From positions 124,001-188,000 of the forward strand of contig NZ_JACZZA010000003.1 of NCBI RefSeq assembly GCF_014863405.1: a DNA stretch of 64,000 nt, read 5' to 3'. A program made the translations under genes and the position numbers. This document shows positions 1-64,000 of the stretch, piece after piece. Each line of letters begins with the position of its first letter. Positions within the stretch are counted from its first letter, which is position 1. Below the pieces are notes generated by a model. It saw only the letters and a program-made list of their open reading frames with translations, was not told the origin of the DNA and did not search any database. Source of the DNA: Dyella acidiphila (GTDB lineage Bacteria; Pseudomonadota; Gammaproteobacteria; Xanthomonadales; Rhodanobacteraceae).

Positions 1-329
1 TGGCATAGACGAAACAGTGCATGGCTTGAACCCGCGAAATCCGTAGTGGGTCGTGAAGGTTAGCAGCACGCCCTGTCAGCGTCGCCCCAATAACCAAGTA
101 GGCACATGGGGTAGGAGGCTGTAGCTGAATGCTGCAAGCGCACTTGCGCGGCCCCACCCGAGCCGGCAGAGTGCCCGCCGGGGTTATCAAACGCGCGTAT
201 GAAATTGGCCGTGATGCCCCCCGCCCAAACCCGAGCCGTCATTCCACCCGAGGGATGCCGATCCCTCGGCTGATGCCGGTCGCCCGTTGGCCGCACTCGT
301 CACCAAGAAGAAGCAGGAGCAAGCAAGCG
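1..329. other. Non-coding leader upstream of the FadL-type gene
   Basis: No convincing gene lies here. A strong AGGAGG at 113-118 precedes an ATG at 129 that is in frame with the porin gene. Starting there would bury the signal peptide behind 67 arginine- and proline-rich residues, so I take this as untranslated leader. It also holds the palindrome at 187-202. Confidence 0.5.
187..202. promoter_or_regulatory. PsrA-like operator upstream of the fatty-acid porin gene
   Basis: TCAAACGCGCGTATGA is a 16-bp palindrome with one mismatched symmetric pair. It contains CAAAC-N4-GTATG, close to the C/GAAAC-N2-4-GTTTG/C box recalled for PsrA, the TetR-family fatty-acid regulator of Pseudomonas. Fatty-acid control is plausible because the next gene is a FadL homologue. 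The match is by eye only, and no psrA gene is visible here. Confidence 0.4.
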
Positions 330-1745
330 ATGCACATGTTTTTCCGCAACACCGTTCGTGGTGGCCGTCCGTTCGCCCTCGCCGCGCTTGGCCTGGCCAT
401 CGCCGGTGCCCTGGCTGCGCCGCAGCAGGCCCGGGCCAGTGCTTTCCAGCTGAAGGAAGACAGTGCGCAGAGCATGGGCCGCGCTTATGCCGGTTCGCTG
501 ACTGCGGGCGGTGACGTATCGGTGGTGGCCAATGGCCCGGCCGCGATGAGCGATCTGAAGGGTACCTATTTCGAGGCGGACGTCACCGCGATCAACTTCG
601 GCACCAGCTTCAGCGGCAGCGCGCACGACGTATTGAACAACCCGATCAGCGGCAATAACGGCGGCAATGCCGGCACCACCATGCCGGTGCCGGCGTTCTT
701 CTTCGAAACGCAGCTGAGCGATCGCTGGCACGTGGGCGCGGCCTTCAGCGTGCCGTTCGGCTTCAAGACCCAGTACGACAACAACTGGGTGGGTCGTTAC
801 AACGCGATCGAGTCCAAGTTCGAATCGCTCGATGCCACGCTGTCGGCCTCCTATGACATCACCGACAACTTCAGCATCGGCGGCAGCGCCATCGCGCAGC
901 GCACCAGCGCCACGCTGAGCAATGCGATCAATTTCGCCAGCGTCGGCCTGGACCTGGCCGGTCCGAACTCGGCGCTGCAACTGCCGCCGAGTAAGGTTTA
1001 CAGCCTGATCCCGCCGGGCACCGACGGCTACGCCCGCATCACCGGCAGCAGCTGGGCCTGGGGTTGGCAACTGGGCAGCTACTGGAAGATCGATCCGCAG
1101 GATCGCCTCGCTTTCAACTACCGCTCCAAGATCAGCCACCGCCTGCAGGGCACGGCTGATTTTGCCGTGCCGCAGAACGTATCCACCCTGATCGGCCAGC
1201 TGGCGCCGGCACTGGGCCTGAACACCTCGAACCTGCCGTTCCAGAACACCGGCGGCACCGCCGACTTCACCACCCCGGCCGTGGCCACCGCCAGCTACTG
1301 GCACCAGGAAGACAAGTTCGGCTTCGGCATGGACGTGTCCTGGACCGAGTGGGACGTGTTCAAGAACCTCACCGTCAACTACGCCAACCCGTACCAGCCG
1401 GCCACCACCCAGGTGTTCAACTGGCATAACTCCTGGTACACCTCGATCGGCGGCGAGTACTACCTGACCGACCAGCTCACGCTGCGCGGCGGTATCGGCT
1501 TCGATACCACCCCCACCTCCGGCCCCACCCGCGATGTGCGCGTGCCGGACGAAACCCGCAAGCTGGCTTCGGTGGGCATCGGCTACAAGGCTACCGAGCA
1601 CTTCTCGATCAATGCTTCGTATGCGCACATCTTCGTGAACCGGGCGACCATCGCCACCGACGTCAGCGCCACCGAAGACACCATCACCGGCACCTCCAGC
1701 GACTACGGCAACCTGTTCGCCATTTCCGGCGTCTACAAGTTCTAA
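330..1745 (+). CDS. FadL-family outer membrane long-chain fatty acid / hydrophobic compound transporter
   Basis: About 471 aa. FadL proteins are 14-stranded outer-membrane barrels that take up long-chain fatty acids or other hydrophobic compounds by lateral diffusion. The ATG at 330 (or 336) follows AGGAG at 315-319 and gives a clear signal peptide: a basic n-region, the hydrophobic ALAALGLAIAGALA stretch and an A-x-A-like site. The mature N-terminus begins SAFQLKEDSAQSMGRAYAG, followed by the VVANGPAAMSDL segment typical of the FadL hatch. The C-terminus alternates aromatic residues and ends in YKF, as barrel proteins do. A 129 start with its own Shine-Dalgarno exists but would displace the signal peptide. 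Whether the true substrate is fatty acids cannot be read from sequence. Confidence 0.9.
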   Translation: MHMFFRNTVRGGRPFALAALGLAIAGALAAPQQARASAFQLKEDSAQSMGRAYAGSLTAGGDVSVVANGPAAMSDLKGTYFEADVTAINFGTSFSGSAHDVLNNPISGNNGGNAGTTMPVPAFFFETQLSDRWHVGAAFSVPFGFKTQYDNNWVGRYNAIESKFESLDATLSASYDITDNFSIGGSAIAQRTSATLSNAINFASVGLDLAGPNSALQLPPSKVYSLIPPGTDGYARITGSSWAWGWQLGSYWKIDPQDRLAFNYRSKISHRLQGTADFAVPQNVSTLIGQLAPALGLNTSNLPFQNTGGTADFTTPAVATASYWHQEDKFGFGMDVSWTEWDVFKNLTVNYANPYQPATTQVFNWHNSWYTSIGGEYYLTDQLTLRGGIGFDTTPTSGPTRDVRVPDETRKLASVGIGYKATEHFSINASYAHIFVNRATIATDVSATEDTITGTSSDYGNLFAISGVYKF

Positions 1746-1758
1746 GCTGCCGGCATCG

Positions 1759-1797
1759 AGGGCCTTCCCTGCTTCGGTCGGGAAGGCCCTTTGTTTT
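1759..1797 (+). terminator. Rho-independent terminator after the FadL-type gene
   Basis: An 11-bp perfect stem, AGGGCCTTCCC (1759-1769) pairing with GGGAAGGCCCT (1780-1790), encloses a 10-nt loop and is followed by TTGTTTT, 13 bp beyond the stop codon. Confidence 0.85.
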
Positions 1798-1918
1798 GCA
1801 GGGGATTGAGGCAACACGTCACAGCTCCATCAGGCGGCTTGTGGAGACCGCGTCATGGCGCAGGCGGTTCTGCTATAAAAGCCGGCGTCCCGTTACCTGC
1901 CTATGAGATCGGCAAGCA

Positions 1919-3052
1919 ATGCTGCAAACCGTTTCCGCCCGTCAGCATCTCCGCGAAGCGTTCGTGCCGCTGGCGGTAATGTTCCTTATTTCCCGGCTGG
2001 TACTGCTGGCGATTGCGGCAACAACGATGCAGCTGGCCGGCGTGCATGGCGAAGCGGCCTCGGTGGCGCACGTACTTTGCCGTTGGGATTGCAAGTGGTA
2101 CCTGGATATCGCCGCGAACGGCTACTCGCCGCTCGAGACGGGCGGTATTCCGGGCGAATCCAATTTCGGCTTCTATCCGCTGTTTCCGCTGCTGTTGCGG
2201 CTATTCATGCCGTTCAACGGCGGCGATGCTCTGCATGCCGGCATATTTGTATCGAATCTGTGCTTTTTCGGCGCGCTGTTCTATGTCTATCTGTATGTGC
2301 GCGAACTGGGCCTGGATCGGACGGTGGCCCTGCTGACGGCGGCGATATTGTGTGTTTTTCCGCAAAGCATCGTGTTCAGCGCGCCCTACACCGAAGGTCT
2401 GTGCCTGTTGCTGCTGGCTGCGGCGATGTATCACTTACGGCGCGAGCATTATCTGGCGGCAGGCGTGGCGGCGGCGATGTTGTCCGCGGCGCGGCCGAAC
2501 GGGGTGTTGTTTATTGTTTTTGCGGTTGTCTGGATCTGGCAACGTGATGGCCTGCGTGCCTTGCTGATGCCCTGGCGTGCCCCGGAAAAATTCATCCCCG
2601 TGGTATTCGCGCCGCTCGGTGCGTTTCTGTTCTTCGGCTATTGCCTGGTTGCCACTGGGGACGCGTTCGCGCATTCGTCCACTCAGCTCATCGGCTGGGG
2701 CTGGACGTTTGCGCCGCCATGGGAAAACGTACCGCAGCAATTGCATAGCGGCGGCAACTTCATGCTCGGCGCGCTGGTCAGCATAACGGTTGCCCTCTGC
2801 TCCTTGTTGCTGCTGCAGGAACGGTTGTACGCAGAATTTGCGTTTTGTATCGTCACCGTTGTGCTGATCTGGTGCGGGCAGGGCCTGGTATCGGTGTTCC
2901 GCTACTGGCTGGTGCTGTTTCCCGTCTGGATCGGCGTGGCGCGGGTCTTTGCGGCGCGGCCGCTTGGAGCGGCGCTGTTATGTGGAACGCTGGGCATGAT
3001 CAACGGCGTCCTGGCTTGCGCATGGGCACTCGGCATGGCGATTTCGATATGA
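1919..3052 (+). CDS. PIG-V-like mannosyltransferase family membrane protein
   Basis: 377 aa polytopic protein with about eight to ten membrane segments. The hallmark motifs of the PIG-V/GPI mannosyltransferase 2 group (GT-C fold) are present in order: RWDCKWYLDIAANGY near residue 60, FYPLFPLL near 85, PYTEG near 155 and SAARPNG near 190. The RWD acidic residue sits at the expected catalytic position in the first extracytoplasmic loop. Bacterial members probably transfer a sugar from a polyprenyl-phosphate donor on the periplasmic face; acceptor and sugar are unknown. The ATG at 1919 is chosen because the homology begins soon after. TATAAA at 1874-1879 could be a -10 element, but I see no good -35. 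The stop overlaps the next start (ATGA), indicating coupled translation. Confidence 0.75.
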   Translation: MLQTVSARQHLREAFVPLAVMFLISRLVLLAIAATTMQLAGVHGEAASVAHVLCRWDCKWYLDIAANGYSPLETGGIPGESNFGFYPLFPLLLRLFMPFNGGDALHAGIFVSNLCFFGALFYVYLYVRELGLDRTVALLTAAILCVFPQSIVFSAPYTEGLCLLLLAAAMYHLRREHYLAAGVAAAMLSAARPNGVLFIVFAVVWIWQRDGLRALLMPWRAPEKFIPVVFAPLGAFLFFGYCLVATGDAFAHSSTQLIGWGWTFAPPWENVPQQLHSGGNFMLGALVSITVALCSLLLLQERLYAEFAFCIVTVVLIWCGQGLVSVFRYWLVLFPVWIGVARVFAARPLGAALLCGTLGMINGVLACAWALGMAISI

Positions 3053-3657
3053 CCGCTCCGGCATGGCGGCGAGGGGTGTTGTTCGGGGCGCTATTGGTGC
3101 TGGGTGCCGGCTACATCGCCGCCTATGCGCTGTTTGTCACGCACAGCGAAAATTTCATCGTGGTGCAGCGCAATCGCCAGGCCACGCTATTCAGTCAGGC
3201 GCATCCGCTGTTGCCGCCGGCGACCTTGACCTTCGGCAGTAGCGGCCATGACAACGCCTATCTCGGCAATGGCTGGATCATGCTGCGCGATCATCACGGC
3301 ATGTGGATGGCCGCCAACGATGCCTTGGTGATGCTGGCTACTGCTCCGCGCAATGCCGATCGGGTGCTTAGCCTGCAGACCATGGTGGCGACCACGCCGC
3401 AACAGCCGCGCAATCGGGTGGAAGTGTCGGTCAACGGACACGTGCTGGGTTCATGGGAGCGCGGTGGTCCCGACGGCATGACGCCGATTGCCGTGCGTGT
3501 GCCAGGCGCGTTGGTGCGAACGGGAATGCTGCGGGTGAAGATCCATGTCGATCGCCTGGCCTCTCTTTACCGCCAGGATGTCGGCGACAGCAGGGATGGG
3601 CAGCACGTCGGGATTACTGCCATTTCGCTCGATCAGGTGGACAGCGCGCCGCACTAA
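3049..3657 (+). CDS. Hypothetical membrane-anchored protein coupled to the mannosyltransferase
   Basis: 202 aa, family not recognised. The ATG at 3049 overlaps the upstream stop as ATGA, so both are probably made from one mRNA by translational coupling. The N-terminus has one hydrophobic helix (GVLFGALLVLGAGYIAAYAL, residues 9-28) after a basic stretch, consistent with an uncleaved anchor or signal. The rest looks like a soluble periplasmic beta-rich domain (EVSVNGHVLGSW, IAVRVPGALV, LRVKIHVDRL), reminiscent of carbohydrate-binding or jelly-roll folds, though I cannot assign one. Context suggests a partner or acceptor-binding subunit for the glycosyltransferase; this is inference. Confidence 0.7.
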   Translation: MTAPAWRRGVLFGALLVLGAGYIAAYALFVTHSENFIVVQRNRQATLFSQAHPLLPPATLTFGSSGHDNAYLGNGWIMLRDHHGMWMAANDALVMLATAPRNADRVLSLQTMVATTPQQPRNRVEVSVNGHVLGSWERGGPDGMTPIAVRVPGALVRTGMLRVKIHVDRLASLYRQDVGDSRDGQHVGITAISLDQVDSAPH

Positions 3658-3678
3658 CGCGTCGCGCGCCGCAGCGTA

Positions 3679-5094
3679 TCAACCGCGGCGCAGCAAGATC
3701 TCCAGCATCTGTCGGAACCGCTTGCCATACGGCGGATTGAGCAGCCCGGTACCGTTGAAGCGCGCCTGCCGGAATACCGGCTTCATATGCGAGAACGTGC
3801 GGAAGCCGGCTTCGCCGTGATAGCTGCCCATGCCTGAAGGGCCGACACCGCCGAACGGCAGGCTGTGCTGGGCGATGTGATAAAGCGTGTCGTTGAGGCT
3901 GACGCCACCGGCATGCGTACGTGCCAGCACCCGGTCGATACGCGCCTGTTCCTGCTCGAACAGATACAGTGCCAGCGGGCGTGGATGACGCGCCACGTAA
4001 TCGATGGCCTCGTCGAGCTGGTCATAGGGCAGCAGCGGCAGCAGCGGGCCGAAGATTTCCTCCTGCATCACCAGCATGTCGTCGTGCACACCGGTCAGCA
4101 GCACCGGCGTAAGCAGTCGCCGCTCGGAGCGGTCTTCCACGTCGGCCAGCCTGGTTACGCTGGCGCCCGCGTTTTCCGCGCCGTCGCGCAGATTGGCCAG
4201 GCGCTGGTAGTGGCGTTCGGTGGCGATGCTCGCGTATTGCGGATTGCGCGCCAGATCGGGATAAAGACGCGCCGCCGCCGCGCGCGCCGCCGCGGTGAAA
4301 CGCGCCACGTCGGCGCGCGGCAGCAAGACGTAGTCGGGTGCGATGCAGGTCTGTCCGGCGTTGACCAGCTTGCCGAACACGATGCGTTCCACCGCGTGCT
4401 CGAAGCGTGCGCCGGGACCGATGATGGCCGGCGATTTGCCGCCCAGTTCCAGGGTCACCGGGGTGAGATTGGCGGCCGCCGCGCGCATCACGTGATGGCC
4501 CACGGCGGTGGAGCCGGTGAACAGCAAGTGGTCGAACGGCAATGCGGCGAAAGCCTGGCCTACCGACGCATCGCCATTCACCACCAGCACCTCGTCGGGC
4601 TGGAAGTGGTGCGAGACCAGCTCGGCGAACAGCTGCGAGAAGCGCGGGGTGAACTCGCTCATCTTCACCATCACGCGATTACCGGCTGCGAGCGCATCGG
4701 CCAGCGGACCCACCGCCAGATACAGCGGGTAATTCCACGGCACGATGATGCCGACTACACCCAGCGGCTGCGGGCGCATTTCCGTGCGCGCCGGCAGGAA
4801 CGCCAGGCCGGCCAATGCACGGCGCGGTTTCATCCAGCGCCGGCCATGGCGCAGTGCGTGGCGAATCGCCGAGAGGCTGGGAAATACCTCCAGCATTTCG
4901 GTTTCTTCGCGCGGTCGGCAGCCGAAGTCGGCGTGGATGGCCTCGGCGATGTGCTGGCGATGCTGGTACACCATCGCCTCCAGCGCGCGCAGGCGGCGCG
5001 CGCGCGTGCGCCAGTCGGGCAGCGGCTCGCTTGCCTGCACGGCACGCAGGCGTGCCAGTTCGCTGGGCAGGTCCAGATGATCAGGCTGGTTCAT
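3679..5094 (-). CDS. Coniferyl-aldehyde-type NAD(P)-dependent aldehyde dehydrogenase
   Basis: 471 aa member of the aldehyde dehydrogenase superfamily that resembles coniferyl aldehyde dehydrogenases (CalB type), which oxidise aromatic or long-chain aldehydes to acids. Visible motifs: VPWNYPLYL near 118-126, the cofactor-site pair K144/E147 in VMVKMSEF, FTGSTAVG near 192, the general base E216 in LELGGKSP and the nucleophile C250 in NAGQTCIAPDY. The length is typical of this soluble subgroup and there is no signal peptide. It starts 23 bp after the TonB receptor stop, so it is probably the last gene of the kinase-aldolase-aminotransferase operon and may oxidise an aldehyde made there. The substrate name is only a family label. 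Confidence 0.85.
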   Translation of the reverse strand: MNQPDHLDLPSELARLRAVQASEPLPDWRTRARRLRALEAMVYQHRQHIAEAIHADFGCRPREETEMLEVFPSLSAIRHALRHGRRWMKPRRALAGLAFLPARTEMRPQPLGVVGIIVPWNYPLYLAVGPLADALAAGNRVMVKMSEFTPRFSQLFAELVSHHFQPDEVLVVNGDASVGQAFAALPFDHLLFTGSTAVGHHVMRAAAANLTPVTLELGGKSPAIIGPGARFEHAVERIVFGKLVNAGQTCIAPDYVLLPRADVARFTAAARAAAARLYPDLARNPQYASIATERHYQRLANLRDGAENAGASVTRLADVEDRSERRLLTPVLLTGVHDDMLVMQEEIFGPLLPLLPYDQLDEAIDYVARHPRPLALYLFEQEQARIDRVLARTHAGGVSLNDTLYHIAQHSLPFGGVGPSGMGSYHGEAGFRTFSHMKPVFRQARFNGTGLLNPPYGKRFRQMLEILLRRG

Positions 5095-5117
5095 GATGGC
5101 CGTGGCGCCTCCCCCGT

Positions 5118-7595
5118 TCAGAACTTCGTGCGCAGCTCGATACCGTATACGCGCGGCGGCGTTACGATAGCGTAGGGCGTGCCGAAGTCGTTGGTGCTGT
5201 CATTGCCGATGCTCACCACGTAGCGCTTGTTGAACATGTTGTTGACGTACAGCGCCACGCCCCAGCGCTGGTCCGGCGTGTGCCAGTCCAGGCGCGCATC
5301 GGTGCGCTGGGTGGAGGTGCCGACCGTAAACAGCGGGGTGCTCAGGCAGGTGCCCTGCACACCGGAGTCGGCGTTGCAGCGCGTCGGGCCGCGATAGGCG
5401 TATTGCAGGTTGAATTCCAGATTGCCGCGGTAGACGCCAAACCAGGTGTAGTCCATGCCGGCGGTGGCGGAGAAGGTCGGCTCGCCGGTGGGCTGGCCGT
5501 TGAGGCTGACGCCGGAGGTGGAGACGCCCTGGATGTAGGTGCTGTCGATATAGGCGCTGGTGAAATTCAGGCGCAACGCATTCACCGGCTGCCACTGTGC
5601 TTCCACATCCAGGCCGTGCGCATGCTGGTCGCTGGTCATCACCGTATAGAACGGCACGCCCGAACCGTTGAAGTTCGGATCGAGCACCGAAGACTGCAGG
5701 TTGGAATAGCGGTAGTAATACGCCGACGCGTTGAACATCAGGTTGTACTGCGGGAACACCGCTTTCACGCCGCCCTCGTAGTTCCACACTTTTTCGGGCG
5801 CATACAGCGAGCCGACCTGCAGGCTGTTGTAGCCGCCGGCCTTGTAGCCCTTGGTCACCGAGACATAACCCATCACGTCGGGCGTGAACTTGTAGCTGAG
5901 CACGGCGCGCGGGCTGAAATCGTGCCAGCTGTGCTGGGTCTGCACCCATTGGCCGACCGCATTGGGAAAGATCAGGTTGGTGCCGAACGCATTCAGCGCC
6001 TGCTGCGCATCCGGCGGCAGGATGCCGAAGATGCCGCTGCTGACCAGTTGCGCAACGGTCTGGTCGAAGGCGTTGGCCTGGCGCAGCGGCGTGTACCAGG
6101 TGAAATCCTTCTGGTCCTCGGTGTAGCGCAGGCCGGTGGTCAGGTCGAGCTGGTCGTTGAGATGCCAGATCACGTCGCCGAACGCGGCATAGGCCTTGAA
6201 GTGGCCGACGTTGTTGATCTCCTCGCGCCACGGGTCGCCGAGCAGGTTGTAGGGCAGGCCGAACTGCTGCAGACCCTGCGTGATCTCGGTCAGCGGCAAT
6301 CCTTCGTTGTCGACGTTCTGCGCCAGCGTGTCGAGGCTGTAGGTGTTGGTGTTGACCTGGCTGGTCTGGCGCGCCTGCTCGGAATAGGCGCTGACCCCGG
6401 CGACCCAGTCCATCAGGTCGTTGTCGCCGGCCAGCTTGAACTCCTGGTAGTAGCTGTTGTTGTGCTCGATATTGGCGGTGTCGAGGTAGCTGACGATGTG
6501 GTCGGTGCCGTCGTTGTCTTCGTCGTTGAAGGTATTGAAATGCCGCCAGGCGGTGGTGGAGGTAAGGCTGCCCCAGGAGAACGAGTGATCGATGATCAGG
6601 GTGGAGCCGTCAAAGTGGCGCCACTCGGCGGCCTGGCTGGCGTCGTTGTACAGCGGCGCGTTGAGCGGATCGAGGTAGGTTTGCGGATTGGGCGGAAACG
6701 GCGGCCGCTGGTACGTGTTGTTGGACAGCGCCACCAGGCCGATCGCCGGCTGCGGCGGCTGGTCCAGGCGCTCGTGATCCCACGACCACAGCAGGCGCGT
6801 ATCTGACGTGATGTTCCAGCGGTAGACCATGCGGGTGCCCCAGTCATCGTTGCGGCCGTAATGCTGGCCGGTGGCCTGGTCGCGGATCCAGCCGTTGCTC
6901 TGGTTGTCCAGCACGCTGATGCGCAGCGCCATATCCTGGTTGAGCGGGATATTCACCAGCGCGCTTTCGTATTTCTCGCCGTAGTTGCCGAAGCGCACCA
7001 GCGCATTACCCTCGAACTTGTCGGTGGGTTCGTTGGTGACGATGGAGATCGCGCCGCCCGCCGCATTGCGGCCGAACAGCGTGCCCTGCGGGCCCTTCAG
7101 TACTTCGATGCGGTCGATATCGTTGAACGCCAGCAGGGCGCCGCCGGAACGCGCGGCATACACGCCGTCGATATACACACCCACTGCCGATTCGGTACCG
7201 ATGCCGAAGTCGCTGGTGCTGATGCCGCGCAGCGAATAATTCGGCTGCGTCGGCTGGCTGCCGCTTACCACCAGCCCCGGCACGAACAGCGAGATCTTGC
7301 TCAGATCCGTGGCCGCCTGCGTGGATATCTGCTGTGCGGTAAGAATCTGCAGCGGAATCGGCACCTGTTCCATCTGCTGCGAGCGGCTTTGCGCGGTAAC
7401 GGTGATATTGCCCAGCTGCTTGGCCTGGCTGGCGTCGGCGGCGGTCTTGCTGGCGGTTTGCTTGCCGGCAGGCGGATTGCTGTTCGCATCCTGGCCCTGT
7501 GCGCCGCCCGGCCAGCAGGCGCCGAGCAACAGTGCCGCGCCGCCGAACATCGCCTGGCGCAGGCACCTGGATAAAGTACGTTGCCGCATCGTCAT
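5118..7595 (-). CDS. TonB-dependent outer membrane receptor of the catabolic-type operon
   Basis: 825 aa. The ATG at 7595 has GGGGAG six bases upstream; a second ATG lies two codons in. A signal peptide (basic MTMRQRTLSRCLRQ, then hydrophobic FGGAALLLGA) precedes a Gln/Ala-rich linker and a TonB-box-like ITVTAQSR. The plug domain shows LRGISTSDFGIG, VYIDGVYAAR and IEVLKGPQGTLFGRNAAGG. The rest is a beta-barrel ending in a C-terminal Phe. It resembles sphingomonad-style receptors that import substrates other than iron, and there is no ferric-siderophore context here. It lies 59 bp after the MFS permease gene and 23 bp before the aldehyde dehydrogenase gene, and presumably provides outer-membrane entry for the operon's substrate. 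Confidence 0.9.
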   Translation of the reverse strand: MTMRQRTLSRCLRQAMFGGAALLLGACWPGGAQGQDANSNPPAGKQTASKTAADASQAKQLGNITVTAQSRSQQMEQVPIPLQILTAQQISTQAATDLSKISLFVPGLVVSGSQPTQPNYSLRGISTSDFGIGTESAVGVYIDGVYAARSGGALLAFNDIDRIEVLKGPQGTLFGRNAAGGAISIVTNEPTDKFEGNALVRFGNYGEKYESALVNIPLNQDMALRISVLDNQSNGWIRDQATGQHYGRNDDWGTRMVYRWNITSDTRLLWSWDHERLDQPPQPAIGLVALSNNTYQRPPFPPNPQTYLDPLNAPLYNDASQAAEWRHFDGSTLIIDHSFSWGSLTSTTAWRHFNTFNDEDNDGTDHIVSYLDTANIEHNNSYYQEFKLAGDNDLMDWVAGVSAYSEQARQTSQVNTNTYSLDTLAQNVDNEGLPLTEITQGLQQFGLPYNLLGDPWREEINNVGHFKAYAAFGDVIWHLNDQLDLTTGLRYTEDQKDFTWYTPLRQANAFDQTVAQLVSSGIFGILPPDAQQALNAFGTNLIFPNAVGQWVQTQHSWHDFSPRAVLSYKFTPDVMGYVSVTKGYKAGGYNSLQVGSLYAPEKVWNYEGGVKAVFPQYNLMFNASAYYYRYSNLQSSVLDPNFNGSGVPFYTVMTSDQHAHGLDVEAQWQPVNALRLNFTSAYIDSTYIQGVSTSGVSLNGQPTGEPTFSATAGMDYTWFGVYRGNLEFNLQYAYRGPTRCNADSGVQGTCLSTPLFTVGTSTQRTDARLDWHTPDQRWGVALYVNNMFNKRYVVSIGNDSTNDFGTPYAIVTPPRVYGIELRTKF

Positions 7596-7654
7596 GTCGA
7601 TCTCCCCTCTCGCTGTGTCGGATTGCATCGCCGCATCAGGCCGATGCATCGCGT

Positions 7655-8842
7655 TTATTTGAAGTGCTCGCCTCCGGCCAAAACCCCGTTCCCGTCGCCG
7701 GAAGGAGCGCGAAACTTCACCAACAACAAAGCCACCACTACGCACACCGCGAATCCCGCCGCGATCAACGGTATGCCTTGTACATCGTCGCCGTGCACGC
7801 TGAACGAAGCGGCCAGCGGCCCGAAGCCGGAACCCAGCAGCTGCGCCGGCGGCACCAGCAGGGCGATGCGCCCGTGCGGATCGATCTGGAACGCCAGGCG
7901 CACGTGGAACGGCATCTGGAACAGCCAGGCAAAACCGAATACTGCGCAGAGCGCGGTAAAACGCCATGGATCGGGCGTGGCCAGCTGGTGCATGCCCAGG
8001 CCGATCATGGCCACTACCACGGCGCTGGCCACCAGCGTCGGGCCGACGCGCCAGCGACGTACCACCAGCGCGGCCAAGCTGCCGCCGATGACCTGCATCA
8101 GCAACGTCAGCGCCACCAGGGCATCCGCGTTGCCGCCGGCAATGCCGGCGTGCTTGCTCAAGGGTTCCAGATACGCCCACAGCGTGCCGATCGCACTCAG
8201 ATGTGCAAAGGGCACCAGCAGGGCAAACAGGCCGCGCCATGACACGATCGACGGCATGATCGCATCGCTATGCGAGCCGACCTGGCGCGGCAGGCGCGAG
8301 ATCACCAACAGCGGGGTGATACACACCGCCGCCAGCACCACAAAGCCGGCCTGCCAGCCCAGCGCATGCAGCGGCAACTTGGCCAGCGCAAGCGCCACCA
8401 GCGCCTGGGTCAGCGTTTGTGCGGTGAGAAAAATGCCGGCCAGGCGGTCGGGCTCATGCGAGCGCACGATCACCACGGTAGTGATCCAGAACAGGCTCGC
8501 TTCCAGCAGCCCGGCCAGCACGCGTATCGCGGCGCAGGTTGCGTCGCCGTGCACGAGCAGGGTGAGCAGATTCACCATCACGAGCAGCAAGCTGCCGCAG
8601 ATCGCCACCGGGCGAAGATGCTGCAAGGGCAGGAATTTTTCCGCTAGTACCACGCCGATGCCGAGTGCGAAGATTTCGCCCATCGCCACGATGCCGACGC
8701 CTTCCATCGAAATGCGCTGCTGCTCGACCAGATCGCCCAGCAGTGCCGGCTGCAGGCCCAGCATCATCAGCGCCACGCAACCCACCGCCAGCGCGGCGGC
8801 GCGTTCGGAGCGGCGGAAGGTGAGCGACACGGCGGTGCTCAT
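7655..8842 (-). CDS. Major facilitator superfamily transporter
   Basis: 395 aa, about twelve predicted transmembrane segments in two halves, with a basic cytoplasmic region between them (residues 187-205, including SRLPRQVGS). The first helices follow a short basic N-terminus. The family is clear from overall architecture, but I do not recognise a substrate-specific subgroup. It lies between the degenerate aldolase gene (47 bp) and the TonB receptor gene (59 bp) on the same strand, so the pair probably moves one compound across both membranes, inward if the operon is catabolic or outward if it is biosynthetic. Confidence 0.8.
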   Translation of the reverse strand: MSTAVSLTFRRSERAAALAVGCVALMMLGLQPALLGDLVEQQRISMEGVGIVAMGEIFALGIGVVLAEKFLPLQHLRPVAICGSLLLVMVNLLTLLVHGDATCAAIRVLAGLLEASLFWITTVVIVRSHEPDRLAGIFLTAQTLTQALVALALAKLPLHALGWQAGFVVLAAVCITPLLVISRLPRQVGSHSDAIMPSIVSWRGLFALLVPFAHLSAIGTLWAYLEPLSKHAGIAGGNADALVALTLLMQVIGGSLAALVVRRWRVGPTLVASAVVVAMIGLGMHQLATPDPWRFTALCAVFGFAWLFQMPFHVRLAFQIDPHGRIALLVPPAQLLGSGFGPLAASFSVHGDDVQGIPLIAAGFAVCVVVALLLVKFRAPSGDGNGVLAGGEHFK

Positions 8843-8889
8843 CGGCCGGCCCTCCCTTGCAGTTTGCTATGTCGATGCATGCATGCGCC

Positions 8890-9519
8890 TCAGTAGCCTT
8901 TCACTTCTTCGGGTAGCAAGCCTTGGGCAAAACGTTCGGTGGCTTTGCGCTGATCTTTTTTCAGGCGCCCGTTGGCGATCCGGCAAACCCACCAGGGCAG
9001 CGTGTGTACGCGCGCTCCGCACGCTAGCGCCAGCACATAGGCCTTGGCGCATTTCTCCAGCAACTCTGCATTGAGCACCAGCCGATGTGCGGTGCTGCCG
9101 AATACCAGCACGGCGTCGCCGCAGACCCAGGCATCGCCGCCGGTGCCCAGGCAGCGCTCGGCGCCGGCCTGCGGATCGCCGCGCCGATCGTGCAATGGCA
9201 ACGCGGTGCGCCCCAGATGGCGCGCCTGCTCATCGAACACCTGCGGCAGGTTACCGCCGAAGTCGCCCAGGCTACGACCATAGCTGCCGCCGCCCAACGC
9301 AACCGCACCGACATCAGCGCGTGTGCGGTAGACCGCGGCATGCCATGCTTGCTCGCCTTGTGCGTCGGCCAGTGCTACGCGCGCCACGGGATGTGCCACG
9401 GTGCCGAACAGCATGTCCTGCGTGCCAGGCAGGCGCACGGATACGCTGGCGCCGCTGCCCAGCAACTGCTTGCCGTCCAGGCGTTTGATCGCGTCTTCGA
9501 GCAGAGAGGTCAGCGGCAT
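8890..9519 (-). CDS. Class II aldolase/adducin-like protein lacking the metal ligands
   Basis: 209 aa, start ATG 9519, five bases after the aminotransferase stop. The overall pattern follows the class II aldolase/adducin fold: an N-terminal helix, a GSGASVSVRLPG segment in place of the SGGNLSxR loop, and a C-terminal helix NAELLEKCAKAYVLAL. The residues that bind Zn2+ in active members are gone. The HxH site reads ALGGGSYG (about 74-81), and the third ligand region reads VLVFGSTAHR instead of an N-H-G type loop. An active aldolase of the same fold is encoded two genes upstream, so this may be a regulatory or structural partner, or a diverged enzyme with another chemistry. The fold assignment is by eye and moderately sure. 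Confidence 0.6.
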   Translation of the reverse strand: MPLTSLLEDAIKRLDGKQLLGSGASVSVRLPGTQDMLFGTVAHPVARVALADAQGEQAWHAAVYRTRADVGAVALGGGSYGRSLGDFGGNLPQVFDEQARHLGRTALPLHDRRGDPQAGAERCLGTGGDAWVCGDAVLVFGSTAHRLVLNAELLEKCAKAYVLALACGARVHTLPWWVCRIANGRLKKDQRKATERFAQGLLPEEVKGY

Positions 9520-9524
9520 GTTCG

Positions 9525-11000
9525 CTACACCTGTTTCAGCACGTCTTCGAAGCGGTTCAGCGCATCGTCGATCACTTCGTCGGTGTCGGCCATGCTGGTG
9601 TAGATGCGGCTGCCGGCCAGGGTGATCAGGCCATGCGCGGCATACGCGGCGCCCATTTCCTCCATCATGTGCTTGCGCTGCTTGGCTTCGTGGCGCGCGC
9701 GCACCAGTTTGAGCAGGCTGCTGGTGTCGAGCAGCATCACACCCGAGGTCTGCAGGTGCACGATCGAACCCATGTTGTAGGCGACGTAGGGCAGGCCCAG
9801 CCGCTCGATGATCTGTTCCAGGCCCTGGCGCAGGCGATCGCCTGCGCGGCCGGCCTTGGCCGCCGCATCGGTGCGCTGCATTTCCTGCAGCGCGAAATAG
9901 CCGGCGGCGCATGACAGCGGATTGGCGGTGAGCGTGCCGCCGACGAAGGCGCGCTTGGCGGTCGTGCCGATGCCGCCGACCAGCATCATCATGATGTCGC
10001 GCTTGCCGCCGATGGCGCCGGCCATTGGATAGCCGCCGGTAAGGCATTTGCCGAGAATGGTCAGATCCGGCTGCACGTTGAAATACGCCTGCGCACCGCC
10101 CATGCCGGCGCGAAAACCCGTGACTACCTCGTCGAAGATCAGCAAGGTGTTGAATTCATCGCACAGCTTGCGCAGCTGGGCATTGAAATCTCTGGTCACC
10201 GGGCGTGTGCCGCTTTCCGGGCCGAACGGTTCGACGATGATCGCGGCGGTGCCGCCGCGCAGCCGGTTCCATTGCAGCTTGCGGCGGATGGCGGCGAGAT
10301 CGTTCGGCAGGCTTTCCTGGGTGCCGGCAGTGGCGCCGCGCGGAATGCCGATCGCCTCCATGCGACCGGTATTGGGCAGGCGCATGCCGTACACCATCTG
10401 GTCGCTCCAGCCGTGGTAGCCACCGCCGATCTTGATCACGCGCCGCTTGCCGGTATACGCACGCGCCAGCCGGATCGCGCCCATCACCGCCTCGGTGCCC
10501 GAGCCCATCATGCGTAGCATGTCCACGCCCGGCATGGCATCGCAGACCAGTTCGGCCAGCTTCACCTCGTACTCGTGCAGCAGCCCGGTGACCGGACCGC
10601 AATGCTCCAGCAACGCGCGCACTTGTTCGCGCACCACCGGATGATTGGAGCCGAGCAGGGTGGGGCCGCCCGCCTGCAGGAAGTCGGTATAGCGATTGCC
10701 GTCCACGTCCGTCATATGCGCGCCGTCGACCTGGGCGATGGCCAGCGGGAACGGATAGTTGAAGGCCAGGTTGTGCTGCACGCCGCCGGGAATCACCTGG
10801 GCGGCCTGCTCGGCCAGGCGCTTGGAGCCTTGGCAGCGCTGCTCGAAATGCGCGAGCACGCGCTGCATGGCATCGCGCTTGAGCGGGCGCATCGGCTGCT
10901 TTACCAGCGCGTCGAAGCGACGGTACAACGCATCGGTATCCGGCCATTGCGATACCGCGCTGGCGGCTGGCAAGGCGGCGTTGGCGTGATTGAAATTCAT
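9525..11000 (-). CDS. Class III (glutamate-1-semialdehyde-like) PLP aminotransferase
   Basis: 491 aa PLP fold-type I enzyme. The group resembles glutamate-1-semialdehyde 2,1-aminomutase and related omega-aminotransferases. Motifs: MGSGTEAVMGAIRLARAYTG (about 165-184) binding the cofactor phosphate, GGGYHGW (191-197), the PLP-ring aspartate D290 in LIFDEVVTGFR and the Schiff-base lysine K318 in TILGKCLTGGYP; GGTLTANP follows. An extra N-terminal stretch of about 60 residues precedes the canonical QVIPGGV start. The ATG at 11000 overlaps the aldolase stop (ATGA), tying it to the operon. In this context it may add or remove an amino group on an aldehyde or ketone that the aldolase makes or consumes. 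It is unlikely to be HemL, given the context and the N-terminal extension. Confidence 0.85.
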   Translation of the reverse strand: MNFNHANAALPAASAVSQWPDTDALYRRFDALVKQPMRPLKRDAMQRVLAHFEQRCQGSKRLAEQAAQVIPGGVQHNLAFNYPFPLAIAQVDGAHMTDVDGNRYTDFLQAGGPTLLGSNHPVVREQVRALLEHCGPVTGLLHEYEVKLAELVCDAMPGVDMLRMMGSGTEAVMGAIRLARAYTGKRRVIKIGGGYHGWSDQMVYGMRLPNTGRMEAIGIPRGATAGTQESLPNDLAAIRRKLQWNRLRGGTAAIIVEPFGPESGTRPVTRDFNAQLRKLCDEFNTLLIFDEVVTGFRAGMGGAQAYFNVQPDLTILGKCLTGGYPMAGAIGGKRDIMMMLVGGIGTTAKRAFVGGTLTANPLSCAAGYFALQEMQRTDAAAKAGRAGDRLRQGLEQIIERLGLPYVAYNMGSIVHLQTSGVMLLDTSSLLKLVRARHEAKQRKHMMEEMGAAYAAHGLITLAGSRIYTSMADTDEVIDDALNRFEDVLKQV

Positions 11001-11659
11001 GCGATCAACTCCTGCACGGGTTGTGCGTCGAGCGTGGCGACCAGCTTTTGCAGTGCCGCCTGTTCGGAGGCCGGGCGAGTGGCGCGCGCGGCGATGCGCG
11101 CGCGCAGATGGGCGGCGGCGAGCGCTTCCAGCGCGGCAATGGATTGCAGCGCGCGCTCGGCGCTGCTGCCGCAGCAGATGGCGCCATGCGTGCGCAGCAG
11201 ATAGGCATTCACCTCCGGCCGCAGCACGCGTTGCAACTTGCTCGACAACCAGCGCGTGCCGGATGGCGCATAGCCGGCGATCAATACCTGCGGCCCGAGC
11301 AGTGCGCGCTGTTCCGGCGGTACGGGCAGCGGTTGGCCGAGCAGGCTTAGGGCGCTCGCTACCGGCTGATGGGTGTGGATGCTGGCGTGGCAGTCGGTGC
11401 GTTTGCGCAATACCTGCGCATGCATGCCGGTTTCCACCGAAGGCTTGCGCTCGCCATCGATCTTGACCAGATCGCTCAGACGCAGCACGCAGATGTCCTG
11501 CGGACCCATCTCGTAATAGTCGACGGCCGATGGCGTTACCACGATATGTTCGGCGTCCACGCGCAGCGCGAGATTGCCGCCGGTTGCCGCGAAATAACCG
11601 CGGTCGGCCAGCAGTACGCTCATCTCGACCACGCGTTGGCGCATCGATTCGAATTTCAT
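10997..11659 (-). CDS. Class II aldolase family protein with intact metal site
   Basis: 220 aa, the size of L-fuculose-1-phosphate aldolase, L-ribulose-5-phosphate 4-epimerase and MtnB. These Zn2+ enzymes make or break C-C bonds next to a phosphorylated ketose. Seen directly: GYFAATGGNLALR (21-33) phosphate loop, SVETGMH with the acid-base E76, the metal ligands H95 and H97 in SIHTHQP, and H158 in LRTHGA. The pattern around VDYYEMGPQDI resembles the MtnB branch. The start codon overlaps the kinase stop (ATGA) and its own stop overlaps the aminotransferase start (ATGA). The likely reaction is cleavage of the kinase product into a three-carbon phosphate and an aldehyde, but the substrate is unknown. 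Confidence 0.85.
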   Translation of the reverse strand: MKFESMRQRVVEMSVLLADRGYFAATGGNLALRVDAEHIVVTPSAVDYYEMGPQDICVLRLSDLVKIDGERKPSVETGMHAQVLRKRTDCHASIHTHQPVASALSLLGQPLPVPPEQRALLGPQVLIAGYAPSGTRWLSSKLQRVLRPEVNAYLLRTHGAICCGSSAERALQSIAALEALAAAHLRARIAARATRPASEQAALQKLVATLDAQPVQELIA

Positions 11660-13284
11660 CGCGGCGGACTCCGGTGTTGATTGATGCGGCGATACAGCGG
11701 CGCAAGCCGGCGATGCAATTGCTTGAAGGTGGCGAAGCTGTCGTCGTACAGGCTGCGCAGCGCCGGGCGCGGCTCGAAACGCTGCCGATAGCGGCATAGC
11801 GCAGGCACATCCTGGAACGACAGCTCGCCCAGCCCGACGCCGGCGATAAACGCCGCACCCAGTGCGTTCGCCTGGATCGGCGCCTGTGGCTGCTGGATCA
11901 GCATGCCGGTTACGTCAGCCATCATCTGGCACCACACCGCCGACTGGCCGCCGCCGCCCACGATAGTGATGGCGCCGCCGCGTGGCGCGCCGACGAACGC
12001 CAGCATCGGCTCCAGCATCCAGCGGGTGTTCAAGGCCACGCCTTCGAGGAAGGCGCGGATTATATCTTCGCGCGTGTGTTCCAGCGAAAGATTGAACAGC
12101 CCCGCGCGCAGATGGCGGTCGTCTACCGGCGTGCGTTCGCCCAGCAGCCACGGCATGTAGAGCAGTCCGCGCGCGCCCGGCGGCACGCGTTCGGCAATGC
12201 GGTCGAGCAGCGGATACACGTCGCCGCGCTGCTCGTCGACCTGCAGTTCGTCGCCATGGAACAGAATGCGGTCGCGCAGAAACGCCAGGTTGCCGGCAGC
12301 CGAGGTCTGCATCGCCATGGCCAGATAGCGGTCGCGCTGCGCACAAGGCAGCGATGCGATGTATGCACTCAGGTGCGTACGCTTGCGCGGCATATGCGCA
12401 CCGAGCCAGGACGAGGTGCCCAGATACAAATGCAGTTGGCCGTCGCGCACCGTGCCGGCACCGATCGCCGCCGCGGAATTGTCGATCGCACCAGCCACCA
12501 CCTTGGTATCGGGGGCCAGCCCCAGCGCGTGCGCCACGGCGGGCAGCAAGGGGCCGAGCACGTCGGTGGAATGCACCAGCTCCGGCAGCTTGTCGCGTTC
12601 GATGCCGAGCAGGCGCAACAGGCCCTCGTCGTAGTGCACGTGGGACAGATCGCGGTTGTCGGTGGCCCAGGTGGTGAGCGCCGAATCGTAGGTGGCGCAG
12701 CAGCGGCCGGTCAGGCGCAGATTCATGAAATCCAGCGCATTGAGGAATTTGCTGCTGCGCTCGACCACCGCCGGTTGCCGGTCGTAGAGCCATGCAATGT
12801 GACCGGCCGGATCCTTGCCCGACAGCGACGGCACGCCGCCAGTCAGGCGCAACCAGCGCGCCAGACGCAGCGGGCTGTAACCCTGGATATGCAAGCGCCC
12901 GCGCCGTGCGCGCCGGCGGATCGCATCGGCACCGCGCATATCCACCCACAGCATCGCGCGCGCCAGCGCGTTGCCATCCCGGTCAACCGGAATGGTGCAT
13001 TCGCCGAAGGTGGAGCAGCACACCGCCACTACCTGCCGGCGCCGTTGCGCATCGGCTGCCAGCAATTCCTGCGCGCCGTCGAGGAAGGCCTGCCACCAAT
13101 CCTGCGGATCCTGTTCGACGCCCAGCTCATCCACCAGATGCAGTGCTACCGGGCGGAAGGTCCACGCCAGCACGCTGCCGTCCATGCCGACCAGCGCCAC
13201 CTTGCAGCCGGACGTGCCCAGGTCGACCGCCAAGACCAGGCGTTCGCTGCGGATAGGCGTGATGGCTGGCGCCGCGCTGGGCAT
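11656..13284 (-). CDS. FGGY-family carbohydrate kinase (xylulokinase-like)
   Basis: 542 aa. FGGY kinases phosphorylate sugars, polyols or related compounds with ATP. Seen: the phosphate-1 loop LAVDLGTSGCKVALV (about 19-33), the catalytic aspartate in AGAIDNSAAAIGAG, the phosphate-2 loop YLGTSSWLG and the adenosine loop IVGGGGQSAVWCQMMAD. The length is slightly above xylulokinase. GTG (13290) and ATG (13284) are both possible; GGGGAG lies nine bases before the ATG and only three before the GTG, so ATG is preferred. It is the first gene of the minus-strand operon, transcribed away from the tetR-like gene across the operator at 13303-13346. Phosphorylation here would trap the imported compound and create the aldolase substrate. 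Confidence 0.85.
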   Translation of the reverse strand: MPSAAPAITPIRSERLVLAVDLGTSGCKVALVGMDGSVLAWTFRPVALHLVDELGVEQDPQDWWQAFLDGAQELLAADAQRRRQVVAVCCSTFGECTIPVDRDGNALARAMLWVDMRGADAIRRRARRGRLHIQGYSPLRLARWLRLTGGVPSLSGKDPAGHIAWLYDRQPAVVERSSKFLNALDFMNLRLTGRCCATYDSALTTWATDNRDLSHVHYDEGLLRLLGIERDKLPELVHSTDVLGPLLPAVAHALGLAPDTKVVAGAIDNSAAAIGAGTVRDGQLHLYLGTSSWLGAHMPRKRTHLSAYIASLPCAQRDRYLAMAMQTSAAGNLAFLRDRILFHGDELQVDEQRGDVYPLLDRIAERVPPGARGLLYMPWLLGERTPVDDRHLRAGLFNLSLEHTREDIIRAFLEGVALNTRWMLEPMLAFVGAPRGGAITIVGGGGQSAVWCQMMADVTGMLIQQPQAPIQANALGAAFIAGVGLGELSFQDVPALCRYRQRFEPRPALRSLYDDSFATFKQLHRRLAPLYRRINQHRSPPR

Positions 13285-13302
13285 GAACACTCGCTCCCCA
13301 AA

Positions 13303-13346
13303 AGCTAGTATTAGCTACAATATAGTTATAGCTATAATTCGCGCAA
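13303..13346. promoter_or_regulatory. AT-rich divergent promoter with palindromic operator
   Basis: This is strikingly AT-rich for the region. A perfect 12-bp palindrome, TTATAGCTATAA (13326-13337), overlaps a consensus TATAAT (-10, 13333-13338) for the plus-strand tetR-like gene. On the minus strand, TTGCGC (13346-13341) and TATATT (13324-13319) with a 16-bp spacer form a candidate promoter for the kinase operon, with the palindrome between the two hexamers. A second symmetric AGCTA/TAGCT pair lies at 13303-13316. A TetR-type repressor bound here would block both promoters. Confidence 0.6.
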
Positions 13347-13367
13347 TAGCCGAAGGACCCCGATTCC

Positions 13368-14045
13368 GTGCCAGCCCCGACCAAGCGGCCCCGCCGCAGC
13401 GCCAAGCCGCCCAAGCTCGATCTGGCTCCCAAGTTGGCCCCCGCGCAGTCGCGCGCGGCTGAGACCTACGAACAGCTGCTGGACGTGACCGCCCAGGTAT
13501 TGGCCGAAGTCGGCTTCGAGCAGCTCAGCACCAATCTGGTATGCCAGCGCGCGGGCTTGTCGCCGCCGGCTCTGTACCGTTACTTCCCCAACAAGTACGC
13601 GCTGCTGCACGAACTCGGCCTGCGCCTGATGCAGCGGCAGAATGCGTTGCTCGGCCAATGGCTGACGCCTGCGGCGTTCGCTTCCGCAACGCAACTGGAA
13701 GACGCGCTTACCGGCCTGCTGCTGGAAACCTACGAAGTCACCCGCCAGGCCACCGGCGGCATCTGGATCATGCGCGCATTGCGCGCCATTCCCATGCTGC
13801 AGGATGTGCGCCTGGCCTCGGCCAGCGAAGTGGCGGCGCAGGCGACGGCGCGTTTGCGCGACGCGTTTCCCGGCGCACCGGCCACCGAACTGCAGCTGCT
13901 CAGCCGGGTTGCCGACAGCATGGCCTTTGCCGCGCTGGAAATGCTGTTCGACGATCCCTCGCTGGATGCGCCGTCGGTGATGCGCCTGGTGGCCGCCAGC
14001 CTGGCCAGCAACGTGGCGCGCCTGCAGAACAAGCCGGGGCGCTGA
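13368..14045 (+). CDS. TetR/AcrR-family transcriptional regulator
   Basis: 225 aa from a GTG start at 13368 with AAGGA ten bases upstream. After a basic N-terminal tail of about 30 residues comes the TetR DNA-binding domain: LLDVTAQVLAEVGFEQLST, then CQRAGLSPPALYRYFPNKYALL (about residues 60-81), the classic helix-turn-helix ending in the YFPNK turn. The C-terminal half is helical and would bind ligand and dimerise. It is divergent from the kinase operon and shares an operator region with it, so it is the probable local repressor, released by the operon's substrate or an intermediate. The C-terminal family is not recognised, so the inducer cannot be guessed. Confidence 0.85.
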   Translation: MPAPTKRPRRSAKPPKLDLAPKLAPAQSRAAETYEQLLDVTAQVLAEVGFEQLSTNLVCQRAGLSPPALYRYFPNKYALLHELGLRLMQRQNALLGQWLTPAAFASATQLEDALTGLLLETYEVTRQATGGIWIMRALRAIPMLQDVRLASASEVAAQATARLRDAFPGAPATELQLLSRVADSMAFAALEMLFDDPSLDAPSVMRLVAASLASNVARLQNKPGR

Positions 14046-14113
14046 GCGGCACGGCATTCGGGAGCGGGCGGCGAAAGCGCTGCCGCCGGTGCGCATGGCG
14101 ATCCCGGCCATGT

Positions 14114-15253
14114 TCAGTGCAGTACCACGCATTGGCCGGGCAGCGATGCAATCCACGCTTTGATCAGCGCAAGCCCCTCCTGATGCACGGTGCTGCGCCC
14201 TAGTTCCGGCATCATCGTGCCGGGCACGGCGGAGCCGAGACGATAGGGAATGATCGAGTCGTCCGGATGGCCCGGCACAATATCGAACAAATGATCGCCG
14301 GTGCCCTGGCCGGCCGCGGTAGGCGGCTTGCAGATGCCGATATGCCGGTCTTCTGCCGTGGCGATGTCCAGCGTCAGGCCGGTGGTATTGGCCGCTCCCT
14401 TAGGGTTGTGGCAATGGCCGCAGTTGATATCCAGATACGCGCGCGCCCGTGCATCCAGCGACGCGTGCTGATCCAGCCAGTTGGCGTTGCGCGGCGCGTC
14501 GGCCGGTGCGGGCGCACCGCTCAGATAGCCCACGCGCACCAGATGCTCCAGTTCGTTCTCGTCGCCGTCGGCGTAGCGGTAGTCGCGGTTGAGATGACGC
14601 GCTTTCGGGCCGATCGGCTGGATCGCGCGCGTGGTCCAGTCGCGGGCGTGACAGCTGGCGCACTGGCTTTGATCGGGCACGACGTAGTTGAAGTTTTCGC
14701 GTGTACCGTCGTCACCGACCAGGGTCAGCGCCTGCACGTCGCCGGTGCGCGCGAGCACCGCTTCGGTCTGGTCGGCATTCCATACATAGGGAATCGCCAC
14801 CCAGCCTTCCTTGCGCCGCACCAGCAAGCGCGTCTCCACCAGATGCACATGGGCCAGGTTCAAGCCTTGTCCGGCGAAATCGCGGCTGGTGTCGTAGGTG
14901 CGCGCGATATCGGTGGCGTTGCGCGCCTCGCCTTTCGGCAGCGGATAGAAGAAGGTCTTGCTGATGATGGTGCCGACGGGAAAATCGAAGGTATCGGTGG
15001 CGCTGTATGTGGCCGCGACGCCCTTGGGCATCCAGATCGTGCGCAGTTTGTGCGCGTAGTCGGTGAACAAGGGTGTATTGAGTTCGTACGGCACCACGCC
15101 TTCGTTCAATTGCAGCACGCCATCGCGTGCTTCCACGACGTGCCAGTCGCTGAGCTTGGGCGGATAACCGTCGTCATGGAAAGCCACGGCATCCATCGAA
15201 CGATGGCAGGCCGACACGCACAGTGCGGCCAGCAGCAACAGCATGCGCAGCAA
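14114..15253 (-). CDS. SO2930-family diheme c-type cytochrome lipoprotein
   Basis: About 379 aa. The start is uncertain: TTG at 15253 follows GGGAGGAG with a short gap and gives MLLRMLLLLAALCVSAC, a good lipoprotein signal with lipobox VSAC; ATG at 15244 lacks the basic n-region. Two c-heme motifs are visible, CASCH in SQCASCHARDW and CGHCH in NCGHCHNPKG, the second followed by a long loop and PGTMMPELG with likely axial Met. The family is known from Shewanella SO_2930 and is typically paired with a beta-helix protein, as here. Its role is unknown; it is probably a periplasmic, membrane-tethered electron carrier. The gene follows the beta-helix gene across a 143-bp gap holding a palindromic repeat. 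Confidence 0.8.
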   Translation of the reverse strand: MLRMLLLLAALCVSACHRSMDAVAFHDDGYPPKLSDWHVVEARDGVLQLNEGVVPYELNTPLFTDYAHKLRTIWMPKGVAATYSATDTFDFPVGTIISKTFFYPLPKGEARNATDIARTYDTSRDFAGQGLNLAHVHLVETRLLVRRKEGWVAIPYVWNADQTEAVLARTGDVQALTLVGDDGTRENFNYVVPDQSQCASCHARDWTTRAIQPIGPKARHLNRDYRYADGDENELEHLVRVGYLSGAPAPADAPRNANWLDQHASLDARARAYLDINCGHCHNPKGAANTTGLTLDIATAEDRHIGICKPPTAAGQGTGDHLFDIVPGHPDDSIIPYRLGSAVPGTMMPELGRSTVHQEGLALIKAWIASLPGQCVVLH

Positions 15254-15259
15254 TGGGCT

Positions 15260-15370
15260 CCTCCCCCTGCTCCCAGAGGGAGATTGGATAGGAGGTGTCC
15301 CCGCTTGCGATGGATTGCGCGGGCGTGGAGAACCCCACCCCAGCCCTGCCCTGCAAGCAGGGGAGGGAGT
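15260..15370. repeat. Palindromic REP-like element, CTCCCC/GGGGAG family
   Basis: Two arms, CTCCTCCCCCTGCTCCCAGA on the left and CAGCCCTGCCCTGCAAGCAG followed by GGGAGGGAG on the right, flank a unique core. Related copies lie at 20342-20382, 43808-43916, 44536-45331 and 56043-56178. It separates the beta-helix gene from the cytochrome gene and its left arm supplies the cytochrome gene's Shine-Dalgarno sequence. Confidence 0.7.
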
Positions 15371-15396
15371 CGCGTGCGTCACTTCGTGGCTGCTCA

Positions 15397-16632
15397 TCAG
15401 ACCTTCGGTTCCGGACTCAGCGTTACCGGCGGCAGCTTGGGCAGCGTGCACTGGTAGGGCTTGGTATCGGTGCTCGGATTCTTGTAGCCGTGCGGGCCAT
15501 CGATATCGAGCACGCCGTTTACATCCTGGATGCAGATGCGGTTCTCCGGCGCCGGAGTTCCATTTACTGCCTGCTTGGGATCGGCATAGCCGTCCCAGAC
15601 CACATCGGGGAATTTGCCGGTAAGGCCGAATACCGCGGTCTTCAGGGTTTTCAGCTTCAACCCGTCGGGCGAATCGCCGCCGCCACTGAGGCGGTTGCCG
15701 TAGACGTAGATCGCCTTCGGATAGGGGTTGTAGTCGGCGGCCACACCGCTGGTGTTGTAGTAGTTGGTGGAGAAATAGCTGGAGATGATGACATTGGCGG
15801 TCTGGTTGTCGGCGATGTCGTTATCGAAGATTTCCACTTTGTCGTTGGAATTGACCACGATGCCCGAACCGGCCGGCACGCTGGCCACGGCAGCGCCCTT
15901 GCGCGCGAAATTGCCGGTGTTGTTGGCAAACACCTTGTTGTGGAACACGCGTGTGGAATGACCTTCCTGCGACAGGTTCGGCATGTTGAACACCAGGATG
16001 CCGCCGGTGTTCTTGGTGGCGGTGTTGTCGTACACATCGGCATTCACCGAGTTTTCGATCTCCACGCCCGCCACGTTCTGCTCGGCGCGATTGCGGCGCA
16101 CCACGATGGTGTTGGACTGGCCGACGTAGATACCGGCATCGGACGCGCCGATCACCACCGAGTCTTCTACCAGCACGTTCTGCGTCTTTACCGGATACAG
16201 GCCGTAGGCGCCGTTGGTGGTCTTGGGGCCGTCGGTCCATTCGATGCGCACGCCGTGGATGGTGATGTTCTTGCCCTGGTTGATCTTCAGCGCATCGCCC
16301 ATGGTGTCTTCGATGGCGAGGTTCTCGATGGTGAAGTCGTCCGCATTCACCAGCAGCCCTTCAGGGCCCACCACCTGGCCCTTGAACGACAACACGGTCT
16401 TGTCCATGCCGGCGCCGCGAATGGTCACGCCGCTGGTACGCAGACTCAGGCCGCGCTTGAGCGAGTAATGGCCGGCGGGAATATCGATCACGCTGCCCGG
16501 TTTGGCGTCGAGCAGTTGTTGTTCCAGTTTGCTTTCGAACGACACATCGCCCTGGCTTTGCGTGGCGTTGTCCTGGTGGCCGCAGGCGGCCAGCAGCCCG
16601 GCCATGGCGATCAGCGTGCAGGTCTTGCGCAT
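15397..16632 (-). CDS. Parallel beta-helix repeat lipoprotein
   Basis: 411 aa; ATG 16632 with GGGGAG eight bases upstream. The N-terminus MRKTCTLIAMAGLLAACGHQ is a lipoprotein signal with lipobox LAAC. The body is a right-handed beta-helix, with repeats of the type DFTIENLAIEDT, NITIHGVRIEW, NVLVEDSVVIGASDAGIYVG, NTIVVRRNRAEQNVAGVEIE and NADVYDNTATKNTGGILVF. This is the SO_2929-like family found next to the diheme cytochrome family encoded downstream. Beta-helices often act on or bind polysaccharides (lyase or epimerase folds), but no catalytic residues can be assigned and the biological role is unknown. The C-terminus holds a Cys pair that may form a disulfide. Confidence 0.8.
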   Translation of the reverse strand: MRKTCTLIAMAGLLAACGHQDNATQSQGDVSFESKLEQQLLDAKPGSVIDIPAGHYSLKRGLSLRTSGVTIRGAGMDKTVLSFKGQVVGPEGLLVNADDFTIENLAIEDTMGDALKINQGKNITIHGVRIEWTDGPKTTNGAYGLYPVKTQNVLVEDSVVIGASDAGIYVGQSNTIVVRRNRAEQNVAGVEIENSVNADVYDNTATKNTGGILVFNMPNLSQEGHSTRVFHNKVFANNTGNFARKGAAVASVPAGSGIVVNSNDKVEIFDNDIADNQTANVIISSYFSTNYYNTSGVAADYNPYPKAIYVYGNRLSGGGDSPDGLKLKTLKTAVFGLTGKFPDVVWDGYADPKQAVNGTPAPENRICIQDVNGVLDIDGPHGYKNPSTDTKPYQCTLPKLPPVTLSPEPKV

Positions 16633-17094
16633 GACGGCATCTCCCCTCGCGCCATACGGGCGCGTACCCCTGCACTGTCCTGCAAGCGGCGCCGGGAGGG
16701 GAGGGCGGAAGGGACGGGGATGGGGGGTGAATCGGCCAGCGTGAGCCTGGCGTGATGGTGGCGCGGTCGACCCTCTTGCGCGCACTTGAGTGATCAGCCT
16801 TCACATCAGCTCAAGGCTGGCTTGCAGAGATATCGCTTTTGCGCCACATCGAACACTTCTATCTTGAATGCAGATCAATGGTTCCGGAGATGATCATGCA
16901 CTCGTCCTGGATGAATCGGCTGTTCCGCCACGCTCCCGCTGGCGGCCGGGTTTCGACCCAAGCGATGTTGAGCTTGTCCGCTTTGCCCCCGCAGCCGGCC
17001 ATCAAAAAAGCAGCGGCGCGAGTGCGCGCGGCCAACTCCTCCGCATCGCCGCGCCTATGCCTGGGGATTGGCGACGGCAGCGTGCATCGGCAAT
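16633..17094. other. Gene-free interval between the beta-helix and SDR genes
   Basis: No supported gene. Short plus-strand frames from 16839 and 16868 have no recognisable domain, and the second runs through the terminator hairpin. The beta-helix gene promoter must lie in this region, but no clear -35/-10 pair was found. Confidence 0.5.
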
Positions 17095-17124
17095 AAAAAA
17101 GGCCCTGCCGGATCCGGCAGGGCC
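17095..17124 (-). terminator. Terminator of the SDR gene
   Basis: A perfect inverted repeat, GGCCCTGCCG (17101-17110) and CGGCAGGGCC (17115-17124) around GATC, is flanked at 17095-17100 by AAAAAA, which reads as TTTTTT on the minus strand just after the stem. It lies 31 bp past the SDR stop. Confidence 0.85.
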
Positions 17125-17155
17125 TGTTGTTTCATGGCGTCGCTGAAGCAGCGGA

Positions 17156-17902
17156 TCAGCGCATGCCGCCGGCCGCGAACAGATGCTCGCCGGTCAGCCA
17201 GTACGAATCGTCGGAAGCCAGGAACACGGCGATCGAAGCGATATCGTCCGGCTGGCCGATGCGGCCCAGCGGGGTCTGCGCGGTTGCGTGCTGATGGAAA
17301 TCCGAGCCGATAAAGCCGGCTGCGTGCGTGCCTTCAGTCTCCACCATGCCCGGATTCAGCGCGTTGACGCGGATCTTGCGCGGACCCAGTTCACGCGCCA
17401 GTACGCCGGTGATCGCATCCACCGCACCCTTGGTGGCGGTGTACACCGCACTGCCAGGCGGGGTCAGGCGCGTCACCAACGAGCCGATATTGATCACGCT
17501 GCCGCCTTCGCCCAGATGTTTGGCGGCTGCCTGGGTGGTCAGCAGCAGGCCCAGCACGTTGACGTCAAAGTGCTTTTTAAAATGCTGCTCGTTGATCTCT
17601 TCCAGCGGTGCGAACTCATACACACCCGAGTTGTTGACCAGCACGTCGAGACGGCCGAATTCCTTCACTGCCGCATCGATAATGCCCTGTGCCTCGGCGG
17701 CCTTGGAGACATCGCCGCCCACCGCAATCGCCTTGCCGCCGGCCTTGGCGATATCGGCCACCACGGCATCCGCGCCGGCCTTGCTGGATGCGTAATTGAC
17801 GACGACGGCAGCGCCCGCGGCGGCGAGCGCCTTGGCGATGGCCGCGCCGATACCCTTGGAACCGCCGGTTACGACGGCGACTTTGCCTTTCAGCTTGCTC
17901 AT
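17156..17902 (-). CDS. Short-chain dehydrogenase/reductase (SDR, classical)
   Basis: 248 aa classical SDR. The Rossmann motif TGGSKGIG (13-20), NNSG near 90, and the catalytic Ser-Tyr-Lys set, with SLVTRLT and YTATK near residues 143-159, are all present. NYASSK after beta-strand 2 suggests NADPH preference. It resembles the 3-oxoacyl-ACP reductase/glucose-1-dehydrogenase-like branch; a precise substrate cannot be given. It is a single gene ending at the hairpin 17095-17124. It faces an ArsR-like regulator whose operator-like inverted repeats (17934-17970) lie just upstream of its start, so it is probably repressed by that protein. Confidence 0.85.
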   Translation of the reverse strand: MSKLKGKVAVVTGGSKGIGAAIAKALAAAGAAVVVNYASSKAGADAVVADIAKAGGKAIAVGGDVSKAAEAQGIIDAAVKEFGRLDVLVNNSGVYEFAPLEEINEQHFKKHFDVNVLGLLLTTQAAAKHLGEGGSVINIGSLVTRLTPPGSAVYTATKGAVDAITGVLARELGPRKIRVNALNPGMVETEGTHAAGFIGSDFHQHATAQTPLGRIGQPDDIASIAVFLASDDSYWLTGEHLFAAGGMR

Positions 17903-17933
17903 GGATGTGTCCTCAAGACAGGTGGTGGGGTTG

Positions 17934-17970
17934 GTTCATAAATCCCATAGTTCGTAACTTATGAACTATG
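17934..17970. promoter_or_regulatory. Overlapping inverted repeats, probable ArsR-type operator
   Basis: CATAGTTC (17946-17953) is repeated inverted as GAACTATG (17963-17970). GTTCATAA (17934-17941) is repeated inverted as TTATGAAC (17959-17966). The interlocked sites lie in the 94-bp divergent gap between the SDR and the regulator gene and are AT-rich relative to their surroundings. Confidence 0.6.
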
Positions 17971-17996
17971 GAACTAGAAATCAAGCCCCTGGTAAA

Positions 17997-18386
17997 ATGC
18001 GCGACATGAGACCGCTGATTCACCCGTCCATCGAGGACATCACCGTCGAGGGCATCCTGCACGCACTGTCCGATCCGGTGCGCGCGGCCATTTTCGCCGA
18101 GCTGGCCGTCTGCGCCGGCGCCACCTGTTCGAACTTCCTGAAAATCAGCGACCGCGATATTCCTAAGTCGACCTTGTCGCAGCATTTCCGTGCGCTGCGC
18201 GAGGCCGGCCTGATCCGCAGCGAGCGGCAGGGTGTGGAGATGCGCAACAGCACGCGCTACGCCGAAGTCGAGCAACGCTTCCCGGGACTGGTCGGCACCA
18301 TCATGAAAGCGCATCAGGCGCAGGCCGAGGAGCGGCTGCGCGCAGGTAGGCGCAAGGCTGCCGCCAAGAAAAGCAAGGCAGGCTGA
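17997..18386 (+). CDS. ArsR/HTH_20-like winged-helix repressor
   Basis: 129 aa from ATG 17997, or 126 aa from ATG 18006; the ribosome site is weak for both. The winged helix-turn-helix is clear: ILHALSDPVRAAIFAELA (helix 1-2) and PKSTLSQHFRALREAGLIRS (recognition helix), then a wing with RQGVEMRNSTRY. No metal-binding cysteine motif of ArsR/CadC type is seen (the two Cys at about 38 and 43 are outside the usual position), so it may sense a small molecule or redox state. The C-terminus is Lys/Ala-rich and basic. It is divergent from the SDR gene, which it likely controls together with itself. Confidence 0.8.
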   Translation: MRDMRPLIHPSIEDITVEGILHALSDPVRAAIFAELAVCAGATCSNFLKISDRDIPKSTLSQHFRALREAGLIRSERQGVEMRNSTRYAEVEQRFPGLVGTIMKAHQAQAEERLRAGRRKAAAKKSKAG

Positions 18387-18392
18387 TCGGCG

Positions 18393-19475
18393 TCAGACCG
18401 GAAAACTGCGCCGTGCCAGCTGCGGCGGCATGCCGGTCCAGCGTTTGAATGCACGGCGGAATTCGCGCGGATCGCTGAAACCCAGTTCGATGCCGATTTC
18501 GGCCACGCTCATCTGGCCGGCATGCAACAGTTCCAGCGCGCGTTCGGCGCGCACGCGATCGTGGATCTCGCGGAAGATGCGGCCGCTGTCGGCCAGCCTG
18601 CGGCGCAGCGAGCGTTCGCTCAGATGCAGCGTACGCGCTACTTCGGTCAGCCTGGGATGCTCGCGCAGGCGGCTGCGCAGCAGGCGCTCCACCGAACCGA
18701 CGATTTCATCCGAGCTGCTGGTGCCGCGCAGTTGCTGGTGGCATAGCGTCAGCGCCTGGCGCGAGGTAAGCGGGTTGTAGCCGGGCAGCGGGTAGTCCAT
18801 CCAGTGCGTATCGATCAGCACGCGGTTGTGCTGCGCGCCGAAGCGCAGCTCGCACTGGAAGGTTTTGGCGTATTCGTCGCGATACGGCGGTGCCGGATAG
18901 GTGAATTCCACCCGCACCGGAATCAGCTTCGGCCCGACCAGTTCGCGCGCAATGGCCAAACTGCTGGAAAACAGCTCTTCGCACAGGAACGGCAGCAGTT
19001 CGATTTCGCCGAAGCGCGGCCATGCCTGCGCCGCCACGGTGCGTGCATCGACCTCGGCAAAATCCACATCGAGCAGGCTGCCGCAGATTTTGTGGTTTTC
19101 AATGCCCACGCCCATCGCATCGCCGAAATTGCGCGAGGTCATCATGGCCAGACCAAGCAGGCCGAAGCTGCCGATGGTTTCGTTGCGCCCGACCGACAGG
19201 CCAAGCCCCGGATCCCGCAGCACCTTCAGTGCGCGCGCGATAACCGTGCGTGCCTGGCGATAGGAAACACGCACCGACGGATCGTTGATCTGCTGGCGCG
19301 TGATGCCGAGCCCGGCAAACCATGCTTCGCTGGAAAGCCCGCGGCGCGCGGCAAGCTCAGTGAGATGCACCAATACATTGGGCGGTATATCGGCGGCGAG
19401 TGCGCGCGGATCCGGTTCGATCGGTAGCGGCGACATGCGCCGCGTGCGCTGCATTTCAAATGCCAGTTCTGACAT
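18393..19475 (-). CDS. AraC-family transcriptional regulator (arabinose-binding-like N-terminal domain)
   Basis: 360 aa; ATG 19475 with GGGGGAAGG six bases upstream. The N-terminal 200 residues match the sensor type found in OruR/ArgR-like AraC regulators (GLGLSVGRNETIGSFGLLGLA, FEMQ start). The C-terminal part carries two helix-turn-helix units: TEVARTLHLSERSLRRRLA and SVAEIGIELGFSDPREFRRA, followed by FKRWTGMPP. Its stop is six bases from the stop of the plus-strand ArsR-like gene. The target is unknown; no divergent gene faces it, as the next gene upstream is on the same strand. The N-terminal domain suggests a small hydrophobic or amino-acid ligand. Confidence 0.85.
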   Translation of the reverse strand: MSELAFEMQRTRRMSPLPIEPDPRALAADIPPNVLVHLTELAARRGLSSEAWFAGLGITRQQINDPSVRVSYRQARTVIARALKVLRDPGLGLSVGRNETIGSFGLLGLAMMTSRNFGDAMGVGIENHKICGSLLDVDFAEVDARTVAAQAWPRFGEIELLPFLCEELFSSSLAIARELVGPKLIPVRVEFTYPAPPYRDEYAKTFQCELRFGAQHNRVLIDTHWMDYPLPGYNPLTSRQALTLCHQQLRGTSSSDEIVGSVERLLRSRLREHPRLTEVARTLHLSERSLRRRLADSGRIFREIHDRVRAERALELLHAGQMSVAEIGIELGFSDPREFRRAFKRWTGMPPQLARRSFPV

Positions 19476-19587
19476 GCCAGACCTTCCCCCGTGCCGACCC
19501 TCTTCGGCGCAGAACGTATCTTCTAGCACGTGTGGGCGCGAGGTGGTTGGCGCGGCGCACAAGCGTCGCCGCGTATGTTGCGAAGCG

Positions 19588-20349
19588 TTACGGCTTCGTC
19601 GACATGGCGTGCTGCCACTGCGCGACCCAGCCATCCAGATCGGCCAGCCGCTTCACGGAATCATCACTCAGCGACATGCCCACCGCTGCGCCTGCGACGC
19701 GGCCGCTTGGATCGATCAACATCAATGTCGGATACGTACCGACGCCCAGCGTATCGGTCAGCGCAACGCCGTCGTACAGCACGTTCCAGCTCAGGCCGTG
19801 GTCGTCGACAAAGCCGCGTGCAAGCACAGCGTCTTCGAATGTGATCGACACCACATTCATCTCGCCATGCTCGCGTGCGAAGGCATTCAAGGTAGGCACC
19901 TCGGCGATGCATGGCCCGCATTCGGCGAAGAAAAAGCTCACGAGCGTATAGCGCCCGTGAAAATCACTGAGTCGCTGGGTGGCGCCGCGCAGCGAGCGCA
20001 ATTCAAACGGCGGAAAGGCATCGCCGCGGCCGAACGCGAAGCGGCCGGGCTCGCCGGCATGGGCGCCGGGCGGACGCAGCCGCAGTACGGCGGCGCCGGC
20101 CTGACGATCGCGCGTAATGCTGTAGGAACGGCGCGCGTGCAGTTGCTGCGCGAAGCCGGCGTAGTCCAGCGGCTTGCCGTTGGAGTCGAGGTAGCGGACG
20201 TGCGGTGTGCTGCCGAGTTGCAGGGTGGCGAGGAAGCTTGCTTCGTCGCTGTCGTGCGAGGCCGCGCTTGCCTCACACTTCACGCTCAAGTGGATTTGCC
20301 CTTGCCAGGTCCGCGCAATGAAGAAAGATTGCGCGAGGTTTCCCCTCAC
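19588..20349 (-). CDS. TlpA-like thioredoxin-fold protein, N-terminus possibly lost to a repeat
   Basis: Up to 253 aa. The C-terminal 140 residues form a TlpA/redoxin domain: DFHGRYTLVSFFFAECGPC with the C144-G-P-C147 redox motif, VGTYPTLMLIDPSG with the cis-Pro loop. TlpA proteins are normally exported, yet no signal peptide can be seen. The only workable start is GTG at 20349, which lies inside a REP-like repeat (20342-20382) whose GGGGAGAGGG would act as ribosome site. Either the repeat inserted into the 5' end of an exported gene and created a new start, or translation begins at an unrecognised codon. It lies on the same strand as putA, 39 bp after its stop. Confidence 0.6.
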   Translation of the reverse strand: MRGNLAQSFFIARTWQGQIHLSVKCEASAASHDSDEASFLATLQLGSTPHVRYLDSNGKPLDYAGFAQQLHARRSYSITRDRQAGAAVLRLRPPGAHAGEPGRFAFGRGDAFPPFELRSLRGATQRLSDFHGRYTLVSFFFAECGPCIAEVPTLNAFAREHGEMNVVSITFEDAVLARGFVDDHGLSWNVLYDGVALTDTLGVGTYPTLMLIDPSGRVAGAAVGMSLSDDSVKRLADLDGWVAQWQHAMSTKP

Positions 20350-20382
20350 CCCAACCCTCTCCCCGGAGGGGAGAGGGAGCAG
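20342..20382. repeat. REP-like element between putA and the redoxin gene
   Basis: The arm CCCCTCACCCCAACCC is followed by the palindrome CTCTCCCCGGAGGGGAGAG. It is the same family as the units at 44536-45331 and 56043-56178. It contains the putative GTG start of the redoxin gene. Confidence 0.75.
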
Positions 20383-20388
20383 GGCGGC

Positions 20389-23300
20389 TTACTCGCCGAT
20401 CGTCAGCAGCGACGCGTTGCCGCCCGCCGCCGTGGTGTTGATGGTGAGCGTGCGCTCACCCGCAAAGCGCAGCAGATAGTGCGGGCCACCCGCTTTCGGG
20501 CCGGTACCCGAGAGGCTCTCGCCGCCGAACGGCTGCACGCCCACTACCGCGCCGATCTGGTTGCGGTTGACGTAGCAATTGCCCACCCGCGCATGGCTGC
20601 GGATGTATTCCACCGTATCGTCGATACGGCTGTGCACGCCCAGCGTCAGGCCATAGCCGGTGCCGTTGATGGCGTCGATCACCTGCGCCAGCTCGCTACC
20701 CTTCCAGCGGATCACGTGCAGCACCGGACCGAACACTTCGCGCTTGAGGATATTGAGCGAGGGAATCTCGTACGCGCGCGGCGCGAAGAACGTGCCGTTG
20801 CCGGTTGCGGCCGGATCGAGCGTGGCTTCAGCGATCTTCTTCGCTTCCTTGTCCATGCGTGCGGCATGGTCGTTGAGGATCTTCAGCGCATCCTCGTCGA
20901 TGACCGGACCCACGTCGGTGGACAGCTGGCCGGGGTCGCCCACCTTCAGTTCGGCCATCGCACCGGCCAGCATGCCGGTGACCTTGTCGGCGATATCTTC
21001 CTGCACGAACAGCACGCGCGCGGCGGAGCAGCGCTGGCCGGCGGACTGGAAGGCGGAGGCGATCACGTCCTTGACGATCTGCTCGGGCAGGGCGGAGGAG
21101 TCGGCAATCATCGCGTTCTGGCCGCCGGTTTCGGCGATCAGTGCGGCGATCGGCGCATTGCGCGCCGCCAGTGCGCGGTTGATCGCCCAGGCGGTTTCGG
21201 TGGAGCCGGTAAAGGCCACGCCGGCCACGCGCGGATCCTTGGTCAGCGCGGCGCCGACCACGGCGCCATCGCCGGGCAGGTATTGCAGCACGTCGGCCGG
21301 CACGCCGGCTTCATGCAGCAGCTTCACGGCCACGTAGCCGATCAGGCTGGTCTGCTCGGCCGGCTTGGCGATCACGCTGTTGCCGGCAGCGAGCGCCGCC
21401 GATACCTGGCCGAGGAAGATCGCCAGCGGGAAGTTCCACGGACTGATGCAGACGAACACGCCGCGGCCATTGAGGAACAACTGATTGCTCTCGCCGGTCG
21501 GGCCGGGCAACTGCTCCGGATGGCCGAACAGGCGGCGGGCCATGGTGGCGTAGTAGCGCAGGAAGTCGGCGGCTTCGCGGATTTCGGCGATCGCGTCGGG
21601 CAGGCTCTTGCCCGCCTCGCGCACGCACAGCGCGATGAATTCGCCGCGGCGTGCTTCGAGCTGGTCGGCAGCGTGCTCGAGGATGGCGGCGCGGCTGGCG
21701 GCGGGCAGGCGGTCCCAGTTCGGCTGGGCGGCCACGCCATTGGCCAGCGCCTTGTCGACCAGCGCGGCGTCGGCGCTGACATAGCTGCCGACCGGGTCGC
21801 GCCGATCGGCCGGATTGGTGACCGCGACCGTGGGGCCGTTGCCCTGTGCGCCCGGCACCAGCGGCGTGGCGTTCCACTGGCCGGACTTCGCGTTGATCGC
21901 CTCGGCGAGGGCCTTCAGTTCATTGTCGTTGGAGAAGTTGACGCCCATGGAATTCTTCCTAGATACCCAATTTGGATTTTGCGCAAGCGCAAAATGGTCA
22001 CCAAACAAGTTGACCGGCAGGGGAATGCGCGGGTGCGCAAAGCTGGAATGATTGGCCGCGTAGTAGCGGCGCACCGTTTCGCACGGATCGGCCACCAGTT
22101 CGCGCACCGGCAGCGTTTCATCCACCACGCGGTTGACGAAGCTGGTGTTGGCGCCATTTTCCAGCAGGCGGCGCACCAGATACGGCAGCAGGTCCTCGTG
22201 CGTGCCCACCGGCGCATACACGCGGCAAGGCACGTTGAGGTTCTGCGGGCCGATCACTTCGGCATACAGATCCGTGCCCATGCCGTGTAGGCGCTGGAAT
22301 TCGAACGGACGGCCGCGGGCAATGTGATGCACGGCGGCGATGCTGTGCGCGTTATGCGTGGCGAACTGCGGATAGATCAGCTCGCTACCGGCATCGAACA
22401 GCTTGTGCGCGCAGGCCAGGTAGGACACGTCGGTGTTCGGCTTGCGCGTATACAGCGGATAGCCGGACAGGCCCAGCTCCTGCGCGCGCTTGATCTCCGC
22501 GTCCCAGTACGCGCCCTTGACCAGGCGCACGTACCAGCGGCGGCCGCTGGCGCGCGCGGTTTCGATCAGCCAGTCGATCACGAACGGCGTGCGCTTGGAA
22601 TACGCCTGCACCACGATGCCCAGGCCGTTCCAGCCCTGCAGCGAAGGGTGCGCGAACACATCGCCGATGATGTCCAGCGAGAGTTCCAGGCGATCGGCTT
22701 CCTCGGCATCCACCGACAGCGCGATGCCCTGCTTCATCGCCAGCTGCGACAGTTCCAGCAGCTTGGCGCTGAGGTCGCGGCGCGCGTGTTCGCGATTGGC
22801 CACTTCATAGCGCGGGTGCAGTGCGGACAGCTTGACCGAGATCGACGGCGCATCGGTGTGATTGGCAAACGGGCCGCGCGCGCCGATGCGCGCGATGGCG
22901 TTGCGGTAATCCTGCTGGTAGCGCTCGGCGGTTTCGCTGGTGAGCGCCGATTCGCCCAGCATGTCGTAGGAATAGCGATAGGCGGCGTATTCGCCCTTGG
23001 CGCAGCGATCCAGCGCCTCGTCGATGCTACGGCCCATCACGAACTGGTGGCCCATGATGCGCATGGCCTGGCGCACCGCCAGGCGAATTGCCGGCTCGCC
23101 CGCGCGGCCGATCAGGCGGCGCAGCGCGCTGGTGAAATCGTGGCGCGTTTCCTCGGCCAGGTTGACCAGCTTGCCGGTGAGCATCAGGCCCCAGGTGGAG
23201 GCGTTGACGAACAGCGACTCGCTCTGGCCCAGGTGCTTCTTCCAGTTCGCGTCGCCCAGCTTGTCGCGGATCAGCTTGTCGGCGGTGGCCTTGTCGGGAA

Positions 23301-23592
23301 TGCGCAGCAGGGCCTCGGCCACGCACATCAGCAGCACGCCTTCCTCGCTGGAAAGGTCGTACTGGCGCATGAACGACTCCACCGCGCTCTGGTCCTTGGC
23401 GCGGGCGCGCACTCGGGTGACCAGGTCGGCGGCCAGGTCGATCACTTTTTCGCGCTCGACCGGGGGCAGGGTGGCTTGAGCGAGCAGGTCGTTGACCGCC
23501 TCGGTCTCGTCGCGCAGCCAGGCCGCGGTGATGCGTGCGCGGGCCGGCTCCGCGCCGGTCGGCAGTTCGGGGGTAAGAATGGGTTGGGTCAC
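20389..23592 (-). CDS. putA: Bifunctional proline dehydrogenase / L-glutamate-gamma-semialdehyde dehydrogenase PutA
   Basis: About 1067 aa from GTG 23592, the only start that fits the family N-terminus (TQPILTPELP). The enzyme oxidises proline to P5C with FAD, then the semialdehyde to glutamate with NAD+. The FAD barrel domain occupies roughly 80-500 (HYEVANREH region, YWDAEIKRAQELG, RRLLENGANTSFVNR). The dehydrogenase domain covers about 570-1040, with FTGSTETA, the base in ETGGQNAMI, the nucleophile in GQRCSAAR and GGESLSGTGPKAGG near the end. The N-terminal ribbon-helix-helix of trifunctional PutA is absent, as in shorter branch members, so it should not autoregulate. The Shine-Dalgarno sequence is poor. 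Confidence 0.92.
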   Translation of the reverse strand: MTQPILTPELPTGAEPARARITAAWLRDETEAVNDLLAQATLPPVEREKVIDLAADLVTRVRARAKDQSAVESFMRQYDLSSEEGVLLMCVAEALLRIPDKATADKLIRDKLGDANWKKHLGQSESLFVNASTWGLMLTGKLVNLAEETRHDFTSALRRLIGRAGEPAIRLAVRQAMRIMGHQFVMGRSIDEALDRCAKGEYAAYRYSYDMLGESALTSETAERYQQDYRNAIARIGARGPFANHTDAPSISVKLSALHPRYEVANREHARRDLSAKLLELSQLAMKQGIALSVDAEEADRLELSLDIIGDVFAHPSLQGWNGLGIVVQAYSKRTPFVIDWLIETARASGRRWYVRLVKGAYWDAEIKRAQELGLSGYPLYTRKPNTDVSYLACAHKLFDAGSELIYPQFATHNAHSIAAVHHIARGRPFEFQRLHGMGTDLYAEVIGPQNLNVPCRVYAPVGTHEDLLPYLVRRLLENGANTSFVNRVVDETLPVRELVADPCETVRRYYAANHSSFAHPRIPLPVNLFGDHFALAQNPNWVSRKNSMGVNFSNDNELKALAEAINAKSGQWNATPLVPGAQGNGPTVAVTNPADRRDPVGSYVSADAALVDKALANGVAAQPNWDRLPAASRAAILEHAADQLEARRGEFIALCVREAGKSLPDAIAEIREAADFLRYYATMARRLFGHPEQLPGPTGESNQLFLNGRGVFVCISPWNFPLAIFLGQVSAALAAGNSVIAKPAEQTSLIGYVAVKLLHEAGVPADVLQYLPGDGAVVGAALTKDPRVAGVAFTGSTETAWAINRALAARNAPIAALIAETGGQNAMIADSSALPEQIVKDVIASAFQSAGQRCSAARVLFVQEDIADKVTGMLAGAMAELKVGDPGQLSTDVGPVIDEDALKILNDHAARMDKEAKKIAEATLDPAATGNGTFFAPRAYEIPSLNILKREVFGPVLHVIRWKGSELAQVIDAINGTGYGLTLGVHSRIDDTVEYIRSHARVGNCYVNRNQIGAVVGVQPFGGESLSGTGPKAGGPHYLLRFAGERTLTINTTAAGGNASLLTIGE

Positions 23593-23710
23593 GATGGCGT
23601 GGCGCGTAGGAATGGGGCTTGGGAACGCGGAATTGTACGGCGGGGCGGCCTGTGAACGCATCCGTATAGATAAGGTGTGGGCCGGAAGCGCCTGGCCGCC
23701 CTGGCCCCCG

Positions 23711-23826
23711 GTCATTCCGGCGCAGGCCGAAATCCATGTGCCGTCTGGCGCAGGGCGCGCCGATGACGGTGACATGTCTGCCGCCGATGCTTTGAGAATG
23801 GATCCCGGCCTGCGCCGCAATCACGG
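23711..23826. repeat. REP-like element, CATTCCGG family (degenerate right arm)
   Basis: The left arm GTCATTCCGGCGCAGGCCG and the right arm CCGGCCTGCGCCGCAATCAC are inverted copies about 90 bp apart. Relatives lie at 29621-29696, 35715-35744 and 35867-35962. It sits in the 496-bp gap between divergent putA and the cox cluster. Confidence 0.7.
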
Positions 23827-23960
23827 TCAGCGGGAAGGGGGTTGCTGGCGTGCGGCGCGCATTCGCCCCGCGACAATTTGTAGCAACCGCAGAAGCGGGC
23901 ACCGGCTCGCACGCGTCCCAAATCGGTATCGGCACGCAAACTCCGCACAACGCGTATATC

Positions 23961-23986
23961 CCGGCAAATATTCGTTTTTTTGCCGG
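23961..23986 (+). other. Stem-loop upstream of the DUF2244 gene
   Basis: CCGGCAAA (23961-23968) pairs with TTTGCCGG (23979-23986). The loop carries a T-run. It may be a leader structure or an old terminator; nothing else gene-like is visible between 23827 and 24088. Confidence 0.35.
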
Positions 23987-24088
23987 TGCGCAACGCGGCT
24001 GCCGACACCTTGCACGCGCTGCACCCATCCTTGCCGGCTCCAGCATCGCGGCCTATGATCGGAACGTTCCAGGCACGCCGGACTTCCC

Positions 24089-24571
24089 ATGATCGTGCTT
24101 CGACCAGCCCTCGGCGGCCTGCCGTGCGTGTTGTGGCTACGGCCCAATCGCATGCTCAGCCGGCGCGGCCTGCGTCGCCTGATCCTGGTGCTGGCTACCC
24201 TGGCGTTGATGACGGCAGGTCTGGGAGCGTGGCAGGGCAATGTATTCGCCCCGTTGTTCGCCCTGATCGAGGCTTCCGCCGTGGCCATCGCCTTGAGCGT
24301 GGCCTGGCGAGCCGGCGACCGCAGCGAACGCATCACCCTCGACGCCGAGTCGCTGGAGGTGCAAACCCTGCCGGGACGCCGCTGTACGCGCTTCCAGCCC
24401 TATTGGGTGCGCGTGCTGCTGGAATCAGGGGAGGGGCGTTACCGATTGTTGTTGTCGTCGCACGGACGCAAGCTGGAAGTTGGGGCTTTCCTCGCGGAGG
24501 AGGAACGCGCCGAGCTGTTCCGGAAACTCAGGGTGCTGCTGGCCGATTTCCAATCCCAGTCGCGCAGGTAG
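24089..24571 (+). CDS. DUF2244 domain-containing membrane protein
   Basis: 160 aa. Two adjacent transmembrane helices (LILVLATLALMTAGLGAW and LFALIEASAVAIALSVAW, about residues 30-75) are followed by a C-terminal beta-rich domain with RITLDAESLEVQ, WVRVLLES and RKLEVGAFLAEEERAEL. This is the DUF2244 pattern. In many proteobacteria this gene sits directly before the cytochrome c oxidase subunit II gene, as here (19-bp gap), suggesting a role in oxidase assembly or membrane integration, but no function is established. Confidence 0.8.
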   Translation: MIVLRPALGGLPCVLWLRPNRMLSRRGLRRLILVLATLALMTAGLGAWQGNVFAPLFALIEASAVAIALSVAWRAGDRSERITLDAESLEVQTLPGRRCTRFQPYWVRVLLESGEGRYRLLLSSHGRKLEVGAFLAEEERAELFRKLRVLLADFQSQSRR

Positions 24572-24590
24572 GTTCAACAAAGGTGCAAAC

Positions 24591-25544
24591 ATGAGAGCTG
24601 GCGGCATCGGGAAGCACGGCATCAGGTTCGGGGCGAAGCACATAGTCGGGGCATGGGGGGCAGCAGTCCTCGGTTTGTTCGGCAGCAGCGTTGAGGCGAA
24701 TCCGCAGCCCGGGCAATTGAATCTCACGCCTGGCGTGACGACCTATTCGGAAGTGCCGTACCTGCTCAACAACGTGTCGCTGGGCGTCTGCGTGGTGATC
24801 GGCATCCTGGTGTTCGGCGCGATGTTCATCGCCATGTTCCGCTTCCGCAAATCCGCCGGCGCGGTGGCCGAGAAGTGGTCGCACAACACCACGGTCGAGA
24901 TCATCTGGACCGTCATCCCCATTCTTATTCTTATTACCCTGGCGTGGCTGGCCACCAACGGCCTGCGCCAGTTCTCCGACACCACCGGTGCGCAGATGAC
25001 GGTGAAGGTCACCGGCTACCAGTGGAAGTGGCGCTACGACTACGTCGACTACCAGGGCAAGGCGATCAGCAAGGTCGGCTTCATGTCCAAGCTGGACGAC
25101 CAGAGCAATGCCACTCGCCAGCTCAATTCCGGCCTCGATCCGTGGGCGGTGAAGGCCGATGGCGAGCAGACCTATCTGCTCAACGTGGACCACCCGCTGG
25201 TGGTGCCGATCCATACCAAGATCCGTTTCGTGATCACCGCCGACGACGTGATCCATTCCTGGTTCGTGCCCGCGCTGGGCTGGAAGATGGATGCGATCCC
25301 GGGCGTGGTGAATGCGGCGTGGACCAATATCAATACGCCAGGCATCTATCGCGGCCAGTGCGCGGAACTGTGCGGCCAGGACCATGGCTTCATGCCGATC
25401 GTGGTGAAGGCGGTCTCGCAGGAAGATTTCGCCAAGTGGCTGGCTTCGCAGCAGCAGCCCGCTGCCGCACCGGCTGCGGCCGCCACCGCGGCGGCGCCTG
25501 CACAGGCCAGCGTGCAGGTCCCGGCACACGCAACACAGGGTTGA
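24591..25544 (+). CDS. coxB: Cytochrome c oxidase subunit II
   Basis: 317 aa; ATG 24591 after AAGGTG. A signal-like N-terminus is followed by the two transmembrane helices of subunit II (LGVCVVIGILVFGAMFIAMF and IIWTVIPILILITLAWLA). The periplasmic cupredoxin domain carries the binuclear CuA site: a His in DDVIHSWFVP, then C257-x3-C261, H265 and M268 in CAELCGQDHGFM. The aromatic electron-entry patch GYQWKWRYDY is present. The C-terminus is an Ala/Gln/Pro tail without a fused cytochrome c domain. It is the first structural gene of the coxBAC cluster and accepts electrons from cytochrome c. Confidence 0.95.
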   Translation: MRAGGIGKHGIRFGAKHIVGAWGAAVLGLFGSSVEANPQPGQLNLTPGVTTYSEVPYLLNNVSLGVCVVIGILVFGAMFIAMFRFRKSAGAVAEKWSHNTTVEIIWTVIPILILITLAWLATNGLRQFSDTTGAQMTVKVTGYQWKWRYDYVDYQGKAISKVGFMSKLDDQSNATRQLNSGLDPWAVKADGEQTYLLNVDHPLVVPIHTKIRFVITADDVIHSWFVPALGWKMDAIPGVVNAAWTNINTPGIYRGQCAELCGQDHGFMPIVVKAVSQEDFAKWLASQQQPAAAPAAAATAAAPAQASVQVPAHATQG

Positions 25545-25608
25545 TCATCCGGCTGCTTTCGTTCCGCAGTTCACGTAAACGCATTCATTAAGGCAGAGGT
25601 TCAAGGCC

Positions 25609-27234
<1,626 letters not shown>

Positions 27235-27237
27235 TCG

Positions 27238-27423
27238 ATGAAGCTCGACCAGCAGATGCTCGAAACAGACCAGGCGCGGCGCGTAAAGCGCGCCCGCCGC
27301 ACGGCGGCGGCGATCGGCATCGTTGCCTTCGCCGTGTTCGTGTTCTCGATCGCGCAGATGCTCTGGCTTCAGCACCACCCCGAGGCGCACGCGCGTGCGG
27401 TTGCCGAGGCGCTCATGCAGTAA
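27238..27423 (+). CDS. Small single-span protein in the cox operon
   Basis: 61 aa: a charged N-terminal half (DQQMLETDQARRVKRARR), one transmembrane helix (IGIVAFAVFVFSIAQMLWL) and a short periplasmic tail with HHPEAH. It starts three bases after the ctaD stop and precedes coxC by 53 bp. A similarly placed small protein followed by Cox11/CtaG is usual in relatives; here no ctaG follows. It might be a small assembly factor, but no family assignment is certain. Confidence 0.7.
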   Translation: MKLDQQMLETDQARRVKRARRTAAAIGIVAFAVFVFSIAQMLWLQHHPEAHARAVAEALMQ

Positions 27424-27476
27424 ACCTTGCCAAGGCAGGGACGTAGGTCACCAGGAACATCTACGGGATACACATC

Positions 27477-28364
27477 ATGGGTCAGCAGCACGACATTTAT
27501 TACGTACCGAGCAAGAGCCAGTGGCCGATCGTGGCCGCCGTGGTCATGTTCCTCACCGTGTTCGGCGCGGCGCACTGGCTGAATGCCGAACCGGGCGAGG
27601 CGGGCTTCGGCAAGACGCTGCTGCTGATCGGCTTCATCGGCATCCTCGGCATGTTCTTCGGCTGGTTCCGCTCGGTGATCCACGAGTCGATGGCCGGCCG
27701 CTACAACAGCCAGGTGGACCGCTCGTTCCGCATGGGCATGATGTGGTTCATCTTCTCCGAAGTGATGTTCTTCGGTGCCTTCTTCGGCGCGCTGTTCTAT
27801 GTGCGCATGTTCTCGGTGCCGTGGCTGGGCGGCTATGGCCACGGCGTGCTTACGCACCAGTTCCTGTGGAGCGACTACGCGGCTTCGTGGGGCAACGGCG
27901 GCGGCAACGGCCCGGGACATGTCGGCGGCGACTTCGAGACGGTGGCGCCGTGGGGCCTGCCGCTGATCAATACGCTGATCCTGCTCAGCTCCAGCGTGAC
28001 CGTGACGATCGCGCACCATGCGTTGAAGGCCGGTCATCGCGGCAAGGTGCTGCTGTTCCTGGGCGTGACCGTGTTGCTGGGCGCGGGCTTCCTGTTCTGC
28101 CAGGCGCACGAGTATGCAGAGGCGTACAAGGAACTGAACCTCACCCTGGGCAGCGGCGTGTATGGCTGCACCTTCTTCATGCTTACCGGCTTCCACGGCC
28201 TGCATGTGACGCTGGGTACGATCATGCTGGCGATCATCTGGCTGCGCGTGCTGGCCGGCCACTTCAGCAAGGAACATCACTTCGGTTTCGAGGCGGTGGC
28301 CTGGTATTGGCACTTTGTGGATGTGGTGTGGCTGGGGCTCTTCATGTTCGTCTACATTCTCTGA
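27477..28364 (+). CDS. coxC: Cytochrome c oxidase subunit III
   Basis: 295 aa, seven-helix subunit III. Recognised by the N-terminal YYVPSKSQWP, HEYAEAYKEL with the conserved glutamate, TGFHGLHVTLG and the C-terminal FEAVAWYWHFVDVVWLGLF signature. It stabilises the catalytic core and the proton uptake path. It ends 22 bp before a strong bidirectional terminator, so coxBAC forms a transcriptional unit separate from SURF1-ctaAB. Confidence 0.95.
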   Translation: MGQQHDIYYVPSKSQWPIVAAVVMFLTVFGAAHWLNAEPGEAGFGKTLLLIGFIGILGMFFGWFRSVIHESMAGRYNSQVDRSFRMGMMWFIFSEVMFFGAFFGALFYVRMFSVPWLGGYGHGVLTHQFLWSDYAASWGNGGGNGPGHVGGDFETVAPWGLPLINTLILLSSSVTVTIAHHALKAGHRGKVLLFLGVTVLLGAGFLFCQAHEYAEAYKELNLTLGSGVYGCTFFMLTGFHGLHVTLGTIMLAIIWLRVLAGHFSKEHHFGFEAVAWYWHFVDVVWLGLFMFVYIL

Positions 28365-28386
28365 GCCCGCATTGTTCGAGGGAATG

Positions 28387-28414
28387 AAAAAGCCCGCCTT
28401 TCGGCGGGCTTTTT
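28387..28414. terminator. Bidirectional terminator after coxC
   Basis: AAAAAGCCCGCC (28387-28398), TTTC loop, GGCGGGCTTTTT (28403-28414): a perfect 12-bp stem with A and T tracts on either side, usable for coxC (plus) and for the opposed DUF2909 gene (minus). Confidence 0.9.
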
Positions 28415-28415
28415 A

Positions 28416-28499
28416 CGTAGGTTGGGTTAGCGCAGCGTAACCCAACGATGCCGCTACGAAGATGGATCGTTGGGTTACGCTGCGCTAACCCAACCTACG
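28416..28499. repeat. 84-bp palindromic repeat, copy 1
   Basis: Terminal arms CGTAGGTTGGGTTAGCGCAG and their inverted complement ending CCTACG flank a short core, giving a near-perfect 84-bp palindrome. A copy with two core differences lies at 55942-56025 and a degenerate one at 43679-43774. Confidence 0.85.
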
Positions 28500-28563
28500 C
28501 ATGTTTCCGTTGCGCTCAAAGGTCGCAACCCAGGCGTATGCCAAACCGGCCCGCTACAATTCG

Positions 28564-28779
28564 TTACTGCCCCACACCATGGGGATGTATCCAGCCCATC
28601 TTGATCCCGACAATCACCAAGGCAATCAGCAGCAGCGAAAAGCTGATGCGCCGGGTCAGCGCCCAGACGGTGCGCTTGCTGTTGTCCTTGTCGGTCATCA
28701 TGAAATACAGCGCCTGGCCGAGGTTGAAAATCACCACCAGGAACATGATCACCAGCACGACTTTGTAGATGGTTTCCAC
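28564..28779 (-). CDS. DUF2909 twin-transmembrane protein
   Basis: 71 aa from GTG 28779 with CAGG upstream; no ATG fits the family start. Two helices, VVLVIMFLVVIFNLGQALYFM and ISFSLLLIALVIVGIKMGWI, are joined by the charged loop TDKDNSKRTVWALTRR, the standard pattern of DUF2909 proteins. These are usually encoded opposite the SURF1 gene in oxidase clusters, as here. Proposed only by context to help oxidase assembly. Confidence 0.8.
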   Translation of the reverse strand: METIYKVVLVIMFLVVIFNLGQALYFMMTDKDNSKRTVWALTRRISFSLLLIALVIVGIKMGWIHPHGVGQ

Positions 28780-28838
28780 GTGATTGACCTGAGCAGGCGC
28801 GACATCGCCAGTATAGCCATCCCACCCGGAGCCACTGC

Positions 28839-29567
28839 ATGACGTGGCTGCGGCGCCCGGCGTGGTGGGCGGTGCTGCTGACGCTGGCCGCAGTGCTTGT
28901 TTTCGCGCGTCTTGGCATCTGGCAATTGCATCGTGCCGATTACAAGGAAGCACTTCTGCGACGGTATGCCGCAGCGGCCGGCAGGCCCGCGCAGGACTTC
29001 GCTGCCGTGACAGCCAATCCGGTCGAAGACGGCTATCCGCGTGTGCGCGTGAATGGCCATTACCTGGCCGATCGCCTCTATCTGCTCGACAACCCCAAGC
29101 ACGATGAAATGGGCGGCGTCGAGGTGTATGCGCCGTTCCAGCCGGAGCATGCGAATCAGCTATTGCTGGTCGACCTGGGCTTTTTGCCCGGCAACGGCAG
29201 TGGCAAGGCGCCGCAACTACCGCCCTTGCCGGATGCTGCATTGACGCTGCAAGGGTTGTATCAACCGCCCCCGGGCCATGGCTTTGAAATGGGCGGCGAT
29301 GCGCTGGTACGGCAAGCGCAATGGCCGAAGACCTCGATTTACCTCGACCTGCCGCAGGTCGCCGCGGATCTGCATGCAACGCTTTATCCGCGTGTGCTGG
29401 TGCTGGATGCGGATCCGGCGGCCATCTATGTGCGCGTGCATACGCTGGATCTTTCTTCCATGCCGCCGGCAAGGCATCGTGCGTATGCGTTCCAGTGGTT
29501 CGCGTTTGCGCTGGCGGCGGTCGTGTTGTTTGTCGTTTTGCACCGCAAACGTCGTGGGCAGAATTAA
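28839..29567 (+). CDS. SURF1-family cytochrome oxidase assembly protein
   Basis: 242 aa with the SURF1 architecture: an N-terminal helix (AVLLTLAAVLVFARLGIWQL), a periplasmic domain and a C-terminal helix (FAFALAAVVLFVVLH). The first-helix motif LGIWQLHRADYKEAL and the loop motifs RVRVNGHYL, LLVDLGFLPG and the pre-helix HRAYAFQWFAFAL are characteristic. SURF1 (Shy1) helps insert or hand over heme a to subunit I. It begins after the opposed DUF2909 gene; the promoter must lie in the 59-bp divergent gap. Confidence 0.88.
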   Translation: MTWLRRPAWWAVLLTLAAVLVFARLGIWQLHRADYKEALLRRYAAAAGRPAQDFAAVTANPVEDGYPRVRVNGHYLADRLYLLDNPKHDEMGGVEVYAPFQPEHANQLLLVDLGFLPGNGSGKAPQLPPLPDAALTLQGLYQPPPGHGFEMGGDALVRQAQWPKTSIYLDLPQVAADLHATLYPRVLVLDADPAAIYVRVHTLDLSSMPPARHRAYAFQWFAFALAAVVLFVVLHRKRRGQN

Positions 29568-29620
29568 GCCATGCATCTTTCGACGCGCCCACCTGTAACC
29601 GCATGCCGCATACGCCAGCC

Positions 29621-29696
29621 GTCATCCCGGCGAAGGCCGGGATCCAATGACTTTACGCCGCGCGCGGCGCTGGGTCCCGGCCTTCGCCGCGATGAC
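29621..29696. repeat. REP-like element, GTCATCCCGG variant
   Basis: GTCATCCCGGCGAAGGCCGG (29621-29640) is inverted at the right end as CCGGCCTTCGCCGCGATGAC (29677-29696) around a 36-bp core holding GCCGCGCGCGGC. It lies between SURF1 and the Sco-like gene. Confidence 0.8.
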
Positions 29697-29785
29697 GGTT
29701 TAGGGTGCGAAGCCGGCGTGTTTTTCAAATGTCCCGCAAAGTCCGCAATGACGGCACAGCAGCTTGAAGCTTCACAGGGGTATGC

Positions 29786-30352
29786 ATGAACACTGTTACA
29801 CCAAACCGCCGTTCCAGCCGCCTGAAATTCCTGCTGGTGGTCTTCATTTTCGCCGCACCGATCATCGCCGCCGCACTGCTCAACCTCAGTGGCTGGCAAC
29901 CCACCGGCAAGGCGTACGGCGAGCCGATCCAGCCGCAGCGCAATCTGGATCAGCAGCACGTGCAGATCCGCCTGGCCGATGGCAAGGACTGGCCCTGGCG
30001 CGACAGCTCGCCGCGGCTCACCCTGATCGCCCTGGCCGGCCCGGGCTGCGCCTCCCGCTGTATGGATACGCTGACCAAGATGGCCGCCGCGCGGATCACC
30101 CTCAACAACAACGCCAGCCGCCTGCGCCTGCTCTACGTGGGCCAGCCGCCGGCAGATGCCGCCACCGATGGCATGCAGAACTACTGGGCCCTGGGGACCG
30201 ACGCCGACGACAGCCTTGCGGCCTATCGCCCGGTCGCCGCCGATAGCGTTACCGCGCTGCTGGTGGAGTCGGACGGCACGGCGCTGACCCTGTATCCTGC
30301 CGGCTTCGATCCAAGCGGCCTGCGCAAGGATCTGCAAAAGGTCATTCGTTGA
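29786..30352 (+). CDS. Membrane-anchored Sco-like thioredoxin-fold protein of the oxidase cluster
   Basis: 188 aa; CAGGGG lies five bases before the ATG. One N-terminal helix (FLLVVFIFAAPIIAAALL, residues 15-32) anchors a periplasmic domain. After strand LTLIALAGPG comes C-x3-C in GCASRCMDTL, spaced like the copper-binding CxxxC of Sco proteins, and later TALLVESDGTALTLY resembles the last thioredoxin strands. The conserved distal His of Sco is not seen, so the copper site is incomplete. The gene overlaps ctaA (TGATG) and is a common companion of SURF1 and ctaA; it is probably an assembly factor. Confidence 0.7.
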   Translation: MNTVTPNRRSSRLKFLLVVFIFAAPIIAAALLNLSGWQPTGKAYGEPIQPQRNLDQQHVQIRLADGKDWPWRDSSPRLTLIALAGPGCASRCMDTLTKMAAARITLNNNASRLRLLYVGQPPADAATDGMQNYWALGTDADDSLAAYRPVAADSVTALLVESDGTALTLYPAGFDPSGLRKDLQKVIR

Positions 30353-31509
30353 TGTCTGTGCGTATACGCAAAATCGTGCCGTATCTGGCCGTTTTGGCGG
30401 CGGTGTTCGCCTTCGGCCTGGTGATGTTCGGTGCGTTTGTCCGGCTCTCCAATGCGGGCCTGTCCTGCCCGGACTGGCCGACCTGCTACGGCCAGGCCAC
30501 CTGGCCGCAGCATGCGCAGGCAGTGGCCCAGGCCGACCAAGCTTTTCCGGATCGCCCGTACGAAGCCGACAAGGCCTGGCGTGAGCAGGTGCATCGCATG
30601 CTGGCCGGCACGCTGGGCGTGCTGGTGCTGCTGCTGGCGTTGATCGCCGCGCGGCGCGAGCGCATCGTGCTGTTGGCCTTGATCGTCAGTGCCGTGTTTG
30701 CGGCAGCCGGCGTCGTGCTTTATCTGCATGGCGAACATCAATGGTCGTCGGGCCTGGCCTTGCTGGCGATTCTGTTGCCGGTCACCGGCGCGCTGTGGTT
30801 GCCCGAGCATGCAGCGCTCAAGATGAGTGTGCTGGCGCTGGCCGTGATCATCTTCCAGGCCATGCTGGGCATGTGGACGGTCACCCTGCTGCTCAAGCCG
30901 ATCGTGGTGATGGGGCATTTGCTGGGCGGCATGAGCACCTTCGGGCTGCTGGCGTATGTCGCGCTGCGCTACATGGGTGTGGGTGCGGCCGACAACAGCC
31001 ATGCATCGCTGCGCCGGCTGGTCGTGTTCGGCATCCTGCTGCTCGCCGCGCAGATCGCGCTCGGCGGCTGGACGTCGGCCAATTACGCCGCGCTGGCCTG
31101 CGGCACCGACTTCCCCACTTGCCTGGGGCAATGGGCGCCGCCCACCGATTTCCACCAGGGTTTCGTGCTGTGGCGCGAGATCGGCGTGAATTACGAAGGC
31201 GGCATTCTCGATATGGCGGCGCGCAGCGCGATCCAGATCGCGCACCGCATCGGCGCGCTGGTGGTGTTCTGCTACCTGAGCTGGCTGGCGTACCGTTTGC
31301 TGCGCGGCGGCTTCCGTTTCGGCGGTATCGCGCTGTTCGTGGTGCTGCTCGCGCAGATCGCGCTGGGTATCAGCAACGTGCATTTCGGCCTGCCGCTGCC
31401 GGTGGCCACCATGCACAACGGCGGCGCCGCGCTGCTGCTGTTTAGCCTGCTGGCGAATTACGCGCGCCTGCAGCCGTGGCGCAGCGACGTCGTGGATGTG
31501 CTCGCATGA
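30352..31509 (+). CDS. ctaA: Heme A synthase (COX15/CtaA)
   Basis: 385 aa, eight helices in two four-helix halves. It hydroxylates the C8 methyl of heme O to give heme A. The typical [21 protein letters not shown] start, the heme-ligating His residues in [27 protein letters not shown] and TMHNGGAAL, and the Cys pair in [14 protein letters not shown] are visible. A TTG three bases earlier could start too; the ATG at 30352 overlapping the upstream stop is preferred. It overlaps ctaB by four bases (ATGA). Confidence 0.93.
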
Positions 31510-32393
31510 GTCTGATTCGCGAATACATGCAGCTGACCAAGCCGCGCGTGGTGGCATTGCTGGTGTTCTGCGCGGTGATCGGCATGTTCCTCGCCGTGCC
31601 CGGCATTCCGCCATGGCGCGCGCTGCTGTTCGGCACGCTTGGTATCTGGATGGCCTCCGGCTCGGCCGCGGCCTTCAATCATCTGATCGACGAGCGCATC
31701 GACAAGCTGATGGCGCGCACCGCGCGCCGCCCGCTCGCCACCGGCACGCTGAAGCCGCGCCAGGTGCTGGTCTTCGCGATCGTGCTGGGCGTCGTGTCCA
31801 TGCTGATACTGGCCCTGCTGGTGAACGGCCTGACCGCATGGCTCACCTTTGGCGGCCTGATCGGCTATGCGCTGGTCTATACCGCCTATCTGAAGCGCGC
31901 CACGCCGCAGAACATCGTGATCGGCGGCCTGGCCGGCGCGATTCCGCCGGTGCTGGGCTGGACCGCCGTCACCGGCGCGCTGCATCCGTTCGCGCTGCAG
32001 TTGTGCATGATCATCTTCGTATGGACCCCGCCGCACTTCTGGGCGCTGGCGATCTTCCGCCGCGACGATTACGCCCGCGCGGAAATCCCGATGCTGCCGG
32101 TCACCCACGGTGTGCGCTATACGCGCTGGAACATCCTGCTCTACACCATTCTGCTGGTGATCGTGAGCCTGCTGCCATCGATCACCGGCTACAGCGGCCT
32201 GCTCTATGGCGGCGGGGCCGCGGTGCTGGGCGTAGGCTTCCTGTATTACGCAATCCGCATGATGAATCCACCGGACGAATACTTCGCCATGCGTACCTTC
32301 AAGTATTCGATCATCTACCTGATGGCGCTGTTCGCTTTCCTGCTGGCCGACCACTGGCTGGTACCGCCCCTGCTGCTGCAGCCTCCCGCATGA
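31506..32393 (+). CDS. ctaB: Protoheme IX farnesyltransferase (heme O synthase)
   Basis: 295 aa UbiA-superfamily prenyltransferase. It attaches a farnesyl group to heme B to make heme O for CtaA. First Asp-rich motif: [20 protein letters not shown]; second conserved loop: [20 protein letters not shown]; also [11 protein letters not shown] and HGVRYTRWN. About nine membrane helices. ATGA overlap with ctaA shows coupled expression, so SURF1, the Sco-like gene, ctaA and ctaB form one unit. No Sco1/SenC gene follows, unlike in many relatives. Confidence 0.95.
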
Positions 32394-32412
32394 AAAGTTT
32401 CATGACCAAGGC

Positions 32413-32441
32413 TTGACACTTGCGCATCGCAGCATAACAAT
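32413..32441 (+). promoter_or_regulatory. Probable sigma-70 promoter of the mgtA leader
   Basis: A perfect -35 TTGACA (32413-32418) and TAACAA (32435-32440) with a 16-bp spacer lie just after ctaB. Transcription from here would give a leader of roughly 570 nt before the P-type ATPase start. Confidence 0.55.
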
Positions 32442-32502
32442 ACGCGCGCCCACCGGCGCGTCACCGGCCGACCGGGCCTCTGTCCGAACTTAACCAAGGC
32501 AT

Positions 32503-32619
32503 ATGGACGTTTACCCTAGTCGCAACGTCGACATCCGCAAGCATCGGGTGCCGGCATTGCATAACAAGCTGATCGTTCGCGGCAACCGCCAGCGGTTGGC
32601 CGGCGCTTTCCTCGACTAG
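32503..32619 (+). CDS. Short leader reading frame 1 (38 aa)
   Basis: ATG 32503 to TAG 32617-32619, with AAGG three bases before the start. The product begins MDVYPSRNVDIRKHRVPAL and is basic, with no domain or membrane segment. Its position inside the long mgtA leader, after a good promoter and before a hairpin, suggests a sensing leader peptide like MgtL of enteric bacteria, but there is no sequence resemblance I can claim. Translation is unproven. Confidence 0.35.
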   Translation: MDVYPSRNVDIRKHRVPALHNKLIVRGNRQRLAGAFLD

Positions 32620-32638
32620 GGAAGTCCGGCCCGCTCCT

Positions 32639-32658
32639 AACGGTGCCGCGGCACCGTT
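32639..32658 (+). terminator. Terminator- or attenuator-like hairpin in the mgtA leader
   Basis: AACGGTGCCGCGGCACCGTT is a perfect 20-bp palindrome followed by ATTAAGGAG. It sits between the two short leader frames and immediately before the ribosome site of the second. It could terminate transcription early or mask AAGGAG. Confidence 0.45.
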
Positions 32659-32675
32659 ATTAAGGAGATGGGCCC

Positions 32676-32861
32676 ATGAAGCTCCTTCGCGATTTCTTCC
32701 GTCTGCGCACCGCAGGTCGTTCCCCCCTGGCCGCACGCCGTCAGGCCGTGCGCGTCCCGCTGACCGTCACGGTTCCCCAGCCGCTGAGCCCGGCCGCTCG
32801 CCAGCAGCAGGCCGAGCACGCCCGCACGTCCCGTCATCTTCATCTGGTATCTAGCCACTGA
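32676..32861 (+). CDS. Short leader reading frame 2 (61 aa)
   Basis: ATG 32676 with AAGGAG (32661-32666) nine bases upstream, the best ribosome site in this leader. The product is very basic and Pro/Arg/Gln-rich (VRVPLTVTVPQPLSP in the middle, ending HLHLVSSH), without helix or domain. Proline-rich leader peptides regulate Mg2+ transporter genes in enterics through ribosome stalling, so a similar role is possible. Alternatively it is a small independent gene. No homologue is recognised. Confidence 0.45.
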   Translation: MKLLRDFFRLRTAGRSPLAARRQAVRVPLTVTVPQPLSPAARQQQAEHARTSRHLHLVSSH

Positions 32862-32883
32862 TGCGCCGTTGCGAACTGCGCAA

Positions 32884-32932
32884 GGGGTGGCCTCCACCCT
32901 GGCCGCCGATGCGGCCGGGGCGGTATCGCCCC
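32884..32932 (+). promoter_or_regulatory. Three consecutive GC hairpins before mgtA
   Basis: Three perfect six-base stems follow each other almost without a gap: GGGTGG-CCT-CCACCC (32885-32899), GGCCGC-CGAT-GCGGCC (32901-32916) and GGGGCG-GTAT-CGCCCC (32917-32932). No T-run follows, so they are not ordinary terminators. They fill the 155-nt space between leader frame 2 and the ATPase start. Confidence 0.55.
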
Positions 32933-33016
32933 GTGCTCGGGTTGCCATAGCGGAAGCCGGTCGTTCCACACGCTCGTCTCCGTATCGCATGCGACACCTT
33001 TCCACGGAAGCGAGAC

Positions 33017-35683
33017 ATGACCAAGCAATCCCCCCAGGCTGTGCTGGCCAAGGCCGTTAGCAAGACCGTGGCCGCGCCGCCGCGCGTAACCGCGGCGCAG
33101 GATGCGTTCAAGGACAACGACGCCCTGCTGGCTGGCCTGGACACCACCCCGGCGGGCCTGAACGAAGATGAGATCACCGAGCGCCTGTCGCGCGACGGCG
33201 TAAACGAGGTTTCGCACGAAAAGCCGCCGCACTGGACGTTCCAGCTGCTGCGTGCGTTCAAGAACCCGTTCATCATCGTGCTGCTGATCCTGGCGATCGT
33301 GCAGGTGGTGGTGACGCCGGACGATCTGTCCGGCCCGATCATCATCGCCGTGATGGTGGGGATCAGCGTGCTGCTGAGCTTTACCCAGGAATTCCGTTCC
33401 TCGCGGGCAGCTGAAAAGCTCAAGGCGATGGTGCGCAACACCGCCACCGTCACGCGCCGCGCCTCCGACGGGCACAGCGAGCGCATCGAAGTGCCGGTGG
33501 GCGAGCTGGTGATGGGCGATATCGTGCATCTGGCGGCCGGCGACATGGTGCCCGCCGACCTGCGCCTGCTTACCGCCAAGGACCTGTTCATCAGCCAGGC
33601 CATCCTCACCGGCGAATCGCTGCCGGTGGAAAAGGCCGGCCCGGCCCAGGCCCATGCGGTGGAGTCCGGCGCGGAGGGCGTGCAGCAGGGCAATCCGCTC
33701 GACCTGCCCACCATCTGCTACATGGGCACCAACGTGGTCAGCGGCACCGCCGCCGCCGTGGTCGTGGCGACCGGTGCACGCACCTATCTGGGTTCGCTGG
33801 CGCGCAGCATCGTGGGCGAGCGCGTGCAGACCAGCTTCGATCGCGGCGTCAGCAGCGTGAGCTGGCTGTTGATCCGCTTCATGCTGGTGATGGTGCCGGT
33901 GGTGCTGGGCATCCAGTGGTACAAGCACGGCTTCCTCGAGGCGCTGATGTTCGCGCTGTCGGTGGCGGTGGGCCTTACCCCGGAAATGCTGCCGCTGATC
34001 GTCACCGCCAACCTGGCCAAGGGCGCGATGGCGATGTCCAAGCGCAAGGTGGTGGTGAAGCGCCTCAACGCGATCCAGAACTTCGGCGCCATGGACGTGC
34101 TGTGCACCGACAAGACCGGCACCCTCACGCTGGACAAGATCGTGCTGGAGCGTCATCTCGACCTGGACGGCGAAGATTCGGACGACGCGCTGGAATACGG
34201 CTACCTCAACAGCCACTTCCAGACCGGCCTGAAGAACCTGATGGACAAGGCCGTACTGGGGCATCGCGACCTGGAACCGATCGTCCAGCGCTATCGCGTG
34301 GTGGACGAAATTCCGTTCGACTTCCAGCGTCGCCGCATGTCGGTGGTGCTGGCCAACGGCGACGGCCGCCACCTGCTGGTGTGCAAGGGCGCGGTGGAAG
34401 AGATGCTGTCGATCTCTTCGATGGAGCGCATCGGCGACGAGATCGTGCCGATGACCGACGAGCGCCGCCGCGAGATCAAGGCGATGACGCGCCGGCTCAA
34501 CGAAGACGGCCTGCGCGTGCTGGTGGTGGCGATCAAGCAGGAAGATCCGCATAACCGCGCCTACGGCGTGGCCGACGAAGCCGGCCTCACCGCCGTCGGC
34601 TGCCTGGCCTTCCTCGATCCGCCCAAGGACACCGCCGCCACCGCCATCGCCGCGCTGCATCACCACGGCGTGGAAGTGAAGGTGATCACCGGCGACAACG
34701 AAGCGGTAACGCGCAAGATCTGCCGCGAAGTGGGCCTGAATGTGGAGCACTCCGCGCAGGGCCGCGATATCGAGCCGCTGGACGACAGCGCGCTGGACGA
34801 GCTGGTCAAGCGCACCACTGTGTTCGCCAAGATGTCGCCGCTGCAGAAGGCGCGCGTGGTGAAGTCGCTGCAGCGCCAGGGCCATACCGTGGGCTTCCTC
34901 GGCGACGGCATCAACGATGCGCCGGCCCTGCGCGAAGCGGATGTGGGCATTTCGGTGGATACCGCCACCGATATCGCCAAGGAATCGGCCGACATCATCT
35001 TGCTGGAAAAGAACCTGATGGTGCTGGAGGAGGGCGTGCTGGAAGGGCGCATCACCTTCGGCAACATCATCAAGTACATCAAGATGACCGCCAGCTCCAA
35101 CTTCGGCAACGTGCTCAGCATGGTGGTGGCCAGCTTCTTCCTGCCGTTCCTGCCGATGTTGCCGCTGCAGGTGCTGGTGCTGAATCTGCTGTACGACATC
35201 TCGCAGCTGTCGATTCCGTTCGACCGCATGGACGAGGAATACCTGCGCAAGCCGCGCAAATGGGATGCCAGCGATATCGGCCGCTTCATGGTGTGGATCG
35301 GACCGACCAGCTCGATCTTCGACATCACCACCTTTGCCTTGCTGTGGTTTGTGTTCGGCGCCAATGGCGAAGCGCATCAGTCGCTGTTCCAGTCGGGCTG
35401 GTTCATCGAGAGCCTGCTGACGCAGACGCTGGTGGTGCACATGATCCGTACGCGCAAGATCCCGTTCCTGCAGAGCGTGGCGGCAGCGCCGGTACTTGGG
35501 CTGACCACGGCGATCATCGTGATCGGCATGATCATTCCGTTTACCGCAGTAGGGACCAAGATCGGCATGGTGCATTTGCCGGGCGAGTACTTCGGCTGGC
35601 TGGCGGTGACGGTGGTGGCTTACTGCATGCTGACGCAGGTGGCGAAGCTGCTGTACATCCGTCGCTATGGGCGCTGGCTCTAA
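33017..35683 (+). CDS. mgtA: Magnesium-translocating P-type ATPase (MgtA/MgtB)
   Basis: 888 aa P-type ATPase of the P3B group. The phosphorylated Asp is D365 in LCTDKTGTLT; also ILTGESLPVEK (actuator TGES), KGAVEEML, GDGINDAPALREADVGIS (hinge) and an ion-site GLTPEMLPLIV in helix 4. The N-terminal extension of about 60 residues is variable. The C-terminal helices FDITTFALLWFVFG and TQTLVVHMIRTRKIPF match MgtA rather than Ca2+ pumps. It imports Mg2+ down its gradient using ATP. It is preceded by a long structured leader (32413-33016), which implies Mg2+-responsive control, and is transcribed alone. Confidence 0.93.
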   Translation: MTKQSPQAVLAKAVSKTVAAPPRVTAAQDAFKDNDALLAGLDTTPAGLNEDEITERLSRDGVNEVSHEKPPHWTFQLLRAFKNPFIIVLLILAIVQVVVTPDDLSGPIIIAVMVGISVLLSFTQEFRSSRAAEKLKAMVRNTATVTRRASDGHSERIEVPVGELVMGDIVHLAAGDMVPADLRLLTAKDLFISQAILTGESLPVEKAGPAQAHAVESGAEGVQQGNPLDLPTICYMGTNVVSGTAAAVVVATGARTYLGSLARSIVGERVQTSFDRGVSSVSWLLIRFMLVMVPVVLGIQWYKHGFLEALMFALSVAVGLTPEMLPLIVTANLAKGAMAMSKRKVVVKRLNAIQNFGAMDVLCTDKTGTLTLDKIVLERHLDLDGEDSDDALEYGYLNSHFQTGLKNLMDKAVLGHRDLEPIVQRYRVVDEIPFDFQRRRMSVVLANGDGRHLLVCKGAVEEMLSISSMERIGDEIVPMTDERRREIKAMTRRLNEDGLRVLVVAIKQEDPHNRAYGVADEAGLTAVGCLAFLDPPKDTAATAIAALHHHGVEVKVITGDNEAVTRKICREVGLNVEHSAQGRDIEPLDDSALDELVKRTTVFAKMSPLQKARVVKSLQRQGHTVGFLGDGINDAPALREADVGISVDTATDIAKESADIILLEKNLMVLEEGVLEGRITFGNIIKYIKMTASSNFGNVLSMVVASFFLPFLPMLPLQVLVLNLLYDISQLSIPFDRMDEEYLRKPRKWDASDIGRFMVWIGPTSSIFDITTFALLWFVFGANGEAHQSLFQSGWFIESLLTQTLVVHMIRTRKIPFLQSVAAAPVLGLTTAIIVIGMIIPFTAVGTKIGMVHLPGEYFGWLAVTVVAYCMLTQVAKLLYIRRYGRWL

Positions 35684-35714
35684 TACACGCATCACGGTGC
35701 GATGCTTTTTTGTG

Positions 35715-35744
35715 CCGTCATTCCCCCATTCGCGGGAATGACGG
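35715..35744. repeat. Short REP hairpin after mgtA
   Basis: CCGTCATTCCC (35715-35725) pairs with GGGAATGACGG (35734-35744). A T-run before the stem and its position 31 bp after the stop suggest it doubles as the transcription end of mgtA. Confidence 0.7.
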
Positions 35745-35775
35745 CTGGCAAGATTTGTTGCACAGGTTCTGTAGC

Positions 35776-35854
35776 TCATTCGTCTTACGGATGAATCTGC
35801 AGCGCCGTTATTTTCAGGAGTGCCACTATGAAAGGCACCATTTCGACGTGTTAG
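35776..35854 (+). pseudogene. Duplicated leader and start of the Na/Pi transporter gene (remnant)
   Basis: This segment parallels the true leader at 35997-36080. Both have a TCATTCG...GATGA/GAATGA hairpin, about 28-30 bases, an AGGAGTGCC ribosome site and ATGAAAGGCACC. Here the frame reads MKGTIST-Cys and stops at TAG (35852-35854), so only eight or nine codons survive. It is probably the relic of a tandem duplication cut down by the REP element that follows at 35867. Confidence 0.6.
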
Positions 35855-35866
35855 TTCTACCGTAAC

Positions 35867-35962
35867 GTCATTCCGGCGCAGGCCGGAAGAGCTTTACAAC
35901 AGCGGATGCTGGTCATCCACGCTTCGCATCCGCCATGGATTCCGGCCTGCGCCGGAATGACG
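35867..35962. repeat. REP-like element, CATTCCGG family, paired arms
   Basis: GTCATTCCGGCGCAGGCCGG (35867-35886) is exactly inverted at 35943-35962, and the 56-bp core has its own GCGGATG/CATCCGC pairing. It separates the duplicated leader from the intact one. Confidence 0.85.
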
Positions 35963-35996
35963 GTGGGGCGAGATTTTTGCTTTGATGTTCTATCGT

Positions 35997-36015
35997 TCAT
36001 TCGTTTTTCGAATGA
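35997..36015 (+). promoter_or_regulatory. Conserved stem-loop upstream of the Na/Pi transporter gene
   Basis: TCATTCG (35997-36003), T5 loop, CGAATGA (36009-36015). The duplicate at 35776-35794 keeps the stem with one change that would still pair as G-T in RNA, which hints at function as an RNA structure or an operator. Confidence 0.4.
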
Positions 36016-36050
36016 GCCATGGCATCGTTTTTTTAAAAGGAGTGCCCGCC

Positions 36051-37715
36051 ATGAAAGGCACCTTCGCTCTCTTCGATATTGCCGGTTACGTCGCTCTGCT
36101 GCTGTGGGGCACACATATGGTCACCAGCGGCGTGCTGCGCGGCTACGGCAGTGCATTGCGCCGTTCGCTGGGCCGTTTTCTCGGCCACCGCCCGGCCGCG
36201 TTCGCCTTTGGCGTGTGCATCACGGCGCTGCTTCAGAGCAGCACCGCCACCGGCATGATGGCTACCTCGTTTGCTGCCAACGGTTTCCTCGGCCTGGCGC
36301 CGGGACTGGCGGTGATGCTGGGCGCCAATGTCGGTACCACCCTGATCGTGCAAGTGATGTCGTTCGACATCGCCCTGATTGCACCGGTGCTGATCCTGTT
36401 CGGCACGGCGCTGCATCGGCGCAGCGACGATGTGCGCTATGAAAATCTCGGCCGTGTCGGCATTGGCCTGGGCCTGATGCTGCTGGCGCTGCACCTGCTG
36501 GTGCTGACCATGAAGCCGATGGAAAACGCACAGCTGCTGCAGGCAGGCATGCAGGCGCTGGCCGACGAACCGGTGATCGCCATGCTGGTGGCGGCTGCGC
36601 TGACCTGGATGTGTCATTCCAGCGTGGCGGTGGTGCTGTTGATCGTATCGCTCGCTACCGGTGGCGTGATCGATGCGCCGGGCGCGCTGGCACTGGTGCT
36701 CGGCGCCAACCTGGGCGGTACCTTGCCGGCCCTGCTGGAGGCGCATACGCCGGTAGCCCGCCGCCTGCCGCTGGGCAATCTGCTGGTGCGCGCCTTCGGC
36801 TGCGTGATCTGCCTGCCGCTGCTGCATCCGCTGGCCCATTGGCTGGCGCCCCTGGGTGCTACGCCGGCGCGTATCGCAGTGAATTTCCACACTGCTTTCA
36901 ATCTGGTGCTGGCGCTGATTTTCATTCTGCCGGTGCAGAAGCTCGCGCAGCTGCTGGTGCGCATGCTGCCCGAGCCGCCGCGTCCGGCCGACCAGGGCCT
37001 GCCGCTGTATCTGGACGAAGCCGCGCTCGACAGCGCCGGTGTGGCGCTGGTGAATGCCACGCGCGAATCCATGCGCATGGCCGACATGGTCGAAGGCATG
37101 TTGAAGGGCCTGGTCGAGATTTTCGGCAAGGACGACATCACACGCGCCACCGCCATCAGCAAGATGGATCCGTTTCTGGATCGCCTTGGTGTGGCAATTC
37201 GCCAATACCTCGCCGACCTGGTCGGCGAAGCCTTGAACGAAGAGGACGGCGAGCGCAGCCAGGAAATCCATGCGTTCGTGATCAACATCGAGCACATCGG
37301 CGATATCACCGCTAATAACCTGATGGAATTTGCGGCGAAGAAGGCCGAGCGCGGACAGGATTTTTCGGCCGACGACATCCAGGATCTTGCCGCCATGCAC
37401 AGCCAGCTGATGGAAAGCCTGCGGCTGGCGATTGCGGTGTTCATGCGCGGCGACTTGCGCGCTGCGCAGCATTTGATGGAGCGCAAGGAATTGCTGTGGC
37501 GGCTGGAAAACGATGCTTCCGACCGGCATGTGCGCGATCTGCGCCAGCAACGCGATGGCGCCGGTGGCGATGTGTATCTGCGCATCCTGCGCGACCTGCG
37601 CCGCATCCATTCGCACCTTGCCGCCATTGCTTATCTACCGCTCGAACGTGCCGGCCTGCTGCAAGCAAGGTTGGTGCAAGCTAACGCATCTCATCTCGCA
37701 GAAGGAAAAGCCTGA
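36051..37715 (+). CDS. Na/Pi cotransporter family protein with PhoU-like C-terminal domain
   Basis: 554 aa; ATG 36051 with AAAAGGAG upstream. The N-terminal 300 residues form the two inverted PF02690-type repeats: the first has LLQSSTATG and MLGANVGTT, the second has CHSSVAVV and LGANLGGTLPAL, where the usual QSS is changed to HSS. About eight helices are followed by a soluble helical region (about 330-540) with ATRESMRMADMVEGM and INIEHIGDITANNLMEFA, the PhoU-like motif with its metal-binding acidic residues. It is predicted to carry phosphate with sodium across the inner membrane, with a regulatory PhoU module. A relic of the same start lies about 220 bp upstream. Confidence 0.85.
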   Translation: MKGTFALFDIAGYVALLLWGTHMVTSGVLRGYGSALRRSLGRFLGHRPAAFAFGVCITALLQSSTATGMMATSFAANGFLGLAPGLAVMLGANVGTTLIVQVMSFDIALIAPVLILFGTALHRRSDDVRYENLGRVGIGLGLMLLALHLLVLTMKPMENAQLLQAGMQALADEPVIAMLVAAALTWMCHSSVAVVLLIVSLATGGVIDAPGALALVLGANLGGTLPALLEAHTPVARRLPLGNLLVRAFGCVICLPLLHPLAHWLAPLGATPARIAVNFHTAFNLVLALIFILPVQKLAQLLVRMLPEPPRPADQGLPLYLDEAALDSAGVALVNATRESMRMADMVEGMLKGLVEIFGKDDITRATAISKMDPFLDRLGVAIRQYLADLVGEALNEEDGERSQEIHAFVINIEHIGDITANNLMEFAAKKAERGQDFSADDIQDLAAMHSQLMESLRLAIAVFMRGDLRAAQHLMERKELLWRLENDASDRHVRDLRQQRDGAGGDVYLRILRDLRRIHSHLAAIAYLPLERAGLLQARLVQANASHLAEGKA

Positions 37716-37813
37716 CCTTGGACAGTCATACGCAAGCCGAACCACCCAGTATTAGCCGGCCTGACTGACCCTGCCTTCGCGCGCGCTCCCTAGCGGAGCC
37801 GCACCCGGATGCA

Positions 37814-37876
37814 GTGGTTTTGGGCGGCCAAACCACGGTCCGGGGCAATACCTGCCAGTTTTTTTGCACTGGCAGG
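37814..37876 (+). promoter_or_regulatory. Two stem-loops in the leader of the RND efflux operon
   Basis: GTGGTTTTGG (37814-37823) pairs with CCAAACCAC (37828-37836) with one bulge. CCTGCCAGT (37851-37859) pairs with ACTGGCAGG (37868-37876) around a T-rich loop. They lie in the 243-bp gap before the adaptor gene. The second may terminate the transporter transcript, though the T-run is inside the loop. Confidence 0.4.
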
Positions 37877-37958
37877 CCTTCCCTTCACCGTTTTGCAACA
37901 GCTCTGTGGCCTTGTGGCTACGGGGAACGCATTCGAGCACCAAGCCGAAGGGAATTTT

Positions 37959-39083
37959 ATGTTTCATCACCTGATTCGATCTGCATCGCGTCTGACCCTC
38001 GCCGTTACCGTGGCACTGAGCATGGCCGCCTGCTCACACGGCAGCGACGACGCCGAACAGCCGCCGGCCTTCACCGTCGACCATGGCGTGTACAAGGTTC
38101 CGGACAGTTCCCCGCTGCGCAAGGAATTGCAGGTGCAGCCGGTGCAGATGCATCAGGCACCGCATGCCAGGATTTTCCCAGGTATTGTCGAAGCCGATCC
38201 CACACATACTGCCAACGTGCTGCCGCCGCTGACCGGCAAGGTGCTGGAGTTGAAGGTGGGCCTGGGCGACCACGTCACCCGCGGGCAATTGCTGGCAGTG
38301 ATCGATTCGGGCGACCTGGCCCAGGCCTATGCCGATAACGACAAAGCCAAGGATGCGCTCGACCTGGCCAAGAAGACGCTGGATCGCGCGCGCGCCGTAA
38401 AAGCCGCCGGCGGCAATGCCACCAAGGATCTGGAAGCGGCGCAGAGCGGCTACAACCAGGCGTTGGCCGAATTCAATCGCGCACAGACGCGCCTGGGCGC
38501 CGTAGGCGGCGAGCAAGCTGCACAAGGCAAGCGCCCGATGCAGATCACGGCGCCAGCCAGCGGTTATGTCACCACGCTGACGGTATCGCCGGGCACCTAC
38601 GTCAACGATGCCACGGCATCGATGATGACCATCTCCAATCTCGACAGCGTGTGGATCACTGCCAACGTGCCGGAGAGCGATGTCGGCCAGATCGCCAAAG
38701 GCGAAAACATCCATGCCGTGCTGGCGGCTTATCCGGACCAGGTATTCAACGGCACTGTCAGCTTCGTCAATCCGGTACTGCAGCCCGATACGCGCCGCGA
38801 CCTGGTGCGCGCGGTGTTCGCCAATCCGGACGCCAAGCTCAAGCCGAACATGTTCGCCAACGTCAGCATCGATATTCCGCAGCCGGAGCAAGTGTTCGTG
38901 CCGGAGTCGGCGTTGCTGATGAACAACGACAACATCAGCGTGTTCGTGGAGACCGCGCCGTGGACCTTCGAGCGGCGCACGGTGGACCTGAGCTATGACG
39001 AAGGCGATGGCACTCGCGTACTGAAGGGCCTGAAGGCCAGCGATCGCGTGATCGTCAAGGGCGGAGTGCTGCTCAATGATTAA
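37959..39083 (+). CDS. RND efflux periplasmic adaptor (membrane fusion protein) lipoprotein
   Basis: 374 aa; ATG 37959 after GAAGGG. The N-terminus ends in lipobox MAAC at about residue 26, so it is probably lipid-anchored. Domains in order: a barrel-sandwich half (NVLPPLTGKVLELKVGLGDHV), a coiled-coil hairpin (AYADNDKAKDALDLAKKTLDRA to YNQALAEFNRAQT), the second lipoyl half (QITAPASGYVTTLTVSPG), a beta-barrel and the membrane-proximal domain ending VIVKGGVLLND. It links the RND pump to the outer-membrane channel. The stop overlaps the pump gene by eight bases. Confidence 0.9.
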   Translation: MFHHLIRSASRLTLAVTVALSMAACSHGSDDAEQPPAFTVDHGVYKVPDSSPLRKELQVQPVQMHQAPHARIFPGIVEADPTHTANVLPPLTGKVLELKVGLGDHVTRGQLLAVIDSGDLAQAYADNDKAKDALDLAKKTLDRARAVKAAGGNATKDLEAAQSGYNQALAEFNRAQTRLGAVGGEQAAQGKRPMQITAPASGYVTTLTVSPGTYVNDATASMMTISNLDSVWITANVPESDVGQIAKGENIHAVLAAYPDQVFNGTVSFVNPVLQPDTRRDLVRAVFANPDAKLKPNMFANVSIDIPQPEQVFVPESALLMNNDNISVFVETAPWTFERRTVDLSYDEGDGTRVLKGLKASDRVIVKGGVLLND

Positions 39084-42000
39084 TCAGCTCTTCCGCTTCT
39101 GCTTCGAGAAGCGCCTGCTCTTTATCGTGGTGACCATCCTGGTGGTCTGCTTCGGCTACTACTCCTGGACCCAGATTTCGATCGAGGCCTATCCGGAACT
39201 CAGCGACGTCACCGCGCAGGTCACCACCCAGGTGCCGGGCCTGGCTGCCGAAGAAATCGAGCAGCAGATCACCACGCCGCTGGAGCGCAGTCTGGCCAAT
39301 ACGCCGGGGCTGGTCAGCATGCGTTCGAGCAGCACCTTCGGCCTGTCGCTGATCACCATGGTGTTCAAGGATGGCGCCGAAGATTACTGGGAACGCCAGC
39401 GCATCATGGAGCGCATCAGCCAGGTGACGCTGCCTGCCGGCATCACCCCGGGACTGGACCCGGTGAGCGGTCCGGCCGGCGAAATCTATCGCTACACACT
39501 CGAATCCACCAGCAAGAATCTGATGCAGCTGTCGGAGATCCAGAACTGGGTGGTGATTCCGGCGCTGAACCAGGTGCCCGGCGTGATCAACGTCGACAAC
39601 TTCGGCGGCTTCACCAAGGAATTCCAGCTGGAACTGGATCCGCAGCAACTGCTGCACTACGGCGTCAGCGTCAACCAGGTAACCGCGGCGATTTCCGCCA
39701 ATACCTCCAATGCCGGCGGCGGACGCATCACGCGCGGCGAGCAGTCCTACATCGTACGCGGCATCGGCATGGTGCATTCGCTCGCGGACCTGGGCGAAAT
39801 CGTGGTGACGCAAAACAACGGCGTGCCGGTGCTGGTAAAGCAATTGGGCAAACTGCGCTACGGGCATCAGGTGCGCGAAGGCATTCTGGGCAAGGACAAC
39901 AACCCCGATACCATCGAAGGCATCGTCGACCTGCTCAAGTATGAAAATCCGTCGCGCGTGCTGGATGGCATCCACGCCAAGGTGGCGGAGCTGAACAAGC
40001 AACTCGCCGCGCAGAACGTGCGCATCGTGCCGTATATCGACCGCGACGATCTGGTCAATGCCACCAAGGAAAAAGTCCTCCACACCGTGATGGAAGGCAT
40101 CGGCCTGGTCTGCATCGTGCTGATCCTGTTCCTCGGCAGCCCGCGCTCGGCGATGGTGGCCGCGGTGGCGATCCCGATGTCGCTGGTGACCGTGTTCATC
40201 CTGATGCAGTTCACGCATATGTCGGCGAACCTGTTTTCGCTGGGTGCGATCGACTTCGGCGTGATCGTGGACGGCGCCATCGTGGTTACCGAGGCGATCC
40301 TGCATCGGCGCGAGCAGAAGCCGACCGAAGTGCTGACCGAGGACGATGTGATGCTGGTCACCGGCCACGTCGGCCGCTCGATCTTCTTCGCCACGCTGAT
40401 CATCGTTACCGCTTACCTGCCGCTGTTCGCCTTCGAGCATGCGGAAGGCAAGCTGTTCCGCCCGATGGCCTTTACCGTCGGCTATGCGCTGTTGGCGGCG
40501 TTGCTGTGCACGGTCACCCTGACCCCCGCGCTGGCGTATCTGGCCCTGCGCAAGCCGCGCAAGCTGTTCCACAACAAGCCGCTGGAACGCTTGCGCGAGA
40601 TGTTTACGCACAGCCTTGGCCGCCTGCTGCACAACCTGCCGGTGGCCTATACCATCGCCGGCGTGGCGTTCTGCGGCGTACTGGTGCTCGGCGCCAGCAT
40701 CGGCCGCGAATTCCTGCCGGACCTGGATGAAGGTTCCTTGTGGCTGCAGGTGCAGATGCCGACCGGCTTGTCGCTGGACAAGGCCAGCCAGATGACCGCG
40801 CAGCTGCGCAAAGTGGTGCGCGAGTTTCCGGAGGTGTCGTTTATCGTCACGCAGCTGGGACGCAACGACACCGGTACCGATCCGTGGACACCGTCGCACG
40901 TGGAAGCCGGCGTAGGCCTGAAGCCGTACAGCAGTTGGGCGCATGGCGAGACCAAGGCGGAATTCCTGCGCAAGTTCAATGCGCGCATGCAGCAGATTCC
41001 GGGCATTTCGGTCGGTATCAGCCAGCCGATCATCGACGGCGAAAACGATATGGTCGGCGGCGCGCACAGTCCGCTGGTGCTGCGCATCTACGGCGATGAC
41101 CTGCATGAGATGCGCCAGATGGGCAACCAGATCGTCGATGTGCTGAAGGGCGTGCGCGGTACGGCAGATGCGTCGATCTTCCAGGAGCCGCCGATTCCGC
41201 AGTTGGCGATCACCGCCAATCGCGATGCGGCGGCCCGCTACGGCATCAATGTCAGCGACATCACCAACCTGATTCAGACCGCCATCGGCGGCGCGCCGAT
41301 CACCCAGGTGTATGTCGGCGATCGCACCTATAACGTCACCGCACGTGTTTCCAACGAGGTGGCCAACAGCCTGCAGGCGGTGGGCGAGTTGCCGCTCTCC
41401 ACCAGCAGCGGTGCGCAGGTGCCGTTGAAAGAGGTGGCGGATATCAAGCTGGCTTCGGGCGAAAGCACCATCGCGCACGAACATGGCAAGCGCGAGCTGA
41501 CCATTCGTATCGATAACCGCGATCGAGCGTTGTCGGAGTACCTCGCCGACGCGCAGCAGCAGATCGATGCCAAAGTGCATTTCGACAAACAGACCAACCA
41601 GCTCGAATGGGCCGGCAACTTCGAGAACGAGCAACGTGCCGAGGCGCGCCTGATCGCGGTGATGGGCATGGTGATGGCGATCATGGCCGTGCTGCTGTTT
41701 GCCGAATTCGGCAAATTCCACCAGGCGGTGCTGGTGCTGGCGGTGGTGCCGCTCGCCACCGTTGGCGGCCTGATCTCGCTGCACCTGCGCGGCGAAACAC
41801 TGAACATCGCCACCGCGGTGGGCTTTATCGCCTTGTTCGGTGTGGCCGTGCAGAACGGCATCATCATGGTCTCGAACATCAACCGCGTGCGGCGCGAAGG
41901 CTTGTCGCTGTTCGAGGCGGTGCTGGTCGGCGCCACCGAGCGCTTCCGTCCGGTCTTGATGACGGCCACCGTGGCCAGCATCGGCATGCTGCCGGCGGCG

Positions 42001-42171
42001 CTGGCCACCGGCATCGGTACCGATGTGCAGCGCGGTCTGGCTTCCGTCGTGGTGGGCGGCTTGCCGATCGCCACCTTGCTGACCCTGTACATCCTGCCCA
42101 GCTTCTATTTCGGGCTGGAGAACTTTATCCAGAAGCGTTGGGGCCACGCTCCTTCGGCAGAGGAGATCTGA
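39076..42171 (+). CDS. HME-type (CzcA/CusA-like) RND efflux pump
   Basis: 1031 aa inner-membrane RND transporter with twelve helices and two large periplasmic loops. The helix-4 signature DFGVIVDGAIVVTE (D393, D399, E406) is that of the heavy-metal efflux branch (CzcA/CusA) rather than the drug-pump branch, whose motif differs. RRVRREGLSLFEAVLVGATERFRPVLMT near 935-965 is the conserved helix-11 region. The methionine pair of CusA cannot be confirmed by eye, so copper versus divalent-cation specificity, or a non-metal substrate in an outlying clade, remains open. It is the middle gene of a complete tripartite operon. Confidence 0.9.
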   Translation: MINQLFRFCFEKRLLFIVVTILVVCFGYYSWTQISIEAYPELSDVTAQVTTQVPGLAAEEIEQQITTPLERSLANTPGLVSMRSSSTFGLSLITMVFKDGAEDYWERQRIMERISQVTLPAGITPGLDPVSGPAGEIYRYTLESTSKNLMQLSEIQNWVVIPALNQVPGVINVDNFGGFTKEFQLELDPQQLLHYGVSVNQVTAAISANTSNAGGGRITRGEQSYIVRGIGMVHSLADLGEIVVTQNNGVPVLVKQLGKLRYGHQVREGILGKDNNPDTIEGIVDLLKYENPSRVLDGIHAKVAELNKQLAAQNVRIVPYIDRDDLVNATKEKVLHTVMEGIGLVCIVLILFLGSPRSAMVAAVAIPMSLVTVFILMQFTHMSANLFSLGAIDFGVIVDGAIVVTEAILHRREQKPTEVLTEDDVMLVTGHVGRSIFFATLIIVTAYLPLFAFEHAEGKLFRPMAFTVGYALLAALLCTVTLTPALAYLALRKPRKLFHNKPLERLREMFTHSLGRLLHNLPVAYTIAGVAFCGVLVLGASIGREFLPDLDEGSLWLQVQMPTGLSLDKASQMTAQLRKVVREFPEVSFIVTQLGRNDTGTDPWTPSHVEAGVGLKPYSSWAHGETKAEFLRKFNARMQQIPGISVGISQPIIDGENDMVGGAHSPLVLRIYGDDLHEMRQMGNQIVDVLKGVRGTADASIFQEPPIPQLAITANRDAAARYGINVSDITNLIQTAIGGAPITQVYVGDRTYNVTARVSNEVANSLQAVGELPLSTSSGAQVPLKEVADIKLASGESTIAHEHGKRELTIRIDNRDRALSEYLADAQQQIDAKVHFDKQTNQLEWAGNFENEQRAEARLIAVMGMVMAIMAVLLFAEFGKFHQAVLVLAVVPLATVGGLISLHLRGETLNIATAVGFIALFGVAVQNGIIMVSNINRVRREGLSLFEAVLVGATERFRPVLMTATVASIGMLPAALATGIGTDVQRGLASVVVGGLPIATLLTLYILPSFYFGLENFIQKRWGHAPSAEEI

Positions 42172-42173
42172 GC

Positions 42174-43673
42174 ATGCACGCCATCCAGAATGTTGCTATG
42201 CGCCGTGCTGGCCGCAGCCTGCTGGTGCTTGCCATCGCGCTGGCGCTCGGCGCCTGCGCAGTCGGGCCTGACTTTCATCGTCCGGCCGCACCTGCGGCCA
42301 AGGACTACGCGCCGAATGCCACGCCGGCGGCTACCGCATCCGCGCCGGTGGCGGACGGCAACGCGCAGCAGTTCGTGCGCGATATGGATATTCCCGGCCA
42401 ATGGTGGACGCTGTTTCACTCGGTGCCGTTGAACGCGCTGGTCGACGATGCGATCAAGCACAATCCCGATGTCGGCGCGGCGCAGGAAGCACTGCGGGCG
42501 GCGCTGGAAAACGTGCGTGCGCAGCAGGGCCAGTTCTTTCCACAAGTAAACGCCAGCATCGATCCCACGCGCCAAAAAACCGGTTCGGTGCTGTCCAGCG
42601 GCGTGGTTTCCAATGCCACGCTGTACAACCTCACCACCGCGCAGCTCAGCATTTCCTACACCCCGGATCTATGGGGCGCGAACCGCCGTTCGGTGGAGTC
42701 GCTGGTGGCGCAGGAGGATGCGCAGCGCTTCCAGCTGGAGGCAACCTATCTCACCCTGACCACCAATGTGGTGAACGCGGCGGTGAGCGAGGCCTCGCTG
42801 CGTGCGCAGATCGTGGCGATGCAGGACATGATTGCCAGCCAGCAGAAGATCCTGGACACCAATCACCAGCAGTTGAGCGCGGGCGACATGGGCGAGGCCG
42901 ATATCGCCGCGCAGATCGCCACGCTGGAACAATTGCGTGCCGGTTTGCCTCCGTTGCAAAAGCAGCTGGCGCAGCAGCGCGATCTGCTGGCGGTGTTGAG
43001 CGGGCGTACACCTGACCAGGAGGTACCGGCCACGTTTGAGTTGCAGGGTCTGCAATTGCCGCCCGATCTGCCGATGAGCCTGCCGGCGCGGCTGGTGGAG
43101 CAGCGGCCGGATGTACGCATGGCCGAAGCGAATCTGCACGCGGCCTGTGCACAAGTGGGCGTGGCCTTTGCCGCACGTTTGCCGAATATCGCCATTACCG
43201 CCAATGGTGGTAGTGCGGCCGATCAGATGCACAACCTGTTCGGCAGCGGTACCGGCTTCTGGAATATCGGTGCGGCGATTACCGCGCCGATCTTCGACGG
43301 TGGCACGCTCAAGCATCGCCAGCGTGCGGCGGAGGCGGCTTATCGCCAAGCCGCCGAGCAATACCGCAGTACGGTGATGTCGGCGCTGCAGAACATGGCC
43401 GATTCGCTGCATGCGGCGCAGTCCGATGCCGATGCGCTGGTGGCCAGCTCGCGTGCCGAGCGTGCCGCGGCGCACAGCTTGCAGATTGCGCAGAAGCAGT
43501 ATGCGGTGGGTGACATCAGCATGGTGGCGCTGTTGAATGCGCAGGTCACTTATCGGCAGGCGGAGCTGACGTTGATCCAGGCGCGTGCGGCGCGGTATGC
43601 CGATAGCGTGGCCTTGTTCCAGGCGGTGGGCGGTGGCTGGTGGAATCGCCAGGATGTTGCGTCCACACCGTGA
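42174..43673 (+). CDS. NodT/OprM-family outer membrane efflux lipoprotein
   Basis: 499 aa; ATG 42174 after GAGGAG. Signal with lipobox LGAC at about residue 24-27, followed by AVGPDFHRPA, the usual NodT-family mature start. Two repeats of the TolC fold are visible: DAIKHNPDVGAAQEALRAAL and RLVEQRPDVRMAEANLHAA, with long helices and ISYTPDLWGANRRSVES. It forms the trimeric exit duct of the pump encoded just upstream. It is the last gene of the operon; palindromic repeats follow directly. Confidence 0.93.
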   Translation: MHAIQNVAMRRAGRSLLVLAIALALGACAVGPDFHRPAAPAAKDYAPNATPAATASAPVADGNAQQFVRDMDIPGQWWTLFHSVPLNALVDDAIKHNPDVGAAQEALRAALENVRAQQGQFFPQVNASIDPTRQKTGSVLSSGVVSNATLYNLTTAQLSISYTPDLWGANRRSVESLVAQEDAQRFQLEATYLTLTTNVVNAAVSEASLRAQIVAMQDMIASQQKILDTNHQQLSAGDMGEADIAAQIATLEQLRAGLPPLQKQLAQQRDLLAVLSGRTPDQEVPATFELQGLQLPPDLPMSLPARLVEQRPDVRMAEANLHAACAQVGVAFAARLPNIAITANGGSAADQMHNLFGSGTGFWNIGAAITAPIFDGGTLKHRQRAAEAAYRQAAEQYRSTVMSALQNMADSLHAAQSDADALVASSRAERAAAHSLQIAQKQYAVGDISMVALLNAQVTYRQAELTLIQARAARYADSVALFQAVGGGWWNRQDVASTP

Positions 43674-43678
43674 CGGTG

Positions 43679-43774
43679 GGTTGGGTTACTCCGGACTTGA
43701 TCTGGGGTAACTGAACAATGCCTCACGGCGTCCGTGAAGATTTGTTGGGTTACGCTGCGCTAACCCAACCTACG
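43679..43774. repeat. 84-bp-family palindromic repeat, degenerate copy
   Basis: A left arm remnant GGTTGGGTTA (43679-43688) and an intact right arm TTGGGTTACGCTGCGCTAAC continuing to CCTACG (43745-43774) flank an unrelated core. Compare 28416-28499 and 55942-56025. Confidence 0.7.
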
Positions 43775-43807
43775 CGGCTGCGGTGTGTGGCTTGCGGCTA
43801 GCGCGTG

Positions 43808-43916
43808 CAACCCCACCCCAGCCCTCCCCTGCCGAGCAGGGGAGGGAGCGATGCATCTCCACGCTAGCACGATAAGCTCCCTCCCCTACGTGCAGTAGGG
43901 GAGGGTTGGGGTGGGG
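43808..43916. repeat. Paired REP-like element, CTCCCC family
   Basis: ACCCCACCCCAGCCCTCCCC at the left is inverted at the right as GGGGAGGGTTGGGGTGGGGT, each arm with its own small hairpin (CCCCTGCCGAGCAGGGG and CCCCTACGTGCAGTAGGGG), around a 30-bp core. Confidence 0.8.
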
Positions 43917-44154
43917 TGAAGCCCCCACACTCGCGGCCAAAGTAAGTAGCCACGTATACAGCCACCCCTACACAGCGCGGCGGAAAATCCTACATCCACG
44001 CTCAGTGCCTTTTGCTAACGTCGCTATCGTCGTCAACGCCTACTTAAACCCCAGGTGCCGATGACCCACGCAGCGATGTGTGGAAGAACGCGGATCGTAC
44101 GAGTCATCACCTCGCACGACCCGCTAACCCCAACCAACTTACTAGGAGCTGATC
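43917..44154. other. Interval without a recognisable gene
   Basis: No coding signal I trust; a frame from 44055 overlaps the small broken gene that follows and has no recognisable content. An ACTAGGAG ribosome site at 44141-44148 belongs to the gene at 44155. Confidence 0.4.
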
Positions 44155-44454
44155 GTGGCTACCACGGATCATACGGCACGCCCGTACTCTTCTGTTTCTC
44201 CCTTGTTCCCACTTGGACCCGCACGGCGGGTGTAGCAAACCTTTGAGACACGTACGGCCGGCTTGAAGCTGGCGCGACAAAGCTTGAACGGTTTACTGGA
44301 CTACAGCACGGCCTGCTTGAACGTCCGTCGTTTTGTGCTCGACGAAAGCACCAGTCCCTGGCCGCTGACGGCAGCGCAAACCGACGGGCTGCAGGCCGCA
44401 CTGCATTTTCTGGATGAATACACCGAGCTGCTCGGGCGGGAGCGGGATGGATAA
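44155..44454 (+). pseudogene. Small gene interrupted by an in-frame amber codon
   Basis: From GTG 44155, seven bases after AGGAG, one frame runs to TAA at 44452-44454, 99 codons, broken only by TAG at 44233-44235 (codon 27). The part after the amber looks like real protein: LARQSLNGLLDYSTACLNVR, then TSPWPLTAAQ and LQAALHFLDEYTELLG, a compact amphipathic helical pattern. A single C-to-T change (CAG to TAG) would explain the break, giving a pseudogene. Readthrough, or a new start at TTG 44263 (63 aa), are alternatives. The family is not recognised. Confidence 0.5.
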
Positions 44455-44535
44455 GTTGCGCGTATACGCATGATCCCCTCGCGGCACCCGGTTGAGGTCG
44501 TGGTGCCGCATTGGGAACGGCGTACCACGCTCCGC

Positions 44536-45331
44536 TCCCTCTACCCTCCGGGGAAAGGGCTGGGGTGAGGGGACAAGCTTGCGCGATGGTGGAGAGTGCC
44601 GCGGACATCGAAGCGGTTGCTCGCATGCATTGATGAAGGCTGGGGCAAGCCGTGACCCCTCACCCCAACCCTCTCCCCGGAGGGGAGAGGGAGCAGAACG
44701 TGTGTTATTGGGAAAGTTTTTCGCTTGCGAGTGCTGTTGATGTTGTCACCAGCTATGTATCAGCAAGCTAACCTGCATACGATGATGCGCCCCCTCTCCC
44801 CTCCGGGGAGAGGGCTGGGGTGAGGGGACAAGCTTGCGCGATGGTGGAGAGTGCCGCAGACATCGAAGCGGTTGCTCGCATGCATTGATGAGGGCTGGGG
44901 CAAGCCGTGACCCCTACCCCAACCCTCTCCCCGGAGGGGAGAGGGAGCAGAGCGTGCGTCATTGGGAAAGTTTTTCGCTTGCGAGTGCTGTTGATGTTGT
45001 CACCCGCTATGTATCAGCGAGCTCACCTGCATACGATGATGCGCCCCCTCTCCCCTTCGGGGAGAGGGCTGGGGTGAGGGGACAACCTTGCGCGATGGTG
45101 GACAGTGTCGCGAACATCGAAGCGGTTGCTTGCATGCATTGATGAGGGCTGGGGCAAGCCGTGACCCCTCACCCCAACCCTCTCCCCGGAGGGGAGAGGG
45201 AGCAGAACGTGTGTTATTGGGAAAGTTTTTCGCTTGCGAGTGCTGTCGATGTTGTCACTCGCTATGTATCAGCAAGCTCACCTGCATACGATGATGCGCC
45301 CCCTCTCCCCGGCGGGGAGAGGGGGCAGAGC
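44536..45331. repeat. Tandem array of three ~255-bp units built from REP-like palindromes
   Basis: The phrase beginning GGACAAGCTTGCGCGATGG recurs at 44571, 44826 and (as GGACAACCTT) 45080, a period of 255 then 254 bp. Each unit holds two GGGGAGAGGG-type palindromes in opposite orientation and a shared core including TCGAAGCGGTTGCT and GGGAAAGTTTTTCGCTTGCG. A partial fourth start ends the array at about 45331. Units differ by scattered substitutions, so the duplications are not brand new. No coding signal. Confidence 0.85.
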
Positions 45332-45343
45332 GCGCGTCAGGTA

Positions 45344-45967
45344 TCAGTGGTTTTTTGCGTGCACACGCCGTTGGCGGCGACGCCAGCCAAGTACCAGCAA
45401 CAGCACGAGCACCACGCCGCCGAGCACCCACAAGCTGCTCTGCCCGCGATGCACCCACATCAGCAACCACTCGCGCCGGTTCGCGCCGAAATACCCCAGG
45501 TACACCCAGAACGGCACACTGATCAGCGCCGCCATGCCATCCAGCAACAAAAAGCGCCAGAAGCTGACGCGATGGCTGGCGCCGGCCGTGATGTACACCG
45601 CGGTACGCATGCCCGGCAGAAAGCGCGCAAAGAACATCAGGCGATTGCCGTAGCGGGTGAACTTGTCCTGCATCTTGGCGTAGCGGCGCGGCGGCATCAG
45701 CAGTGCAATCGGCTTCCACTGCAGGATATGCGCGCCGTAGTGATGGCCAAGCAGGAACATCGCCGCATCGCCCAGCAGTACGCCGACCATGGTGACGCCG
45801 GCCATGATGTGCACGTTGGCGTAGCCCAGCCCGGCGATTGCGCCGCCGGCCACCAGGGTGATGTCCTCCGGCAGCGGAATGCCGGCGCCGCACAGCATCA
45901 GGGCGATAAACACCGCTGCGTAGCCGTGGTCGGCGAAGACCGCGATCAGGCGTTCAAGCAGATCCAT
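45344..45967 (-). CDS. DedA-family membrane protein
   Basis: 207 aa, SNARE-associated/DedA (VTT) fold. The signatures GAGIPLPEDITLVAGG (residues 27-42) with the conserved Pro/Glu, a membrane-re-entrant region, and FARFLPGMRTAVYITAGAS (about 113-131) with the essential Arg residues are present. DedA proteins act in undecaprenyl-phosphate or phospholipid flipping and membrane homeostasis. A basic tail RRRQRR ends the protein. It starts 34 bp after the dnaG stop on the same strand, so it may be read through from the rpsU-dnaG operon; the tandem repeats lie behind it. Confidence 0.88.
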   Translation of the reverse strand: MDLLERLIAVFADHGYAAVFIALMLCGAGIPLPEDITLVAGGAIAGLGYANVHIMAGVTMVGVLLGDAAMFLLGHHYGAHILQWKPIALLMPPRRYAKMQDKFTRYGNRLMFFARFLPGMRTAVYITAGASHRVSFWRFLLLDGMAALISVPFWVYLGYFGANRREWLLMWVHRGQSSLWVLGGVVLVLLLVLGWRRRQRRVHAKNH

Positions 45968-46001
45968 CGACGGTCCTGGTTGTCGGTGGGCGGGGCGGAC
46001 A

Positions 46002-47738
46002 TCATGGCGCCGCGGTCGGTGCGGGCGCGCGCGCGGCGAGCAGTTCGCGCAATTCGGTTTTTTCGGCGTTGTCGAGCGTGCCGTTGCGGCTCTTGGCGAC
46101 CAGTTCGTCGCGGCGCTGGTCGATGACCTGCTGCTGCATGCGCGCGAGTGCGTCGAAGAATTCCAGCCGCTGCGTTTCCGGTTCGCCCACCGCAGTGGCG
46201 GCCATCAGCTTCTGCAGCGCGGCGTATTCCTCGCGTTCGGCGAAATGTTCCACCAGCATCGCCGGATTGATGCCGGGACGCGCACGTGCGGTATCCAGCA
46301 ACTCGGCCAACAGTTCCACACCAGGTTTGTTCAAGCGCAGAAAGCCGTAGGGCCGTTCCACCTGATCGGCAATGCCGGGCTGGGCAAGCAATAGCGAGAT
46401 CGCGCTGCGCACCAGCGAGCGTTGCACGGCGACCGGACGCTGCACCGGTCGCCGCGCCGCTGGCTCGGCTTCCAGCACCGCGCGTGCACCGCTGCGTTTT
46501 TCCAGCTCCTGCGCCATCAGGTCGCGGAAGGCGCCATCGGGCAGGCGTGCGATCAGCGGGCGGGCGCGTTCGGCCAGGCGTGCGCGGCCGTCGAGGCTGG
46601 CCATGTCAACGTCGTGCGACAGTTCGTTGAAGAAGTATTCGGACAGTGGCGTGGCTTCGCGCAGGCGCTTTTCGAAACCGTCCTTGCCTTCCTTGCGCAC
46701 CAGCGTGTCCGGATCTTCGCCATCCGGCAAAAACAGGAAGTACGCCTGGCGTCCGTCACGCAAACGCGGCAGCGCCGATTCCAGCGCCTTCCAGGCGGCC
46801 GAACGGCCGGCGCGGTCGCCGTCGAAGCAGAACACCACATCGGCTGCGGCGCGGAACAGCACTTCGGTATGGTCGGGCGTGGTGGCGGTGCCCAGCGTGG
46901 CCACGGCAATCGGCAGCCCGGCCTGATGCAACGCGATCACGTCCATATAGCCTTCCACCACCACGATGCGCGCCAGGTTGCTGTTGGCTTGCTTCACCTG
47001 CCACAGCGCGAACAATTCGCGGCCTTTGTGGAACAGCGGCGTTTCGGGTGAATTGAGGTATTTCGGACCTTGTTCCGATTGCAGCACACGGCCGCCGAAG
47101 GCGATCACGCGGCCGCGCCGATCGAGGATCGGAAACATCAGCCGCTCGCGGAAGCGATCGTATTTGTTGCCGCGCTCGTTGCTGGCGACCATGCCGGCTT
47201 CGGTCAGCAGCTGCATGCGGCGGTCGCTGGTGCCGAGGCTGCGGATTACGCCGTCGAAGCCCGCGGGCGCCCAGCCGATACGGAAGCGCGCCATGGTGGC
47301 CGCGTCCAGGCCGCGCTTGCTGCAATACGCCTTGGCCTCGGTGCTTTTCGGCAGCTCGTTTTCGTACCAGCGCGCCGTGGCGTCGAGCACGGCGTAGAGA
47401 TCGGTCTTGTCTTCGCGCGGGGCGTTGTCGCGCGCGCCTTCGTACGGCACTTTCAGGCCGACCGATTGCGCCAGTTCTTCGACGGCGTCCGGAAATTCCA
47501 GCCGCTCGTAATCCATCAGGAACTTGATCGCGCTGCCGTGCGCGCTGCAGCCGAAGCAATGGAAAAACTGCTTGGCCGGGCTGACGTAGAACGACGGCGT
47601 GCGCTCGTTGTGGAAGGGGCAGCAGGCGGTCCATTCGCGCCCGGCCTTTTTCAGCGGCACGCGCCGCTCGATCACGTCGACGATGTCGACGCGAGCGAGT
47701 AGTTCGTCGATGAAGCTGTCAGGGATGCGGCCGCGCAT
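46002..47738 (-). CDS. dnaG: DNA primase
   Basis: 578 aa, normal DnaG length. The zinc-binding domain has the CHC2 ligands C40, H43, C61 and C64 (CCPFHNERTPSF and HCFGC). The TOPRIM/RNA polymerase domain shows VVEGYMDVIALHQAG and FDGDRAGRSAAWKAL with the metal-binding acidic residues, and the upstream basic motif ERLMFPILDRRGRVIAFGGR. A C-terminal helicase-binding domain follows. It makes RNA primers at the replication fork. It lies downstream of rpsU and yqeY as in the macromolecular synthesis operon, but rpoD, usually next, is not here; dedA follows. Confidence 0.96.
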   Translation of the reverse strand: MRGRIPDSFIDELLARVDIVDVIERRVPLKKAGREWTACCPFHNERTPSFYVSPAKQFFHCFGCSAHGSAIKFLMDYERLEFPDAVEELAQSVGLKVPYEGARDNAPREDKTDLYAVLDATARWYENELPKSTEAKAYCSKRGLDAATMARFRIGWAPAGFDGVIRSLGTSDRRMQLLTEAGMVASNERGNKYDRFRERLMFPILDRRGRVIAFGGRVLQSEQGPKYLNSPETPLFHKGRELFALWQVKQANSNLARIVVVEGYMDVIALHQAGLPIAVATLGTATTPDHTEVLFRAAADVVFCFDGDRAGRSAAWKALESALPRLRDGRQAYFLFLPDGEDPDTLVRKEGKDGFEKRLREATPLSEYFFNELSHDVDMASLDGRARLAERARPLIARLPDGAFRDLMAQELEKRSGARAVLEAEPAARRPVQRPVAVQRSLVRSAISLLLAQPGIADQVERPYGFLRLNKPGVELLAELLDTARARPGINPAMLVEHFAEREEYAALQKLMAATAVGEPETQRLEFFDALARMQQQVIDQRRDELVAKSRNGTLDNAEKTELRELLAARAPAPTAAP

Positions 47739-47773
47739 GATCCGGCTAGTCTAGCCGGAGGGCGGCTGCTTGA

Positions 47774-47950
47774 TCAGAGCAGATGGATCAATCCGATCAC
47801 CGCCAGCATCACTACCAGGAAGATCACCACGAAGATCGCGAACAGCACCTTGGCGATGGTGGCGGTGGCGCCGGACAGCGAACCGAAGCCCAGCCAGCCG
47901 GAGATCAGCGAGACGAGGCCGAAGATGATGGCCCATTTGAGCAGGTGCAT
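47774..47950 (-). CDS. DUF1328 (YtjA-like) small membrane protein
   Basis: 58 aa from ATG 47950. Two helices: LLKWAIIFGLVSLISGWLGF and the segment TIAKVLFAIFVVIFLVVMLA, linked by GSLSGATA, the standard DUF1328 pattern. Members are small inner-membrane proteins of unknown function, often stress-induced. It lies between yqeY and dnaG on the same strand, an unusual insertion into that operon. Confidence 0.82.
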   Translation of the reverse strand: MHLLKWAIIFGLVSLISGWLGFGSLSGATATIAKVLFAIFVVIFLVVMLAVIGLIHLL

Positions 47951-48051
47951 GCGTTTCTCCGTCCAAGATCGCGCACGGGCGCGGTGGCGTGAGCCTAGTT
48001 CAAACGGCAGGGCGGTGAACATGCCGTCACCGCCGGGTTGCGCCTGGGCGA

Positions 48052-48498
48052 TCAGCCGCCCAGCTTGGCCTTGATGCGGGCCGAGACCTGGCCCATGTCG
48101 GCCCGGCCGGCGACCTTGCCCTTCACCACGCCGACCACCTTGCCCATGTCGCGGGCGCTGCTGGCACCGGTTTCGGCGATGGCGGCGTCGATCAGGGCGT
48201 CGACCTCGGCCTCGCTGAGCTTGGCCGGCATATAGGCCTCGATCACCACCATTTCGGCGCGCTCGACGTCGGCCAGGTCCTCGCGGCCGGCGGCGCTGTA
48301 CTGGGTGACCGAGTCCTTGCGCTGCTTGAGCATTTTTTCCAGCACGCTCAGGACCTGGGCGTCGTCCAGTTGGATGCGCTCATCCACCTCGCGCTGCTTG
48401 ATTGCGGCCAGGACCAGGCGGATCACGCCCAGGCGATCCTTGTCGCCGCCGCGCATGGCGGTCTTCATGTCGTCAGTGAGCTGTTCTTTGAGGCTCAT
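48052..48498 (-). CDS. GatB/YqeY domain-containing protein
   Basis: 148 aa, a free-standing YqeY domain, as found in the C-terminal tail of GatB. The typical start MSLKEQLTDDMKTAMRGGDKDRL, VIRLVLAAIKQREVDER, and GKVVGVVKGKVAGRADMGQVS with a terminal IKAKLGG are visible. It may bind tRNA; the function of the stand-alone protein is not established. It is commonly found between rpsU and dnaG, as here. Confidence 0.9.
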   Translation of the reverse strand: MSLKEQLTDDMKTAMRGGDKDRLGVIRLVLAAIKQREVDERIQLDDAQVLSVLEKMLKQRKDSVTQYSAAGREDLADVERAEMVVIEAYMPAKLSEAEVDALIDAAIAETGASSARDMGKVVGVVKGKVAGRADMGQVSARIKAKLGG

Positions 48499-48533
48499 GG
48501 GAAGACTCCTTTACGGAAAGCGGAAAGCACAAA

Positions 48534-48558
48534 GCCGACGTTGCGGGGCAACGTCGGC
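48534..48558 (-). terminator. Hairpin between rpsU and yqeY
   Basis: GCCGACGTTGC (48534-48544) and GCAACGTCGGC (48548-48558) make a perfect 11-bp stem with a three-base loop. On the minus strand it is followed by TTTGTGCTTT. It would end part of the rpsU transcripts and let rpsU outproduce yqeY and dnaG. Confidence 0.65.
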
Positions 48559-48674
48559 CAGTGCAGGTACCTGCTAGCGACAGCGGCTGCGGATCAACGC
48601 GCCTGGCTGACGGCCTTTGAGGGTTCGGCGCGGATGGCGCCCGAACGCATGCTCCGCCCGGAGGCGGGGCGGAC

Positions 48675-48890
48675 TCAGTACAGGCGGGTCTTGCGGGAAA
48701 CGTCGCGCGACAGACGGCGCAGATGACGCTTCACGGCAGCGGCGCGCTTGCGCTTGCGTTCCTGGGTCGGCTTCTCGTAGAACTCGCGCTTGCGGGTCTC
48801 GGCGAGCACGCCGGCCTTTTCACAGGTGCGCTTGAAGCGACGCAGGGCGAGTTCGAACGGCTCGTTCTCGCGAACTTTTACGCTGGGCAT
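48675..48890 (-). CDS. rpsU: 30S ribosomal protein S21
   Basis: 71 aa, the usual size. [20 protein letters not shown] and [25 protein letters not shown] and a strongly basic C-terminus are diagnostic. S21 is a small-subunit protein that helps base-pairing at the start of mRNAs. It is the first gene of the rpsU-yqeY-dnaG set and is divergent from tsaD. Confidence 0.96.
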
Positions 48891-49092
48891 GGAAACTCCG
48901 GGTAGTAAACGGGCCCGCTGAACCGGGCGAGCCGCAAAGTATAGCCGCAGGCGTGGATGAATTTCAAAGGCGTCGAAGCGATTTCGGCGTAAAACATGCG
49001 CCCCCCGCCGTTTGCCGATACCATTTCGCTTTCGCGCGGCTTCGATTTTCGCCGCTGTGCGACCCACTTTGTTCCCGGTTCCCGCCACGAGC

Positions 49093-50145
49093 ATGCCCTT
49101 GCCCGCCACCCCGCGCCCCATTCTCGGCATTGAAACGTCCTGCGACGAAACCGGCGTGGCTCTGCTGCGCTGGGAGCCGCAGGCGCCGGGGCAGGGCCTG
49201 CTGGCGCATGCCCTGTACACCCAGATCAAGCTGCACGCCGATTACGGCGGGGTGGTGCCGGAGCTGGCCAGCCGCGACCACGTGCGCAAGCTGCTGCCGC
49301 TGGTGCGCGAGGCCCTGGCCCAGGCCGGGCTGACCCCCGCCGATCTGGGCGGCGTGGCCTACACCGCCGGCCCCGGCCTGGTCGGGGCCCTGCTGGTCGG
49401 CGCCGCCACCGGCCGCGCGATGGCCTGGGCGCTGGGCGTGCCGGCCATCGGCGTACACCATATGGAAGGGCATCTGCTGGCGCCGCTGCTGGAAGAGGAC
49501 CCGCCCGAAGCCCCGTTCGTGGCCCTGCTGGTGTCCGGCGGCCATTCGATGCTGGTGGAAGTGCAGGCGGTGGGCCGTTACCGGATTCTGGGCGATACCT
49601 TGGACGACGCGGCCGGCGAAGCCTTCGACAAGACCGCCAAGCTGATGGGCCTGCCATATCCGGGCGGCCCCGCACTGGCCAAGCTGGCGGCCAGCGGCCA
49701 GGCGGGACGATTCCGCTTCTCGCGCCCGATGACCGACCGCCCCGGCCTGGACTTCAGCTTCTCGGGCCTGAAGACCCAGGTGCTGCTGGCCTGGCGGCAG
49801 TCGGACCAGAGCGAGCAGACCCGCGCCGACATTGCGCGCGCTTTCGAGGAAGCCATCGTCGACACGCTGCTGATCAAATGCCGCCGCGCGCTGGCCGAGA
49901 CGGGCGCGCGTCGACTGGTGATTGCCGGCGGCGTGGGCGCCAACCGGCGGCTGCGCGAAGAACTGGCCGCGGCCGGCGTCAGCGATGGCTTCAAGACGTA
50001 TTTCCCGCGCCTGCAGTTCTGCACCGACAACGGCGCCATGATCGCCCTGGCCGGCGCGATCCGGCTGGCGCACGGCCAGCAGCAGGACGAATCGGTGCAG
50101 GTGTTCCCGCGCTGGGACCTGCAGACCCTGCCGCCCGCGGCCTGA
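49093..50145 (+). CDS. tsaD: tRNA N6-adenosine threonylcarbamoyltransferase
   Basis: 350 aa ASKHA-fold enzyme that, with TsaB and TsaE, transfers the threonylcarbamoyl group to A37 of ANN-decoding tRNAs. Seen: [21 protein letters not shown], the metal-binding HHMEGH (about 122-127), [29 protein letters not shown] and [14 protein letters not shown]; the C-terminal CTDNGAMIA is intact. ATG 49093 is the family start; upstream in-frame sequence adds unconserved residues. It is divergent from rpsU, a conserved arrangement. Confidence 0.96.
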
Positions 50146-50185
50146 ACGCGGCACTATTCCCCTCTTCGCCGTTACGTTGCCGCCT

Positions 50186-50545
50186 ATGGATATCGTTTTT
50201 ATCGAAGACCTGCGCATCGATACCGTCATCGGTATCTACGACTGGGAGCGGCGCGTGCGCCAGACACTGTCTTTCGATATCGAAATGGCCTTCGACAACA
50301 CGCTGCCTGCGGCCAGCGACGATATTGCGTTGACGCTCAACTACAAGGATGTGTCCAAGCGTTTGATGGCCTATGTCAGCGAATCCAGCTTCGGCCTGGT
50401 GGAAACGCTGGCCGAGCGCTGCGCGGCGATCATCCGCGAGGAATTCGGCGTGGCCTGGGTGCGGTTGAAGCTGTCCAAGCCCGGCGCGGTACGCGGCGCC
50501 AAAGCCGTGGGCGTGTGCATCGAACGCGGCCAGCGGCCCGGCTGA
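50186..50545 (+). CDS. folB: Dihydroneopterin aldolase
   Basis: 119 aa from ATG 50186; a TTG nine bases earlier is possible. It converts 7,8-dihydroneopterin to 6-hydroxymethyl-dihydropterin and glycolaldehyde in folate synthesis. MDIVFIEDLRIDTVIGIYDWER, LNYKDVSKRL, FGLVETLAERCA with the pterin-binding Glu, and VRLKLSKPGAVRGAKAVGV with the catalytic Lys are all in place. Its stop overlaps the folK start (TGATG). Confidence 0.93.
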   Translation: MDIVFIEDLRIDTVIGIYDWERRVRQTLSFDIEMAFDNTLPAASDDIALTLNYKDVSKRLMAYVSESSFGLVETLAERCAAIIREEFGVAWVRLKLSKPGAVRGAKAVGVCIERGQRPG

Positions 50546-51027
50546 TGGCGCGCGTCTATTTGAGCCTTGGCTCCAACCAGGAGCCGCATCGCTATCTGCG
50601 CGCCGCGCTGGATGAATTGCAGGCGCGCTTCGGCCGGCTGGATATCTCGCCGGCTTACCGCAGCGCGGCGGTGGGTTTCGATGGGGCGGATTTCATCAAT
50701 CTCGCCGTCGGCATGGATACCGATCTCGACCCGATGCCCTTGAACGACTGGCTGCACGCACTGGAAGACCGCCATGGGCGCCGCCGCGACGTGCCGCGCT
50801 ATGCCGACCGCACGCTCGACGTGGATATCGTGCTGTACGACGACCTGATCACCCAGGGCCCCGGGCACCTGGATATTCCGCGCAAGGAACTCAAGCACGC
50901 CTTTGTGCTGAAGCCCTTGATGGATATCGCCCCGGCCCTGCGCCATCCGGTCAGCGGGCGCAGCATGGCCGAGCTGTGGACGGCGTTCCCGGTCGAGAGC
51001 GAGCCGCTGACGGTCGAGCCGCTCTAG
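50545..51027 (+). CDS. folK: 2-amino-4-hydroxy-6-hydroxymethyldihydropteridine diphosphokinase
   Basis: 160 aa HPPK. It transfers pyrophosphate from ATP to 6-hydroxymethyl-dihydropterin. VYLSLGSNQEPHRYLRAAL, DFINLAVGM, HGRRRDVPRYADRTLDVDIVLYDD (with the two Mg2+-binding Asp) and IPRKELKHAFVLKPLMDIAP are visible. It overlaps folB by one base, so the two act in sequence from one mRNA. Confidence 0.94.
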   Translation: MARVYLSLGSNQEPHRYLRAALDELQARFGRLDISPAYRSAAVGFDGADFINLAVGMDTDLDPMPLNDWLHALEDRHGRRRDVPRYADRTLDVDIVLYDDLITQGPGHLDIPRKELKHAFVLKPLMDIAPALRHPVSGRSMAELWTAFPVESEPLTVEPL

Positions 51028-51100
51028 CGCCCCGTTGCGCGGCACCGGCCCTCCCATCAAGCTAGCCGCACGCAGGATCACACACAGGGGAGGGCTTGGA

Positions 51101-51961
51101 ATGGCCGGCAAATTTGCACGCAGTTGGGCGTTGCTGAAGGCGAGCGCGGATGTGTTGCGCTCGGATAAATCGCTGCTGATGTTTCCGTTGATGTCGGGTA
51201 TCTGCACGCTGCTGGTGGCGGCGACCTTCTTGCTGCCGGTCGGCATCGAGGTGCTGGCCGACGAGCGCATCCGTGCCTATGGCGTGGCGCATCAGCTGTC
51301 GCCGCTGCATTACGCCTTTCTGTTCTTGTTCTATCTGGCGCAGTACACCGTGATCATCTTTTTCAACACCGCGCTGGCGGCGGTGGCCACCGCACGCTTG
51401 CGCGGCGATGAGGCGGATGTGAACTATGGTCTGGCGGTGGCGCGTTCGCGCTTCGGCACCATCCTGGGCTATGCGGTGATCGCCGCGACGGTGGGCGTGA
51501 TTCTGCGTTCGCTGCAGGAACGCCTGGGCTTGATCGGCCGCCTCGTAGTCGGCCTGATCGGCCTGGCCTGGACGGTGGCCACCTTCCTGGTAGTGCCGGT
51601 GCTGGCCAATGAAGAAGTCGGCCCGCTGGAAGCGGTGAAGCGCAGCGTGGACATGCTTCAGCGCACCTGGGGCGAGAACCTGGTGGGCAATGTGGGTATC
51701 GGCCTGGCCTTCGGCATCATCACGACCGCGGCGGTGCTGGTGTCGGTGCTGCTGGTGATGGGCGCGGCGGCATCGCAATCGCTGTCGCTGCTGGTAGTCA
51801 CCCTGACCATCGTGGTGATCGGCCTGGCCTTGCTGGGCATGATCCAGTCGTCGCTGCAGGGCGTGTACGCGGTGGCCTTGTATCGCTATGTGGACGAGGG
51901 CGAAGGTGGTGCCGGCTTCGACCAGCAGGTGCTGCAGCAGGCGTTCCGCTCCAAGTCCTGA
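51101..51961 (+). CDS. DUF6159-like polytopic membrane protein
   Basis: 286 aa; ATG 51101 with AGGGGAGGG upstream. The start, FARSWALLKASADVLRSDKSLL followed by a hydrophobic LMSGICTLLVAATF segment, and five or six further helices match a family annotated as DUF6159 or glycerophosphoryl-diester-phosphodiesterase-like membrane domain. The soluble loop LANEEVGPLEAVKRSVDMLQRTWGENL is conserved in such proteins. The function is unknown. It lies 73 bp after folK and ends at a shared hairpin with the opposed pteridine reductase gene. Confidence 0.75.
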   Translation: MAGKFARSWALLKASADVLRSDKSLLMFPLMSGICTLLVAATFLLPVGIEVLADERIRAYGVAHQLSPLHYAFLFLFYLAQYTVIIFFNTALAAVATARLRGDEADVNYGLAVARSRFGTILGYAVIAATVGVILRSLQERLGLIGRLVVGLIGLAWTVATFLVVPVLANEEVGPLEAVKRSVDMLQRTWGENLVGNVGIGLAFGIITTAAVLVSVLLVMGAAASQSLSLLVVTLTIVVIGLALLGMIQSSLQGVYAVALYRYVDEGEGGAGFDQQVLQQAFRSKS

Positions 51962-51972
51962 GCGGCTTGCAT

Positions 51973-52001
51973 GTCGCTGCGCAGCTGGCCTGCGCAGCGA
52001 C
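51973..52001. terminator. Convergent hairpin between the membrane protein and pteridine reductase genes
   Basis: GTCGCTGCGCAG (51973-51984) pairs with CTGCGCAGCGAC (51990-52001), a perfect 12-bp stem with a five-base loop, in the 45-bp gap between two converging genes. There is no long T-run. Confidence 0.6.
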
Positions 52002-52006
52002 AATAT

Positions 52007-52753
52007 TCAGATCGAGACCGAGCGTCCGCCATCCACGCGGATGATCTGGCCGGTGACGAACGTTGCATCGCGCAGCAGCCACAGCACCGCGACGGCGACA
52101 TCTTCCGGCGAGCCGTCGCGACCGAGCGGCGTGCGCGCCAGCATCGCTTGCTGATCGTCGTAGGCCTTGCCATCGCTGGGCCACATCACCGCGCCCGGTG
52201 CGACGCCGTTGACGCGTACTTCCGGGGCCAGATCCAGCGCCAGCGTGCGCGTCATCGCCGCCAGCGCGCCCTTGGCCATCACGTAGATGGGATGTTCGGC
52301 GATGGCGCGTTCGGCATAGATATCCACGATATTCACGATCGCGCCATGTGCGGCGCGCAGCGACGGCAGTGCGGCCTGGGCCAGGAAAAACGGCGCCTGC
52401 GCGTTGGAGGCGAACAGTTCCTGCCACTGCACTGCGGTGGCGCTGCCGATCGGCGTGGGATAGAACGCGGAGGCGTTGTTGACCAGTGCGTCGAGGCGCC
52501 CGTAGCGCGCCAGCGTGTCGTCGACCAGGCGCGGCAGCGCATCGATATTCGCCAGTTCGGCCTGCACCACCAGCACGCTGTCCGCCCGTTGCGCGCGCAG
52601 TTCATCGGCGAGTGCGGTGGCTTCCTGCACCGAATGCCGGCAGTGCAGGGCGAGGTCGTAGCCCGCGGCATGCAGGGTGCGTGCAATCACCGCGCCGACG
52701 CGCCTGGCGCCGCCGGTGATCAAGGCAACCGGGCGCGGATGGGTGGGACGCAT
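52007..52753 (-). CDS. Pteridine reductase-like SDR
   Basis: 248 aa; ATG 52753 with AGGAG seven bases upstream. SDR fold with TGGARRVG in place of the usual TGxxxGIG, the hallmark of pteridine reductases (PTR1/FolM type) that reduce dihydrofolate or dihydrobiopterin with NADPH. NNASAFYPTPIG near 92, then VDIYAERAIAEHPIYVMAKGAL giving D-x3-Y-x3-K, with Asp in place of the usual Ser as in PTR1, support this. It lies beside folB and folK, converging with them, which fits a role in the tetrahydrofolate or tetrahydrobiopterin pool. Confidence 0.85.
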   Translation of the reverse strand: MRPTHPRPVALITGGARRVGAVIARTLHAAGYDLALHCRHSVQEATALADELRAQRADSVLVVQAELANIDALPRLVDDTLARYGRLDALVNNASAFYPTPIGSATAVQWQELFASNAQAPFFLAQAALPSLRAAHGAIVNIVDIYAERAIAEHPIYVMAKGALAAMTRTLALDLAPEVRVNGVAPGAVMWPSDGKAYDDQQAMLARTPLGRDGSPEDVAVAVLWLLRDATFVTGQIIRVDGGRSVSI

Positions 52754-52816
52754 GCGTTGACTCCTGCACGACAACAGTGATGGCGCAGCTTGCCGCAAAC
52801 GCCGCGCGCCGTCACA

Positions 52817-53512
52817 TCAATGCGGGCGCGTGGCGGGAATCTCGCGCGCAGTGGCCTGGATCGGGTGGTCGCCGCTGTCGCTGGCGATCTCGCTTTTCAG
52901 CATGGCGATGGCGGTGGCGGCAACCTGGCGCGTGTCGTAGTAAGCGTAGCCGCCCACGCCGATCGCACCGATCACCGGCATCCAGCGCGACAAACCTTCG
53001 CCCAGTGCACGCTGCGTCACTTTCACGCCGATCTGCTTGGCGACGCGCTCGATCATGCTGTAGGACAGGCGCCGGAAAATCAGCCGGTCGCCCAGGCGCA
53101 CCACCAGATCGCGAAATGCTTGCGCGGAGGTGTGGCGAAACAGGCACCACAACATCTGCTCGCGGCCCAGCTCGGCATGCTTGCCGTAGGCGGCGGCGAT
53201 ATCGCTGACCAGCTGCGCCTGGATTTTCCAGATCGAAATCAGCTCGGGCAGAATCGTCAGCCAGCCCAGCGGCCCCGGCGGCAGCGCCAGCGAACCGGCG
53301 GTGATGGCGGCGCGCTGCGCGGCGCGGCGCGCCAGCTTTTGGGCCTGCGCTTCCGGGTCTTCCTCGCTGCGCACCTTGCTGTCGGGGATCTGGCTGATGA
53401 AATCCAGGATCGCCCGGGTGACCCGGTTGCTGGCGTCGTCCTGGCCGATCACGGCCGGCAGGCTGGCGCCCGACGCGGTCTGATTGGGAACGGTCTGCTT
53501 GGGCTCGGTCAT
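52817..53512 (-). CDS. EcsC-family protein
   Basis: 231 aa; ATG 53512. A polar N-terminus (residues 1-60) is followed by the EcsC pattern LARRAAQRAAITAGSLALPPGP-type Gly/Ala/Pro-rich segment, ILPELISIWKIQAQLVSDIAAAYG and a C-terminal MPVIGAIGVGGYAYYDTRQVAATA glycine-rich region. EcsC-family proteins are probably membrane-associated; their function is not known. It is on the same strand as, and 63 bp before, the pteridine reductase gene. Confidence 0.82.
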   Translation of the reverse strand: MTEPKQTVPNQTASGASLPAVIGQDDASNRVTRAILDFISQIPDSKVRSEEDPEAQAQKLARRAAQRAAITAGSLALPPGPLGWLTILPELISIWKIQAQLVSDIAAAYGKHAELGREQMLWCLFRHTSAQAFRDLVVRLGDRLIFRRLSYSMIERVAKQIGVKVTQRALGEGLSRWMPVIGAIGVGGYAYYDTRQVAATAIAMLKSEIASDSGDHPIQATAREIPATRPH

Positions 53513-53632
53513 GCCGTGCTCCCTGTCGAAACGTCCGCCGATCATAGGCCGCCTATGTGGCCGGCTGATGAGGGCGGCATGAACCCGCAAATCGCCAGGC
53601 ATGACTTCTGGGAGGGGCGTACAGGTGTGATG

Positions 53633-53650
53633 GGAATGTTATAACATATC
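53633..53650. promoter_or_regulatory. Zur-box-like operator upstream of a TonB receptor gene
   Basis: GGAATGTTATAACATATC contains the perfect palindrome ATGTTATAACAT. It differs at two positions from the zinc-repressor consensus I recall for the Agrobacterium group, GATATGTTATAACATATC, and shares the ATGTTATA half of the gammaproteobacterial consensus. It lies 55 bp before the receptor start. Confidence 0.6.
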
Positions 53651-53704
53651 GGTCTTCGGCCCCTTGGCCGACCCTTATAACAACATCCGCCCCGGTACCC
53701 CTGC

Positions 53705-55933
53705 ATGAAATTGTCCCCGCTTGCCCTCGGACTCAGCCTCGCCTTGTACGCAGCCACGGCCGCTGCGACGACGGCTCCGAGCACGACTAATACGCCTACC
53801 GCTACGCCTTCACCGGCAACAACGGCCCAGCAGCCGGCCGACGACAACAGCACCGATGGCACCGACGGCAATAACGACGGTGGCTCGCGCAATCGCCGTC
53901 CGAGCAAGGTCAAGCAGCTTGGTGCCGTCAGCGTCACGGCGGCGCTGGACGAAGCGCGCAACAGCCTGTCGCCGGATACCGGCAGCAGCCAGTACGTGAT
54001 CACGGCGCAGAACATCCAGGCGCTGCCGCTGGGCGACGCCACGCCGATGAACCAGGTGCTGCTGCAGGCGCCGGGCGTGGTGCAGGATTCCTACGGCCAG
54101 CTGCACGTGCGTGGCGACCATGCCAACCTGCAATACCGCATCGACGGCGTGATGATTCCCGAATCGATTTCCGGTTTCGGCCAGACGCTGGATGCGCGCA
54201 CCATCGAAAGCGTGAAGCTGCTGGACGGCGCGCTGCCTGCGCAATACGGCGAACGCACTGCTGCGGTGGTCGATATCACCACCAAGAGCGGCAGCGATCT
54301 GACCAATGGCGGCAGCGTGGGCATTACCGGCGGCTCGTTCGGCACGGTCAATCCGAATGCCTCGTTCTGGGGCCATAGCGGCAACTGGAGCTACTTCTTC
54401 ACGGCCAACTATCTGGAAAACAACGTCGGCATCGAAAATCCGACCGCCAGCCGCGATCCGGTCCACGATCACACCAACCAGGTGAAGGCGTTCGGCGATG
54501 TGTCGTACCTGATCAATAACGACACGCGCCTGAGCTTTATGTTTGGCGTCACCAATAACCGCTTCCAGATTCCGAACAACCCCAGCCAGACGCCGCAGTT
54601 CGGCTATCTGGACGTCACCAATTTCAACTCCGCCGATTTGGACGAGCGCCAGAACGAGCAGACCCGCTTCGGCGTGCTCGCGCTGCAGGGCAAGCTGGGC
54701 GATACGGCGTACCAGGTCTCGGTGGGCCAGCGCTTCAGCGGCCTGCAGTATTACCCCGATGAAGTCGGCGACCTGATGTTCAACGGCGTGGCCGCACAGA
54801 TCAATCAGGGCGACCGCGCTTCCACCCTGCAGGCCGATTTCTCCATGCCCTGGGGTAGTAACCACACGCTTCGCTACGGTTTGTACGGTGAGCTCGATCG
54901 CGCGTACACCAATACGTATTCCTCGGTATTCCCCGCCGATGATGCCGGCGACCAGATCAGCACCACGCCGATCAATATCAATACCGGCGATCGCATCCTG
55001 GCCAAGACAATGGCGCTGTACGTACAGGACCAATGGGACATCAGCGAAAACTGGACCATCAACTATGGCCTGCGCGGCGACCGCTACCAGGCCTTCCGCG
55101 AAGAAAGCCAGCTGAGCCCGCGCGTGGGTGTGGTCTGGCAGGCCACCGACAGCACCACCGTGCATGCCGGCTATTCGCGCTACTTCACGCCGCCGCAGAC
55201 CGAGCTGATTTCGTCCGAGAACATTGCCGCCTTCGCCAACACCACCAATGCGGTGCAGAACTACGGCAACAACACGCCGCTGACCGAGCGTTCCAATTAC
55301 TACGACATCGGTGTTTCGCAGAACGTCGGTTCGGCCTGGACCTTCGGCTTCGACTCTTACTACCGCCAGGTGGACCGCCTGCAGGACGAGGGGCAGTTCG
55401 GTACCGCGCTGATCTATTCCACCTTCAACTACCGCTATGGACGCATCCGCGGCAACGAATTCAGCGCGACGTATAACGACGGCCCGGTCTCCGCGTATTT
55501 CAACTTCTCCTACAACCGCGCGATGGGCAAGGACGTGATCACCAGCCAGTACAACTTCGGTGTGGATGAGCTGGCCTACATCGCGGATAACTGGATCCAT
55601 CTGGATCACGACCAGAAGGAAACCTCATCGGGCGGGATCAACTACGCGATCACCGACAGCACCAAGGTCGGTGCCGACTACCTGTTCGGCAGCGGCCTGC
55701 GCGAAGATGGCGAAGTGCCGAACGGCTTGTCGCTGCCGTATTACTTCCAGCTCAACTTCAACGTCTCGCACGATTTCAACTTCGACGGTTTCGGCAAGCT
55801 GCATACGCAGCTGGCGCTGATCAATGCGCTGGATCGCACGTATGAACTGCGCAGCGGTACCGGCGTGGGCGTGGGTGCGCCGCAGTACGGGCCGCGGCGC
55901 GGCTTGTACCTGAGCCTGCAGAAAGATTTCTGA
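53705..55933 (+). CDS. TonB-dependent receptor, probably zinc-regulated
   Basis: 742 aa. A signal peptide (KLSPLALGLSLALYAATAAA) is followed by an unusual Thr/Pro/Asn/Asp-rich linker (residues 21-66), then the plug (LGAVSVTAALDEARNSLSPD, LRGD-like HVRGDHANLQYRIDGVMIPE, VKLLDGALPAQYGERTAAVVDI) and a 22-strand-type barrel ending in Phe. No siderophore-receptor gene cluster surrounds it. The Zur-box-like palindrome 55 bp upstream suggests uptake of zinc or a zinc chelate under zinc limitation, like ZnuD, though the His/Asp-rich loop of ZnuD is only hinted at (PVHDHTNQ, HLDHDQKE). The gene is monocistronic; a palindromic repeat follows within 9 bp. Confidence 0.85.
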   Translation: MKLSPLALGLSLALYAATAAATTAPSTTNTPTATPSPATTAQQPADDNSTDGTDGNNDGGSRNRRPSKVKQLGAVSVTAALDEARNSLSPDTGSSQYVITAQNIQALPLGDATPMNQVLLQAPGVVQDSYGQLHVRGDHANLQYRIDGVMIPESISGFGQTLDARTIESVKLLDGALPAQYGERTAAVVDITTKSGSDLTNGGSVGITGGSFGTVNPNASFWGHSGNWSYFFTANYLENNVGIENPTASRDPVHDHTNQVKAFGDVSYLINNDTRLSFMFGVTNNRFQIPNNPSQTPQFGYLDVTNFNSADLDERQNEQTRFGVLALQGKLGDTAYQVSVGQRFSGLQYYPDEVGDLMFNGVAAQINQGDRASTLQADFSMPWGSNHTLRYGLYGELDRAYTNTYSSVFPADDAGDQISTTPININTGDRILAKTMALYVQDQWDISENWTINYGLRGDRYQAFREESQLSPRVGVVWQATDSTTVHAGYSRYFTPPQTELISSENIAAFANTTNAVQNYGNNTPLTERSNYYDIGVSQNVGSAWTFGFDSYYRQVDRLQDEGQFGTALIYSTFNYRYGRIRGNEFSATYNDGPVSAYFNFSYNRAMGKDVITSQYNFGVDELAYIADNWIHLDHDQKETSSGGINYAITDSTKVGADYLFGSGLREDGEVPNGLSLPYYFQLNFNVSHDFNFDGFGKLHTQLALINALDRTYELRSGTGVGVGAPQYGPRRGLYLSLQKDF

Positions 55934-55941
55934 GGAAACGG

Positions 55942-56025
55942 CGTAGGTTGGGTTAGCGCAGCGTAACCCAACGATGTCGCTAAGAAGATGGATCGTTGGG
56001 TTACGCTGCGCTAACCCAACCTACG
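55942..56025. repeat. 84-bp palindromic repeat, copy 2
   Basis: The same arms as the copy at 28416-28499, in the same orientation, with two base differences in the core. It directly follows the TonB receptor gene and may stabilise the mRNA end. Confidence 0.85.
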
Positions 56026-56042
56026 CTGGCTACTCGGGCTCA

Positions 56043-56178
56043 CTCCCTCTCCCCAGCGGGGAGAGGGCTGGGGTGAGGGGGCAACCTCGCCAGGATGCAG
56101 ATTCAAGCGGCGCTTCGAGGGTGCTCACTCGCAAGAGCGGCCCCTCACCTCAATCCTCTCCCCGGAGGGGAAAGGAGG
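56043..56178. repeat. Paired REP-like element, CTCTCCCC family
   Basis: The left palindrome CTCTCCCCAGCGGGGAGAG and the right CTCTCCCCGGAGGGG lie in inverted flanks (GGGGTGAGGGG and CCCCTCACCTC) around a 60-bp core. It lies between converging genes. Confidence 0.75.
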
Positions 56179-56216
56179 CGGATGCGAAAAGCGACGTTAT
56201 TTGATGCGCGCTGTGG

Positions 56217-57593
56217 TTAGTGCGCCGTGGCTGCGGGCATGCCTGCGTCATGGCGCAAGGCCAGTCCCTTCAGAATATTCAACGCCTGCGACAACGCATA
56301 ATCGCTGGTCGCCAGCTTGGCGTTCTCCGCGCTGCCATCGTTGTTGATGTTGGCGCCCGGTATCGCGGCAATCTCATTGGCCAGATGGTGCGGCAGGTCC
56401 GCTTCGGAGCTGACCGGCGCCTGCGAGTCGTCCACCTTTGCCACGGTCAGGTCGGCCAGGGCGATATCCGGCTTGATGCCTTCGGCCTGGATCGAGGTGC
56501 CGTTGGGTGTGTAGTAGCGCGCGGTGGTGAGTTTCACGGCGTGATCGGCATCCAGCGGCAGCACCGTCTGCACCACGCCCTTGCCGAAGGTGCGGCGGCC
56601 GACGATCAAGGCGCGGTGGTTGTCCTTCAAGGCGCCGGAGACGATTTCCGCGGCCGAGGCGGTGCCGTTGTCGGCCAGCAGCACCATCGGTGCGCCGTGC
56701 AGCAGATCGCCATTCGGGTGGGCGTTGAAGGTGAGGTTGGAGTCGGGCAGGCGACCGCGCGTGGTGACGATGGTGCCGGAGTCGAGGAAGTCGTTGCTGA
56801 CACCTACGGCGGCGGTCAGCAGGCCGCCCGGATTGGAGCGCAGGTCGAGGATCGCGCCTTTCTGCGCGCCATCCTTCTTTAGTACATCGCCCAGTTTCTT
56901 TTCGAGATCGCTGGCGGTGTCGTCCTGGAATTGGCTGATGCGGATATACGCATAGCCCGGCTCCAGCTCGCGCACCTTCACGCTGGTCATGGAAATGCGT
57001 TCGCGGGTGAGGGTCATGCTGACCGGCTGGTCGGACTTCTCATGCAGGATGCCCAGCGTGATCTTGCTGCCCGGATCGCCGCGCAGGGCGTCGAACATGT
57101 CGTCGATATTGTCGGTGGTGACGCCCTTGCCGTTGATCGCCGTGATCACGTCGCCCGGCTTGATGCCGGCGCGCGAGGCGGGGGTATCGTCGATCGGCGA
57201 CACGATGCGCAGCAGGCCGTTGTCCTCCATCACCTCGATGCCGAGGCCGCCGTACTGGCCGGTGGTGTCTTCGTTGAGCTCCTGCAGGCCGTCCTTGTCG
57301 AGGTAGGCGCTATGCGGATCGAGGCCGGAGAGCATGCCCTTGATCGCGTCGTTCATCAGGGTCTTGTTGTCGACTTTTTCCACATAGGCCTGGCGGATGA
57401 TCTGGTACACGTGCGCGAAATTGCGCACATCGTCCATATCGACCTGGTCCGACGGGGCAGCGGCGCTGCTGGAAGCCTTGGCGGGGGTGTCGCTGTCGGT
57501 TGCCGCACCCGCATCCGTCTTGGGCGCTGCCTGCGCGTGCAGCAGCGGCGCCGCCAACAGCAGGGCGAGCAGGCAATGGCGGGGGAAACGCAT
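56217..57593 (-). CDS. ctpA: S41-family C-terminal processing protease
   Basis: 458 aa. A signal peptide (CLLALLLAAPLLHAQA) is followed by an Ala/Ser/Asp linker, an N-terminal helical domain with LMNDAIKGMLSGLDPHSAYL, a PDZ domain (about 112-205, GGLGIEVM to VREL) and the S41 protease domain. The nucleophile is S313 in ADNGTASAAEI and the general base K338 in RTFGKGVVQ; ILDLRSNPGGLL is the oxyanion-forming strand. It is a periplasmic serine protease that trims cell-wall hydrolases or membrane proteins. It lies downstream of envC on the same strand, a conserved pair, with a 167-bp gap. Confidence 0.93.
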   Translation of the reverse strand: MRFPRHCLLALLLAAPLLHAQAAPKTDAGAATDSDTPAKASSSAAAPSDQVDMDDVRNFAHVYQIIRQAYVEKVDNKTLMNDAIKGMLSGLDPHSAYLDKDGLQELNEDTTGQYGGLGIEVMEDNGLLRIVSPIDDTPASRAGIKPGDVITAINGKGVTTDNIDDMFDALRGDPGSKITLGILHEKSDQPVSMTLTRERISMTSVKVRELEPGYAYIRISQFQDDTASDLEKKLGDVLKKDGAQKGAILDLRSNPGGLLTAAVGVSNDFLDSGTIVTTRGRLPDSNLTFNAHPNGDLLHGAPMVLLADNGTASAAEIVSGALKDNHRALIVGRRTFGKGVVQTVLPLDADHAVKLTTARYYTPNGTSIQAEGIKPDIALADLTVAKVDDSQAPVSSEADLPHHLANEIAAIPGANINNDGSAENAKLATSDYALSQALNILKGLALRHDAGMPAATAH

Positions 57594-57760
57594 GGGGCAA
57601 ACTCCACAGGAAAGTGTGACGGCGGGGGTTGGACCGCTTGATGCCGTCCGAATTCAACCGCGACAGAATACGCCGATCTTGGTTGCCGGAGTGTTGTACG
57701 GCGCCGGGTGGACGCGGCGTGTAGGGGCCTGCCGGCAGGGTTCACGCAAGCCGGCGGCGC

Positions 57761-58960
57761 TCAGCGCCGCTGGCTGAGCCAGGTGCGCGGATCCACCGGC
57801 TGGCCGTTGTGGCGCAGTTCGAAATACACCCCGTTGCTGTCGCTGGTGGAGAGCATCGCGGTGCCCAGCGTCTGGCCGGCGGCGACGTCGTCGCCCACGC
57901 CGTGCAGCAGGGTTTCGTTGTTGCCGTACATGCTTAGCCAGCCATTGCCATGGCTGAGGATGATCAACTGGCCGTAGCCGCGCATGAAATGCGCGTACAC
58001 CACCCGGCCGGCGGCCACCGCGTGCACGTCGCTGCCGCGCGGGGCGGCGATCAGCACGCCGTTACCGAAGGTGTGCACCGGTCCGGCGGCCGGCCACGGC
58101 AGGTTGCCGCGGATATTGGCCAGCGCCTTGCCGCCGCTGGGCACGGTGGGATTGGCGCGCGCCTTGCGCTCCGCTTCGCGGGCGGCCTCGTCGATCGCCT
58201 TCTGCAGCTTGCTCAGCAGCTCGTCCAGCGACTGCTCGTTCTGCTTCATCGAGGCCAGCTTCTGTCCCTGGTTCTTGTATTGCGCGTCGATCTGGCTGGC
58301 CACCTGTTGCTGTTGCCGGCGCTGCTGTTCCAGTGCGCCAGCCTGCTGCTGGCGCTGGGTGCGGGTGGCCTGCAGGGCCTGCTGCTCGGTATTGATCTGG
58401 GTTTCCAGGTCCTGCAGCTTGGCCAGCTGGGTCATCAGGTCCTGCACTTTCTGCACACGGTCCTGCTGGAAGTATTTGGAATAGGCGAGCGAGCGCGCAA
58501 TGCGCGCGATGTCTTCATCGCCCAGCAGCAGGCGCAGGTCCGAACCCTGGCCGACGGCGTAGGTAGCGCGCAGCAAGTCGGCGATCGCCGCACGCTGGCT
58601 ATCCAGGCGCTTGCTCAGTTCAGTTCGTTGCGTTTGTAACTGATCCAGCTGCTGCTGCTTGGCGGCGATCTGCGTGTCGGTATCGCGCACGGCCCTGGCG
58701 GCGACGGCGACCGCATCGGATTGCTTGGCCAGGGTGGCGTTGGCGCTGTCGCGCTTGGCGGCGGTGTCGGCCTGCTCCTTGGTCAGCGCCTGCATTTTTT
58801 CGCGCAGGTCGGTCAATTGCTGCTTGGCCTCGGCCTGCTGGGCTTCGGCTTTATTGTCCTGGGCAGTACTGACGGGTACGAAGACGCTGGCGGCAAGGAC
58901 GATCGCAGCAGCGATCAGCGGGGCCAGGAGTGGGCGAAAGGCGCGGGAAGGTGTCGGCAT
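57761..58960 (-). CDS. envC: Murein hydrolase activator EnvC
   Basis: 399 aa: signal peptide, then a long coiled coil (about 36-265, rich in Gln/Lys/Glu/Ala, e.g. AEAQQAEAKQQLTDLREKMQ), then a LytM-like domain (about 285-399: GNLPWPAAGPVHTFG, IAAPRGSDVHAVAAGRVVYA, LSHGNGWLSMYGNNETLL). The HxxxD zinc pair of active LytM enzymes is not evident, as expected for EnvC, which activates the amidases AmiA/AmiB at the septum. The pair with ctpA is common in Xanthomonadales. Confidence 0.9.
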   Translation of the reverse strand: MPTPSRAFRPLLAPLIAAAIVLAASVFVPVSTAQDNKAEAQQAEAKQQLTDLREKMQALTKEQADTAAKRDSANATLAKQSDAVAVAARAVRDTDTQIAAKQQQLDQLQTQRTELSKRLDSQRAAIADLLRATYAVGQGSDLRLLLGDEDIARIARSLAYSKYFQQDRVQKVQDLMTQLAKLQDLETQINTEQQALQATRTQRQQQAGALEQQRRQQQQVASQIDAQYKNQGQKLASMKQNEQSLDELLSKLQKAIDEAAREAERKARANPTVPSGGKALANIRGNLPWPAAGPVHTFGNGVLIAAPRGSDVHAVAAGRVVYAHFMRGYGQLIILSHGNGWLSMYGNNETLLHGVGDDVAAGQTLGTAMLSTSDSNGVYFELRHNGQPVDPRTWLSQRR

Positions 58961-59108
58961 GGGGCCGGATTATCCCTGAGCCGGCTTGTTCCGGCGAGAT
59001 GGCACGGATGGCGCCGTGATGCGGGCTGGCGGCGATCGCCGCGGCACTGGTCTGTTAGCGCGCACGCTTACAAAGCGTGGAGATTCTCATTTGGACGTCT
59101 AGAAGGCT

Positions 59109-59138
59109 TTGACGCGACGCACAACTTATGCGTAAAGT
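59109..59138 (+). promoter_or_regulatory. Candidate gltB promoter
   Basis: TTGACG (59109-59114) and TAAAGT (59133-59138) with an 18-bp spacer lie 95 bp before the gltB start. No clear NtrC or Lrp site was found in the 272-bp divergent gap. Confidence 0.4.
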
Positions 59139-59232
59139 CGGGTTGCAAGCCTCATCGCATCTGCTTGCCGTCCCCGCGACGGCAGGCGTTTTGCGCCCCT
59201 GCGAGCCGGAGTAAAGCAAGAGGAAACAGCAC

Positions 59233-64000
<4,768 letters not shown>

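Follow-up and report, generated by a model that had tools for sequence, protein, structure and literature searches.

Bacterial use of sphingoid bases is poorly known. In eukaryotes, the sphingoid-base phosphate lyase route consists of sphingosine kinase, S1P lyase, fatty aldehyde dehydrogenase, and Mpo1; phosphorylation at C1 and C-C cleavage yield phosphoethanolamine and a C16 aldehyde, and the long-chain aldehyde undergoes ALDH3-type oxidation. In sugar metabolism, the L-fucose and L-rhamnose pathways combine an FGGY kinase with a class II aldolase. Likewise, the DHAP shunt, the 5-deoxyribose salvage route of Bacillus thuringiensis (DrdK-DrdI-DrdA), employs a kinase and a FucA/DrdA-type class II aldolase that converts a 1-phospho-2-ketose to DHAP and an aldehyde. 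The sphBCD genes of Pseudomonas aeruginosa are directed at sphingoid bases through a periplasmic cytochrome c, an FAD oxidase, and a PLP aldolase-like enzyme, and the products proposed for them in 2014 were glycine and a long-chain aldehyde (PMC3900636). Another report found sphBC important when cells grow with sphingosine, phytosphingosine, or sphinganine, and also for sphingosine to disappear; its authors consider a direct action on sphingosine unproven, and sphBC deletion in P. fluorescens WCS365 gave no phenotype (PMC11893366).

We analyzed a window of 64,000 nucleotides from the soil bacterium Dyella acidiphila (contig NZ_JACZZA010000003.1, positions 124,001 to 188,000), in which seven minus-strand genes oppose one plus-strand TetR gene at positions 3679-14045 according to open reading frame calls. 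In transcript order, the predicted operon encodes an FGGY carbohydrate kinase (11656..13290, starting at GTG 13290 or ATG 13284), a FucA/DrdA-type class II aldolase (10997..11659), a class III aminotransferase resembling GSA aminomutase (9525..11000; Pfam Aminotran_3), an aldolase-like protein (8890..9519), an MFS transporter (7655..8842; MFS_1), a TonB-dependent receptor (5118..7595; Plug and TonB barrel), and an aldehyde dehydrogenase (3679..5094; Aldedh). The kinase/aldolase and aldolase/aminotransferase junctions are 4-base ATGA overlaps, and the remaining gaps are 5, 47, 59, and 23 bases, taking ATG 7595 as the start of the receptor gene. This arrangement, including the divergent TetR gene, agrees to the base with that described in an initial annotation of the region.

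The operon probably serves the uptake and catabolism of phytosphingosine, or of similar 4-hydroxylated long-chain bases, via a DHAP-forming route. Phytosphingosine is an abundant base of plants and fungi and an antimicrobial lipid, and its 2-amino-1,3,4-triol head is probably handled here as a sugar, which differs from sphingolipid breakdown in animals, plants, and yeast. After import of the base by the TonB receptor and the MFS protein across the outer and inner membranes, respectively, the aminotransferase would act as a phytosphingosine 2-transaminase, turning the C2 amine into a ketone and yielding 1,3,4-trihydroxy-octadecan-2-one. The kinase, a proposed 2-oxo-phytosphingosine 1-kinase, would phosphorylate C1 to give the 1-phosphate, and the class II aldolase would split C3-C4 to release DHAP and, from t18:0, n-pentadecanal; its first subunit would hold the metal site and its second would be a pseudo-enzyme partner. 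The dehydrogenase would oxidize the aldehyde to a fatty acid destined for beta-oxidation, and the TetR protein would regulate the operon. We infer the catalytic steps, their order, uptake, and regulation from genes, residues, and neighbourhoods. Import, phosphorylation, aldol cleavage, and oxidation had already been suggested in the initial annotation and fit our data; its order, with transamination or oxidation following cleavage, is probably wrong, since a DHAP-type class II aldolase should need a ketone and transamination would thus have to come first. Its suggestion of an amino polyol substrate also fits; the substrate is most likely a long-chain amino triol, phytosphingosine, rather than a sugar or glycoside part. 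If correct, the route would offer a complete and testable path from phytosphingosine to glycolysis and beta-oxidation, give functions to a gene combination that the initial annotation could not place, and provide a bacterial origin for odd-chain fatty acids. Among the open-access papers listed in literature searches, no title or abstract opening described this gene set or a DHAP route from sphingoid bases.

The proposed route resembles the DHAP shunt: C1-C5 of 2-oxo-phytosphingosine are (3R,4R), identical to 5-deoxy-D-ribulose, so that the proposed intermediate shares its head stereochemistry. In contrast to the shunt, a transaminase rather than an isomerase would produce the ketone here, the kinase is of the FGGY family, the predicted aldehyde is long-chain, and a pseudo-aldolase partner is present; no sugar-phosphate isomerase was found by Pfam among the eight window proteins. 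The eukaryotic lyase route would share C1 phosphorylation, C-C cleavage, and ALDH3-type oxidation with the route proposed here, but its sphingosine kinase and PLP lyase families are absent from the eight proteins by Pfam, and the predicted cleavage here yields DHAP with a C15 aldehyde.

Comparison with relatives showed that the four-gene core (kinase, class II aldolase, aminotransferase, and aldolase-like gene) keeps its order on a single strand in 81/82 loci, which argues against a chance arrangement. The initial annotation had named confinement of the combination to this window as evidence against its reading; the core is instead widely conserved. The sole exception is a Butyrivibrio plasmid, on which the second aldolase-like gene was not found. 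Of these relatives, 80 are genome loci, the nearest of 575 and not an even sample. Locus counts were made by tblastn, apart from the DUF2147, porin, monooxygenase, and SDR genes; ORF clusters were those of a crude GC-based gene caller. By tblastn, the kinase occurs in 82/82 loci, and homologues of the MFS transporter in 71/82, of TetR in 67/82, of the aldehyde dehydrogenase (anywhere in the locus) in 43/82, and of the TonB receptor in 8/82. Of 398 Pseudomonadota genomes sampled, six, the window genome among them, contain the aminotransferase.

The kinase matched Pfam FGGY_N with 124 bits (cut-off 28.8) and FGGY_C with 100 bits (cut-off 27), and of the 12 NCBIfam models that it matched, it reached the cut-off of none. 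It thus corresponds to none of the named FGGY equivalogs, such as xylulokinase, fuculokinase, or ribulokinase; the best, XylB, scored 250 bits against a cut-off of 380. The first aldolase matched Aldolase_II with 131 bits and likewise fell below the cut-off of the best 25 of 28 NCBIfam models. Unlike in the L-fucose and L-rhamnose pathways, then, both enzymes lie under these cut-offs and an isomerase is missing from the eight proteins, on which grounds we rejected catabolism of fucose, rhamnose, xylulose, or ribulose. The best solved match of the first aldolase is 6btd, the 5-deoxyribulose-1-phosphate aldolase DrdA. The metal ligands and base of the first aldolase (E76, H95, H97, and H158) are kept by at least 98% of the 81 sequences in one alignment, which leaves out loci L026 and L067 because of internal stops, and by 33/33 sequences in another; the predicted structure of this aldolase had a pLDDT of 91.8. 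An MtnB-type dehydration appears less likely than aldol cleavage because aldolase models outscore the MtnB type in NCBIfam (about 98 vs 82 bits).

The aldolase-like protein, which the initial annotation grouped with the first as an aldolase homologue, is without the catalytic residues in our alignment and is better described as a pseudo-aldolase. It exceeds the Aldolase_II cut-off narrowly (23.0 vs 22.2 bits), and searching solved structures by sequence gave nothing at E<=1. Its AlphaFold model (pLDDT 93.8; the prediction took in 35 rows) nevertheless has the class II aldolase fold, with Foldseek TM-scores of 0.71 to FucA 1dzu, 0.73 to DrdA 6btg, and 0.71 to DrdA 6btd. Among the 17 of 82 sequences aligned for residue counts, no His occupies the two HxH positions, the third His is found in 1/17, and the Glu in 5/17. 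The metal site is lost but the C-terminal tyrosine (Tyr209) is invariant, a combination that suggests a split, two-subunit aldolase with a metal-bearing first subunit and a pseudo-aldolase partner. In the Butyrivibrio locus, where a partner gene was not found nearby, the aldolase is extended at its C-terminus by a stretch containing tyrosines; this one case fits the same idea. More tentatively, and as an idea that could well be wrong, we envisage a lipid DHAP shunt, in which phytosphingosine would become a long-chain "ketopentose" by transamination and would be cut to DHAP and an odd-chain aldehyde by a split, hetero-oligomeric class II aldolase; one subunit would carry the metal and phosphate site, and the degenerate paralogue would give residues across the interface, namely the invariant C-terminal tyrosine and a DEQ motif. 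This would be a further case of an aldolase divided into catalytic and helper subunits.

The aminotransferase does not reach the hemL equivalog cut-off in NCBIfam (282 bits vs 527). Aligned with 4e77, it has a gap at the Arg that follows the GGVNSPV motif of GSA aminomutase, a residue that binds the substrate carboxylate. In its place stands Q75-H76-N77-L78-A79-F80-N81, kept in at least 98% of 83 sequences. Given the low score and the missing Arg, a role in haem biosynthesis was ruled out.

Among solved structures, the aldehyde dehydrogenase scored highest against a steroid aldehyde dehydrogenase (334 bits). Its closest solved relatives are ALDH3-type enzymes, with fatty aldehyde dehydrogenase 4qgk at 304 bits, 3sza at 290, the class 3 enzyme 1ad3 at 275, and benzaldehyde dehydrogenase 5ucd at 260, compared with 163 for the next group; the top NCBIfam model was a benzaldehyde dehydrogenase, under its cut-off. 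The similarity to 4qgk supports the proposed oxidation of a long-chain aldehyde. Against this, the steroid and benzaldehyde dehydrogenase matches, and a TonB receptor with no informative relative among solved structures, mean that no operon gene directly specifies the alkyl chain of the substrate.

Further indications of the substrate come from genes near the core. Using as reference a P. aeruginosa record with sphR annotated beside sphBCD, we found SphC homologues (38-77% identity) in 16/82 relative loci by tblastn; 15 of these also contain SphD and 14 SphB at the thresholds applied. The homologues lie 1.3-5.7 kb from the core, and in several loci all three are side by side. Genome-wide, SphC was detected in 20/78 core-bearing genomes and adjoins the core in 16 of these 20. 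On the aminotransferase tree, SphC beside the core requires 10 changes, at least six of them forced by well-supported branches; the trait is clustered (1 of 500 shuffles was as low), so the 16 loci are not independent. Several points weigh against the phytosphingosine reading: this clustering, the large family of FAD oxidases of which SphC is one member, the 66/82 loci with no SphC beside the core, the reservation and the P. fluorescens result in the sphBC report (PMC11893366), and the missing SphC and ceramidase matches in the window genome. At E<=1e-30, SphC had no match in the window genome or in 15 others of the genus, and the one match among 37 genomes overall was in another genus of the family. 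Within Dyella, D. solisilvae has a 64% identical SphC copy outside the fetched core locus. Neutral ceramidase, tried as a general marker, had no match in the window genome or 14 control genomes, and the same search matched 3/78 core-bearing genomes; the gene adjoins the core in two, and in the third (Albitalea) it is on a contig other than that of the core. A DUF962 gene is present in 3/82 loci, and the one tested was confirmed as PF06127, Mpo1-like.

This neighbourhood could also mean that the core is a downstream or parallel arm of SphBCD oxidation for sphingoid bases generally, in which SphBC would carry out a periplasmic oxidation of the base and the core would take the resulting product instead of phytosphingosine itself. 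The SphB, SphC, and SphD homologues adjoining one another in several loci speak for such an arm, and PMC11893366 describes the SphBC product as not known. We nevertheless consider it unlikely: the window genome and 58/78 core-bearing genomes searched gave no SphC match, and there the core must function without it. On chemical grounds, moreover, a C1 kinase should require a free C1 hydroxyl and a retro-aldol cleavage a hydroxyl at C4; neither sphingosine nor sphinganine has one there, and a direct core route for these two bases was rejected accordingly. A small polar 2-amino polyol, such as an amino sugar alcohol or an iminosugar-derived compound, with sphingolipid genes as neighbours for some other reason, would suit enzymes of sugar-type families and a genome without SphC or ceramidase matches. 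It is quite improbable, however, considering that, of the 20 genomes with both SphC and the core, 16 have the two less than 6 kb apart, that the ALDH3-type dehydrogenase scores 304 bits to fatty aldehyde dehydrogenase, and that ceramidase and Mpo1-like neighbours occur in a few loci. A biosynthetic role, with DHAP and an aldehyde joined into an amino polyol or long-chain base, is very improbable: aldol cleavage by such aldolases is reversible, as stated for DrdA (PMC6079011), but breakdown is indicated by the presence of a kinase instead of a phosphatase, by the aldehyde dehydrogenase and the uptake-type genes, and by the ceramidase and SphBCD neighbours of relatives.

Regulation of the proposed phytosphingosine operon may involve the 13291..13367 region between the kinase and TetR (13368..14045, plus strand; Pfam TetR_N) genes, a candidate operator/promoter whose AT-rich, partly palindromic block is recognizable by eye in six Dyella loci. 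A possible accessory regulator is the minus-strand AraC gene at 18393..19634, whose 37% identity to P. aeruginosa SphR is not diagnostic; SphR-like AraC genes were taken as weak evidence and not counted, because this protein and SphR share QhpR as their best model. Another possible accessory is an OMPP1/FadL/TodX-family outer-membrane protein encoded near the aldehyde dehydrogenase gene (129..1745, plus strand), a proximity retained in two Dyella loci.

Seven minus-strand genes of the window lie opposite a TetR gene (13368-14045, plus strand), and the gene coordinates bear out both this layout and the junctions described in the initial annotation. The operon comprises an FGGY kinase (11656-13290), a class II aldolase (10997-11659), a class III aminotransferase (9525-11000), an aldolase-like protein (8890-9519), an MFS protein (7655-8842), a TonB receptor (5118-7595), and an aldehyde dehydrogenase (3679-5094). 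All eight products were assigned to Pfam families, the aldolase-like protein narrowly above the cut-off (23.0 bits vs. 22.2).

When species genomes were scanned by tblastn with the aminotransferase as query (E ≤ 1e-3), at least 575 stretches encoding a relative were obtained. The best 80 of these, together with two plasmid records (Burkholderia ambifaria and Butyrivibrio fibrisolvens), formed a set of 82 loci that represents the nearest relatives and not an even sample. The window genome groups with Dyella: among the best 80, its closest named relatives were Dyella flava, D. psychrodurans, and D. mobilis, whose aminotransferases are 90-92% identical. Kinase, aldolase, and aminotransferase were present in all 82 loci and the aldolase-like gene in 81, where the four core genes shared one order and strand; the aldolase-like gene was not found in the Butyrivibrio locus. 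At the set search thresholds, homologues of the MFS protein were detected in 71/82 loci, TetR in 67/82, an aldehyde dehydrogenase in 43/82, and the TonB receptor in 8/82. The aminotransferase was found in 6 of 398 genomes of an evenly drawn Pseudomonadota sample (E ≤ 1e-140) and in 8 of 61 genomes of a relatives search (E ≤ 1e-80), the window's own genome being counted in both. The operon is real and conserved, and it most likely serves phytosphingosine catabolism through a DHAP shunt adapted to a lipid, with catalysis being predicted. No description of the gene set was found in the open-access literature (titles and abstract starts), and the proposed route is most likely a novel variant assembled from known enzyme families.

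FucA/DrdA-type class II aldolases split 1-phospho-2-ketoses hydroxylated at C3 and C4 into DHAP and an aldehyde. Phytosphingosine is a (2S,3S,4R)-2-amino-1,3,4-triol; with a ketone in place of its amine, C3/C4 become (3R,4R), identical to 5-deoxy-D-ribulose. The top solved relative of the window aldolase is DrdA, which cleaves 5-deoxyribulose 1-phosphate to DHAP and acetaldehyde, can use a variety of aldehydes when run in reverse, and has Glu76 as proposed base (PMC6079011). E76, H95, H97, and H158 are conserved in the window aldolase family, as counted without loci L026 and L067, whose extracted rows contain internal stops. Considering the aldolase type and the matching (3R,4R) head, aminotransferase, kinase, and aldolase can be arranged in a coherent series: the aminotransferase would convert the amine of phytosphingosine to a ketone, the FGGY kinase would act next, the aldolase would then release DHAP and n-pentadecanal, and the dehydrogenase would complete the series.

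The window aminotransferase resembles glutamate-1-semialdehyde aminomutase but lacks the residue aligned to an arginine of that enzyme, which we take to bind the substrate carboxylate. Judged from the alignment, this is in keeping with a carboxylate-free substrate. A weaker match is the aminopentol aminotransferase 6hbs, which presumably works on the sphingoid-like amine of fumonisin. The aldehyde dehydrogenase groups with ALDH3-type enzymes, including the fatty aldehyde dehydrogenase 4qgk (304 bits; presumably the human enzyme). A steroid aldehyde dehydrogenase scored higher (334 bits), and the top NCBIfam model, benzaldehyde dehydrogenase, remained below its cut-off.

For the aldolase-like protein, a class II aldolase fold was predicted (pLDDT 93.8), with TM-scores of 0.71 to FucA 1dzu and of 0.73 and 0.71 to DrdA 6btg and 6btd. 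Among 17 aligned of 82 sequences, none had histidine at the HxH positions, while the third histidine was kept in one and the glutamate in five. Its F95-D96-E97-Q98 motif is invariant in 35 rows and kept in at least 98% of the 82 sequences, and the C-terminal residue is tyrosine in 82/82, window counted. The first aldolase retains the metal and phosphate-side residues, is variable at the position aligned to Q98 (17 rows), and has no tyrosine in its final 40 residues in 68/81 sequences and one in 13/81. In E. coli FucA, Tyr113 and Tyr209, which we assume are contributed by the neighbouring subunit, were targets of mutant structures, as indicated by structure titles. The simplest reading of these residue patterns is that both proteins would form a mixed oligomer with divided duties.

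ORF clustering of the loci placed three further genes near the core, namely a cytochrome c lipoprotein, a TAT-signal FAD oxidase (ALO family), and an Ala_racemase_N protein, which are the protein kinds of P. aeruginosa sphB, sphC, and sphD. In published work, the regulon being described in PMC3900636, loss of sphBCD or sphC impaired growth with sphingosine, phytosphingosine, and sphinganine, sphingosine built up in the sphBCD mutant, and sphD was dispensable (PMC11893366). According to the same paper, deletion left P. fluorescens WCS365 without a phenotype and caused little of one in Caulobacter, and direct action on sphingosine is unproven (PMC11893366). Using P. aeruginosa query proteins from a record annotating sphR and argB alongside, we detected SphC homologues (38-77% identity) 1.3-5.7 kb from the core in 16/82 loci; at the set search thresholds, 15 of these 16 also had SphD and 14 had SphB. 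Across the 78 genomes behind 80 loci, 20 matched SphC at E ≤ 1e-40. The copy beside the core was the sole match in 16 of them, and the match lay outside the fetched locus in four (G068, G115, G113, and G122). By our own arithmetic, random placement in a 5.5 Mb genome would give about 0.4% within 10 kb. On a quick aminotransferase tree supported by SH-aLRT only, the SphC trait required at least 10 changes, at least six of them forced by well-supported branches. The trait was also clustered (shuffled mean 14.8; 1/500 shuffles as low), which reduces the 16 loci to several independent cases. Sphingosine and sphinganine, having no 4-hydroxyl, could not be cleaved by the core's route, which may explain why some clusters carry SphBCD too. 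A Yoonia plasmid locus (L099, 7477-14273) carries SphB-, SphC-, and SphD-like genes, with no kinase, class II aldolase, or class III aminotransferase annotated in that stretch.

Neutral ceramidase was found in 3/78 genomes. Two Pseudomonas genomes have it in the core's block (L089, 1470-3470; L090, 1489-3489), with the kinase starting near 7800 in both. Both ceramidase domains were recognised in the L089 protein (603 and 187 bits). Between ceramidase and core, L089 encodes DUF1329-like and DUF1302 envelope proteins (3717-6886), a possible lipid uptake pair. Yeast Mpo1 acts in phytosphingosine breakdown; a DUF962 gene occurs in three loci (L016, L030, and L050), L048 shows a short match, and the L016 copy scored 82 bits to PF06127, the Mpo1-like 2-hydroxy-palmitic acid dioxygenase family. 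Neither the SphC nor the ceramidase search gave a match in the window genome; for the window, the argument therefore depends on the core it has in common with these loci.

Several other genes accompany the core. In the window, an SO2930-family diheme cytochrome and a parallel beta-helix protein (TIGR03806, TIGR03805; 14114-16785, minus strand) adjoin TetR, and the pair also occurs near the core in three Dyella loci (L018-L020). An AraC regulator with 37% identity to SphR is encoded at 18393-19634 (minus strand), about 4.3 kb away from TetR; SphR-like AraC genes occur in 16/82 core loci, the family match not being specific. Downstream of the operon, an OMPP1/FadL/TodX-family outer-membrane protein is encoded (129-1745, plus strand), which is also kept near the core in L019 and L020. 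A DUF2147 protein (45 loci) and a Gcw_chp/TorF-like porin (48 loci), both ORF clusters, are often encoded directly upstream of the kinase in relative loci (e.g., L029, 6315-7658) and perhaps serve uptake. A flavin monooxygenase (12 loci) and an SDR (nine loci) form further ORF clusters near the core (e.g., L029, 15360-17642), mostly in Pseudomonas. In B. ambifaria (L016), the core resides between IS5 transposase genes on plasmid plas1, which is typed as conjugative, an arrangement that suggests horizontal transfer.
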